From Lysobacterales bacterium (lineage in GTDB: Bacteria; Pseudomonadota; Gammaproteobacteria; Xanthomonadales; SZUA-36), in assembly GCA_029859645.1 (NCBI GenBank), contig JAOUCS010000012.1, positions 1 through 46,398 on the forward strand: 46,398 bases of DNA, read 5' to 3'. The position numbers and the translations under genes are program-made. The stretch's first letter is position 1, and every line of letters begins with the position of its first letter. The notes below the pieces were generated by a model. The model searched no databases, was not told the origin of the DNA, and was given only the letters and a program-made list of their open reading frames with translations. Below are positions 1-46,398 of the stretch, piece by piece.

Positions 1-465
1 CCCGATGAGTTTATTCTCGATCCAGCGAATGACCCCTGTTGTGGCGCGAATGGAATTGTGTCAACACCAGACGGTAAGACACTGATCATCGGTCACTCGA
101 ACCTTGCGGCCCTTTACCGGGTGGATCCAGCTACCGGTGACGTGGACGAAATCCAGGTTAATCCGCCTCTCAGCGGCTTTCTGGATGGTCTGGTATTGAA
201 GGGTCGCACCTTGTATATCATGACACCCGGCCCACAAGAAGGGGTCTTTGTCGTGGAATTGGACAAGAGAATGCTCTCAGGGGAATTCGTGGGGATAATT
301 ACGGATCCCAACATGAATGGAGTCGCAAGCGGCGCGCTCTTTGGGAAGTCGCTGTACGTGAATAACGCCCATTATGATTCCTTTGACTTTGAAAATGGGG
401 TCATGATCTACTCCGAACGATCGGTTACCAAGTTAAACCGGCACGCGGTGGAAACGCTGGACTAA
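1..465 (+). CDS. SMP-30/gluconolactonase-like beta-propeller protein, 5' truncated
   Basis: The frame is open from the first base and encodes the last 154 residues of a protein whose start lies outside the window. The visible part has SMP-30/NHL-type propeller features: a GANGI turn, a TPDGKTL blade edge, and the repeated pattern of a hydrophobic strand followed by D-P-A-T-G-D. Family members are lactonases or uncharacterised sugar-binding propellers, often exported. No catalytic metal ligands can be assigned from this fragment. A GTG at position 58 is an internal codon, because the similarity continues upstream of it. A terminator-like hairpin follows the stop. The specific substrate is unknown; the family call is moderately secure. 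Confidence 0.6.
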   Translation, partial: PDEFILDPANDPCCGANGIVSTPDGKTLIIGHSNLAALYRVDPATGDVDEIQVNPPLSGFLDGLVLKGRTLYIMTPGPQEGVFVVELDKRMLSGEFVGIITDPNMNGVASGALFGKSLYVNNAHYDSFDFENGVMIYSERSVTKLNRHAVETLD

Positions 466-487
466 AAATCTGTTGAGTCTGAATGGG

Positions 488-510
488 ACCCCGCCTCGGT
501 GGGGTTTCGT
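488..510 (+). terminator. Probable rho-independent terminator after the SMP-30-like gene
   Basis: An ACCCCG/TGGGGT stem (one G-T pair) around a short GC-rich loop is followed by TTTCGTTT. It lies 23 bases after the stop of the propeller gene. It is also the reason for not placing the start of the next gene at the GTG at 499, which falls inside the hairpin. Confidence 0.5.
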
Positions 511-561
511 TTCGGGTTGATCTACAATTCATTTTCCATATTGATTCAACAGGAGTTCACT

Positions 562-1029
562 GTGCTGAAGGAACGTCATTTCTCATTGGTGCGTTACGTC
601 ACGATTTCATTGCTATTGTTGTCTTTTAGCCTTTCTGCCCAGGCCGGCAGTTCCGACCTGGTAGGTATGTTGACCGACCAGCTGGGCATTTCCAAGGAAC
701 AGGCTGCCGGAAGTTCAGGCGCCATCTTTGACTATGCCAAGCAGAACCTGTCAGCGGATGATTTCGCCACGGTTGCGGAAGGCGTTCCCGACATGGATGG
801 TCTTTTGGCAGCGGCCCCCGCAGCTGAAAGTGACTCTGCGCTGGGTAAGGCCAGCAGTATGCTGGGCGGTTCCGGCGGTTCATTGGGTGGACTGGCCAGC
901 CTGGCCTCGAGCTTTGAGTCGCTCGGCCTTGATGCTGACATGGTTCAGAAGGTCGTACCGATTGTGACCGACTACATTGGCAACGTTTCAGGTGATCAGG
1001 CCATGGCATTGCTGCAGGGGCTTTTCTGA
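562..1029 (+). CDS. Secreted DUF2780 (VcgC/VcgE-like) protein
   Basis: This 155-residue protein has an N-terminal signal peptide: a basic stretch, then a hydrophobic core ending SLSAQA before residue 30. The mature part begins SSDLVGMLTDQLGIS, which matches the DUF2780 family of small secreted proteins of unknown function. The C-terminal half has a glycine/serine-rich linker (LGGSGGSLGG) followed by a predicted helical segment. The start is taken as GTG 562 because AGGAG at 551-555 lies just upstream; the earlier GTG at 499 is inside a terminator hairpin and would add a tail that hides the signal peptide. It appears to be transcribed alone. Helical, quorum-like or structural roles have not been shown for the family, so no function is assigned. 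Confidence 0.7.
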   Translation: MLKERHFSLVRYVTISLLLLSFSLSAQAGSSDLVGMLTDQLGISKEQAAGSSGAIFDYAKQNLSADDFATVAEGVPDMDGLLAAAPAAESDSALGKASSMLGGSGGSLGGLASLASSFESLGLDADMVQKVVPIVTDYIGNVSGDQAMALLQGLF

Positions 1030-1101
1030 CCCCTTTCAGGCGCCCCCAAACATCAGCCGGAAGTAATCCGGGCTTGCGCTTTGACAGGATATGAAGATGA
1101 C

Positions 1102-1551
1102 GTGAGGAATTTGCTGATAGTCTCGCACGTGCCTTCGGACAACACCCTGCAACTTGCTCAATGGGTGGTATCGGGGGCCGGCAGCGGGAAAGTAAAGGTT
1201 GAGTTCACCCGGCCCCTGCAAACAGGTCCGGAGCAGGTGTTGAGTGCAGACGGCATCATCCTGGGTACCACCGAGAATTTCGGCTACATGAGCGGCGCGA
1301 TGAAGGACTTCTTCGATCGCATCTACTATGCCTGCCTGGAAGAAACCAGGGGCTTGCCATATGCCTTGTTTATCCGTGCCGGCCAGGACGGGCAGGGTGC
1401 AAAAACCAGCATCGAGCGAATAGTCACGGGCCTGGGCTGGCGGGCGGTGCAGGAGCCGTTGATCTGTAAGGGTGACGTATCCCAATTCCAGGAGCCGTGC
1501 CACCAGTTGGGTGCGCTGATGGCAATGGGCCTGGAACAGGCTATCTTCTGA
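1102..1551 (+). CDS. Flavodoxin-fold NAD(P)H-dependent oxidoreductase
   Basis: A small flavodoxin-fold protein of about 149 residues. It opens with a typical first strand and phosphate-binding loop (NLLIVSHVPSDNT). It also has the GIILGTTENFGYMSG loop, which in this family contacts the FMN isoalloxazine, and a KDFFDRIYY helix. The C-terminal part pairs a strand (YALFIRAGQDGQG) with a GLGW turn, as in NADPH-dependent FMN reductases and WrbA-like proteins. It probably moves electrons from NAD(P)H to FMN or a small acceptor in the cytoplasm. GTG 1102 fits the expected N-terminus; a TTG at 1081 would add seven residues. The gene converges on the SDR gene that ends at 1561. The physiological substrate cannot be told. 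Confidence 0.7.
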   Translation: MRNLLIVSHVPSDNTLQLAQWVVSGAGSGKVKVEFTRPLQTGPEQVLSADGIILGTTENFGYMSGAMKDFFDRIYYACLEETRGLPYALFIRAGQDGQGAKTSIERIVTGLGWRAVQEPLICKGDVSQFQEPCHQLGALMAMGLEQAIF

Positions 1552-1560
1552 GCAACGGAT

Positions 1561-2535
1561 CTAGTCCATCTTCGCGATTTCTTCATCCAGCAATCGAATC
1601 AGTCCTTCCCGGTCGTAGGTGTACGCCTGGTCTTCATTCAATTCCAACATCCGGCGCAGCAGGGCACGCATCGTCGCGTCAGCGCGGCCAGGGTCGCCCA
1701 CGATCATGTAGCGCCTCCGCGGATTTTCACTGAACAGGGCCTTGTCAACGGTAGCGGCAATCACTTCCGGCCCCATCATGCCTGACAGGTCGCCCCCCGA
1801 CAGCACCCAGTTGCCTTCCCACTCTTCCCGGTACAACGAGTCATCGAAATTCAGACCCTTTTCCTTGAGACGGTTATAGATGTTCTTGCCAATATTGGAG
1901 TTGAACCCGCCGGGGTCGACGATGCTGACTTTGACATCGAACTTCGCCATCTCCATGGCCAACGCGTCGGTGAAGGCCTCGAGCGCATGCTTGCTCATGC
2001 TGTATGGGCCATAAAAGGTCCGCGTCTGCACACCGGCAATCGATCCGATATTGACCACCCGGCCCCTGGATTCAATCAGCAACGGCGCGAAAGCCCTGGT
2101 GATGCGGTATGGGCCATAGACATTGACGTCGAAGATAAAGTCCAGGTCTGCCTCTTCCAGCTCGATCAGGGGCGCCGGCAGGCCGACGCCGGCGTTGTTG
2201 ACGATGGCGTAAAGCCCGCGTTCTGATTCCCTCACGGTTTTGACCGCGGCATCAATCTCGCCCTGCACGGTAACGTCCAGCCGGACCGACTGGATATTGT
2301 CGATGGCATTGAGTTCATCGAGGTCTTTTTGCTTACGGGCGCCGGCAAACACGAAGTGCCCCCTGGCGGCCAGTGATTCTGCTATTGCGCGGCCACTGCC
2401 TGAACTGGCGCCGGTGACGAGGATGGCTTTCGGGGAGGTTTCAGCGGAGTCTGATCCGGCCTCAGCGAGCGCAACGGTCGGGAGACTTCCCGGCAATGCC
2501 ATGGACAGGAAAGTGATCAGCACAAATCTAACCAT
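1561..2535 (-). CDS. Exported or membrane-anchored short-chain dehydrogenase/reductase (SDR)
   Basis: A 324-residue classical SDR. After about 36 residues comes the cofactor motif TGASSGSG, then NNAG, the catalytic serine in NIGSIAG and the YxxxK pair in YSMSK. All catalytic residues are present, so it should be an active NAD(P)-dependent oxidoreductase. The oddity is the N-terminus: a hydrophobic stretch ending PTVALAEA looks like a Sec signal peptide or anchor, which is unusual for an enzyme needing a cytoplasmic cofactor. The start has a good GGAG site eight bases upstream. It lies four bases after the stop of the upstream beta-lactamase-like gene, so the two are probably one transcript. 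The substrate is unknown. Confidence 0.8.
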   Translation of the reverse strand: MVRFVLITFLSMALPGSLPTVALAEAGSDSAETSPKAILVTGASSGSGRAIAESLAARGHFVFAGARKQKDLDELNAIDNIQSVRLDVTVQGEIDAAVKTVRESERGLYAIVNNAGVGLPAPLIELEEADLDFIFDVNVYGPYRITRAFAPLLIESRGRVVNIGSIAGVQTRTFYGPYSMSKHALEAFTDALAMEMAKFDVKVSIVDPGGFNSNIGKNIYNRLKEKGLNFDDSLYREEWEGNWVLSGGDLSGMMGPEVIAATVDKALFSENPRRRYMIVGDPGRADATMRALLRRMLELNEDQAYTYDREGLIRLLDEEIAKMD

Positions 2536-2539
2536 GGTG

Positions 2540-4000
2540 TTACTCCGTTTTCATCCTGGCCGCAGGATTGCTGTGGTAGCGGTAACCGGTCACCAGGCCG
2601 CTGTCATTACGCGTAAAAGTGACCTCGTGGCCCGGTTGCTCATCGCTTCGTACCCAGCGGAAAACGTCGCCCTCAACATGCTTTAAAAGCTCCATGCTGC
2701 CGAGGGGATCACTGGTGGGCAGTGAAATGACGGCCAGGCCATCTTTCCATTGAAACACCATGTCTTCTCCGGTCCATGGGCTAATGTCATAACTGCCGAC
2801 GTATTCGGCCAGCTTCAGGCCGTTGGATTCCGCGTTTTCATCCGGTGTGCCGCCAGCTTCCAGGATGTCGAGTATCGTGCTGGCGTATTGATTGACATTG
2901 GCATTGTTCCGGTTTGCCATAACAACGACGCCGAACAGGCTGAGCGGGTCGACATAGATGCGCGTGTTGAAACCGGGACAGCTGCCACCGTGGCCAGTCA
3001 CGGTACGGTCGTCCTGGCGGTAAATACCAAAAGCCAGGCCCCATGATGTATCCCAGTCCCAATCCATCCAGTGAACCCGTTGCATTTCCTTCAGAGTGTT
3101 GGCCGACAGTACCTCGTCACCCGCACCCGCACGCACCCGGAACTGCCAGGAGGCGAACTTCGCCAGGTCAAGCGCTGTGGAGGTAAATCCTGCGGCCGGG
3201 GTGATTCCCCTGGCGTCGTAACGCGGCATGACTTTGAGCACGCCTTCACGATTCGGAAAAGCGTATCCGGTTGCGATACGGGGCTCCCTGGCATCCGTCG
3301 GAAAGCCGGTATCGGTGTCTGTCAATTTCATCGGCGCCAACAGTTTTTCCCTGACATATGCTTCATAAGGCTGGCCAGACCGGGCCTCGACAATTTCACC
3401 GACCAGGGTCAGGCCCAGGTTGGAATACTGAAAATACTGCGACGCTGGATAAAGGGATGACTGGCTGCCCAGCCTCTCTCGGATTTCCGACTGGCTTGGA
3501 AAGGGAAAATCAGGCCCCGTCCAATACGGCGAATCGGATTCGCGGGGCAGTCCGGCAGAGTGGGTTAGGATGCTCTCCAGGGTGATCGCGGGGCTGCCGT
3601 CATGGGCCTGCTCCAGGTTGAACCAAGGCAGCCACCTGGAAACCGGGTCATCCAGGCGCACTTGCCCCTGGTCCCGCAATTGCATGGCGGCGATGCCGGT
3701 AAACAGCTTGGAAATCGAACAGATGCCATAAATCGTGTCCGCACGGGCAGGCTTTTTCTGTTCAATATCAGCCCAGCCTGATGCGCCGCTCCACAGCAAT
3801 TCCTGGTCGTGCACGATGGCGGCAGACACACCTGGAATACGGTCATAAGCACGCTGGCCAGCTAGCCAGCTCTCGATCAGTGCCAGTTCATTGGCCAGGG
3901 TTTTTTCAGATTTCTCCTCAGCGGCATTTGCAGCTGAAAATGCAGATCCGAGCACGAGAACAACGGTCATCAATCCGGCGAGCGGTGTATTTCTGGTCAC
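2540..4000 (-). CDS. Class C beta-lactamase-like serine hydrolase, secreted
   Basis: A 486-residue member of the beta-lactamase/penicillin-binding AmpC-like family (PF00144). The nucleophile motif SISK is at about residues 95-98, YSN serves as the second active-site motif, and an HGG triad follows in place of KTG. The C-terminal 100 residues form the small beta-domain seen in many serine hydrolases of this group. The N-terminus is a signal peptide ending AFSAANA, so it acts in the periplasm or envelope. The start is taken as GTG 4000, preceded by AGAAGGA at a good distance; an ATG at 4039 would add 13 residues before the signal peptide. It is co-directional with the SDR gene. It may be an esterase, peptidase or peptidoglycan-active enzyme; true beta-lactamase activity is not implied. 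Confidence 0.8.
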   Translation of the reverse strand: MTRNTPLAGLMTVVLVLGSAFSAANAAEEKSEKTLANELALIESWLAGQRAYDRIPGVSAAIVHDQELLWSGASGWADIEQKKPARADTIYGICSISKLFTGIAAMQLRDQGQVRLDDPVSRWLPWFNLEQAHDGSPAITLESILTHSAGLPRESDSPYWTGPDFPFPSQSEIRERLGSQSSLYPASQYFQYSNLGLTLVGEIVEARSGQPYEAYVREKLLAPMKLTDTDTGFPTDAREPRIATGYAFPNREGVLKVMPRYDARGITPAAGFTSTALDLAKFASWQFRVRAGAGDEVLSANTLKEMQRVHWMDWDWDTSWGLAFGIYRQDDRTVTGHGGSCPGFNTRIYVDPLSLFGVVVMANRNNANVNQYASTILDILEAGGTPDENAESNGLKLAEYVGSYDISPWTGEDMVFQWKDGLAVISLPTSDPLGSMELLKHVEGDVFRWVRSDEQPGHEVTFTRNDSGLVTGYRYHSNPAARMKTE

Positions 4001-4068
4001 GGCAGGTATCCTTCTGTTGCAGGTGTTGACGGTCGGCATAGGTTAGCAGTTGACGATAGGGCAGGTAA

Positions 4069-4482
4069 CTATTCGTAGCTGCGGGAACGCAGTTTTTTGA
4101 GGTCGGCGCGCTTTTTCTTGGAGTCCAGGCGTTTTTCCCTGGCGGCACGGCCAGGTCGGGTGGGGACCCGTTTTTTCGGCACCTGTGCAGCGGCCAGGAT
4201 AGCCTGTTGCAGCCGGGTGATCGCCTCATTCCGGTTTTTCTCCTGGGTCCGGTGGTTCTGCGCCTTGATGACCAGCACACCTTCGGCAGTGATCCGCTGA
4301 TCCTGGCTTCTGATCATCCGCTGTTTGACAGCTTCAGGCAGTGATGAACCGGCGATATCAAACCGCAGGTGAATCGCAGACGCGACCTTGTTCACATTTT
4401 GCCCGCCGGCGCCCTGGGCCCGGATGGCGCTGAGTTGGATTTCATCGTCCGCAATCGACAGCCCGTCGTTGATTCGGATCAT
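4069..4482 (-). CDS. arfB: Alternative ribosome-rescue factor ArfB (peptidyl-tRNA hydrolase)
   Basis: A 137-residue protein with a class I release-factor catalytic domain. GAGGQNVNK contains the GGQ motif that triggers peptidyl-tRNA hydrolysis. There is no stop-codon recognition domain. Instead it ends in a lysine/arginine-rich tail (KKRVPTRPGRAAREKR onwards), which in ArfB/YaeJ enters the empty mRNA channel of stalled ribosomes. Length and layout match the family (about 140 residues). Its start overlaps by four bases (ATGA) the end of the small membrane protein gene upstream, so the two are likely translated together. Function follows from the family; the call is secure. Confidence 0.92.
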   Translation of the reverse strand: MIRINDGLSIADDEIQLSAIRAQGAGGQNVNKVASAIHLRFDIAGSSLPEAVKQRMIRSQDQRITAEGVLVIKAQNHRTQEKNRNEAITRLQQAILAAAQVPKKRVPTRPGRAAREKRLDSKKKRADLKKLRSRSYE

Positions 4483-4745
4483 GCCTGGGCAGGCCTTTGT
4501 CGGCGCCGCAGATATATTCTGCCCAGCCCCACCAGGCTGATCAGCATCCAGAATATCTCAACCAGGAAAGCGGACATGTTGAACTCGAAGATCAGCGAAT
4601 AAAGGATGAACGCGGCGCCAAGCAAATTGACCACGCTGTAGGTCACGCCGGTTGCAGAGAGCTTGCCTATCTGGATCAGGAAATAGCTGCCGATGATCAG
4701 GATCACACCGGCATTTCCAATCACATCATAGAACGCGTAGCTCAT
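4479..4745 (-). CDS. CBU_0592-type small membrane protein
   Basis: An 88-residue protein with three hydrophobic segments, at about residues 8-28, 36-54 and 58-76, and an RLRRRQ-like basic C-terminus. It resembles the CBU_0592 family of small inner-membrane proteins of unknown function. The start is ATG 4745, with CAGGG upstream; a longer reading to 5054 would run through the glnK control region and add low-complexity sequence. It overlaps arfB by four bases. It is divergent from glnK, so the NtrC sites at 4802-4831 lie close to its promoter region too. The biochemical role is unknown. Confidence 0.7.
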   Translation of the reverse strand: MSYAFYDVIGNAGVILIIGSYFLIQIGKLSATGVTYSVVNLLGAAFILYSLIFEFNMSAFLVEIFWMLISLVGLGRIYLRRRQRPAQA

Positions 4746-4801
4746 ATTTTTTCCCTGTTGAGTTGCCTCGGTGCATTGGGCGCTAATGATACTCCAATCC
4801 A

Positions 4802-4831
4802 TGCACCGTCTCAGTGCACCAACCCGGTGCG
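4802..4831 (+). promoter_or_regulatory. Two overlapping NtrC-type binding sites upstream of glnK
   Basis: Site A (4802-4818) reads TGCACC-N5-AGTGCA and site B (4815-4831) reads TGCACC-N5-GGTGCG. Both fit the enterobacterial NtrC consensus TGCACC-N5-GGTGCA with one mismatch each. They lie about 80-110 bases before the sigma-54 promoter at 4911, a normal enhancer distance. Confidence 0.75.
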
Positions 4832-4845
4832 TGCACTTGGTTTGA

Positions 4846-5307
<462 letters not shown>

Positions 5308-5321
5308 GGGAGGGAACCATT

Positions 5322-6587
5322 ATGGAAAGCAATATTTTTGAACTGCAGTATGCCATTGACACCTTTTATTTCCTGATTTGTGGCGCGCTCGTCATGTGGA
5401 TGGCGGCGGGCTTCTCGATGCTCGAGGCCGGCCTGGTCCGGGCCAAGAACACGACGGAGATCCTGACCAAGAACGTGACGCTATATTCGATCGCATGCTT
5501 CATGTACCTGGCTACCGGCTACGCCATTATGTATGGCGGCGGCTGGTTCCTGGCCGGCATCGAGGCCTTTGACCTGGAAGGGGTCCTGACCGCTTCTGCC
5601 GAAAATGGCTTCGACGGCGACGCCGTCTATTCAGGCGCATCGGACTTTTTCTTCCAGGTGGTGTTCGTGGCCACGGCGATGTCGATCGTGTCCGGTGCTG
5701 TCGCGGAGCGCATGAAACTGTGGGCGTTCTTCGCCTTTGCGATCGTCATGACCGGGCTGATCTACCCGCTGGAAGGTTCCTGGACCTGGGGTGGCAAGGA
5801 CGTTTTCGGACTGTTTAACCTGGGTGAGGATTTCGGTTTCAGCGATTTCGCCGGATCCGGCATTGTTCACATGGCAGGCGCCGCCGCTGCGCTGTCCGGT
5901 GTCATGCTGCTCGGCTCGCGGAAAGGCAGATACGGTAAAGACGGGCAGGTTCACGCCATGCCGGGCGCCAACCTGCCACTGGCTACCCTGGGTACCTTCA
6001 TCCTGTGGATGGGCTGGTTCGGCTTCAATGGCGGTTCCGTACTGAAACTGGGCGATGCCAGCAATGCGCACAGCGTGGCGATGGTTTTCCTCAACACCAA
6101 TGCCGCCGCCGCAACCGGTCTGATCGGCGCCCTGATCGTGTCACACTTCAAGTTCGGCAAGGCGGACCTGACGATGGCGCTTAACGGTGCGCTGGCTGGC
6201 CTGGTGGCGATAACGGCTGAGCCTTCGACGCCAACCGCCCTGCAGGCGTCATTATTTGGCCTGGTGGCCGGTGCACTGGTCGTGTTCAGCATCATCATGC
6301 TGGACAAGCTCAAGATCGATGATCCGGTTGGCGCTATTTCCGTGCATGGAACGGTAGGGCTTCTGGGATTGCTGCTGGTGCCCGTAACCAACGAAGGTGC
6401 TTCCTATGTCGGTCAGTTGGTCGGCGCAGCCACCATTTTCATATGGGTATTTGGCGCCAGCTTTGTAACCTGGCTGGTGATCAAGCTGGTAATGGGTATC
6501 CGGGTCAGCGAAGAGGAAGAATACCTCGGCCTGGATATCGGCGAATGTGGCCTGGAGGCCTATCCGGAGTTCACCGGTAGTTCGTGA
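5322..6587 (+). CDS. amtB: Ammonium transporter AmtB
   Basis: A 421-residue Amt/Rh channel with about 11 hydrophobic segments. The pore twin histidines appear in GSGIVHMAGAAAAL and AISVHGTVGLLGLL. The signature region GWFGFNGGSVLKLG and the early FSMLEAGLVRAKN segment are also present. It conducts ammonium/ammonia across the inner membrane and is blocked by de-uridylylated GlnK, encoded just upstream. There is no cleavable signal peptide: the first transmembrane segment starts near residue 12. A strong Shine-Dalgarno sequence (GGGGAGGG) precedes ATG 5322. A terminator follows at 6695. Confidence 0.95.
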   Translation: MESNIFELQYAIDTFYFLICGALVMWMAAGFSMLEAGLVRAKNTTEILTKNVTLYSIACFMYLATGYAIMYGGGWFLAGIEAFDLEGVLTASAENGFDGDAVYSGASDFFFQVVFVATAMSIVSGAVAERMKLWAFFAFAIVMTGLIYPLEGSWTWGGKDVFGLFNLGEDFGFSDFAGSGIVHMAGAAAALSGVMLLGSRKGRYGKDGQVHAMPGANLPLATLGTFILWMGWFGFNGGSVLKLGDASNAHSVAMVFLNTNAAAATGLIGALIVSHFKFGKADLTMALNGALAGLVAITAEPSTPTALQASLFGLVAGALVVFSIIMLDKLKIDDPVGAISVHGTVGLLGLLLVPVTNEGASYVGQLVGAATIFIWVFGASFVTWLVIKLVMGIRVSEEEEYLGLDIGECGLEAYPEFTGSS

Positions 6588-6694
6588 TACATGACGCCGC
6601 AGGCGGCTGATTGACACAGCAGAAAGCAGCCGCCTTCCGGCACAGCCGGGAGCAGGGAAGCGAGACATTTTGAATCATCCTATGGTGCGATTTT

Positions 6695-6721
6695 AGCCCG
6701 GGCATGTCCCGGGCTTTTTTT
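6695..6721 (+). terminator. Rho-independent terminator of glnK-amtB
   Basis: A perfect 8-bp stem AGCCCGGG/CCCGGGCT around a five-base loop, followed by a run of seven T residues. It lies between amtB and the convergent LysR gene, whose stop is 11 bases further on. Confidence 0.9.
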
Positions 6722-6731
6722 GCCTGGTCTT

Positions 6732-7670
6732 TCAGGCGTTCCAGGGAGTAGCCGGGAGGTTTGCTTCTTCGGTGACGTCCAGGAAAGCCCGGGCCTGGGC
6801 GGACAGGTACTTGCCCTTGCGCATGACCGTGCCATAACTCCGTTTTGGAAAATAGGCGCTCATGTTTTTTGCGACCAGCTTGTCTTCTTCCTTCAGGCAG
6901 ATGCCGGTAACGATCGAAATTCCAAAATCCAGTTCCACGTAACGCTTGATGACTTCCCAGCCTCCGACTTCCAGCGTCACATTGAAAGGTACCTGGTGCT
7001 GCTGAAACACACGGTCGATCATTCGCCATGTGGTCAGTCGGCGGGGAGGCAGAATCAGGCCATAAGGTGCAATGTCCTCGATCCTCACGGTCTTCCGCCC
7101 GGCCAGTTCATGGCCGATGGGCATGATCAGGGCGGGTTCGTAGGAATAGACCGGCTGATAGGAAATGTCCGAAGGCACATCCAGCATCGAACCGATAGCG
7201 AAGTCGACTTCATCGTCGCGAATCATCGCCAGGCCATCGCGCCCGGTTACGTTTCGCAATTGCACATGAATGTTGGGAAAGCGTTCGCGAAATTCTTTAA
7301 CCAGCCGTGGCAACAGGTAAATGATGGTCGATTCGCCGGCCGCGATGACCACTTCGCCGCTGTTCAGGTCACCCTTCATTTGCCGGTTGAAGCGGGAATT
7401 GAGTGTGTCCAGGCCTTCGACCAGGGGCCGAGCCATTTCATAAAGTTCCTGACCTTCGCGGGTCATATTGATGCGGGGGCCGTGGCGTTCGAACAATACG
7501 GTGTCCAGTTCCCGCTCCAGGGCCCGCACCTGCAGGCTGATGGCGGGCTGGCTGAGGAACAGTTGCTCGGCCGCATCGGTCATCTTGCCAGACTTGGCGA
7601 CTGCGCAAAAAGCCCGCAATTGCTTGAGCTGATTGCCTTTGTAGTAAAAACGGGGTGATTTTTTAGTCAA
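6732..7670 (-). CDS. LysR-family transcriptional regulator (CysB-like substrate domain)
   Basis: A 312-residue LysR regulator. The N-terminal winged helix-turn-helix spans about residues 13-75 (KMTDAAEQLFLSQPAISLQV is the HTH). The rest is a periplasmic-binding-protein-like inducer domain. The segment GWEVIKRYVELDFGISIV resembles the CysB/Cbl subgroup, which senses small sulphur or acid ligands, but the ligand here is unknown. The gene faces amtB tail to tail. An AT-rich inverted repeat at 7701-7726, just upstream of the start, is a candidate autoregulatory operator. The dehydrogenase gene upstream is on the same strand, separated by 217 bases. The regulon cannot be deduced. Confidence 0.85.
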   Translation of the reverse strand: MTKKSPRFYYKGNQLKQLRAFCAVAKSGKMTDAAEQLFLSQPAISLQVRALERELDTVLFERHGPRINMTREGQELYEMARPLVEGLDTLNSRFNRQMKGDLNSGEVVIAAGESTIIYLLPRLVKEFRERFPNIHVQLRNVTGRDGLAMIRDDEVDFAIGSMLDVPSDISYQPVYSYEPALIMPIGHELAGRKTVRIEDIAPYGLILPPRRLTTWRMIDRVFQQHQVPFNVTLEVGGWEVIKRYVELDFGISIVTGICLKEEDKLVAKNMSAYFPKRSYGTVMRKGKYLSAQARAFLDVTEEANLPATPWNA

Positions 7671-7700
7671 AATCAGTGACTTATTAAATTAACTGAACTT

Positions 7701-7726
7701 ATATTAAATACCGGTATATTTAATAT
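7701..7726. promoter_or_regulatory. AT-rich inverted repeat upstream of the LysR gene
   Basis: ATATTAAATA (7701-7710) and TATTTAATAT (7717-7726) are perfect inverted copies separated by CCGGTA. They sit 31 bases upstream of the LysR start in a very AT-rich 65-base patch within GC-rich DNA. Position and symmetry suit an autoregulatory LysR operator overlapping the promoter; this is inference. Confidence 0.5.
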
Positions 7727-7741
7727 GTCAATAAAAGGAGT

Positions 7742-7870
7742 CTAACGAGTTGCGGCATTCCACAAGCACTGCTTTGCCAGAGGAGAAACCGCACCTCTCT
7801 CCATGCCTGCGCTCAACGAAAAGATTGGGTTCGCCTCTGGCTTGCGCCAACCGGCTCACACTAACGAGTT
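7742..7870. repeat. Intergenic segment bounded by a 10-bp direct repeat
   Basis: CTAACGAGTT occurs at 7742-7751 and again at 7861-7870, 119 bases apart. Between them lies an 8-bp inverted repeat, GCCAGAGG (7776-7783) and CCTCTGGC (7834-7841). A plus-strand frame of 51 codons from TTG 7750 to a stop at 7905 follows AAAGGAG at 7734-7740, but its composition does not look like protein. No gene is claimed. Confidence 0.35.
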
Positions 7871-7887
7871 TCGTTTCCCTGCCAGGG

Positions 7888-8766
7888 TCAGGCTTTCTGG
7901 TCTGATAAAAGACTGATCAGGCTGGAGGTGTCCCAGCGGCCGCCGCCTTTGGCCTGGACTTCTGAGTAGAACTGGTCGACCAGGGCGGTTACGGGTAGCT
8001 GCGAGCCGTTATTGCGTGCTTCGCTCAGGACGTAGCCCAGGTCCTTGCGCATCCAGTCGACGGCAAAGCCGAAGTTGAATTCGCCATCGACCATGGTGCT
8101 GGCGCGGTTGTCCATTTGCCAGGACTGGGCCGCACCCTTGGAAATGACTTCCACCACCGCTTTTTCATCCAGGCCTGCCTTGCCGGCGAAATGCAGCGCT
8201 TCGGAAAGCCCCTGCACCAGCCCGGCAATGCAGATCTGGTTAACCATCTTGGCCAATTGGCCGGAACCGGAATCGCCCAGGCGGGCCTGCATGCGGGCGT
8301 AGCAGTCGATCAGCGGCGCCGCCTTGCTGACGGCGGTTTCGTCGCCACCGATCATTACGGTCAGTTGCCCGTTTTCGGCGCCCACCTGGCCGCCGGATAC
8401 GGGTGCGTCAACAAAAGAAAATCCCAGTCCAGCCGCGGTTGCATAAAGCTCGCGCGCGACGTCGGCAGAAGATGTCGTGTGATCGATAAAAACGGCGCCC
8501 GGCTTCATGTCTGTAAACGCACCTTCCGGGCCGGTGGTAACGGCACGCAAGTCGTCATCATTGCCCACGCAGCAGAAAACAAAATCAGCCCCTTTCGCGG
8601 CGGCCTCCGGTGTGGTTGCAGCCAGGCCCCCGAAATCTGCCACCCATTTCTGCGCCGTGGCAACGGTGCGGTTGTAAACAGTGACTCGGTGACCTGCTTT
8701 GGCCAGGTAACCCGCCATCGGGTAGCCCATCACGCCCAGGCCGATAAATGCGACATCATGATTCAT
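7888..8766 (-). CDS. NAD(P)-dependent 3-hydroxyisobutyrate dehydrogenase-family enzyme
   Basis: A 292-residue beta-hydroxyacid dehydrogenase. It has the Rossmann motif GLGVMGYPMAGYLAKAGH at residues 10-27, the substrate-binding loop DAPVSGGQVGAENG near residue 122, and the catalytic lysine in GQLAKMVNQ near residue 170. The C-terminal all-helical domain is complete. Members oxidise 3-hydroxyisobutyrate, reduce tartronate semialdehyde or act on succinic semialdehyde; the sequence alone does not separate these. AGGA precedes ATG 8766. It is 15 bases after the last TolB-like/TPR gene and may be co-transcribed with that array, although no functional link is obvious. Confidence 0.85.
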   Translation of the reverse strand: MNHDVAFIGLGVMGYPMAGYLAKAGHRVTVYNRTVATAQKWVADFGGLAATTPEAAAKGADFVFCCVGNDDDLRAVTTGPEGAFTDMKPGAVFIDHTTSSADVARELYATAAGLGFSFVDAPVSGGQVGAENGQLTVMIGGDETAVSKAAPLIDCYARMQARLGDSGSGQLAKMVNQICIAGLVQGLSEALHFAGKAGLDEKAVVEVISKGAAQSWQMDNRASTMVDGEFNFGFAVDWMRKDLGYVLSEARNNGSQLPVTALVDQFYSEVQAKGGGRWDTSSLISLLSDQKA

Positions 8767-8781
8767 TGGTGTTCCTGCTTG

Positions 8782-10653
8782 TTACCAGTTTTTCAATGGA
8801 AATTCATAGGGCTTAAGCGGCGGCCAGGCAAGACCCGACCCCACCAGCATTTCCGCAAAGCGGGGAGTCGATTCAAGGTCGAAAGGTGCGCCACACAGAC
8901 AACCGTATATCGCCTGTAATAATACGATATGTCCAAAGGGTCTCGCATCAATCATGGCGGCCAGGCGGTTTGCTTCGTTGTGTTTGCCGACTGCCGCAGC
9001 AAATATCAGGGCGTCTCGGTCGTTTGGGCCATTCAGCGCAAAGTATTCAGTGACCAGGCCCGACGCAAGCTCGTTATCACCTTGAACGGCGGCAATCAAC
9101 GCCATTAGTGATAACGACTCGCTTTCAATCCGAAAGCGGTTGTTGGCCACCTGCGTGGCTTTTTCCGTCTGCCCCTGGAAAGCCAGCCCGAGGGCCAGAC
9201 CCTTTACCAGCCAGGGGTGGCTGGTTATCCGGAGGTATTGCTCGGCACTTTCAGCCGCTTCCTTAGCCTGCCCCATCCACAACAATGCGCCGGTCATATG
9301 CACCATCGAGCGGACTCGCAGCGGGTCGCATTGCTGCATCCGGGCAAATCCTTCCAGGGCTATTTGCGCTTTTCCGAAGGGTCCCCCCACCAGGTGCGCC
9401 CAAAGCGCGGTTTCACAACCCTTAGTCATCAGGGACAGGTCAGTGAGCGCCCCGAGGCCCTGCCATTGGCCGGTTAACAAGGCCAGGCCAAACTCGGCGT
9501 TGCGCAGTTGATTGGCGTTCTTGGCATAGCGAATGGTTTGTTCGTAATCCGTGGTCAGTTCCCCCGGTGCTCGTTCCAGGTCGGCTTTGGTGATGTTTCC
9601 GTCCAGTTCGCCGGCGGCCTGGCTGATCACTATATGGCTGCTCAGGTCGGAGTGGTAATGGTATGCCTCGACCATTTCGGGTGACATCGCAATTGCGTTT
9701 TCAAACTCGATGTTGGCCTGTTTTAAAAGGCTTATCTGGCTTGGTTCCTGGTGTGCGCGCTCATACAGCCCCATTCCTTTCTGGAAAGATATGAACGCCT
9801 CGACGTTGCGCGTGCCGGCGCGCTGCATGCGTTCGCGCATGGAGTCATCCAGGAACACATTCAGTGCACTGGCGACTTTTTCCGCAATGTCCGATTGAAC
9901 CGCAAAAGTGTCCTGCGTGTGCCGGTCATAGCTTTGTGACCACAAGTGGAAACCATCGCTGGCCCGGATCAGCTGCGCCGTGATACGCAGTTGGTCGCCT
10001 GCACGGCGCACCGAGCCTTCCACCACGTGTTCGACACCCAGTTGCTGTGCAATAGTGTCAATGGGCAGATTCGCCCCTTTGAAATGGAAGGCGGAGGTTC
10101 GCGCTGTCACCAGCAAATCCGGCAGTTGCGCCAACGCATTGATGATCTCTTCGGTCAATCCGTCGGAGAAATAATCATCATCCGGTCCATTGCTCATTGC
10201 CACGAACGGGAGGACAACAACCGATTTTTCGGCGACGATGGTCTGTCCGGGTTCTTTTATCATCGGGGGCGGTTCGTCAGCAGCGGTTTGTGCCGCAGGC
10301 GAATGCTCTTCCTGGTTTAACTTATCGAACAGCAGAAAGCCGACAGCACAAACCAGCACCACGATAATGGCGCGATCGAGTTTCCGGCCGGTTCGCCCGG
10401 TGATCGATGAACGGCGGTCGACTTCGCTCTCGAGTTTTACTCCGTCGGGCGTCAGTTCAAACACCCATGCCAGGATCAGCGCAGGCAGGAAACCAGCGAC
10501 GAGCAGAAACAGGATGTAGCGGGCAACCTCGTCCGGAAAATTCAGTATGGGTCCGACAACATCAACGATTTGCAGCAGTAACCAGCTGCCAACAAGGTAA
10601 GCGATACCAATTCTGAAGACGTTACGCCGCTTCAGTTCCTCGAACAGGCTCAT
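8782..10653 (-). CDS. Membrane-anchored TolB-like/TPR protein, paralogue 1 (shortest)
   Basis: A 623-residue protein with the shared plan of the array. It has a basic start (FEELKRRNVF), two hydrophobic segments at about 14-34 and 44-64, the cytoplasmic motif ELTPDGVKLESEVDR, and a third segment near 95-110. A TolB N-terminal/FlgO-like domain follows, beginning VVVLPFVAMS near residue 146 and running to about 275. The helical C-terminal part has poorer TPR repeats than its siblings and is shorter. Topology from the positive-inside rule places the C-terminal domains in the periplasm. Its ATG overlaps the stop of paralogue 2 (ATGA). It is the most divergent member: it has HVVEGSVRRAGDQ where paralogues 2 and 3 have HILEGSVRK. 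The function is unknown. Confidence 0.75.
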   Translation of the reverse strand: MSLFEELKRRNVFRIGIAYLVGSWLLLQIVDVVGPILNFPDEVARYILFLLVAGFLPALILAWVFELTPDGVKLESEVDRRSSITGRTGRKLDRAIIVVLVCAVGFLLFDKLNQEEHSPAAQTAADEPPPMIKEPGQTIVAEKSVVVLPFVAMSNGPDDDYFSDGLTEEIINALAQLPDLLVTARTSAFHFKGANLPIDTIAQQLGVEHVVEGSVRRAGDQLRITAQLIRASDGFHLWSQSYDRHTQDTFAVQSDIAEKVASALNVFLDDSMRERMQRAGTRNVEAFISFQKGMGLYERAHQEPSQISLLKQANIEFENAIAMSPEMVEAYHYHSDLSSHIVISQAAGELDGNITKADLERAPGELTTDYEQTIRYAKNANQLRNAEFGLALLTGQWQGLGALTDLSLMTKGCETALWAHLVGGPFGKAQIALEGFARMQQCDPLRVRSMVHMTGALLWMGQAKEAAESAEQYLRITSHPWLVKGLALGLAFQGQTEKATQVANNRFRIESESLSLMALIAAVQGDNELASGLVTEYFALNGPNDRDALIFAAAVGKHNEANRLAAMIDARPFGHIVLLQAIYGCLCGAPFDLESTPRFAEMLVGSGLAWPPLKPYEFPLKNW

Positions 10654-12791
10654 GCAGAGACGGGATCCAGTCCTAGCGTGGCCCGCTCGGTTTCAAGGTG
10701 CTCGACCATTCGGCCCTGGATGGCCTCGTACTCCGGGTCACCTTCGAGATCGCTGAACACGGGCCAGTCTTCGGCAATCCGGGGAGAGGCGACCATTCCG
10801 CCATCAACCGCATCGGCAAGCCATTGGAGTGCAACCGGGAAATTTCCGGCGAGCGTATGGTAGGCAGCTTCGTTCAACAGGAAAGCTGGAAGTCTGAGCC
10901 CCTGGGCGTTCAGCGAATCGTGGGCGATTCGAACTCTCGCCATCGCATCATCAAAGCGTTGCGCATTGCCCGCTCGTTGATAGGCCAGGGCAATCTCAAT
11001 CATGCTGTCATACCCGGAAAACCCATCGGATGGAAAATCCGATTCATAGGCATCGAGCGTGGGCCATCGGGATTCCAGGTACTCGATCACTTCATCGGAG
11101 CGGCCTGTAACATTCAGAAACTGGAACCAGGTCAGCACATCGCCCTCAGCCGCCAGTTTGGCGCTAAGCAGTGCGGCTTCTTCAAGGCGGCCCAGTCGCT
11201 TGAGTCCCAGCACTTTCCAGCTTCGATATCCTTCGGTCGCCAGAAGTTCGTTTTGACCGGTTCTGGCAAGCCCGACCGAATAAAAAATACGGTAAACGCG
11301 ATCGTTAGGCTGGACAGCCAATGACTCTCTTGCAGAGACAAGACATTCGGCGATATTGCCCTGTGCCAGGCCGATGATGGCATCGGTGACACCCATGGTG
11401 GGGTCGGTGGACATAAACGGCCGGGTTTTCTCATTCAGGGCAATCGCCTTGTCTACCTGCCCGAGAATACTGTAAAGCCAGACCAGATTAGCAAACCCGG
11501 GTTTATACAAGGGATCTTTCCGCAACACTTCCTCGAGGATGTCACGCGAGTCAGCAGGGCGATTGGACTGTGCATAAGCATTATTCAACCAATTGGCAGC
11601 GTCCACCAGGTTCGGATTGATCGAAAGCGCTCTCTCCAGGGCTTCGATTCCCTCGTTCAGTTCTCCGGGTCTGCCGTAGTGATACAGGCCCATGCCCGCC
11701 CAGCCTTCGGCAAGCTCCGGGTCCAGTCGCAACGACTGTTCCAGGAACAATCTGGCCTGACTCTCCGCCTGGGGCACGGGGAGATCTCCGTATGAATTGT
11801 CTGCCAGAAGCAGCGACGCGATTCCGCGTTGTGCATAAGCCGGCGCATATTCCGGGTCAATTTCTATTACCCTGTCCAGCAACTCGCTGGCTGACTCCAG
11901 TGGTTTCTGCATGCGTTCGTACATGCGCTGCCGCGCCAGCAGGTAGAGGTCGAAGGCTTCTGAATCGGTGCGGGTCGCCGTCGTAACTTCCAGTGCTTCG
12001 CCGTCCAGCAAATGCGCCTTGAGCTGCTCGAGAATTGCCCTGGCGATCTCATCCTGAATCGCGAACACGTCGGTCAGTTCCCGGTCGTAGGTGTCCGACC
12101 ACAGGTGAAACCCGTCGTCGACCTGGATCAGTTGGGCGGTAATGCGCACCTTGGTGCCGGATTTGCGCACGGAGCCTTCCAGGATGTGCTCAACGCCAAG
12201 TGTTTCTCCGATCTGGCGCAAGTCCTGGTTCTGCCCCTTGAAGGCGAACGAAGAAGTCCGGCCCGCTACTTTCAGGTCTTTGATCCGGGCCAGGGAATTG
12301 AGAATTTCCTCGGAGATGCCGTCGGAAAAATATTCCTGCTCGGCATCCGAGGACATGTTGACGAATGGCAGGACAGCGATGGACTTTGCCTGCTCAACCT
12401 GGCCTGTGGCTGCCTCCTGTTCCCCAGCGGGGGGCTCAGGTGTGCCTCGCGGCATGAACCGGTCAAACAGCAGAAGTGCAACCGCAATGGTCAACGCGAC
12501 AATAATGCCGCGGTTCATTTTCTGACCGGTTTTGTGGGTAATTGACTGGCTGCGGTCGACGTGTTTTTCCTTTTTGATGCCCTCTGGAGTCAATTCGAAG
12601 GCCCAGGCGAAGACCAGCGCCAGTGGGAATCCGAGCGCGATCGCCAGCATAAAAGCCTGGATTACCCAGTGAGGTGCATCGATGCTCTCCAGTACGATGT
12701 CGGCCAACTGGAGGGCCACCCAGGCCGAAACCAGATAGGCGACAGCCACCCGAAATACGTTACGGCGTTTGAGTTCTTCGAAAAAACTCAT
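10650..12791 (-). CDS. Membrane-anchored TolB-like/TPR protein, paralogue 2
   Basis: 713 residues. Three hydrophobic segments lie at about 14-34, 45-65 and 95-112. The basic motif ELTPEGIKKEKHVDR sits between the second and third, then a proline/glutamate-rich linker. A TolB-like domain runs from residue 137 (SIAVLPFVNMS) to about 267, and TPR-type helical repeats fill the rest (for example ALSINPNLVDAANWLN). The TolB-like domain differs from that of paralogue 3 at only about 12 of some 130 positions, while the C-terminal half is far less alike, which suggests duplication followed by change of the repeat region. It overlaps both neighbours by four bases. No catalytic motif is visible; scaffolding or sensing in the periplasm is inferred. 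Confidence 0.8.
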   Translation of the reverse strand: MSFFEELKRRNVFRVAVAYLVSAWVALQLADIVLESIDAPHWVIQAFMLAIALGFPLALVFAWAFELTPEGIKKEKHVDRSQSITHKTGQKMNRGIIVALTIAVALLLFDRFMPRGTPEPPAGEQEAATGQVEQAKSIAVLPFVNMSSDAEQEYFSDGISEEILNSLARIKDLKVAGRTSSFAFKGQNQDLRQIGETLGVEHILEGSVRKSGTKVRITAQLIQVDDGFHLWSDTYDRELTDVFAIQDEIARAILEQLKAHLLDGEALEVTTATRTDSEAFDLYLLARQRMYERMQKPLESASELLDRVIEIDPEYAPAYAQRGIASLLLADNSYGDLPVPQAESQARLFLEQSLRLDPELAEGWAGMGLYHYGRPGELNEGIEALERALSINPNLVDAANWLNNAYAQSNRPADSRDILEEVLRKDPLYKPGFANLVWLYSILGQVDKAIALNEKTRPFMSTDPTMGVTDAIIGLAQGNIAECLVSARESLAVQPNDRVYRIFYSVGLARTGQNELLATEGYRSWKVLGLKRLGRLEEAALLSAKLAAEGDVLTWFQFLNVTGRSDEVIEYLESRWPTLDAYESDFPSDGFSGYDSMIEIALAYQRAGNAQRFDDAMARVRIAHDSLNAQGLRLPAFLLNEAAYHTLAGNFPVALQWLADAVDGGMVASPRIAEDWPVFSDLEGDPEYEAIQGRMVEHLETERATLGLDPVSA

Positions 12792-14950
12792 ATCTCGACC
12801 GGCTCCAGTCCCAGCTCAGCACGTTGGCCATTGACGTGGTCCACCATGCGTTGCTGTATCGCTTCGAACTCGGGGTCTCCTTCGAAAACTTTGAGCGCCG
12901 GTGAAACCCGGGCCAGCCCACCGTCTGCGATAATTGCAATATGGTTATCGACGGCAACGGCCAGTGATTCAAGTGAGCCTTGCCGGTCGCCGGCCATCAC
13001 CAGGTAGATGGCTTCGTCAACGTACAGAAATGGGTATCGGTAACCCAACGCTAATTGTTGATCAATGGCTTTTCGCGAATGTGCCATCGCTTGATCGAAC
13101 CGGTTTGAGTCACCGACATTTCCGAATGCCCAGGCAAGGTCCAGCAATGTACCCACACCACCCCTGCCCAGGGGTGGGTAGTCGACAAGATAAGCGTCCA
13201 CGCTATCCCAGCGCTCGTCAAAAAAGCTCACCACGTCCTCGGCGCGGCCGGCATCAGTCAGCAACAGGATAATCATGCCTACCGTCTCACCGCTCGCTGC
13301 CTGCTCCTGCGCCAGCAGGGTGGCCTCCTCGGTCCGTCCAAGTGCCCACAAACTGATGAATCTCTGCCAGGGATTACCCACTTCAGCGGCACGCTCGAAC
13401 TGTGCCGTGTCCAGAAACCCTCCGGCGAGCCAGCCCTTCACTGAAGCAACATCTGGCCTGGCCTCATGCACCTGTTCTATCAACCGCAGGCCGTTGGCAA
13501 AATTTCCTTGTGCGAATTGAAGTTGGGCGTCCAGCTGCAGCAGCATCGGGTCGGTTCCCAGCATGGGACGCACCCGATCGATGAGTGCCTGAGCTTTGTC
13601 CAGTTCCATTCGGGCCGTGTGGACCAGAAAAAGGTTATTAAGCCCCGGGCGGTACAAAGGATCGTATTCGACAATTTTCTCTGCTATCGCTATGGATTCT
13701 TCCTGTCTGCCCGCGTCGCCGTAGGCAATTTGCAGCCAGTTCATGGCATTAACCAGGTTGGGGTTAATGGCAACGGAGCGCTCCAGGTAATCAATTCTCT
13801 GATCGGATTCACCAGGGACATTACTGTAATAAAGGCCCATGCCGGCCAGTGCTTCCGGCTGCTCCGGGTCCAGCCTCAGCGCCTGGTCGAGATAGAGTTT
13901 CGCCTGGCTTTGGGACTGCTCCTCGGGTATCGTGCCGTACGACGTGTCCGCCAGGAGCAGCGTGGCAATTCCGCGCTGCGCATATGCCGGGGCGTAATCC
14001 GGGTCAATGGCGATCGCACGGTCCAGCACTTCGGCTGCCGATTCCAGGGTCGCCTGGTTGCGTTCGAAGATCCGTTGCTTGCCTTGCAGATACAGGTCGT
14101 ATGCCTCGGAATTTGTGCGGGTGGAGGATACTACAACGGCCTCTCCGTCCAGCAGGTGCGCCTTGAGTTGTTCCAGGATGGCGGTGGCAATTTCATCCTG
14201 GATTGCGAATACATCATCCAGTTCCCGGTCATAGGTGTCCGACCACAGGTGGAAACCATCCTCCACCTGGATAAGCTGCGCAGTAATGCGTACCTTGGTG
14301 CCGGCTTTACGCACCGAGCCTTCCAGGATGTGCTCTACACCCAGCGCCGTCCCTATCTTGCGCAGGTCCTGGTTTTGTCCTTTGAAAGCAAAAGAAGAAG
14401 TCCGGCCGGCGACTTTCAAATCCTGCACCCGGGCCAGGGAGTTGAGTATTTCTTCTGAAATCCCATCGGAAAAATACTCGTTGCTGGCGTCTTCACTCAT
14501 GTTGACGAAGGGTAGTACGGCAATTGATTTGTCGTTTGTTTCAGCTTCGGCCGGAGTTTCTGCCTCGCCCGAAATTTCCACCACGGTCACGTCGCGGAGC
14601 GGCGCCAGGTAAAACTTGTCCACGGCAAAATAACCCAGTGCAATCACCAGGATGAAGATGATCGCCAGGTTGAGTTTCTGGCCTGTTTCATGAGTAATGG
14701 ACTCAGTGCGGTCTACGTCTTTCTCTTTCTTGATGCCTTCCGGGGTCATCTCAAACGCCCAGGCGAAAAACAGCGCCAGCGGAAAACCCGCCAGCAATAC
14801 CAGCAGAATGGTTTTGATGACCCAATCTGGCGCGCCAAAGGGTTCGAGGAAGACGTCTGTGACCTGCGCAAGCAACCACGCCAGCACGACATAAGCCGTG
14901 CCGACTTTAAAGACATTGCGTCTTTTCAGCTCTTCAAACAGCCCGGACAT
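12788..14950 (-). CDS. Membrane-anchored TolB-like/TPR protein, paralogue 3
   Basis: 720 residues, with the same order as paralogue 2: FEELKRRNVF start, two membrane segments, ELTPEGIKKEKDVDR with a SITHETGQK tail, a third membrane segment, a short acidic linker, the TolB-like domain (SIAVLPFVNMSED) and TPR repeats. Its last 40 residues share an ending with paralogue 2 (FEGDPEFEAIQQRM and LGLEPV), so the C-terminal cap is also conserved. AGGA precedes ATG 14950, and 91 bases separate it from paralogue 4. This gap is the one place in the array where a separate promoter could sit. Its stop overlaps the start of paralogue 2. The function is unknown. Confidence 0.8.
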   Translation of the reverse strand: MSGLFEELKRRNVFKVGTAYVVLAWLLAQVTDVFLEPFGAPDWVIKTILLVLLAGFPLALFFAWAFEMTPEGIKKEKDVDRTESITHETGQKLNLAIIFILVIALGYFAVDKFYLAPLRDVTVVEISGEAETPAEAETNDKSIAVLPFVNMSEDASNEYFSDGISEEILNSLARVQDLKVAGRTSSFAFKGQNQDLRKIGTALGVEHILEGSVRKAGTKVRITAQLIQVEDGFHLWSDTYDRELDDVFAIQDEIATAILEQLKAHLLDGEAVVVSSTRTNSEAYDLYLQGKQRIFERNQATLESAAEVLDRAIAIDPDYAPAYAQRGIATLLLADTSYGTIPEEQSQSQAKLYLDQALRLDPEQPEALAGMGLYYSNVPGESDQRIDYLERSVAINPNLVNAMNWLQIAYGDAGRQEESIAIAEKIVEYDPLYRPGLNNLFLVHTARMELDKAQALIDRVRPMLGTDPMLLQLDAQLQFAQGNFANGLRLIEQVHEARPDVASVKGWLAGGFLDTAQFERAAEVGNPWQRFISLWALGRTEEATLLAQEQAASGETVGMIILLLTDAGRAEDVVSFFDERWDSVDAYLVDYPPLGRGGVGTLLDLAWAFGNVGDSNRFDQAMAHSRKAIDQQLALGYRYPFLYVDEAIYLVMAGDRQGSLESLAVAVDNHIAIIADGGLARVSPALKVFEGDPEFEAIQQRMVDHVNGQRAELGLEPVEI

Positions 14951-15041
14951 TTTTTATTCCTGTAATGAAAGACTCTCCGATCTTATCGGCTGCAGGGCAG
15001 ATCATACCATCAAAGGTGTTGAGCTTCCCTGCTCCCAGCTT

Positions 15042-17324
15042 TTAGTGGGTGCGGTCGGCAGGAAGGGGGTCTATCTTGCCCAGGGTTGTCATTTCAATGA
15101 CATTTTCCCGTTGTTTCGTCATCTCGGATTCAAGTTCATCCACCATGGCCTGGAAACCAGGATGCTTGTGCAGGCCGTTGAAATTGGGATTGAGGTCTGT
15201 CTCCCACCGCCAGTAAACCCGCCAGCCCCTGTCGATGATTCGGCGGAGTTCACTGAGCGCCGCTTCATCTTTGCCCAGGATGGCAAGTGCCTCGGCCTTT
15301 GCCGGCACCAGCCATGCCCGTTGCGCTCCGGTTGTGAAATAAGGTTTGTCATAGACTTCCAGCGCTCTGTTGAGAAGCTGCCGGTATTGCGCATCCTGGC
15401 CTGCGAGCTTCAGCAGCAACGCCAGGTCGACGGCCTGTAGCAGGTTGTCGGCGGTGATCTCCGGTTGAGGTAAAAACAACCGCGGATGGTGTTTGCGAAA
15501 GACCTCGATCCCTGCTTCCGGCTGACCGCTGGCCAGCGCTTCGTCTCGCTTGATGCGCATGAAAATGCCGTCAGAGTTCCAGCGGTCGGGCAGCTCCAGG
15601 TTCAATGCCAGGTTGCTGTACTGCAGAGCAATTTCAAAATTTCCCACCAGGTAATGGTGATGTGCTTGCATGGCCATCGGTTGGGGTTCATTCGTAACCC
15701 AATCGTTCAGCCACTCGGACCATTGCTGGGCACCTGTATGGTCATCCAGGATGTCATAGAGGAATACCATCCAGCCGGCCAGTTCAAAATCATCCGGTTC
15801 GATTTCCTGCCCAAGACGGATCCAGAAAAGGGCCTGGTCGATCTTGCCCTGGGAAAACCAGGCGCCACCGGCGGGTGCGTAGCCCAAGAGGCTGGCCGGA
15901 TCGACTTCCCTGATCCGTGCGTAAGCGGTTTGCGCCCCGTCATAATCCTCGAGTGCGCCAAGCGTTCTGGCCTGGACGAACAGCACGGAGGGCGAGAGGG
16001 GGTCCAATTCCAGCGCCTGCGTCAGCAGCGGCAAGGCTCGATTCGGTTTACCCGCCCTTTGCAGCATGTTGGCATAGACGGTCATGATGTCCGAGTTGCC
16101 CGGGTCCAGTTGCAACGCCTTTTCGAAAGCTTCCTCCGCTCCCGGTTCGCCGAGCAGGCTCTTCAACACGGCAAAAGACATCCAGGCTCTGCCATACATG
16201 GGATCGATCTCAAAGGCTTTTTCTATTGCAGCGCTGGCCTCTTCGGCAATTTCGTTAACGTCATGCAAACCGCTGAAAACTCCAGCAGTCAGGGCTGCTG
16301 CCAATGCGGAATGTGCATCCACATAACCGGCGTCGAGTGCGATCGCTTTGCGTGCGTATTCCACCGCCTTGTTCAGCGCGACAAATCCATCCCTGCGCAG
16401 CAGCTGTCGGGCCATCAGCACATATTGATAGGCTTCCAGGTTTTTCGTGGGTGTCCGGTTCAGTTCTTCGTTCTCCTCGGTGGTCAGCGTGGCCTGCAGC
16501 GCGGCGGCGATGGCATGCGCAACTTCGGCCTGGATTTCGAACAGGTTTTCTGCCGTTACCGTGCGGTCATAGGATTCAGCCCATATGTGTTCATCAGTCT
16601 TGGCGTTGATCAGCTGCATGTTGATCCGGACCCGTTCACCGGCCTGCTGGATGCCACCTTCCAGCAGGTTGCTGACACCGAGTTCCTTGCCGATTTGTCG
16701 CAGGTTCTTGCTGGTGTCGCGGTAAGCCATCACCGAGGTGCGAGAAATGACTTTGAGTTCATGAATTTTTGACAGCTGGGTCAGCAGGTCGTCGTGAATC
16801 CCGTCAGAAAAGAACTGCGTATTCTCGGATCCATGGCTGCGGTTGATGAAGGGCAGCACAGCGATGGATTTATCTTCGGGGTCGAGTTGTGGCCTGCTTT
16901 CGAGAGCCCGGTTTGAGGCTGCATCTGCGGGGGCAAGCGATTCGGCAAGCTCAGTGGCTGATTCCGATTCATTTACCGGGAACAGGCCCATCCGTTCCGC
17001 ACCCATCATCAGGATGATCAGCGCGAGCAAGCCAATGATGACCCGGTTCAGTTTCTGCCCGGTTTTTCGGCTGATCGAGCCTGAACGATCAACATCCCGT
17101 TCACGTTTTACACCCTGCGGTGTCAATTCAAAGGCCCAGGCAAACAGGAGTGCAGGGATAAATCCAATCGCGATCAGCAATAGCACCGCTTTCGCAACCC
17201 AGTCCGGCAACTCCAGGATGGGAGCGATAACATCAACCACCTGCAACAGTAGCCAGCAGACAACAATGTAAGCCGCGCCTACGCGGAATACATTACGCCG
17301 CTTGAGCTCTGCGAGCAGGGTCAT
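15042..17324 (-). CDS. Membrane-anchored TolB-like/TPR protein, paralogue 4
   Basis: 760 residues from ATG 17324, which begins LLAELKRRNVFRVGAAY as in its siblings; a reading from 17402 would add 26 residues encoded inside the peptidase gene. It has the ELTPQGVKRERDVDR motif, three membrane segments and a TolB-like domain (SIAVLPFINRSHGSEN, ending near residue 300) that differs from the other three, for example LLEGGIQQAGERV. Long, regular TPR repeats follow (KAFEIDPMYGRAW, KALQLDPGNSDI, QALELDPLSPSV). The start lies one base after the stop of the M14 peptidase gene, so translation is probably coupled. The function is unknown. Confidence 0.8.
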   Translation of the reverse strand: MTLLAELKRRNVFRVGAAYIVVCWLLLQVVDVIAPILELPDWVAKAVLLLIAIGFIPALLFAWAFELTPQGVKRERDVDRSGSISRKTGQKLNRVIIGLLALIILMMGAERMGLFPVNESESATELAESLAPADAASNRALESRPQLDPEDKSIAVLPFINRSHGSENTQFFSDGIHDDLLTQLSKIHELKVISRTSVMAYRDTSKNLRQIGKELGVSNLLEGGIQQAGERVRINMQLINAKTDEHIWAESYDRTVTAENLFEIQAEVAHAIAAALQATLTTEENEELNRTPTKNLEAYQYVLMARQLLRRDGFVALNKAVEYARKAIALDAGYVDAHSALAAALTAGVFSGLHDVNEIAEEASAAIEKAFEIDPMYGRAWMSFAVLKSLLGEPGAEEAFEKALQLDPGNSDIMTVYANMLQRAGKPNRALPLLTQALELDPLSPSVLFVQARTLGALEDYDGAQTAYARIREVDPASLLGYAPAGGAWFSQGKIDQALFWIRLGQEIEPDDFELAGWMVFLYDILDDHTGAQQWSEWLNDWVTNEPQPMAMQAHHHYLVGNFEIALQYSNLALNLELPDRWNSDGIFMRIKRDEALASGQPEAGIEVFRKHHPRLFLPQPEITADNLLQAVDLALLLKLAGQDAQYRQLLNRALEVYDKPYFTTGAQRAWLVPAKAEALAILGKDEAALSELRRIIDRGWRVYWRWETDLNPNFNGLHKHPGFQAMVDELESEMTKQRENVIEMTTLGKIDPLPADRTH

Positions 17325-17325
17325 G

Positions 17326-19896
17326 TCATTGCTGGCGCGGCGTTTCCGGTTTCGGAGGCTGGGTAAATTCAGGCAGTTCGGTAGATTCAATGACCTGCCC
17401 AAAATACAGTGCGTTGATGTACAACCGCTCGGTGCCGCGCCAGAATCCGCGAAATACGGGCGTGTTGGCGAAGCGCACCACCAATCCAGAACCTTTCTTT
17501 TCGGCGATCACCGCGGGCTGGCTGCTGAACGCCTCCAGTCGCTCCTCACCAACGAAACCGGCCAGCAACGGATCACTGCTGTAACGCACAGGCGTTGAAT
17601 AGGGGTTTTCGCTGGGTTTCAATAGTGTGGTCCCGCGGCGGAACAAGGGCAGTTCGCTTCTCGAATAACCAAAAACCAACGGGTGACTCAGGTCCGCCAC
17701 CGAGGAAACGATGGCGCCGCCGATGACCTGTTTTGCTTTGTCATCGGCAAAATCGGAGTAGGCGCGGGGTTCCAGGGGCTGCTCTTCAAGCGGCATGTCC
17801 TCTTCGGCCTGGCATTTGTCCTGTGGATGTTCATAGCACAAACCTTCGGCCCAGGTGGAAGCCCGGTTGATCGCTACCAGGATGCCGCCATCCTTGATCC
17901 AACGGGCGATCATCGACTTATTGCCGTTGGTCAGTTCATCGTAGTCCCCATCGGCCATCAGCAGGTGTGTGTAATCCCAGAGATTAATATCCCCCAGGTT
18001 TTGCAGATTGACCATGGTCGTGGGTATACGCAGGCGGTGATCCAGCACAAACCACTGCGCGCCGACGCCATAGGAAGAAGTTCCTGAACCTGCCAGCAAC
18101 AGGGGGTTGATGGGTTTAATAATCTCGAAGTGCTTGGAGCCGAGGTCAGGCCCGGCAACCGTCAAAGTGCTGTTCAGGCTTCTGATCTCAACGCCATCGA
18201 GCGCTGCCTGTCTCAGGATATCCTGGTTGGTTTCGAGAGCGTCCTCTGCCTGGATGCCGGTCTGGATAATCAGTGTGCCGCGAGCGAAGGATAGCAGTCC
18301 GTTGGTGGTCTGTGCCGAGAAGGGTTTAAGCGCGGTGCGCACCTTGACGCCGGCTGCCAGAAGTTCCTGCAACATGGCGGGAGCGCTGAGCTGATTCCAT
18401 GGAATGGCCCAGGCGACCGCTTCCGCGACAGGAGCAAAGCCTTCACTGGACTGAGTTTCGGTCTTTGCGCGAGGAAGCTGAGTGACGGTGGCAAAGGGCA
18501 GGTTGTAAGCCAGCGGCATGGTCCAGGCGGATACATCGTAGAACGTATTGTCCTGGAAACGCGTTCTTTGCTCCATGATCGCTTCCAGTAATCCGAATTG
18601 TTTTTGCCGGGCAGGGATGATCCAGCCATGCCCCGGCTGGAATTCGAATCCTCCCGCTCGGACAGCCTGGTCCAGCGCCTGATATTCGATCTGGTGCAGC
18701 TCGAGGATATCCAGGAACTCTTCGGCCCTTGCCGGGTCGCCATCGTCACCTACAACCCAGCCGGCATAGTTCCTGGAGCCGGCACGGTCGAGCATGTCTT
18801 CATGAAATCCAGCCTGGTAGGTTTTCAGGCGGTCGCGCATGGACCAGGCGCCTTCGAGTGTGGAAAGCGACATTCTCAGCTGGTTGGCAACCGCCATTTT
18901 GAACGTTTCAGTGCCATTGGTAGTCGCCAGTTCCTGGCCCCGGATGGCTTTTTGCTCAAACAAAATACCAATGCTGCCGTTGATGTCCGGGTAGGTCGAA
19001 CCCTTGCCATAGTAAAAATCGTCATAGGCGTCCTCGGTGAAGTGGGGCTGGCCGGCCTGGTCCATGGCGCGCGAATGATACTGGGCCAGTTCCCGTGTCA
19101 GCGCCAGGTTTTCTTCAGGCGTCAATGGGTTCTGCCGCGAGGGGACGCCGGGTTGGAAAAAGAAGCCGGGGTAGCCGCCTTGCTCATGATGATCGGTCAG
19201 CACATGGGGCAGCCAGCGGTGGTATTCGACGATCCTGGCGCGTGATTCAGGGTGGACCAGCGGCAACCAGTCGCGGTTCAGGTCAAACAGGTAATGATTG
19301 GTGCGCCCGCCCGGCCAGTCCTGTTGATGCTGGCGGGTGACCGGGTCGGCCACCGGCATCTTACCGGCATTGCTGTTGGCCCAGGTCGCAAAGCGGTTGA
19401 GGCCATCGGGATTGATGCTCGGATCTACCAGAATGACACTCTCATTGAGCAGGTTCCGAACATGGTCGGAACGTGAAGACGCAAGGTAATAAGCAGCAAG
19501 CATTGATGCATTGCTGCCACTGGGTTCATCACCATGGACGCTGTAACCCAGCCAGACGACCAGTGGCCCGCCCCCATCGAGGTGTTGCTGGCGTAGAGCC
19601 TCGAGTTGCTGCTGATTGTCTTCACTGGTAATGGTCAGCTGCAACAGGGGCCGCTGTTCATGGGTATGACCAATGACCTTGATGGAGACCCTGGGAGATG
19701 CGGCGGCCAGTGTTCGCATGTAGTAGACCAACTGGTCGTGACTGACGTGCCAGTCACCCACTCCCCAACCGAGAACGGATTCAGGTGTCGGGATCGCGGG
19801 ATCGGGGTCTGCGTCGGGTGGCAGGTATTCCTGCGCGGTTCTCGCGCTCAGTTGCGTAACAATCAGTAATAGCGCCAATCCGGCAATCAGTCTCAT
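17326..19896 (-). CDS. Secreted M14-family zinc carboxypeptidase
   Basis: An 856-residue protein with a signal peptide (hydrophobic core ending QLSARTAQ). The M14 zinc site is visible: HGDE, matching HxxE, in GYSVHGDEPSG near residue 117, with the third ligand probably the histidine in LTDHHEQGG. A conserved NPDGLNR segment lies between them, and a glutamate in ILFEQKAIRG is a fair candidate for the catalytic base. The C-terminal 350 residues include a glutamine-amidotransferase-like region (DYTHLLMADGDYDEL), as seen in other large M14 proteins. It should trim peptides or cell-wall fragments outside the cytoplasm. AAAGGA precedes ATG 19896. It heads the transcript that leads into the TolB-like/TPR array. 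Confidence 0.85.
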   Translation of the reverse strand: MRLIAGLALLLIVTQLSARTAQEYLPPDADPDPAIPTPESVLGWGVGDWHVSHDQLVYYMRTLAAASPRVSIKVIGHTHEQRPLLQLTITSEDNQQQLEALRQQHLDGGGPLVVWLGYSVHGDEPSGSNASMLAAYYLASSRSDHVRNLLNESVILVDPSINPDGLNRFATWANSNAGKMPVADPVTRQHQQDWPGGRTNHYLFDLNRDWLPLVHPESRARIVEYHRWLPHVLTDHHEQGGYPGFFFQPGVPSRQNPLTPEENLALTRELAQYHSRAMDQAGQPHFTEDAYDDFYYGKGSTYPDINGSIGILFEQKAIRGQELATTNGTETFKMAVANQLRMSLSTLEGAWSMRDRLKTYQAGFHEDMLDRAGSRNYAGWVVGDDGDPARAEEFLDILELHQIEYQALDQAVRAGGFEFQPGHGWIIPARQKQFGLLEAIMEQRTRFQDNTFYDVSAWTMPLAYNLPFATVTQLPRAKTETQSSEGFAPVAEAVAWAIPWNQLSAPAMLQELLAAGVKVRTALKPFSAQTTNGLLSFARGTLIIQTGIQAEDALETNQDILRQAALDGVEIRSLNSTLTVAGPDLGSKHFEIIKPINPLLLAGSGTSSYGVGAQWFVLDHRLRIPTTMVNLQNLGDINLWDYTHLLMADGDYDELTNGNKSMIARWIKDGGILVAINRASTWAEGLCYEHPQDKCQAEEDMPLEEQPLEPRAYSDFADDKAKQVIGGAIVSSVADLSHPLVFGYSRSELPLFRRGTTLLKPSENPYSTPVRYSSDPLLAGFVGEERLEAFSSQPAVIAEKKGSGLVVRFANTPVFRGFWRGTERLYINALYFGQVIESTELPEFTQPPKPETPRQQ

Positions 19897-19994
19897 AAGG
19901 GGTTCCTTTCGTGCAAGCTGGTTATTCTATGAGATACTGCGGCGAAATTCTCCGGTGAATTCATGCCAGAGGTCGAAATTTCACGGTGCTATTC

Positions 19995-21119
19995 ATGAGA
20001 ACGTTAAAAAAACTCTGCAGTCTGCTGATTCTGATCGCCGCAACGCCGGTGTTTGCCGCCGATGATCTGTCGGCAAAGCTTTCGCAAATAAGCTTACCAC
20101 CGGGGTTTGAAATCAGTATCTATGCCGAGGGTGTCGAGAATGCGCGACAGTTGGCACTGGGTGACCGTGGCACGGTTTTCACGGGCTCCAGAAAAGCGGG
20201 TGTGGTGCATGCCGTGGTCGATCAGAACGGCGATCATGTAGCGGACAGAGTCTACCTGATCGACAAGGATTTGAAATTGCCTTCAGGTATCGAGTTCCGG
20301 TTCGGTTCGCTGTATGTCGGGGCGCTCGACCGGATACTGAGGTATGACGACATTGAAAGCTGGCTGGATCAACCACCGGAGCCGGACGTTGTTACCGGGA
20401 ATTTTCCCGATAAAACTCATCATGGCTGGAAATACCTGCGGTTTGGACCGGACGATATGCTGTACGTGCCGGTGGGTGCTCCCTGCAACATCTGTGACCA
20501 GCCGGGATTTGCCCAGATCCGGCGGATCATGGCGGATGGCAGTGGCATGGAAACCTATGCTGAGGGTGTCAGAAATAGCGTCGGCCTGGCGTTCCACCCG
20601 CAAACCAAGCAGCTCTGGTTCACTGATAACGGACGCGACCTGATGGGTGATGACATGCCGGGTGATGAGCTCAACCATGCGCCGCGAGCGGGCATGCATT
20701 TCGGCTACCCATGGTGTCACCAGGGTGACACGCGCGACCCGGAATTCGGCGAAGGCAAATCCTGCAGCGATTACACCGCGCCGGCGCTCACGCTGGGTGC
20801 GCACGTTGCCGCGCTGGGCCTGACTTTCTACACCGGCAGCATGTTTCCCGAATCGTACCGTAACCAGTTATTCATCGCGCAGCATGGTTCCTGGAACCGG
20901 AGTGAGAAGGTCGGATACGATATTTTGCTGGTGAAATTGGATGACAATGGACAGGTTTCCGGCAGCGAAGTTTTTGCCAGTGGCTGGCTGCAGGGCCAGG
21001 ACAACTGGGGGCGGCCCAACGATGTAATGCAAATGCCGGATGGATCTCTGCTGGTTTCAGATGATCAGGCAGGTGCTATTTACCGGATCTCCTGGACCGG
21101 GGAGGCGCCGGCACCGTGA
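19995..21119 (+). CDS. Glucose/sorbosone dehydrogenase-like beta-propeller protein, secreted
   Basis: About 374 residues with a signal peptide ending ATPVFAADD. The mature part has the GSDH/sorbosone dehydrogenase signature: LPPGFEISIYAEGV at the start, HGWKYLRFGPDDMLYVPVG, an EGVRNSVGLAFHP blade, and the calcium/PQQ-face motifs TDNGRDLMGDD and AQHGSWNRSEKVG. Two cysteine-rich spots (GAPCNICDQPG and WCHQG) may form disulphides. Related proteins are PQQ-dependent sugar dehydrogenases, but many are uncharacterised. ATG 19995 gives a normal signal peptide; GTG 19986 is also possible. The stop overlaps the uppP start (GTGA). The substrate is unknown. Confidence 0.75.
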   Translation: MRTLKKLCSLLILIAATPVFAADDLSAKLSQISLPPGFEISIYAEGVENARQLALGDRGTVFTGSRKAGVVHAVVDQNGDHVADRVYLIDKDLKLPSGIEFRFGSLYVGALDRILRYDDIESWLDQPPEPDVVTGNFPDKTHHGWKYLRFGPDDMLYVPVGAPCNICDQPGFAQIRRIMADGSGMETYAEGVRNSVGLAFHPQTKQLWFTDNGRDLMGDDMPGDELNHAPRAGMHFGYPWCHQGDTRDPEFGEGKSCSDYTAPALTLGAHVAALGLTFYTGSMFPESYRNQLFIAQHGSWNRSEKVGYDILLVKLDDNGQVSGSEVFASGWLQGQDNWGRPNDVMQMPDGSLLVSDDQAGAIYRISWTGEAPAP

Positions 21120-21913
21120 GCCTGGTGCAGTTGATTGTCCTGGCCCTGATTCAGGGCTTGACGGAATACCTGCCTGTTTCCAGTTCTGCGCACCTGATCC
21201 TCGGCAGCATGGTGCTTGGCTGGCCTGACCAGGGGCTGGTCATTGACACGGCAACCCACCTGGGAACCCTGCTCGCCGTATTGGTTTACTTCCGGCGGGA
21301 TTTGATCGACATGGCGATGGCCTGGCTCAGGCCGGTAGAGAAACCGGCTGACCGGCTGCATCGCAATATGGCCATGTATCTTGTATTGGCCAGTATCCCC
21401 GTGCTGCTGGTCGGCGGTCTTGCGCACCAGTGGATCGAGCTCTGGTTGCGTGACATGCGCGTCGTGGCCTGGAGCACCCTGTTTTTTGGTGTGCTGCTGG
21501 GTGTCGCTCACCTGAAAGGACCGCAACAGAAAGAACTGGATGATTTCAGCCTGAAAAGCGCCCTGCTGGTTGGCCTGGCCCAGGCCCTGGCGCTGATTCC
21601 CGGAACTTCCCGCTCCGGGATCACCATAACAGCGGCCCGTTTCCTCGGGTTTTCGGCGGATGCGGCTGCCCGGTTTTCGTTTCTCCTGGCCATACCCGTG
21701 GTTGCCGCTGCTGGGCTCTATAGCGCTTTGAAAATTGCCAATGGTGATTCAAACGTCGAGTGGTCGCAGTTTTTCATCGCGGTGAGTGTCTCGGGTGTTG
21801 CTGGCTGGGTTTGTATTGCGGCCTTCCTGGCCTTGATGAAGCGCGTTGGGCTGATGCCTTTCGTCGTCTATCGCCTGGTGCTCGGCTTACTGCTGCTCTG
21901 GTTGATCAGTTAA
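21116..21913 (+). CDS. uppP: Undecaprenyl-diphosphatase UppP (BacA)
   Basis: A 265-residue polytopic membrane enzyme that dephosphorylates undecaprenyl diphosphate to recycle the lipid carrier for peptidoglycan and other envelope glycans. Both family motifs are present: EYLPVSSSAHL near residue 17, with the catalytic glutamate upstream at QGLTE, and PGTSRSG near residue 162. About eight hydrophobic segments can be counted. The start is GTG 21116, overlapping the stop of the dehydrogenase-like gene by four bases. The stop is directly followed by the NtrC-type sites of glnA. The call is secure. Confidence 0.95.
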   Translation: MSLVQLIVLALIQGLTEYLPVSSSAHLILGSMVLGWPDQGLVIDTATHLGTLLAVLVYFRRDLIDMAMAWLRPVEKPADRLHRNMAMYLVLASIPVLLVGGLAHQWIELWLRDMRVVAWSTLFFGVLLGVAHLKGPQQKELDDFSLKSALLVGLAQALALIPGTSRSGITITAARFLGFSADAAARFSFLLAIPVVAAAGLYSALKIANGDSNVEWSQFFIAVSVSGVAGWVCIAAFLALMKRVGLMPFVVYRLVLGLLLLWLIS

Positions 21914-21962
21914 CGCACCAGATTGGGGCGTAAATCCAATGAATACGCACCCAAACGGTGCG
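21914..21962 (+). promoter_or_regulatory. Two NtrC-type binding sites upstream of glnA
   Basis: Site 1 (21914-21930) reads CGCACC-N5-GGGGCG. Site 2 (21946-21962) reads CGCACC-N5-GGTGCG, a perfect dyad. Their centres are 32 bases apart, about three helical turns, and lie 140-180 bases before the sigma-54 core at 22097. This suits cooperative binding by NtrC dimers. Confidence 0.75.
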
Positions 21963-22096
21963 TTCATGTTACACTCTCCCATGGTGTTAAATGAGAGGGT
22001 TCATCAGGTCTCTTTATCTTCGTCGAAACCGGGGCTTTCTACAGTCAATATGCAGCTAATGTCCTTTATTCCAGCGGAGTGGGTTTAGCTCTTTAT

Positions 22097-22112
22097 TGGC
22101 ATGACTTCTGCA
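22097..22112 (+). promoter_or_regulatory. Sigma-54 promoter of glnA
   Basis: TGGCATGACTTCTGCA has the GG-N10-GC spacing of RpoN promoters. It matches the glnK promoter at 4911 in 15 of 16 positions. It lies 46 bases before the glnA start codon. Confidence 0.8.
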
Positions 22113-22158
22113 TATATATCCTGACCCAATTTGGAACACCACCATAGGAAGCAGAGTA

Positions 22159-23568
22159 ATGAGCACTGAAAAAATTCTGAAAACACTGGAAGAAAAGAAA
22201 TTCAAATTTGTCGACCTCAGGTTTTGTGACACCCTGGGCAAGGAACAGCACGTCAGCCTGCCGATAGGCGCGGTCGATGAAGATTTGTTCGAAGAAGGAA
22301 AAATGTTTGACGGTTCATCCATTTCGGGTTGGAAGGGGATCAATGAGTCCGACATGGTGCTGATGCCGGACCTCTCGACCGCGGTCAAAGACCCCTTCGC
22401 AGAGCATAAGACCATGATCATCCGTTGCGATGTGCTCGAACCGAATACGATGGAAGGCTACAACCGTTGTCCTCGTTCGCTGGCCAAGCGCGCAGAGGCA
22501 TACCTGAAGTCCAGCGGAATTGCAGATACCGCCTTCTTTGGACCTGAACCGGAATTTTTTATTTTCGATGATGTGCGGTTCGACGTTGATATGCACGGCT
22601 GTTCCTACCGCGTCGACTCGGAAGAAGGCGCCTGGAACACCGGTGCTGAATACGAAGGTGGCAACATCGGTCACCGTCCTGGCGTGAAAGGCGGTTACTT
22701 CCCGGTGCCGCCGGTCGACTCTTTGCACGACATCCGTGCCGAGATGTGCCTGATCATGGAAAAGATGGGTATCGAAGTTGAAGTGCACCATCACGAGGTC
22801 GGCACGGCTGGACAGTGTGAGATCGGTACCCGGTTCGCTACGCTCGTGGAGAAAGCCGATGAGTTGCTGACCCTCAAGTACGTGGTGCATAACGTGGCGC
22901 ACGCTGTTGGTAAAACAGCAACATTCATGCCCAAGCCCCTGGTGGGAGACAACGGCTCAGGCATGCACGTGCATCAGTCCATAGCCAAGGACGGAACGAA
23001 CCTGATGACCGGCGACGGTTATGGCGGGCTGTCAGAAACTGCATTCCACTACATTGGGGGCATCTTCAAACACGCCAAGGCCATCAATGCCTTTGCCAAT
23101 GCCTCGACCAACAGCTACAAACGACTGGTGCCGGGGTTCGAAGCTCCCGTCATGCTGGCCTACTCGGCCCGTAACCGATCTGCTTCCTGCCGCATTCCGT
23201 TTGTCAGCAATCCCAAAGCGCGCCGCATTGAAGTGCGTTTTGGTGATCCCGCGGGGAACGGTTACCTGACCTTCGCGGCCATGTTGATGGCCGGGCTGGA
23301 CGGGATCAAGAACAAGATCGATCCGGGCCCGCCGATGGACAAGGACCTCTACGACCTGCCGCCGGAGGAAGAAAAACTGATTCCAACCGTCTGTGCATCA
23401 CTGGACGAGGCGCTGGCGGCACTGGACGAGGACCGGGAGTTCCTGAAGGCTGGTGGTGTATTCGATGATGACCTGATCGATGGATATATCGCGCTTAAAA
23501 TGGAGGAAGTCACCCGGTTCCGGATGAGCACGCACCCGGTCGAGTTCGATATGTATTATTCTTTGTAA
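22159..23568 (+). CDS. glnA: Glutamine synthetase, type I
   Basis: A 469-residue type I-beta glutamine synthetase, the usual length, condensing glutamate and ammonia with ATP. Visible signatures are [16 protein letters not shown], the metal-ligand strand [13 protein letters not shown], the ATP-site region [14 protein letters not shown] and the NRSASCRIP arginine loop. Tyr398, in [11 protein letters not shown], is the adenylylation site used by GlnE. GGAAGCAG precedes ATG 22159. The promoter is sigma-54 type with two NtrC sites. The genes for DUF4124, NtrB and NtrC follow on the same strand. The dodecamer acts in the cytoplasm. Confidence 0.97.
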
Positions 23569-23623
23569 CAGGCCAGGGCGAAAAGGATCCTTTGTTTTTG
23601 GTCATGCCCCGGCTAGCTGTGAA

Positions 23624-23643
23624 GCCCCGCATCATTGCGGGGC
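23624..23643 (+). terminator. Hairpin between glnA and the DUF4124-ntrBC genes
   Basis: GCCCCGCA/TGCGGGGC is a perfect 8-bp stem with a four-base loop, 55 bases after the glnA stop. No T-run follows, so it may be a partial terminator, an mRNA 3'-end stabiliser or an attenuator that sets a high glnA to ntrBC ratio. Confidence 0.55.
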
Positions 23644-23678
23644 GGATGAGTAAATTGCACATTGAAAGGAGCATGGAA

Positions 23679-24272
23679 ATGAACAAAGGACTGATCAGTG
23701 TATGGGTTGTCACCCTGCTGTTGTTACTGCCAACTCTGGGCTGGCCGGAGGGCCAGATTTACAAGGTGGTCGACAAGGACGGTAACGTCACTTTTACCGA
23801 CCAGAGGCCGTCGGGAGATGCAGAACCGATGGATTTGCCGCCACTCTCGGTCATCGAATCTGATCTGCCGCCGCCCAGCACTTCAGCTGCCGGGGCGGAT
23901 GATGCCGAAACTGACGCGCCGCCGACCCCCAGGGAACTGCGAAGGCAATTCCGGGATTTCAGCATCACCCAGCCACTGCAGGAAGAAACGTTCTGGGGCA
24001 CTGAGAACACGGTGGTCGTGGCGTGGGGCAGTTCCAATGAAATCCCACCCGAATTGAGCGTGATGCTGTACGTTAATGGCGAAGGCCAAAAGGCTTCCGG
24101 CCAGGGTTCGGTAACGCTCACGCTGGACCGGGGCGAACACCAGGTCTATGCGGAATTACGTGACCAACGCAATCGCAGGATCGTAACCAGCCCGACCGTC
24201 ACTTTTTTCATCAAGCAACACTCAGCCAACTTCAGGCGGCCGGGAATTGGGATGCGCAACGGCACACCCTGA
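23679..24272 (+). CDS. DUF4124 domain protein, exported
   Basis: 197 residues. An N-terminal hydrophobic signal or anchor segment is followed by a typical DUF4124 domain (QIYKVVDKDGNVTFTDQRP, residues 26-44). A proline/serine/aspartate-rich linker comes next, and then a C-terminal beta-rich, Ig-like region (about 85-185). It should sit in the periplasm. The start is taken as ATG 23679, seven bases after AAAGGAG; an ATG at 23673 is too close to that site, and longer readings cross the hairpin. Its stop and the ntrB start share a base (TGATG), so it is probably co-translated with ntrB. Its role in nitrogen control, if any, is unknown. Confidence 0.75.
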   Translation: MNKGLISVWVVTLLLLLPTLGWPEGQIYKVVDKDGNVTFTDQRPSGDAEPMDLPPLSVIESDLPPPSTSAAGADDAETDAPPTPRELRRQFRDFSITQPLQEETFWGTENTVVVAWGSSNEIPPELSVMLYVNGEGQKASGQGSVTLTLDRGEHQVYAELRDQRNRRIVTSPTVTFFIKQHSANFRRPGIGMRNGTP

Positions 24273-25339
24273 TGCCTGAGTTTTCCGGCTGCGAAGAGGA
24301 ACCCGCAGACAGCCGTCTGCTGGACCAGTTGACTACCGGTTTGGTAAGGCTGGATCGGCAGGGAAAAGTGGCGTTGATGAACAGTGCCGCCGAACACTGT
24401 CTGCTGGTCAGCAGGGATAGGGCGAAAGGCGCCCGCTTGCGTGATTTGGGGGTGATGCCGGAGGAACTGCTGATGGCTGTTGTCCGGGGTCCCCAGGGTG
24501 ATGAAAGCCTTCGCCTGCACGAGTTAAAACTGGGCGGTGGATGGTTCGACTGCACTATTCGCGGCCTGGAAAATGAGGGTGTTTTACTGGAATTCCATAG
24601 CCTGGAATGGGAACGAAGACGGCTGAGATTGCAACAGCGGGAAGTACAGACCGGGATGCTTGAATTGCTGAGCAGAAACCTCGGCCACGAGGTCAGAAAC
24701 CCGTTAGGAGGTATTCGCGGGGCAGCACAGATGCTGGCCGATGAACTGGAGACAGGTGAATTGTCGACATTGGCGCGGCTGATCATGCGGGAGTCTGACC
24801 GAATCGATGAGCTGATTGAAAGCTTCGGACAGCCTGAACTCGACCGTCAGCCACTGGATTTGTACCCATTGCTGGACGAAGCGTTGGACCTTTTGGTAGC
24901 GGAATTTCGCGAGTCGGTAAGCGTTGAGCGGGATTACGACCCCAGCATTCCGCCGATCCAGGGAGACCGGTCGGCGATCCGCCGGGTAGTGCTTAACCTG
25001 TTGCGAAACGCGTGCCAGGCCGGCGCCACTGAAGTGTTAATCAAAACCCGGGTGGAGCACAGCAGTGCATTGATGCAGTCAGGGCCGGGCAGCGTCATTC
25101 GGCTGGATGTTATGGACAACGGTCCGGGGGTTTCTGAGTCGCTGCAGCCGTTACTGTTTCTGCCGTTCGTTACCGGCCGCAGAGATGGCACCGGGCTTGG
25201 GCTTGCGTTATCGCAGCAGATTGCATCCGCGCACGGTGGACTGCTGACTTTCGAAGCGCTGGATCAGGGCAGCCTGTTCACACTTTACTTGCCGTTTACA
25301 AACGGCACAGGAAGCAATCATGAAGGTGAATTACATTGA
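24272..25339 (+). CDS. ntrB: Nitrogen regulation sensor kinase/phosphatase NtrB
   Basis: A 355-residue soluble sensor kinase. An N-terminal PAS domain starts LVRLDRQGKVALMNSAAEHC. The H-box LGHEVRNPLGGIRGAA contains the phosphorylated histidine near residue 138. The ATP-binding domain has an N box (NLLRNACQAG), D box (DNGPGV) and G box (GTGLGLALSQQI). NtrB phosphorylates NtrC when nitrogen is short and dephosphorylates it when bound by PII. No membrane segment is present, as expected. It is joined to DUF4124 by TGATG, and its end overlaps the ntrC start. Confidence 0.93.
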   Translation: MPEFSGCEEEPADSRLLDQLTTGLVRLDRQGKVALMNSAAEHCLLVSRDRAKGARLRDLGVMPEELLMAVVRGPQGDESLRLHELKLGGGWFDCTIRGLENEGVLLEFHSLEWERRRLRLQQREVQTGMLELLSRNLGHEVRNPLGGIRGAAQMLADELETGELSTLARLIMRESDRIDELIESFGQPELDRQPLDLYPLLDEALDLLVAEFRESVSVERDYDPSIPPIQGDRSAIRRVVLNLLRNACQAGATEVLIKTRVEHSSALMQSGPGSVIRLDVMDNGPGVSESLQPLLFLPFVTGRRDGTGLGLALSQQIASAHGGLLTFEALDQGSLFTLYLPFTNGTGSNHEGELH

Positions 25340-26775
25340 GTGAACGCGCAGATATCTGGGTTGTTGATGACGATGAAGCTATCCGGTTTGTCCTTAAAAG
25401 GGCACTCCAGAGAAAGGGCTATGGCGTCAGGTGCTTTGATAGTGTCTCCTCCATTACCGAGTCCCTTCAACGCAACTGTCCTGCAGCGATCCTGACTGAT
25501 ATCCGCTTGCCTGACGCCGACGGTCTCAGCGTGGTAGACACGCTGGATACACTGGGATTAGATATACCGGTTATTGCAATGACTGCATTTTCTGACCTCG
25601 ACCAGGCGGTCAGCGCATTTCGCAAAGGCGTGTTCGAGTACCTGCCGAAGCCGTTCGACCTGGAGCAGGTCATTTCGGTGATTGAGCGAGCGCTGGCGAC
25701 CGGCGAAGCGATTCCCAGGGAGCAGGAAGAAGAAGCCGGTGGCAGGCTGCTGGGTGAGTCACAGGCCATGCAGGAAGTGTTTCGTACCATCGGCCGTCTG
25801 TCCCGCTCCGATATCAGTGTTCTGATTACTGGTGAGACCGGCAGCGGCAAGGAAGTCGTCGCTCGGGTTCTTCATCAGCACAGCCCCCGCTCGGAAGGGC
25901 CATTCGTCGCGATCAACACGGCAGCCATTCCGGCGGAACTGCTGGAATCCGAGCTGTTCGGACATGAAAAGGGTGCTTTCACGGGCGCCCACTCGCGCCG
26001 CGTGGGGCGGTTCGAGGAAGCCGCGGGCGGGACACTCTTCCTGGACGAGATAGGAGACATGCCGCTTGCTCTGCAAACGCGGCTGTTACGCGTTCTGGCC
26101 GAGGGAGATTATTACCGGGTGGGCGGACGCGACCTGTTGCGGGCCGACGCGCGGATCATTACCGCCACGCATCAGGACCTCGAAGAAAAAGTCCGCTCCG
26201 GCAGTTTCCGGGAAGATCTTTACCATCGGCTCAATGTCATCAACATCGCTTTACCGCCACTGCGTGACCGGGCAGAGGACATCGCCATCCTGGCGCGGCG
26301 ATTCCTGGTACAGGTGGCGAGTGAACTGGGCCTGGAAGTCAAACAGTTACGCCCCGAGACTATCGCGGTGCTGGAAAGTTACGCCTGGCCGGGAAATGTC
26401 CGGCAGTTGCTGAATCTCTGTCGTCAACTGTGCGTGATGGCTCCGGGAGAGCAGATTTTCCCCGATGATCTCCCTGCAGACTTGTTTTCAAGGGAGAATT
26501 CTTCGCGCGAGGACAGCGCCTGGTCCGAATCCCTGCGACGCTGGGCTGCTCGGGAACTGGTGGCAGGCAGTACCGAGCTGTTCGGCCGTGCCCAGGAGGA
26601 ACTGGAGCGGGTGTTGATTGACTGTGCACTGGACCAGACCGGCGGGCAGCGGCAGAAAGCAGCCGAATTACTCGGCCTGGGCCGCAACACGCTGACTCGC
26701 AAGTTACAGAAATTTGACCTGCAGCGTGATCGCGACGAATTACTGGATCGTCAGGCAGCCGCTGGCGGCACCTGA
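25336..26775 (+). CDS. ntrC: Nitrogen regulation response regulator NtrC, sigma-54 activator
   Basis: 479 residues in three parts. The receiver domain carries Asp11-12 and the phosphoacceptor Asp55 ([11 protein letters not shown]). The AAA+ domain has Walker A GETGSGKE, the sigma-54 contact loop GAFTGA and Walker B LFLDEIGD. The C-terminal Fis-type HTH ends [20 protein letters not shown]. All activator motifs are intact. Phosphorylated NtrC should bind the dyads upstream of glnK and glnA. The start is TTG 25336, with GAAGGTG at good spacing, overlapping the ntrB stop by four bases. Its 3' end overlaps the convergent dtd gene by 25 bases. Confidence 0.95.
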
Positions 26776-27203
26776 AGCCAGAAGGTTACAGGTCCATCGT
26801 TGACCAGCTGAACCTGCATGTCAGCACCGAAGACACCGGTCTGAACCCCTTCGATGCCGTCGCGGGCGAGCGCTACAAAATAGTCGAACAGGCGAGCTCC
26901 TTCGGCTGGCGGGGCGGCAGGTGTAAAGCTGGGGCGGTTGCCGCTGTTGGTGTCCGCCGCCAGGGTGAATTGAGGTACCAGCAAAAGTTGCCCCCCTGAT
27001 TGCACCAGGTTCAGATTCATGCGGCCGGTTTCGTCCGGAAAAATGCGATAGGCCAACAAGCGCTGCAGCAAGCGGTCTGCCTGGATTTCTGAATCCCCAC
27101 GTTCAACGCCGATCAATGCCAGTATGCCCCTGGAAATATGCCCCTCGATATTTCCGTTAACAATGACAGCCGCTTCGGCTACTCTCTGTATCAATGCAAT
27201 CAT
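26751..27203 (-). CDS. dtd: D-aminoacyl-tRNA deacylase
   Basis: 150 residues, close to the family's usual 145. It hydrolyses D-aminoacyl-tRNAs, and glycyl-tRNA-Ala, to protect translation. Motifs: start [15 protein letters not shown], the [10 protein letters not shown] stretch matching the SQFTL motif (Ser replaced by Pro), GNRPSFTPA, and the NDGPVTFWL segment that carries the Gly-cis-Pro pair. ATG 27203 gives the conserved N-terminus; an upstream ATG would add six residues. It converges on ntrC, overlapping it by 25 bases, and is divergent from the acyltransferase gene with only 21 bases between starts. Confidence 0.92.
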
Positions 27204-27224
27204 GACGGTCATTCTATCCAAAAG

Positions 27225-28106
27225 ATGATTTATGCAGCCAAATTCATTTTGTGGCTTCTCAGCCGGATGCCAGCGGGCATGCCGTTCTGGTTGTCCGGCA
27301 AAGGGGCAGGCTTGTGGATGCGGCTATCTCCGGTCAAGCGGCACACTGCCGAGCGAAACCTGGAACGTTGTTATCCCGGAATATCGCTGGAGGAACGAGA
27401 TCGCCTGGTGCATGACAGTTTCCGGCATTACCTTTGCGCCATCCTGGAGACCGGGCGCAACTGGTACTGGCCGCTGGAAAAACTGCAATCCCTGTGTGAC
27501 GGTATCGTCAACGAAGAATTGATCTGGGACAGTCTGAAGACAGGTCGGGGTGGGGTAGCGCTGGCCCCGCATTTCGGGGCCTGGGAGTACCTAGGCATGT
27601 TTCTCCAGGGTATTCCGGATATCGCTATTTTGTATAAGCCGCCGTCGAACCCGGGCCTGGAGAAAGCTTTGTTGTCGCGCCGTCGCCGCGGGGGTGGGGC
27701 GCTGATACCGGCCACGGCGACCGGGCTGCGTAAACTTTATGCGCATATTCGCGCCGGCAAGGGCGCCGGGATACTGCCGGATCAACAGCCGTCTGCCGGA
27801 CAAGGCAAGTTTGCGCCCTTTTTTGGCAACCAGGCGCTCACCGGCGTGCTGGTGCCAAGGCTGGTGCAGCGGACCAACTGTGTGGTTGTGGCGACGGTCT
27901 GTGAGCGCCTGGAGGGTGGACGTTACCGGGTTCACATGCTGGCAGTCGATGACGACATTTATTCCCGGGATATCGAAACTTCGCTGGCTGCGATGAATCG
28001 CGCGATCGAGCAATGTATCGCCATCGATCCGGCGCAATATTTGTGGAGTTACAGACGTTTCAAGACGCAGCCGGAAGGCGCAGAACCGTTCTACGATTCC
28101 CGCTGA
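27225..28106 (+). CDS. Lipid A biosynthesis acyltransferase (LpxL/HtrB family)
   Basis: A 293-residue lysophospholipid-acyltransferase-fold enzyme. The catalytic HxxxxE motif is HFGAWE in [12 protein letters not shown] near residue 110, and [16 protein letters not shown] matches the downstream conserved loop. A membrane segment lies near the N-terminus. It transfers a secondary acyl chain to lipid A precursors at the inner membrane. Whether it is LpxL, LpxM or LpxP cannot be told from the sequence alone. ATG 27225 is preferred because the longer reading from 27138 overlaps dtd and lacks similarity. The stop abuts the trkH stop with no gap. Confidence 0.85.
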
Positions 28107-29558
28107 TCAGTCCCTCCAGAAGGCGGGTGTCAGCAGCACCAGCAGCGTGTAGATCTCCAGCCTTCCCATCAGCATGGCGATGCTCAGGATAATCTTGGCC
28201 GGATCGCTCAATCCCGCGTAATTGGGTCCTACTTTGCCCAGTGCCGGGCCCAGGTTCGTGATGCACGCGGCTACGGCCGAGTAGGCGGTTTCCGAGTCCA
28301 GGCCGGTTGCGGTCAGCAGGATGGTCATGACCGCGAAACTTGCGATGTAGAGAAAAAAGAAACCCCACACGGCGCTGATCACGGTATCGGAAGTTTTCTG
28401 ACCACCTATTTTCACCGGGATGATGGCATGGGGGTGAATCAGTCTCTGGATTTCCCGAACGGACTGGCGGTAGAGCAGAATGACGCGAATCACTTTCATG
28501 CCACCGGCAGTGCTGCCGGCGCAGCCGCCAATAAAAGCAATCAGGATCAGCATCACGGGCAGGAACCCTGGCCAGGTATAAAATGGCGCGGTGGTGAAGC
28601 CGGTCGTCGTCATGGCAGAGACCACCTGGAAAATACCATATCGAAACGATAACGCCAGTGTTTCATAGGTACCGGTCAGGTAAAGTGCAAAGCTGACCAG
28701 GATGGCGAACCCAAGCAGCAGCGAGGCATACACCTTGAGCTCAGGGTCCAGGAAATAGGGTTGTGCACTGGCGCGCCGCCAGGCTGTGAAATGAAGGGCG
28801 AAGTTAATTCCCGCAATGGCCATGAACACGATGGCAACGATTTCCACCGTCGGATTGTTCCAGTAGGCCAGGCTGTCGTTATGGGTAGAAAATCCACCGA
28901 TCGCCACGGTGCTGAATGCGTGTCCGAATGCGTCGAACAGTTTCATACCGGCCAACCAGTAGGCGAAAATACAGGTAATCGTGATACCGACATAGATGAG
29001 CCACAAGGCTTTTGCGGTCTCGGTGATTCGCGGCGTCAGCTTGGCGTCCTTCATCGGCCCCGGGGTTTCGGCCCGGTACAATTGCATGCCGCCGATGCGC
29101 AGCATCGGCAGGACGGCGACAGCAAGAACGATGATACCCATGCCGCCCAGCCATTGAAGTTGCTGGCGGTAATACAGCACGGCCCTGGGCAGCGCATCGA
29201 TATCGGTGACGATGGTTGCGCCCGTGGTTGTCAGCCCGGACATCGACTCGAAAACCGCATCGACATAGCTCAGGTCTGGTGAGCTCAGCAGTACGAAGGG
29301 CAAGGCACCGACCAGCACCAGCACCAGCCAGGCGCTGACCACGATCAGAAACCCGTCCCGTAATCGCAGTTCCTGGTGAGCGTTTCTTACCGGGAAGTAA
29401 ATCAGCAGGCCCAACGCCAGCAGGCTGGCGGCGCTGACCAGGAACAGGCCGGCGGTTCCATCGGTATAGAACAGCGAAACCAGCACTGGTGGCAGCATCA
29501 TCAGGCTGGATCCGGCAAGCAGGAAACCGATGACCCTTTGGACGGCAGAGAAGCCCAT
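28107..29558 (-). CDS. trkH: Trk potassium uptake system, channel subunit TrkH
   Basis: 483 residues, the same length as the E. coli protein. It shows the four-fold membrane-pore-membrane pattern, with selectivity-filter glycines in SGLTTTGAT, AIGGFSTH, AMTTTGFTTA and ITNLGPALG. It forms the potassium-conducting dimer in the inner membrane and is gated by TrkA. ATG 29558 starts MGFSAVQRVIGFLLAG, with GAGGCG nearby; a longer reading to 29657 overlaps trkA. It is the last gene of the def-to-trkH cluster, seven bases after trkA, and ends directly against the acyltransferase stop. Confidence 0.93.
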   Translation of the reverse strand: MGFSAVQRVIGFLLAGSSLMMLPPVLVSLFYTDGTAGLFLVSAASLLALGLLIYFPVRNAHQELRLRDGFLIVVSAWLVLVLVGALPFVLLSSPDLSYVDAVFESMSGLTTTGATIVTDIDALPRAVLYYRQQLQWLGGMGIIVLAVAVLPMLRIGGMQLYRAETPGPMKDAKLTPRITETAKALWLIYVGITITCIFAYWLAGMKLFDAFGHAFSTVAIGGFSTHNDSLAYWNNPTVEIVAIVFMAIAGINFALHFTAWRRASAQPYFLDPELKVYASLLLGFAILVSFALYLTGTYETLALSFRYGIFQVVSAMTTTGFTTAPFYTWPGFLPVMLILIAFIGGCAGSTAGGMKVIRVILLYRQSVREIQRLIHPHAIIPVKIGGQKTSDTVISAVWGFFFLYIASFAVMTILLTATGLDSETAYSAVAACITNLGPALGKVGPNYAGLSDPAKIILSIAMLMGRLEIYTLLVLLTPAFWRD

Positions 29559-29565
29559 TAACGCC

Positions 29566-30942
29566 TCATATGAAAATTGCACCGACCTGGAAAAGACGCT
29601 CGACCGATGCAATCTGGCGCTTGTCCGGGACGAACAGGATGACGTGATCGTTCTCAAGAATCACCGTATCGTGGTGCGCAATAATGACATCTTCACCCCT
29701 CACGACGGCAGGGATCGTGGTGCCGGCCGGCAGTTCAATATCTTCGATGGCCCTGCCGACCACTTTTGAACTTCGCTTGTCGCCCAGCGCGACAGCCTCA
29801 ATGGCTTCCGCTGCACCTTTTCTGAGAGAGTGGATCCGCACCATGTTGCCGCGCCGGATATGTGTCAGCAAAGCGCCGATCGTGATCTGCTGAGGTGATA
29901 CCGCGATATCGATAGCGCTGGACTCTACCAGGTCGACATAAGCGGGCCGGTTGATAATGGCTATGACTTTTTCCGCTCCCATGCGCTTGGCAAGCATCGA
30001 GGACAGAATATTCGCTTCATCGTCATTGGTCAGCACGCAGTAGACATCGGTGGTGTCGATCGCTTCTTCCCGCAGCAACTCCTCGTCGGCGCAATCTCCC
30101 ACCAAAACGATGGCTTTCTCCAGGTTTTCGGCGATCTCCTCTGCACGCTGGTGGCTGCGCTCGATAATTTTCACATGGTGATTACGTTCCAACTGCCTGG
30201 CCAGGTTACTGCCAATATTGCCGCCACCTGCCAGGATGATTCGCCTGACGGGATTATCGAGTGGCCGCAGTTCCTTCATCATGGTCCGGATGTTTTTCTG
30301 CGCAGCCAGGAAGAAAACCGTGTCGTTTTCTTCGATAACCGTCAACCCGTCAGGAATGATGGTTTTGTCCTGCCGGTAAATCGCCGCGATCCGGGCTTCC
30401 GCGCCGGCCGGCATGTGGTGCCTGAGCGTGTGCAGCCTGTGCCCCACCAGGGGGCTGCCTGCGTAAGCCTGCGTAGCAACCAGCTGTGCACGGCCATCTG
30501 CGAAGTCCAGTACCTGCAGTGCGCCGGGGTACTCGATCAGGCGCGCGATATACTGTGTCACCAGGGTTTCCGGGCTGATCAGAACGTCGACAGGACAATG
30601 TTCGCGTTCGAACAGCTTGGTATTATCGATGTAGTCGGAAGAGCGGATACGGGCAATCCGTGTCGGCGTGTTGTACAAGGTGTAGGCCACCTGGCAGGCA
30701 GTCATGTTGACTTCGTCGCTGCTGGTCAGGGCGATGATCAGGTCGGCGTCTTCTATACCCGCGCGCACCAGCACGGTCGGGTGAGAGGCGAAGCCGATGA
30801 CTCCCCGGATGTCCAGGCGGTCCTGGAGATCCTTCAGGTGCGTAGCATTGGTGTCCACTACGGTGATGTCGTTTTCCTCGCTGGAAAGGCTGTGAGCGAC
30901 GGTTGAGCCCACCTGTCCTGCGCCCAGGATGACGATTTTCAT
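29566..30942 (-). CDS. trkA: Trk system regulatory NAD-binding subunit TrkA
   Basis: 458 residues, identical in length to E. coli TrkA. It has two RCK repeats: the first Rossmann motif GAGQVGSTVAHSL at residues 7-19, the second GGGNIGSNLARQL near residue 240, each followed by a C-terminal RCK lobe. It binds NAD(H) and ATP at the cytoplasmic face of TrkH and gates potassium entry. Its ATG overlaps the ntrX stop (ATGA), so its expression is tied to the NtrY/NtrX genes. Confidence 0.95.
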   Translation of the reverse strand: MKIVILGAGQVGSTVAHSLSSEENDITVVDTNATHLKDLQDRLDIRGVIGFASHPTVLVRAGIEDADLIIALTSSDEVNMTACQVAYTLYNTPTRIARIRSSDYIDNTKLFEREHCPVDVLISPETLVTQYIARLIEYPGALQVLDFADGRAQLVATQAYAGSPLVGHRLHTLRHHMPAGAEARIAAIYRQDKTIIPDGLTVIEENDTVFFLAAQKNIRTMMKELRPLDNPVRRIILAGGGNIGSNLARQLERNHHVKIIERSHQRAEEIAENLEKAIVLVGDCADEELLREEAIDTTDVYCVLTNDDEANILSSMLAKRMGAEKVIAIINRPAYVDLVESSAIDIAVSPQQITIGALLTHIRRGNMVRIHSLRKGAAEAIEAVALGDKRSSKVVGRAIEDIELPAGTTIPAVVRGEDVIIAHHDTVILENDHVILFVPDKRQIASVERLFQVGAIFI

Positions 30943-32264
30943 TTTTGACCCCCACCGGAAGTCGCCGCGGTTTTCGGGTCAACTCCCAGGGCCCGCAGCT
31001 TCCGATAAAGATGGGTTCGTTCCATGCCCACGGATTCTGCCAGCCGACCCACACTGCCGCCGGCTTCCTTCAGCTTGTATACCAGGTATTCCCGTTCGAA
31101 TTGCTCTCGGGCTTCCCTCAGCGGCAGATCAAAAAACGGCGGGTGAGATGCGCCAGCAGAACCAGTGGCTGGCGGATTTTGCTGCAATGCTTCTTCCACT
31201 TCGGCTACCGATACTTCACCCTCGCCACCCAGCACCAGCAGGCGCTGGACCAGGTTTCTTAATTCCCGGATATTTCCCGGCCAGGGGTGATTTCGCAAAC
31301 GGTTCTGGGCTGCGACCGAGAAAGGCCGATAGGGTAAGTCCTGTTGATTGGGAAACATTTCAGCATAGAATCTGACCAGTTCCGGTACGTCATCAGGACG
31401 GTCCCTGAGCGGAGGAACCTGCAACGGTAAGACATTCAGCCGGAAATAAAGCTGCTGCAGGAGATCATCGTCCCGCGCCAGTTCGAGCATGTTGACACTG
31501 CCACTGGCGATCAGCCTGCAGTCCAGCGTCCGGGAGTCAGCTTCGAGCATTTGCCCCAGGGCTTTCAGGGCGTCATCCGGCAGGTCCTGCAGTTCGGGAA
31601 TGAAAAGTGAGCCTTGAGAGGCTTTTTCAATGAGCTCGTTCAGGTAGTCCCTGGCGCCGCCTGCAACGAGAGCGCCGTGATCCAGCACCACAAATGCCCC
31701 CTCCAACTTGCCCTGGTCGTGGATAAAGCGGGCCAGGTTTTCACGGCCACTGCCTTTCTCACCAGAGATCAGCGCAGGAAGTTGGCGTTGTGCTGCCTGC
31801 TCAGCCTTGCTGCGCAGTACTTGCATCAACGCGCTGCTGCCGATCGGTTCACTGGAGTGTGTCGCTTGCGACGCAGTCGTTTTTGCGCCTTTTTTGTCCG
31901 CTTCCAGCGCCTGATTTACGATCGACAGGAGTTTTGCCAGTGAAATGGGTTTCTGAACGAAATCGTGCGCTCCCAGGCGTGTCGCCTCGATAGCAGTTTC
32001 CAGTGTGCCATGCCCCGACATGATGATGATCGGACATTCCAGGCCGCCACCCGATGACCATTCCCTCAACAGCGTGATTCCATCGACATCCGGCATCCAG
32101 ATATCGAGTAGCACCAGGTCAGGAGTGCTGGCGGTAAATTGCATGCGCGCTGCTTCGCCGTTTTTGGCGATTGACACCCGGTGTCCTTCATCTTCAAGGA
32201 TATCCCGCACCAGTTCGCGGATATCGGGTTCATCGTCAACGACTAGAATGTGTGCCTGGGTCAT
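30939..32264 (-). CDS. ntrX: NtrX-like response regulator with a degenerate AAA+ domain
   Basis: 441 residues from ATG 32264 (start MTQAHILVVDDEPDI). The receiver domain is complete, with Asp54 in LLDIWMPDVDG. The central AAA+ domain aligns with that of NtrC but has lost key parts. Walker A reads GEKGSGRE, with arginine for the essential lysine. The GAFTGA loop and its flanks are deleted. Walker B reads SLFIPELQD, without the acidic pair. The C-terminal Fis-type HTH (RLAESVGMERTHLYRKLRALG) is intact. It should bind DNA under phosphorylation control but cannot act as a sigma-54 ATPase. Its start is 31 bases after ntrY, and its stop overlaps trkA. Confidence 0.88.
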   Translation of the reverse strand: MTQAHILVVDDEPDIRELVRDILEDEGHRVSIAKNGEAARMQFTASTPDLVLLDIWMPDVDGITLLREWSSGGGLECPIIIMSGHGTLETAIEATRLGAHDFVQKPISLAKLLSIVNQALEADKKGAKTTASQATHSSEPIGSSALMQVLRSKAEQAAQRQLPALISGEKGSGRENLARFIHDQGKLEGAFVVLDHGALVAGGARDYLNELIEKASQGSLFIPELQDLPDDALKALGQMLEADSRTLDCRLIASGSVNMLELARDDDLLQQLYFRLNVLPLQVPPLRDRPDDVPELVRFYAEMFPNQQDLPYRPFSVAAQNRLRNHPWPGNIRELRNLVQRLLVLGGEGEVSVAEVEEALQQNPPATGSAGASHPPFFDLPLREAREQFEREYLVYKLKEAGGSVGRLAESVGMERTHLYRKLRALGVDPKTAATSGGGQK

Positions 32265-32295
32265 ATTCAATGGCCTGTTGCTTTCGCGCAACAGC

Positions 32296-34533
32296 TTACT
32301 CCACGGGCAGCCTGATGAGAACCCTGGCGCCACCTGCCGATGGATTTGATATCTCTATTTTTCCGCCATGCTCGGAAACGATTTTTTTGCAGATGGCCAG
32401 GCCAAGGCCGCTGCCTCTGGCCTTATTGCTGATATAGGGCTCGAATGGCTGGTTCAGAACCCTGTCCGGGAAGCCAGGTCCATCGTCGCTCACTTCCAGT
32501 TCCAGCCAGGTTCTTCCATCCTGCTGGTGGGCCATGCTGCTGATGGAGATGGAGGCGACCCCTGCCGTCTTCGCCTCCTGCGAATTGCGGATCAGGTTAT
32601 GTAATAGCTGGCGTATCCGCCCGCCATCAGCCTGGAGTCCCGCAGGATTTTCGCACAGCTGCAAATCAAACCTGAGGTTGGAGTCGCCCTGCTGGTAGAG
32701 GGCGACGACTTCGTTCAATAACCCCATGAGATCGAGCGGTTTCAGGCTCAATTCCGGTTCCTGGGCATAGTCACCGAAAGCGTCGACCAGCTTTCGCAGG
32801 GCCTCCACCTGGGCAACGATGGTGCCCGATGCCTTGTCAAGCATCGCACTGTCGTCCGCATCCAGTTTGTTCGCAAGTTTCATGTGCAATCGTTCTGCCG
32901 CCAGTCGAATGGGCGTCAGGGGATTCTTTACTTCGTGTGCCAGGCGCCGCGCCACTTCTGCCCAGGCAGCGTCTCTTTGGGCCTGGTTCAGAATGGTCAC
33001 GTCGTCAAATACGATGACGTAGCCGTCTTCAGCCTGCTCACCGGGCAGTGACAGCATCGGCAGACGCGAGCCACGCAGTAGCAGGACCAGCGGTGTGCCT
33101 GGGCGCTCGATCCTGATTTCCTGCTGCCATTGAGACCGGCCTGTTCGAATCTGGCGTGTTATCTCATCGGTAAAACCGGACAGGAACGGGGCGTCAATCA
33201 ACAGGTTCTTCAATGGCTGCCCGCCAGGCGCCGCGCTCTCCAGGCTGAGGCTGAACGATTCCGGTAAGCCCAGGATCTGCTTGCTCGCGGCATTGCCGGT
33301 GATGACCCGGCAATCATGGTCCAGCGTCAGCACGCCTGACGAGAGATTACCCAGCACGGTTTCAAGGTATTCCCCCTGGGCTTGCAGTTCTGCCCTGCTT
33401 TCCTCTGCTTCGAAGCTCGCTTTTTTCAGGGCCTGGGTCATCTGGTTGAAGGACTCCACCAGAAAGCCGATTTCATCACGTTGGCCGGCTGCAACTTCCT
33501 TGCCGAAATCACCTGCGGCGACTTCACGGGTCGCAGTCGAAAGAGAAGACAGTGGCGCCACCATTCTGCGCGCCGCATTCAGGGCCGCCAGGATCGCCAG
33601 CAAAATGGTCAGCATCAGTACCAGGGTCAGCACCAGCAGAAAACTCTGCTTTAGCGACTGCCTGAGATAGCTCACGTTCTGATACCTGTGGTATTCCTGC
33701 TCGATGGACCCGGTCAGCGTGGTGATATCTGGTGGTAGAGGATAGATGGCTTGCAGAAAACGGGGGGACGTACCGGGGTAGGGTGCAGGCATCAACTGTA
33801 TGACCCGGATTTGCAGGCCGCCATCGGCGGTAGGCTCGGCCGCGGCATATTCCCCCTGCTGGCTTGCCTGCAGGATGGCAAAGTCATTCGGCCGCTCGGG
33901 CAGTCCCGTGAGCGCATTGATGTTGGCCGTGGCGACCAGTCTGCCGGCAGTCTCAAGGACAGACAGTTCCACCGGCCCGGCAGCACGGACACGGCTGAGT
34001 AACGCCTGCCGCAGCATTTCACCGTCTTCAGACGTTTGCGCCAGGTCGGCTGCGGTGTCCCTGAGCTGGTTTCTGACTTCCAGCGTTCGGGTATCCAGAA
34101 ACTCCTGCCCCAGTTCGAGTGAATCCGCCAGCGCAGTTTCGACCTGCACATCAAACCAGCCGTCTATGGTGCTGGTCAGAAACCAGGCCGAAAAAATAAA
34201 CACGATCAGTGCGGGTGGCAGGGACAAGGCCAGGAAATTGCGGACCCAGCGGGCTGCCAGCAGGGCGCCGGGCTTGCCTTGCCGGACATTCCGGGCCAGG
34301 TTGTGCAATCGCGACACGATACTCCACAACAGGATGGCGAGTGCCAGGCCGGTCACGGTCAGCACCCAGATAAAACTGTTTTCCAGCCAGGCTCCTTCCG
34401 GGCCGGTGGATTCATTCTGCGCGCTGGTCACCAGCAGCAAGGCCACCAGCAAAGCCACCAGCAGCGCCAGTGCAGGTAGCGTGCGGAACAGCAGCCGCTG
34501 TATCCGGTTGCTTTTTTTTCGCTGCGTATTCAT
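32296..34533 (-). CDS. ntrY: Sensor histidine kinase NtrY
   Basis: 745 residues. Membrane segments lie near 15-35, 52-72 and 95-115. A periplasmic sensor region follows to about residue 285, then another membrane segment, a HAMP domain (AARRMVAPLSSLSTATREV), a PAS domain (LTLDHDCRVITGNAASKQIL) and the kinase core. The H-box is LAHEVKNPLTPIRLAAERL; the N box NLIRNSQEAK, D box DDGPGF and G box GSGLGLAI are intact. It should phosphorylate NtrX. ATG 34533 is chosen because it lies seven bases after the upstream stop; a start at 34590 would overlap the DUF4390 gene. Confidence 0.92.
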   Translation of the reverse strand: MNTQRKKSNRIQRLLFRTLPALALLVALLVALLLVTSAQNESTGPEGAWLENSFIWVLTVTGLALAILLWSIVSRLHNLARNVRQGKPGALLAARWVRNFLALSLPPALIVFIFSAWFLTSTIDGWFDVQVETALADSLELGQEFLDTRTLEVRNQLRDTAADLAQTSEDGEMLRQALLSRVRAAGPVELSVLETAGRLVATANINALTGLPERPNDFAILQASQQGEYAAAEPTADGGLQIRVIQLMPAPYPGTSPRFLQAIYPLPPDITTLTGSIEQEYHRYQNVSYLRQSLKQSFLLVLTLVLMLTILLAILAALNAARRMVAPLSSLSTATREVAAGDFGKEVAAGQRDEIGFLVESFNQMTQALKKASFEAEESRAELQAQGEYLETVLGNLSSGVLTLDHDCRVITGNAASKQILGLPESFSLSLESAAPGGQPLKNLLIDAPFLSGFTDEITRQIRTGRSQWQQEIRIERPGTPLVLLLRGSRLPMLSLPGEQAEDGYVIVFDDVTILNQAQRDAAWAEVARRLAHEVKNPLTPIRLAAERLHMKLANKLDADDSAMLDKASGTIVAQVEALRKLVDAFGDYAQEPELSLKPLDLMGLLNEVVALYQQGDSNLRFDLQLCENPAGLQADGGRIRQLLHNLIRNSQEAKTAGVASISISSMAHQQDGRTWLELEVSDDGPGFPDRVLNQPFEPYISNKARGSGLGLAICKKIVSEHGGKIEISNPSAGGARVLIRLPVE

Positions 34534-34540
34534 GCAGTTA

Positions 34541-35116
34541 TCATGCCTCGGGCTGGAGTTCCAGTGGCCAGGAGGACCAGGTTGAATCATGCTGCCAGCT
34601 GGAAGAAAGGAGCACGGGCAAACGCATGGGTGGTGGCATGGATGACTGGTCCAACCGGGTTCGGGCGAGTATCTCGTAATTTCCCGAAGGCAAAGCGCCG
34701 GTGGGCAGGGAAATCCGGAGTTCTGACAGTTCGGCCAGCACGTGTCTCAGTCGAGGGTAGGTCTTGACGCTTACGCCGTCCGCAACGGTCAGCCGGTAAT
34801 GGTCACTCAGGGGCAAGTAACGGATTTCATAGTGGTTTACCAGTTCCGCCACTCGTACCTGGCTGCTCGCATCCCGTAAAGTGAGTTCGATGTTGATGGT
34901 CAGGGGCACGCCATGAATCAGCGCTTCCCTTGCCTCACTGCTCAATGCGAGATCCTGTTCATAGCCAACCATCAGTTTTCCGTTGGACCAGGTGGCGTCA
35001 ATTCGGGTCAGCTGGAAGCGCTGGCTGGCAGCCGGATCGGTGCATCCGGCCAGGCAGGCCAACAGCAACAGCATCGCCAGGCGTGGCCCGTCAGTGAGAT
35101 TTTTTGAGCCGGGCAT
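34541..35116 (-). CDS. DUF4390 lipoprotein
   Basis: 191 residues. The N-terminus is a lipoprotein signal: basic residues, a leucine-rich core, then the lipobox LAGC with Cys25. The mature part is beta-rich and matches DUF4390, a family usually found between rsmB and ntrY in gammaproteobacteria. ATG 35116 is preferred because it gives a normal signal peptide; it lies inside the 3' end of rsmB, which it overlaps by 26 bases, and an ATG at 35074 would lack the basic n-region. Because it sits beside ntrY it may influence that sensor, but this is only inferred from gene order. Confidence 0.75.
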   Translation of the reverse strand: MPGSKNLTDGPRLAMLLLLACLAGCTDPAASQRFQLTRIDATWSNGKLMVGYEQDLALSSEAREALIHGVPLTINIELTLRDASSQVRVAELVNHYEIRYLPLSDHYRLTVADGVSVKTYPRLRHVLAELSELRISLPTGALPSGNYEILARTRLDQSSMPPPMRLPVLLSSSWQHDSTWSSWPLELQPEA

Positions 35117-36407
35117 AGAAGAAGCCGTCCATTTCCTGGTCGCCTGGAAAAATTTGCCTGCCGTTATCCTGGTGTTCACCCCAGGAAACGTCCAGTTGCT
35201 CCGCGTGTGCATCCGGCTGCTTTTCCAGGAAAGCCTGTATTTGCGCGTTGTTTTCAAGCCTGAGTACCGAACAAGTTGCGTACAGCAGGATACCCCCGGG
35301 TGTCAGTAGAGACCATAGGCGCTGCAGTAACTTCGCCTGCAGGGTTACCGCCTCCTGCACCTGGTCCCTTGATCTGAGCCACTTGATTTCGGGGTGCCGG
35401 CGGATCACACCGGTAGCGGTGCAGGGTGCATCCAGCAGAATACGGTCAAAGAAGGACCCATCCCACCACTCGTTCGTGTCGGCCGCATCCGCGGTCACCA
35501 GCCTTTGATTCTGTGTATCCCGCAGTTGCAGACGGTCCATATTTTCTTCAACCTGGGTGAGCCGCGACTGGCTTCGATCGATCACTGTCAGTTTCACGCC
35601 GGGTTCCTTTTCCAGGATGTGGCAGGTTTTGCCACCCGGTGCGGCGCATGCATCCAGCACGGCATGGTGACCCTGGATGTCCAGCAAACCTGCCGCCAAC
35701 TGGGCAGCAGGGTCCTGTACTGAAAACCGCCCTTTTTCGAATCCGGGGAGCCGGGTCACGGCAGCCGCCGGGCTTACCTTGACGGCATCTTCCAGCGTAA
35801 CGTGGCGATCGACGTCGAAGCCTGCAGCCGAAAGATCATTTATCGTTTCAGTGGCATCGCAGCGCCGGTTCAGCCTCAACCACAAGGCGCCTGGCTGTTG
35901 ATTGGCGCGCGCTATTTGTTGCCAGTGCTCCGGCCAGTCGTGTTTCAGGGAGTCAAGCAGCCAGCCGGGATGAGCAAAGCGTTCTTCGCGCTGATCCAGC
36001 AGACGGATCAGTTCAGTCTTCTCACGCTGAAAACGTCGCAGTACCGCGTTGATGACCGGTACCGCCCAGGCTTTTTTTAACTTCTTCGCACATTCTGCTG
36101 TTGCATGGGTGGCTGCGTGATCTGCGCCGCCGTCCTGCCACAACTGGTAAAGACCAATCAGGATGAGACGTTGGATATCCCGGTCTTTGCGGCGCAGAGG
36201 CTTGCGCAACAATTTGCCGGAGAGCCACTCCAATGCAGTCAGCCAGCGTAATACACCGTAACTGAGATGCATTGCGAAGGCGCGGTCTCTGGCGCTTTGC
36301 ACGCGGCTGTCGCTGTCCGCTTCGGCCAGGCTCTTATGGCTATCCAGCACTTCTGACAGGATGGCCAGCGTAGCCAGTCTCGCATTATCGAAAGATGACT
36401 TGCTCAA
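35091..36407 (-). CDS. rsmB: 16S rRNA (cytosine-967-C5)-methyltransferase RsmB
   Basis: 438 residues. The N-terminal NusB-like domain (about 1-140, for example DRAFAMHLSYGVLRWL) is followed by a Rossmann methyltransferase domain. The SAM site is VLDACAAPGGKTCHIL near residue 250. The catalytic cysteines lie in LDAPCTATGVIRRHPEIKW and LLYATCSV. It methylates C967 of 16S rRNA. Length matches the family. It overlaps fmt by four bases upstream (ATGA) and DUF4390 by 26 bases downstream. The call is secure. Confidence 0.95.
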   Translation of the reverse strand: MSKSSFDNARLATLAILSEVLDSHKSLAEADSDSRVQSARDRAFAMHLSYGVLRWLTALEWLSGKLLRKPLRRKDRDIQRLILIGLYQLWQDGGADHAATHATAECAKKLKKAWAVPVINAVLRRFQREKTELIRLLDQREERFAHPGWLLDSLKHDWPEHWQQIARANQQPGALWLRLNRRCDATETINDLSAAGFDVDRHVTLEDAVKVSPAAAVTRLPGFEKGRFSVQDPAAQLAAGLLDIQGHHAVLDACAAPGGKTCHILEKEPGVKLTVIDRSQSRLTQVEENMDRLQLRDTQNQRLVTADAADTNEWWDGSFFDRILLDAPCTATGVIRRHPEIKWLRSRDQVQEAVTLQAKLLQRLWSLLTPGGILLYATCSVLRLENNAQIQAFLEKQPDAHAEQLDVSWGEHQDNGRQIFPGDQEMDGFFYARLKKSH

Positions 36408-37366
36408 CTCACGTGACCCAGCCGGTCCGGCAGCGTTACAGCGTTGAGGAAATCGGCTGCGCTCATGCGCCGCTTGCCAGGCCGCTGTAATTCAAGCAGA
36501 CGCAATACGCACTTGCCGGTGGCTATCTGGATGCCTTCGGCGCCTTTCTTCAACACCGTGCCGGGTGCACATTGATGGGTTTCTTCCATGATTTCAGCCT
36601 TCCAGATTCGGGTTCTTTCCGCTCCCATCATGCACCAGCTGACCGGCCAGGGGTTGAATGCCCTTATCTGGCGTTCCAGCGCAGCAGCGGATGCGGACCA
36701 GTCGATCTGTGCTTCCGCCTTGTCAAGCTTGCGCGCGTAAGTCACGCCCTGTTTTGGCTGTGGCGTTGTGGGCAGGGATTGTCCGCGGGCCAGCGCTCGA
36801 ACGCATTGCAACAGCGTGGTGGCCCCCAATTCAGCCAGTTTGTCATGCAGGCTGCCGCCGCTCTCATCATCCGCCAGTGGAATACGCTCACACTTCAATA
36901 ACGCCCCGGTGTCCAGTCCTTCGTCCATTTGCATGATGCAAACGCCCGATTCTGGATCTCCAGCCTCGATCGCGCGTTGCACGGGCGCGGCGCCCCGCCA
37001 GCGCGGCAGCAGCGAAGCGTGGATATTCCAGCAGCCGAACTTTGGGATCTGCAGGATATTTGCCGGCAGGATCAAACCGTAGGCGACAACGACCATCAGG
37101 TCTGCCCGGAACCCTGTTATGAGCCTGGCTGCGTCATTCGATCTGAGCGTTTCAGGCTGAAAAACCTCGATACCATGCTCGAGGGCGGTGCGCTTAACCG
37201 GACTGGCCTGCAGCTTTCTGCCGCGCCCTGCCGGCCGGTCCGGCTGGCTCAGTACCGCCACCGGCGCCAGCCCCTCTTCAATCAGCGCCAGCAGTGGCGG
37301 GACCGAAAAATCAGGCGTTCCCGCGAAAAGAATACGGAGGTCGTGCTGGGTAGCGTAGCGGCTCAG
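36404..37366 (-). CDS. fmt: Methionyl-tRNA formyltransferase, apparent CTG start
   Basis: Formylates initiator Met-tRNA with 10-formyl-tetrahydrofolate. The catalytic segment [20 protein letters not shown] and the substrate loop [12 protein letters not shown] are clear. The conserved opening strand [16 protein letters not shown] is encoded upstream of the first GTG (37261), so the gene must start earlier. Between the def stop and that strand there is no ATG, GTG or TTG in frame. The best candidate is CTG 37366, which overlaps the def stop as CTGA and has GAAGG seven bases upstream. It gives 320 residues, close to the 315 of E. coli. Sequencing error cannot be excluded. Function is secure; the start is inferred. 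Confidence 0.9.
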
Positions 37367-37890
37367 AGCAGGGCCTTCGATGTCTTCTGGACGGCAACTT
37401 TCCTTTGTTTTTCCAGCTTTTTGGTCACCATCCGCTGTTTCAGAGGCGACAGGTAGTCGACGAACAGTTTGCCCTGAAGGTGGTCCATTTCATGCTGCAG
37501 GCAGACCGCATGCATTCCATCCAGATCCTCTTCGAAGAAGCCGCCATCGGCATTTTGCGCGCTGATGCGGATTCTCTCCGCCCTGCTGACTTCCGCGTAA
37601 ATACCCGGAACGGAAAGGCAACCCTCTTCGCAGGTTTCGGTGCCTTCCGACTCGAGGATTTCAGGGTTGATGTAGACGCGGGGGGTGTCCTGGGCCTCAC
37701 TTACATCGAGGATCAGCAGCCGTTTGTGTACATTGACCTGCGTGGCTGCAAGGCCTATCCCGTCTGCCGAATACATGGTTTCAGTCATGTCTTCAATCAG
37801 GCGCTGAAGCTCGTCGTCAAACGCTTCGACCGGTTTCGCTACCGTTCTCAGACGTGGATCAGGGATTTCTAGAATTTCTAATTTGGCCAT
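37363..37890 (-). CDS. def: Peptide deformylase
   Basis: 175 residues, normal for type 1 enzymes. All three motifs are present: GIGLAATQV near residue 45, EGCLSVPG with the metal-binding cysteine near residue 92, and [12 protein letters not shown] with the HExxH-type ligands. It removes the N-formyl group from new proteins, directly complementing the adjacent fmt. The gene begins the def-fmt-rsmB-DUF4390-ntrYX-trkAH cluster and is divergent from the LysM gene, with 139 bases between. The call is secure. Confidence 0.95.
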
Positions 37891-38029
37891 ATGCTTACAC
37901 GCTAAAAAAATAATTTAGATGAACTTTGCTCCGGTATTTATTATGATAGCCAATGGTGGACCCTGTTCGCCAGAGTTAAAACTGACCGCATCTGACAGAT
38001 GGCTGGATGCCTACTAGAGAGGAAGGAAC

Positions 38030-39205
38030 GTGATCAGAACACTCATGCACCTCACCATAGCCGCGATTATGCTTACCGGAGTTGCCCTGGCGCAGGATGT
38101 CGCCGTGCGCTCCGACCACCCTGACCAATACGTGGTGGTCAAAGGCGATACGCTTTGGGATATTTCAGGGAAATTCCTGGATAAACCATGGCAATGGCCT
38201 GCGATTTGGCATGCAAATCCGCAAATTAAAAACCCCCACCTGATCTATCCCGGCGATGTCGTGTCGCTGGTGTATGTTGACGGTGTCCCCCAACTGAGAC
38301 TCAACCGTAACGGTACGAACACGGTCAAGATGTCGCCTTCCATCCGCGTGGTGGATCGGGACGATGCGATCAGTGCGATTCCGTTCGAGTCCATCAAGCC
38401 CTTTGTGCGCGATCTGCGGGTTCTTTCCCCCGCCGAATTCGAAGGATTGCCTTACGTCGTGGCCAACCAGGAGGAACGCCGCACGTCAACCTACAGTGAC
38501 ACTGCCTATGTTCGCGGGCTGAATGCCCAGGTTGGCGAGGAATTCGTCGTGGCACGCCTGATGAACATCTATGACATGGCAGGCAGTCCGCCGGAAATAC
38601 GACGGGTTCTGCCCCAAAGAGGCTGGCGCGTGGTGCCCAACGTCTGGGACCGGGAGCAGCATACATGGAACCAGGTAGCCCCCTGGGACCGCCGGCCCAA
38701 AAACCCGCTGGGTTATGAGATGTTCGAGGTCAGCCGCGTTCGCGTCTCGCAAACCGGGGACATTTCTGTCGTGGATATCATCCGTGACCGGACAGAGGTT
38801 CGCGAGGGAGACTTTATACTTCCCGTCAGCGATATGGGTTACGAAAGTGTTTTCTACCCCAGCGCAATGGACGAGGTTCCGGAAGGCCTGCGGGTCCTGG
38901 CGACATCCGGGCAACGCAGTGGTGTCGGGCTGTACCAGATTGTTTCCATCAATGGTGGAACCAACCAGGGAATCCAGCCGGGTAACGTGTTTTCCGCGTT
39001 CCGGACTGGACAGAAGATCGACGACCGTGTCGGTTTCCGCGAAGGAAGTTTTTCCACGGAAGCCAACGTGCGATTGCCTGATACCTATGATGGCGTTGTC
39101 ATGGTGTTCCGGACTTTCGAAGATATCAGTTATGGGATGGTCATGGGTGGTTCGCGGGTGGTCGTCGAATTCGACACCCTTCGGCATCCGGACGAACGAA
39201 TGTAA
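38030..39205 (+). CDS. Secreted LysM-domain protein
   Basis: 391 residues. A signal peptide ends GVALAQ, followed by one LysM domain at about residues 35-85 (VVKGDTLWDISGKFLDKP and HLIYPGDVVSL), which binds peptidoglycan. The remaining 300 residues have beta-rich repeats without a recognisable enzyme motif. This protein lies upstream of dprA in many gammaproteobacteria. AGAGAGGAAGG precedes GTG 38030, a strong site. It is divergent from def. It probably acts in the cell envelope; its precise function is unknown. Confidence 0.8.
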   Translation: MIRTLMHLTIAAIMLTGVALAQDVAVRSDHPDQYVVVKGDTLWDISGKFLDKPWQWPAIWHANPQIKNPHLIYPGDVVSLVYVDGVPQLRLNRNGTNTVKMSPSIRVVDRDDAISAIPFESIKPFVRDLRVLSPAEFEGLPYVVANQEERRTSTYSDTAYVRGLNAQVGEEFVVARLMNIYDMAGSPPEIRRVLPQRGWRVVPNVWDREQHTWNQVAPWDRRPKNPLGYEMFEVSRVRVSQTGDISVVDIIRDRTEVREGDFILPVSDMGYESVFYPSAMDEVPEGLRVLATSGQRSGVGLYQIVSINGGTNQGIQPGNVFSAFRTGQKIDDRVGFREGSFSTEANVRLPDTYDGVVMVFRTFEDISYGMVMGGSRVVVEFDTLRHPDERM

Positions 39206-39233
39206 TTTGAGGCAAGCTGTTTAGCGCGGCAGC

Positions 39234-40400
39234 ATGCCCGCAGACACGGGGTTTGCCGTCAATAATTACAAAGATTGGTTAGTTGCTCTAAGGGCCCCCC
39301 GCCTGGGGGGCTCGCGCCTGGTGCGATTGATGAAACACTTCGATGGCGCCGGAGCCCTGCTTTCTGCCACTCACGGGCAGTTGCGCAAAGCAGGGCTCGA
39401 TGAGGATGCCATCGCGGCCATCAGGAATCCTGACGAACAACTCTTTGCTTCCGATCTTGAATGGCTGGAGCAGGACTCTCACCAGCTGATCAGCTGGCAG
39501 GATGAGCGGTATCCGCCGCTTTTGCGCGATATATCCTCGCCGCCTGCGGCGCTATTTGTCGAAGGTGATCCGGATATCCTCTGGTTGCCGCAGTTAGCGG
39601 TCATCGGCAGTCGAAATCCGACGACTGGTGGATGTGACAATGCCCGGGATTTTGCAGCTGAACTCAGCCGGCAAGGCCTGACGATAACCAGTGGCATGGC
39701 GTCCGGAATCGATTCCGTAGCTCACCAGGCGGCACTGGACAGCGGCAAGCCCACCGTCGCGGTCATGGGCACCGGGCTGGACCGGATTTATCCAGCAAGC
39801 AGCAAAAGCCTGGCGCTGCGGATCCGCAAGGAAGGAGTACTGGTTTCCGAATTGCCGCTTGGCACCGGCGCAAAGCGGTCTCATTTTCCATCCCGAAACC
39901 GCATCATTTCCGGGCTCAGCCTGGGAGTGCTGGTCATCGAGGCCGGCTTGAGAAGCGGCACGCTGATTACTGCCCGGCTTGCAGCAAACCAGGGGCGCGA
40001 TGTCTTTGCACTACCCGGTTCCATTCACAACCCGATGGCCAAGGGTTGTCACCGCCTGATACGTGATGGCGCGAAGCTGGTCGAAGCCGTGGATGAAATC
40101 CTGACTGAACTTGCGCCGATGGCAGGGCAGTTGGCGGGAGAACTAAAAAGGCAGATTGAACTCCAACCGACCGACAGGGTGGCGGTTTCGCTTGATTCTG
40201 GTGGATATGACCCCCAACTGGACGAGGATCCGGATTACCGGGTTCTCTGGACGTGCCTGGGTTATGACCCCAAACCCATTGACACGATTATTGAGCAAAG
40301 TGGATTGACGGCGAGAGCCGTGTCAGCCATGCTGCTCATGCTAGAGCTGAGAGGAAAGGTTGAGGCACATACCGGGGGAGCCTACAGCCGAAAAAAATAA
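39234..40400 (+). CDS. dprA: DNA-processing protein DprA (Smf)
   Basis: 388 residues. The N-terminal SAM-like helical domain is followed by the Rossmann-fold core with VIGSRNPTTGG near residue 123 and the GMASGIDSVAHQAAL helix. FPSRNRIISGLS and EAGLRSGTLITA complete the core, and a C-terminal winged-helix region (about 320-385) follows. DprA loads RecA onto incoming single-stranded DNA during transformation; it also occurs in bacteria not known to be competent. It lies 28 bases after the LysM gene and 10 bases before smg. Confidence 0.93.
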   Translation: MPADTGFAVNNYKDWLVALRAPRLGGSRLVRLMKHFDGAGALLSATHGQLRKAGLDEDAIAAIRNPDEQLFASDLEWLEQDSHQLISWQDERYPPLLRDISSPPAALFVEGDPDILWLPQLAVIGSRNPTTGGCDNARDFAAELSRQGLTITSGMASGIDSVAHQAALDSGKPTVAVMGTGLDRIYPASSKSLALRIRKEGVLVSELPLGTGAKRSHFPSRNRIISGLSLGVLVIEAGLRSGTLITARLAANQGRDVFALPGSIHNPMAKGCHRLIRDGAKLVEAVDEILTELAPMAGQLAGELKRQIELQPTDRVAVSLDSGGYDPQLDEDPDYRVLWTCLGYDPKPIDTIIEQSGLTARAVSAMLLMLELRGKVEAHTGGAYSRKK

Positions 40401-40410
40401 GAGGTTAATA

Positions 40411-40887
40411 ATGAAAGAAAACGTGCTCGACGTGTTGATGTACCTGTTCGAGAACTACTTCTACGATGAACCCGAAACACAACCTGATCGGGCTTCCATG
40501 GAAGAGAACCTGCACGAGGCCGGTTTCAGCAACGGAGAAATCGACAAAGCCTTCAAATGGCTTGATGGCCTGGCAGAACAGCGTTACCAGCCGGACTTCA
40601 AGATGCACACGGATCAGCCCATCCGGATTTTTGTCGATTCTGAAATTAACCGCCTGGACACGGCCTGTCGGGATTTCCTGCTGTTCCTGTCCAATTCCGG
40701 GATTCTGGACGCGCAGCGGCGCGAACTGGTGCTGGATCGCCTGATGGCGCTGGAAAGCGACGAAATCTTGCTGGAGGATGTGAAATGGGTGGTCCTGATG
40801 GTTCTTTTCAACCAACCCGGGCAAGAGGCGAATTACGCATGGATGGAAGATTTGATGTTTGACACGGAGCAAGACTACCGCCATTAA
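40411..40887 (+). CDS. smg: Smg protein (DUF494 family)
   Basis: 158 residues, near the 157 of E. coli Smg. The start MKENVLDVLMYLFENYF and the acidic, helical composition are typical of DUF494. The molecular role is not established, although the gene is nearly always next to dprA in gammaproteobacteria. ATG 40411 has AGAGG upstream; a longer reading from 40360 would begin inside dprA. A 110-base gap with topA follows. Confidence 0.9.
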   Translation: MKENVLDVLMYLFENYFYDEPETQPDRASMEENLHEAGFSNGEIDKAFKWLDGLAEQRYQPDFKMHTDQPIRIFVDSEINRLDTACRDFLLFLSNSGILDAQRRELVLDRLMALESDEILLEDVKWVVLMVLFNQPGQEANYAWMEDLMFDTEQDYRH

Positions 40888-40944
40888 TAAATAAGGACGG
40901 CCTTTTTTCTCGCTGTCTGATGCCAGCATTCCCTCTCGATCGAA

Positions 40945-40997
40945 GCGATAATGATCGCGCAGGGTAGCTTTAATTTTAAATTTGTGAGGATCGCGAT
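40945..40997 (+). promoter_or_regulatory. topA leader with ribosome site and possible hairpin
   Basis: AGGA at 40987-40990 stands seven bases before the ATC taken as the topA start. The leader has a small hairpin GCGAT/ATCGC (40945-40958). ATCGCG at 40954-40959 could also pair with CGCGAT at 40992-40997, next to the start codon. Whether this folds in the cell is untested. Confidence 0.4.
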
Positions 40998-43415
40998 ATC
41001 AATCTTCTCATTGTAGAATCGCCGGCAAAGGCGGCAACCATCAACCGTTATCTCGGCAAGGATTTCACGGTATTGGCCTCGTATGGACATGTCAGGGACC
41101 TGCCTTCGAAAGACGGTGCGGTGGACCCCGATAATGACTTCGCCATGACCTATGAGCTGAATGAAGACAGCGAAAAGCATGTCAGGGCTATTGTCCGGGC
41201 TGCGAAGAAGGCGGATGCAATCTACCTCGCAACTGACCTTGATCGCGAGGGTGAAGCCATTTCGTGGCATATCTACGAGATCCTGCGCGAACAAGGCCTG
41301 GCGGAAACCAAGACTTTTTACCGGGTGGAGTTTTCAGAAATCACCCGGAAAGCGATCCAGGATGCCGTGGACAACCCACGGGAGCTGTCAATGGATCTGG
41401 TGAACGCACAGCAGGCGCGTCGTGCGTTGGACCACCTGGTTGGTTTCAACCTGTCGCCACTGCTCTGGAAAAAGATCAAGACAGGCCTCTCCGCCGGGCG
41501 GGTGCAAAGTCCTGCCCTGCGCATGATCGTCGAGCGGGAGCGCGAGATAGAGGCGTTCAATCCACAGGAATACTGGTCCATCGAGGCCGACATGAGCCAC
41601 GCTGACCAGGCTTTTGAAGCCCGCCTGGTGCGTATCGAGAACGACCGGCTGAGGCAATTCGATATATCCGATGCGGATCATGCTCACAGAGTACGCGACC
41701 GGCTGATAAAAGCGGCTGACGGCAAGTTGCAGGTGGCCAGGGTCACACGCAAGCAGCGAAAAAGGCGCCCTTCGCCCCCCTTTATCACTTCAACTCTGCA
41801 ACAGGATGCTTCCAGGAAATTACGGTTCACTGCCCAGCGGACCATGAGAACCGCGCAAAACCTCTATGAGGCAGGGCACATCACCTACATGCGCACCGAC
41901 TCCGTGCACCTGTCCAATGATGCCCTTGCTGATTTACGCGCCCAGATCAAGAGTGAATTCGGAGCCGAGTTTGCGCCGGAGAAACCGAATTTCTACAAGA
42001 CCAAGTCAAAGAACGCGCAGGAAGCGCATGAAGCCATCCGCCCTACTTCTGCCGGGCAGACACCTTCGTCCCTCAAGTCAAAACTGACCGAGGACCAGTT
42101 TCGGCTGTATGAGTTGATTTACCGCCGGGCGATGGCGTCCCAGATGGTTCCTGCTCTGATAGACACGGTGGCCGTGGAATTTGACTGTGATTCCGACGCG
42201 ACCTTCCGCGCCAATGGTTCGGTGATCGCATTTCCCGGCTTCCTCCGCGTATACGAAGTGTCATTGCCGAAGGGCAAGGAAGAAAAAGAAAGCAACCTGC
42301 CGGATATGTCCGAAGGCGATATCGTGACGCTCAAGGAAATTCGGGCGGAACAGCACTTTACCGAACCCCCGCCGCGATTTTCGGAAGCCAGCCTGGTCAA
42401 GGCGCTGGAAGACTTCGGAATCGGCCGGCCATCTACCTATGCGAGCATCATCCAGACCCTGGTGCGCAGAAAATACGTGGATCTGGATCGCCGGCGTTTC
42501 ATTCCCACGGATACCGGCAGGGTGGTAGCCCGCTTCCTTGAGAATCATTTCGAACCCTACGTAGACTACGAATTTACCGCGCGAATGGAAGACACGCTGG
42601 ACGAGATTTCACGGGGGGAAATACACTGGATTCCGCCGCTGATGCAATTCTGGAAACCGTTCATTAAGCGAATCAGGGACAAGGAAGAATCGGTCAGCCG
42701 GCAGGAAGCAAAGCTGACCCGCGTGCTCGGAACCGATCCGGCCACGGGTAAGGAAGTGTCCGTCCGGCTCGGCCGATTCGGCCCGCATGCGCAGATCGGC
42801 AGTGTCGAAGACGAGGAAAAACCCAAGTTTGCCGGGCTGCAGCCGGGACACCGGCTGGAAACCATTACGCTGGAAGAGGCGCTCGAATTGTTCAAACTGC
42901 CCAGAGCGCTGGGTTTTACGCCTGATGGCGAGGAAGTCTCAGTGGGCATCGGGCGCTTTGGCCCGTACATCCGCTATGGCAGCAAATTCGTGTCACTGAA
43001 GGATGCGGACCCCCATACGGTGGAATTATCGCATGCGCTGGAACTGGTCGCCGCCAAGAAACAGGCTGACCTGGACCGGATATTGAGGACCTGGGATGAC
43101 TCTGATGTCCAGATCCTGAAGGGTCGATGGGGGCCGTTCATCACCGACGGCAACAAGAACGCGCGTATGCCCAAGGACCGCGAACCGGATTCGATGACGC
43201 TGGAAGAGTGCCTCGCCCTGCTTGAAGCAGCTCCGGACAAGCGCAGCCGCAAGAAAGCTTCCAAGAAGAAAGCCGGCAAGAAAAAGGCGGGCAAGAAGAA
43301 AGCGGCCAGGAAAAAGACGGCCCGGAAGAAAGCGACCAAAAAGAAAGCGACCAGAAAGAAAGCAGCCAGCAAGCGCGCAGACGCCACGGCAGTGGTCTCA
43401 ACATCAGACGGTTAG
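40998..43415 (+). CDS. topA: DNA topoisomerase I, apparent ATC start
   Basis: 805 residues of a type IA topoisomerase that relaxes negative supercoils. The Toprim domain has the glutamate in LLIVESPAKAATINRYLG at the very start and the DxDxE motif in TDLDREGEAI. The catalytic tyrosine is Tyr297 in TYMRTDS. Instead of CxxC zinc fingers, the C-terminus has repeated Topo_C-like units (GRFGPHAQIG, GRFGPYIRYG, GRWGPFITDG) and a lysine-rich tail. The conserved N-terminus lies upstream of the first TTG (41073), and no ATG, GTG or TTG occurs between the preceding stop and it. ATC 40998, seven bases after AGGA, is the best start. Confidence 0.92.
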   Translation: MNLLIVESPAKAATINRYLGKDFTVLASYGHVRDLPSKDGAVDPDNDFAMTYELNEDSEKHVRAIVRAAKKADAIYLATDLDREGEAISWHIYEILREQGLAETKTFYRVEFSEITRKAIQDAVDNPRELSMDLVNAQQARRALDHLVGFNLSPLLWKKIKTGLSAGRVQSPALRMIVEREREIEAFNPQEYWSIEADMSHADQAFEARLVRIENDRLRQFDISDADHAHRVRDRLIKAADGKLQVARVTRKQRKRRPSPPFITSTLQQDASRKLRFTAQRTMRTAQNLYEAGHITYMRTDSVHLSNDALADLRAQIKSEFGAEFAPEKPNFYKTKSKNAQEAHEAIRPTSAGQTPSSLKSKLTEDQFRLYELIYRRAMASQMVPALIDTVAVEFDCDSDATFRANGSVIAFPGFLRVYEVSLPKGKEEKESNLPDMSEGDIVTLKEIRAEQHFTEPPPRFSEASLVKALEDFGIGRPSTYASIIQTLVRRKYVDLDRRRFIPTDTGRVVARFLENHFEPYVDYEFTARMEDTLDEISRGEIHWIPPLMQFWKPFIKRIRDKEESVSRQEAKLTRVLGTDPATGKEVSVRLGRFGPHAQIGSVEDEEKPKFAGLQPGHRLETITLEEALELFKLPRALGFTPDGEEVSVGIGRFGPYIRYGSKFVSLKDADPHTVELSHALELVAAKKQADLDRILRTWDDSDVQILKGRWGPFITDGNKNARMPKDREPDSMTLEECLALLEAAPDKRSRKKASKKKAGKKKAGKKKAARKKTARKKATKKKATRKKAASKRADATAVVSTSDG
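43239..43380 (+). repeat. Lysine-rich low-complexity repeat at the topA 3' end
   Basis: Imperfect repeats of AAGAAAGC-type codons encode about 47 residues of KKA, KKAG and RKKA units, the C-terminal tail of topoisomerase I. Such tails bind DNA non-specifically. The antisense strand reads as phenylalanine/leucine-rich frames that are not genes. Confidence 0.8.
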
Positions 43416-43419
43416 ACCA

Positions 43420-45420
<2,001 letters not shown>

Positions 45421-45424
<4 letters not shown>

Positions 45425-46137
45425 GAGGCTTCTCTCCTTGATTCAATTACGGCCAATTCCCTGGCCCATAGATTGCAGGATTCCGCCGAGGGATGGAAGC
45501 CGTCTTCACAAAAACCATGTTCGCTGGGATTGACGCGTGTCGGTACATGGGCAGCATCAGGATAATCAGCGATCACGTTACTGGCGATGCGGTCGAAAGT
45601 TGCTGCCCGCAGTCCCAGGGAGAACCTCAAAGGCTGGGGCGGCAAAGGAAACAGGGACATCGGGGGCAGGCCGGCAAACAGGATACGCGCGCCGGGAAAT
45701 TTTCGGGTGATCACCTCCATCAGCTGCGTCATTTTCGCCCGCCAGGTGCGGGTGCTGCTCATGCCGGTGACGTTGTTCACGCCGACGGACAGCAACAGGA
45801 TGTCCGGCCTGTAGCCGTCTTCGATCAATGCCAGTGCGTCCAGCACGTCATCGATGGTATTGCCGGTCCGGCCCATGACGCGCCAGTGAACCCTGCGCCC
45901 CAGCTCTTCCGACAGCGCTGTCGCGAACTGTCCGGGCAGGGATTCTTCCACGTGTGTGGTGCCCACGCCGTCAATAATAGAGTCACCCAGCGCGAGCAGA
46001 CGCAATCTATCACCATTGCCGGTCGTTCCCTCGCGGTCACCCGCTGCGCCGGGCAGGCGCAGCGCCCGGCGGCGCAAGCTGAGGCCCTGTATCGCTGTGA
46101 CCGGCAACAGAAGCCAGAAAACCAGGCGCTGCAGCAT
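45421..46137 (-). CDS. SGNH/GDSL-type hydrolase, membrane-anchored or exported
   Basis: 238 residues. A hydrophobic N-terminal segment (LVFWLLLPVTAIQG) acts as signal or anchor. The SGNH motifs are complete: GDSIIDG with the nucleophile serine, a glycine in GRTGNTIDD, an asparagine in VGVNNVTG, and DGFHPS with the catalytic Asp-His pair. Family members are esterases, acyl-hydrolases or thioesterases. The substrate is unknown. It lies three bases after the polA stop and overlaps the next gene by four, so it may be transcribed with polA. Confidence 0.8.
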
Positions 46138-46140
46138 CCT

Positions 46141-46398
46141 TCAGTGGGCCGTATCCCAGTCCGGGCCGTGGCCGGTGTCGACAACCAGTGGTACATCCAG
46201 TTCTGCGGCTCCGGACATTCGCTTAACCACGGCCACTTTCAGGGCGTCAAGCTGACTTTCCGCGACTTCAAAGACCAGTTCATCGTGCACCTGCATGACC
46301 AGCCGTGCGTCGGGTTCGGTTTTCTCCAGCCATGCGTCCACGCTGATCATGGCCCGTTTGATGATATCTGCGGCCGTTCCCTGCATGGGTGCATTAAT
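46141..46398 (-). CDS. polA: DNA polymerase I, C-terminal fragment
   Basis: The last 85 residues of family A DNA polymerase I run off the window edge. The segment INAPMQGTAADIIKRAM, covering the conserved O2-helix region, and the motif C strand VMQVHDELVFEV with its metal-binding aspartate identify it clearly. The end AELDVPLVVDTGHGPDWDTAH is a typical C-terminus. The 5' part lies beyond position 46398. Confidence 0.92.
   Translation of the reverse strand: MNAPMQGTAADIIKRAMISVDAWLEKTEPDARLVMQVHDELVFEVAESQLDALKVAVVKRMSGAAELDVPLVVDTGHGPDWDTAH

Follow-up and report, generated by a model that had tools for sequence, protein, structure and literature searches.

The topA gene for DNA topoisomerase I in the analyzed stretch of DNA (the window; 46,398 nucleotides of a Lysobacterales contig) very likely initiates at an ATC codon at positions 40998-41000 of the plus strand. 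Comparison of relatives revealed that an ATH start of this gene (ATH in DNA and AUH in mRNA, where H is A, C or T/U) has a single origin and is retained in 14 genomes of seven genera. We assign a probability of about 0.7 to the full statement that topA has an AUH start codon with IF3-limited, selected low expression; within it, the use of the codon in vivo, its sensitivity to IF3, the low level of TopA and the selection for AUH are what we infer.

Identity and start region of topA

The product of topA (40998-43415, plus strand) belongs to the bacterial topoisomerase I family TIGR01051 (topA_bact), scoring 752 bits at a cut-off of 456.4, and aligns to solved topoisomerase I chains, including 6pcm_A. 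The N-terminal LIVESP segment is kept together with its glutamate, which we take to be the catalytic one. Position 1 of the TIGR01051 profile corresponds to residue 9 of the window protein (P0001), and the ATC codon to residue 7. Upstream on the same strand lie dprA and smg (DUF494; 40411-40887), the latter matching NF002897 with 186 bits, just under the cut-off of 191.

The topA frame is bounded by an in-frame stop codon TAA at 40977-40979, as read from the letters, and continues as ATT TGT GAG GAT CGC GAT ATC AAT CTT CTC ATT GTA GAA TCG, with the translation ICEDRD-I-NLLIVESPAKA. The first-pass annotation had claimed that no ATG, GTG or TTG precedes the conserved motif. This is correct for the topA frame, in which the earliest such codon is TTG 41073, located 3' of the catalytic motif; it does not hold out of frame, where an ATG at 40951 and a GTG at 40984 were found by eye. 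A gene caller restricted to ATG, GTG and TTG would place the start at TTG 41073 at the earliest, thereby cutting off the conserved VESPAKA segment. The letters also agree with the annotated distance between the ribosome binding site and the start: the Shine-Dalgarno (SD) core GAGGA occupies 40986-40990, and seven bases lie between AGGA (40987-40990) and ATC (40998-41000).

A short overlapping frame on the plus strand, from ATG 40951 to TAG 41014-41016, crosses the topA start; it contains the GTG at 40984, which, judged by eye, is not present in all relatives. A scan of positions 40700-41200 found neither a plus-strand promoter ahead of topA nor a terminator.

Start codons of topA in related genomes

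A protein search identified topA in 38 of 39 genomes of the family, and the start codon was read in all 38. In 14 of them the start codon is ATH: ATC in ten (G000, which is the genome of the window, G002, G003, G006, G007, G009, G015, G016, G018 and G019), ATT in two (G008 and G024) and ATA in two (G001 and G004). These genomes represent seven genera (g1, g3, g4, g5, g6, g12 and g13). The remaining 24 topA genes have an ATG two codons upstream of the ATH position, mostly in the context MAKNLLIVESP.

Outside the family, canonical starts prevail. For the order-level outgroups, 13 of 24 genomes were fetched and 12 were readable (the start in G053 was unread), giving 11 ATG and one GTG. Exclusion of eight of the 80 named loci (family members, and L076 that has no N-terminus) left 72 loci outside the family, and all 68 readable ones start with ATG. 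The ATH records L032, L033 and L037 are the genomes G002, G019 and G009, respectively, and add no cases. In a survey of the order (398 genomes, 390 of them matching), the alignment reaches the ATC codon, among the matches listed, only in the same 14 genomes; this reach describes the alignment edge, the letters not being read there.

A maximum-likelihood tree was calculated from 50 TopA rows with the start codon left out. A branch with support of 100/100 separates the 14 ATH rows from the others, and a single change of label is required. The third base of the codon shows, by eye, about three changes among C, T and A on this tree, and in none of the 14 genomes has it become G. For scale, G is likewise missing from all 14 genomes at 7 of the 93 four-fold sites in these genes, so the lack of G is unusual, neither rare nor overwhelming.

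In several genomes the frame is closed immediately upstream of the ATH codon: an in-frame stop stands one codon before it in G016 (TAA GCC ATC) and G019 (TAA GTT ATC), and three codons before it in G004 (TGA GGT GAA GTC ATA). The first-pass annotation had suggested a comparison of close relatives, naming an ATG at this very site, with no conservation of ATC, as the outcome that would speak against its proposal. The ATG-starting relatives fall outside the ATH clade and carry their ATG two codons upstream, and the proposed ATC start is upheld by ATH in 14 genomes of seven genera, by the upstream in-frame stops in some of them and by a strong SD sequence in all 14.

Shine-Dalgarno sequences and leaders

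A core of the GAGG/AGGA type begins at positions -13 to -11 in every one of the ATH genomes (14 of 14). In the ATG relatives (24 genomes), a core of this type occurs once within 22 bases of the start, at -18, and in two more genomes at -24. The predicted SD pairing has a median of -6.05 kcal/mol in the ATH group (range -7.9 to -5.8) versus -3.25 kcal/mol in the 24 ATG relatives (range -6.4 to 0), with a p value of 2.2e-6 from a statistic that ignores relatedness. One ATG relative, G020, with -6.4 kcal/mol, pairs as strongly as the ATH group. The ATH group shows weaker folding of the mRNA at and near the start (median -11.3 versus -14.0 kcal/mol; p 0.001, relatedness again ignored), and base composition may lie behind this difference.

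Alignment folding of ten leaders, in search of a conserved structure, yielded no more than a short hairpin of four pairs that lies clear of the SD sequence (-1.9 kcal/mol). Smaller groups of leaders fold more, with -10.2 for five leaders of genus g1 and -18.1 for three leaders of genus g6. A short GCGA...TCGC hairpin upstream of the SD sequence was observed at 40940-40965 in the window and in the leaders of G001-G004, G009, G019 and G024; it finds little support in the alignment folding over ten leaders.

Start codons of other genes

The first-pass annotation had likened the topA start to that of infC, and the comparison is apt because infC of this family also begins with ATC: an ATC after a strong SD sequence was found in all 27 family genomes read (30 loci fetched). 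For pcnB, the 30 family genomes fetched (loci L177-L206) include 25 in which an ATH codon precedes a conserved His by 11 codons; of the other five genes, two have ATH at -10, one is truncated, one has no ATH and one has ATG. In the 20 codons preceding the His, 22 of the 30 genes, the truncated one included, have no canonical codon; eight have one, and in these either start is possible. The AUH start of pcnB is apparently older than that of topA.

The gyrase genes read show no such starts. ATG was found in all 15 gyrB genes read, nine of them from ATH genomes, and in all 19 gyrA genes read, 13 of them from ATH genomes (G003 was unread). Among topA, gyrA and gyrB, only topA is affected. In the IF3 alignment (11 ATH and 16 ATG genomes), no column has a residue that separates the ATH clade from the ATG relatives, which rules out an altered IF3 in the clade.

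For a broader comparison of starts, a 257-kb contig of G016 (ATH) was set against one of 507 kb from G014 (ATG). In G016, 88 ORFs were matched and 66 of them could be judged; four were flagged as having no canonical start: topA, dprA, fmt and one case deemed spurious. The reverse comparison judged 65 of 102 ORFs of G014 and flagged two, both deemed spurious. The spurious calls (160130-161515 in G016 and both flags in G014) were made by inspection only. In a separate set of flags, ORFs at 37363, 38018 and 43920 were set aside by inspection, a canonical start being close by; a further flagged ORF lies at 22105-23568.

The dprA start was read in 21 of 30 fetched loci (L263-L292). An ACG occupies a fixed place after a G-rich SD sequence in 10 of the 14 ATH genomes, and nine of the 14 have no in-frame canonical codon before a conserved Trp. 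The seven ATG relatives read have six ATG and one TTG, and ACG is also found in two further ATG relatives, of genus g8. Initiation of dprA in the ATH clade thus seems to occur at a non-canonical codon; the window's own copy (39225-40400, plus strand) can use an ATG at 39234. The fmt gene of the window (36404-37489, minus strand) has no canonical start near its N-terminus, and the same is true of G003 and G016, that is, of three of the nine ATH genomes with a match, the other six having one. One candidate start of fmt in the window is a CTG that overlaps the TGA taken as the end of def. In G016, the three genes topA, dprA and fmt are found within 7 kb of one another.

In the window, the stretch 37363-38030 between def (minus strand) and a LysM gene (plus strand) shows unusually high conservation among the ATH genomes. 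It precedes the ATG of def and the GTG of the LysM gene and is perhaps shared promoter DNA.

Alternative explanations of the topA start

The starts of dprA and fmt reflect either a small set of down-tuned genes or a loosened choice of start codons, and they are the strongest argument against a topA-specific reading. Under loosened choice, the ATH codon of topA would be used, having drifted in and been kept by a compensating strong SD sequence, and would have no regulatory role. The counts for dprA and fmt, and the position of both genes near topA in G016, fit this explanation. We nevertheless consider it rather unlikely, since the ATH start arose once with no return to NTG in 14 genomes, the 66 judged genes of G016 yielded only topA, dprA and fmt besides the spurious flag, gyrA and gyrB keep ATG, and the IF3 sequences of the clade are not set apart from those of ATG relatives.

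Much less probable is initiation at another non-canonical codon, either adjacent to ATH or inside the gene at a CTG or a later ATH. One to several open-frame codons do precede ATH, and some genomes have a CTG at codon 3 or 4, or, in G006, a TTG at codon 4. However, the codons before ATH differ between genomes (GCC in G016 and GTT in G019), and the spacing of the SD sequence fits ATH. In the window, ATC is followed by CTT CTC rather than CTG, and therefore CTG is not a general start.

The misreading of ATG as ATC, raised by the first-pass annotation as the main alternative and conceivable for a window taken from a draft assembly of 255 contigs, is refuted by ATH in fourteen separate genomes and by the location of the relatives' ATG at a different codon. 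Synthesis of TopA as a fusion with the smg product via readthrough or frameshift is likewise ruled out: the smg stop and ATH share one frame in 4 of 13 genomes measured, but smg of the window ends with TAATAA (110 bases from its first stop to the ATC), and the smg-topA gap of 27-134 bases takes all three values modulo 3 among the 13 genomes.

Comparison with known systems

To our knowledge, conserved AUH starts have been described for few bacterial genes. The best known is infC, which in E. coli starts with ATT. The pcnB gene of E. coli encodes poly(A) polymerase and starts with AUU, a start for which Binns and Masters 2002 is the cited reference, and its limitation was reportedly demonstrated by experiment. 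Like topA, pcnB has an AUH start in the same family and is a gene outside translation; it differs in being another gene, with limitation in E. coli shown experimentally. The infC gene resembles topA in combining an AUH start with a strong SD sequence and differs in being autoregulated, because it encodes IF3, whereas topA would be a target only.

Published examples, cited here from excerpts of the respective papers, extend this comparison. The infC start is ATC in Streptomyces (PMC5472188) and AUA in Staphylococcus aureus (PMC13009471), and in E. coli no genes besides infC and pcnB are listed with an AUU start in PMC9410913. The infC gene and sigR of Streptomyces, the latter with a GTC start, are described as repressed by IF3 (PMC5472188); sigR is similar to topA in that a conserved non-canonical start is proposed to set the protein level, and differs in that its codon is GTC rather than AUH and its IF3 effect is experimental. 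In S. aureus, conserved AUA and AUU starts with an extended SD sequence are reported to give about 10% of AUG in poor medium (PMC13009471). Two of the genes concerned, ccpN (AUA) and cvfC1 (AUU), share with topA a conserved AUH codon and a strong, extended SD sequence; they are other genes, from Firmicutes, and their starts were mapped by Ribo-Ret and tested with reporters, according to the same excerpt. The Listeria rnhC gene, like topA conserved and involved in nucleic acid metabolism, also has a fixed ATC start; it encodes RNase HIII, and its start was reportedly confirmed by experiment (PMC13068326). The same source ranks Listeria rsbW reporters as ATG > ATA > ATT.

Proposed control of topA expression

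In the proposed mechanism, the AUH codon of topA (AUC here) would be read by the initiator tRNA, and the protein would begin with methionine at 40998. The strong SD core seven bases upstream would bring the 30S subunit to the start. AUH would pair poorly in the P site, and therefore IF3, which destabilises initiation complexes on codons besides AUG, GUG and UUG, would limit initiation on topA. Synthesis of TopA would therefore be slow and would vary with the ratio of IF3 to 30S subunits, a mode of control already suggested for infC and pcnB.

Three features of the infC/pcnB class were found in topA, namely the absence of an in-frame canonical start at the conserved N-terminus, conservation of AUH and a strong SD sequence at proper spacing, and topA seems to have joined this class of AUH-start genes. 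By analogy, topA should be translated at a fraction of the rate of an AUG gene, answering to IF3 relative to 30S. Low, IF3-controlled expression can fairly be inferred from the other bacteria described in the excerpts of PMC5472188 and PMC13009471. In searches of open-access PMC full text, none of the papers listed had a title or displayed abstract describing an AUH start for topA.

After cold shock of E. coli, the ratio of initiation factors to ribosomes increases at least threefold while supercoiling goes up, according to the excerpt of PMC6511841. The same excerpt describes reduced IF3 autorepression at low temperature, an argument against a simple cold switch.

The conserved weak start of topA suggests that the cell holds TopA low and that this level is set at translation initiation. 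A bolder extension, which we regard as speculative and rather doubtful, is that the clade couples DNA supercoiling to how translation initiation stands: topA would belong with infC and pcnB to a set of mRNAs read out by IF3, with dprA (an ACG-like start) and fmt perhaps as further members, and a rise of IF3 over 30S, of the kind reported for E. coli in the cold (PMC6511841), would lower TopA and raise negative supercoiling. If a core topology enzyme does belong to the AUH class, the fidelity of initiation would be tied to chromosome supercoiling in a concrete way that can be tested.
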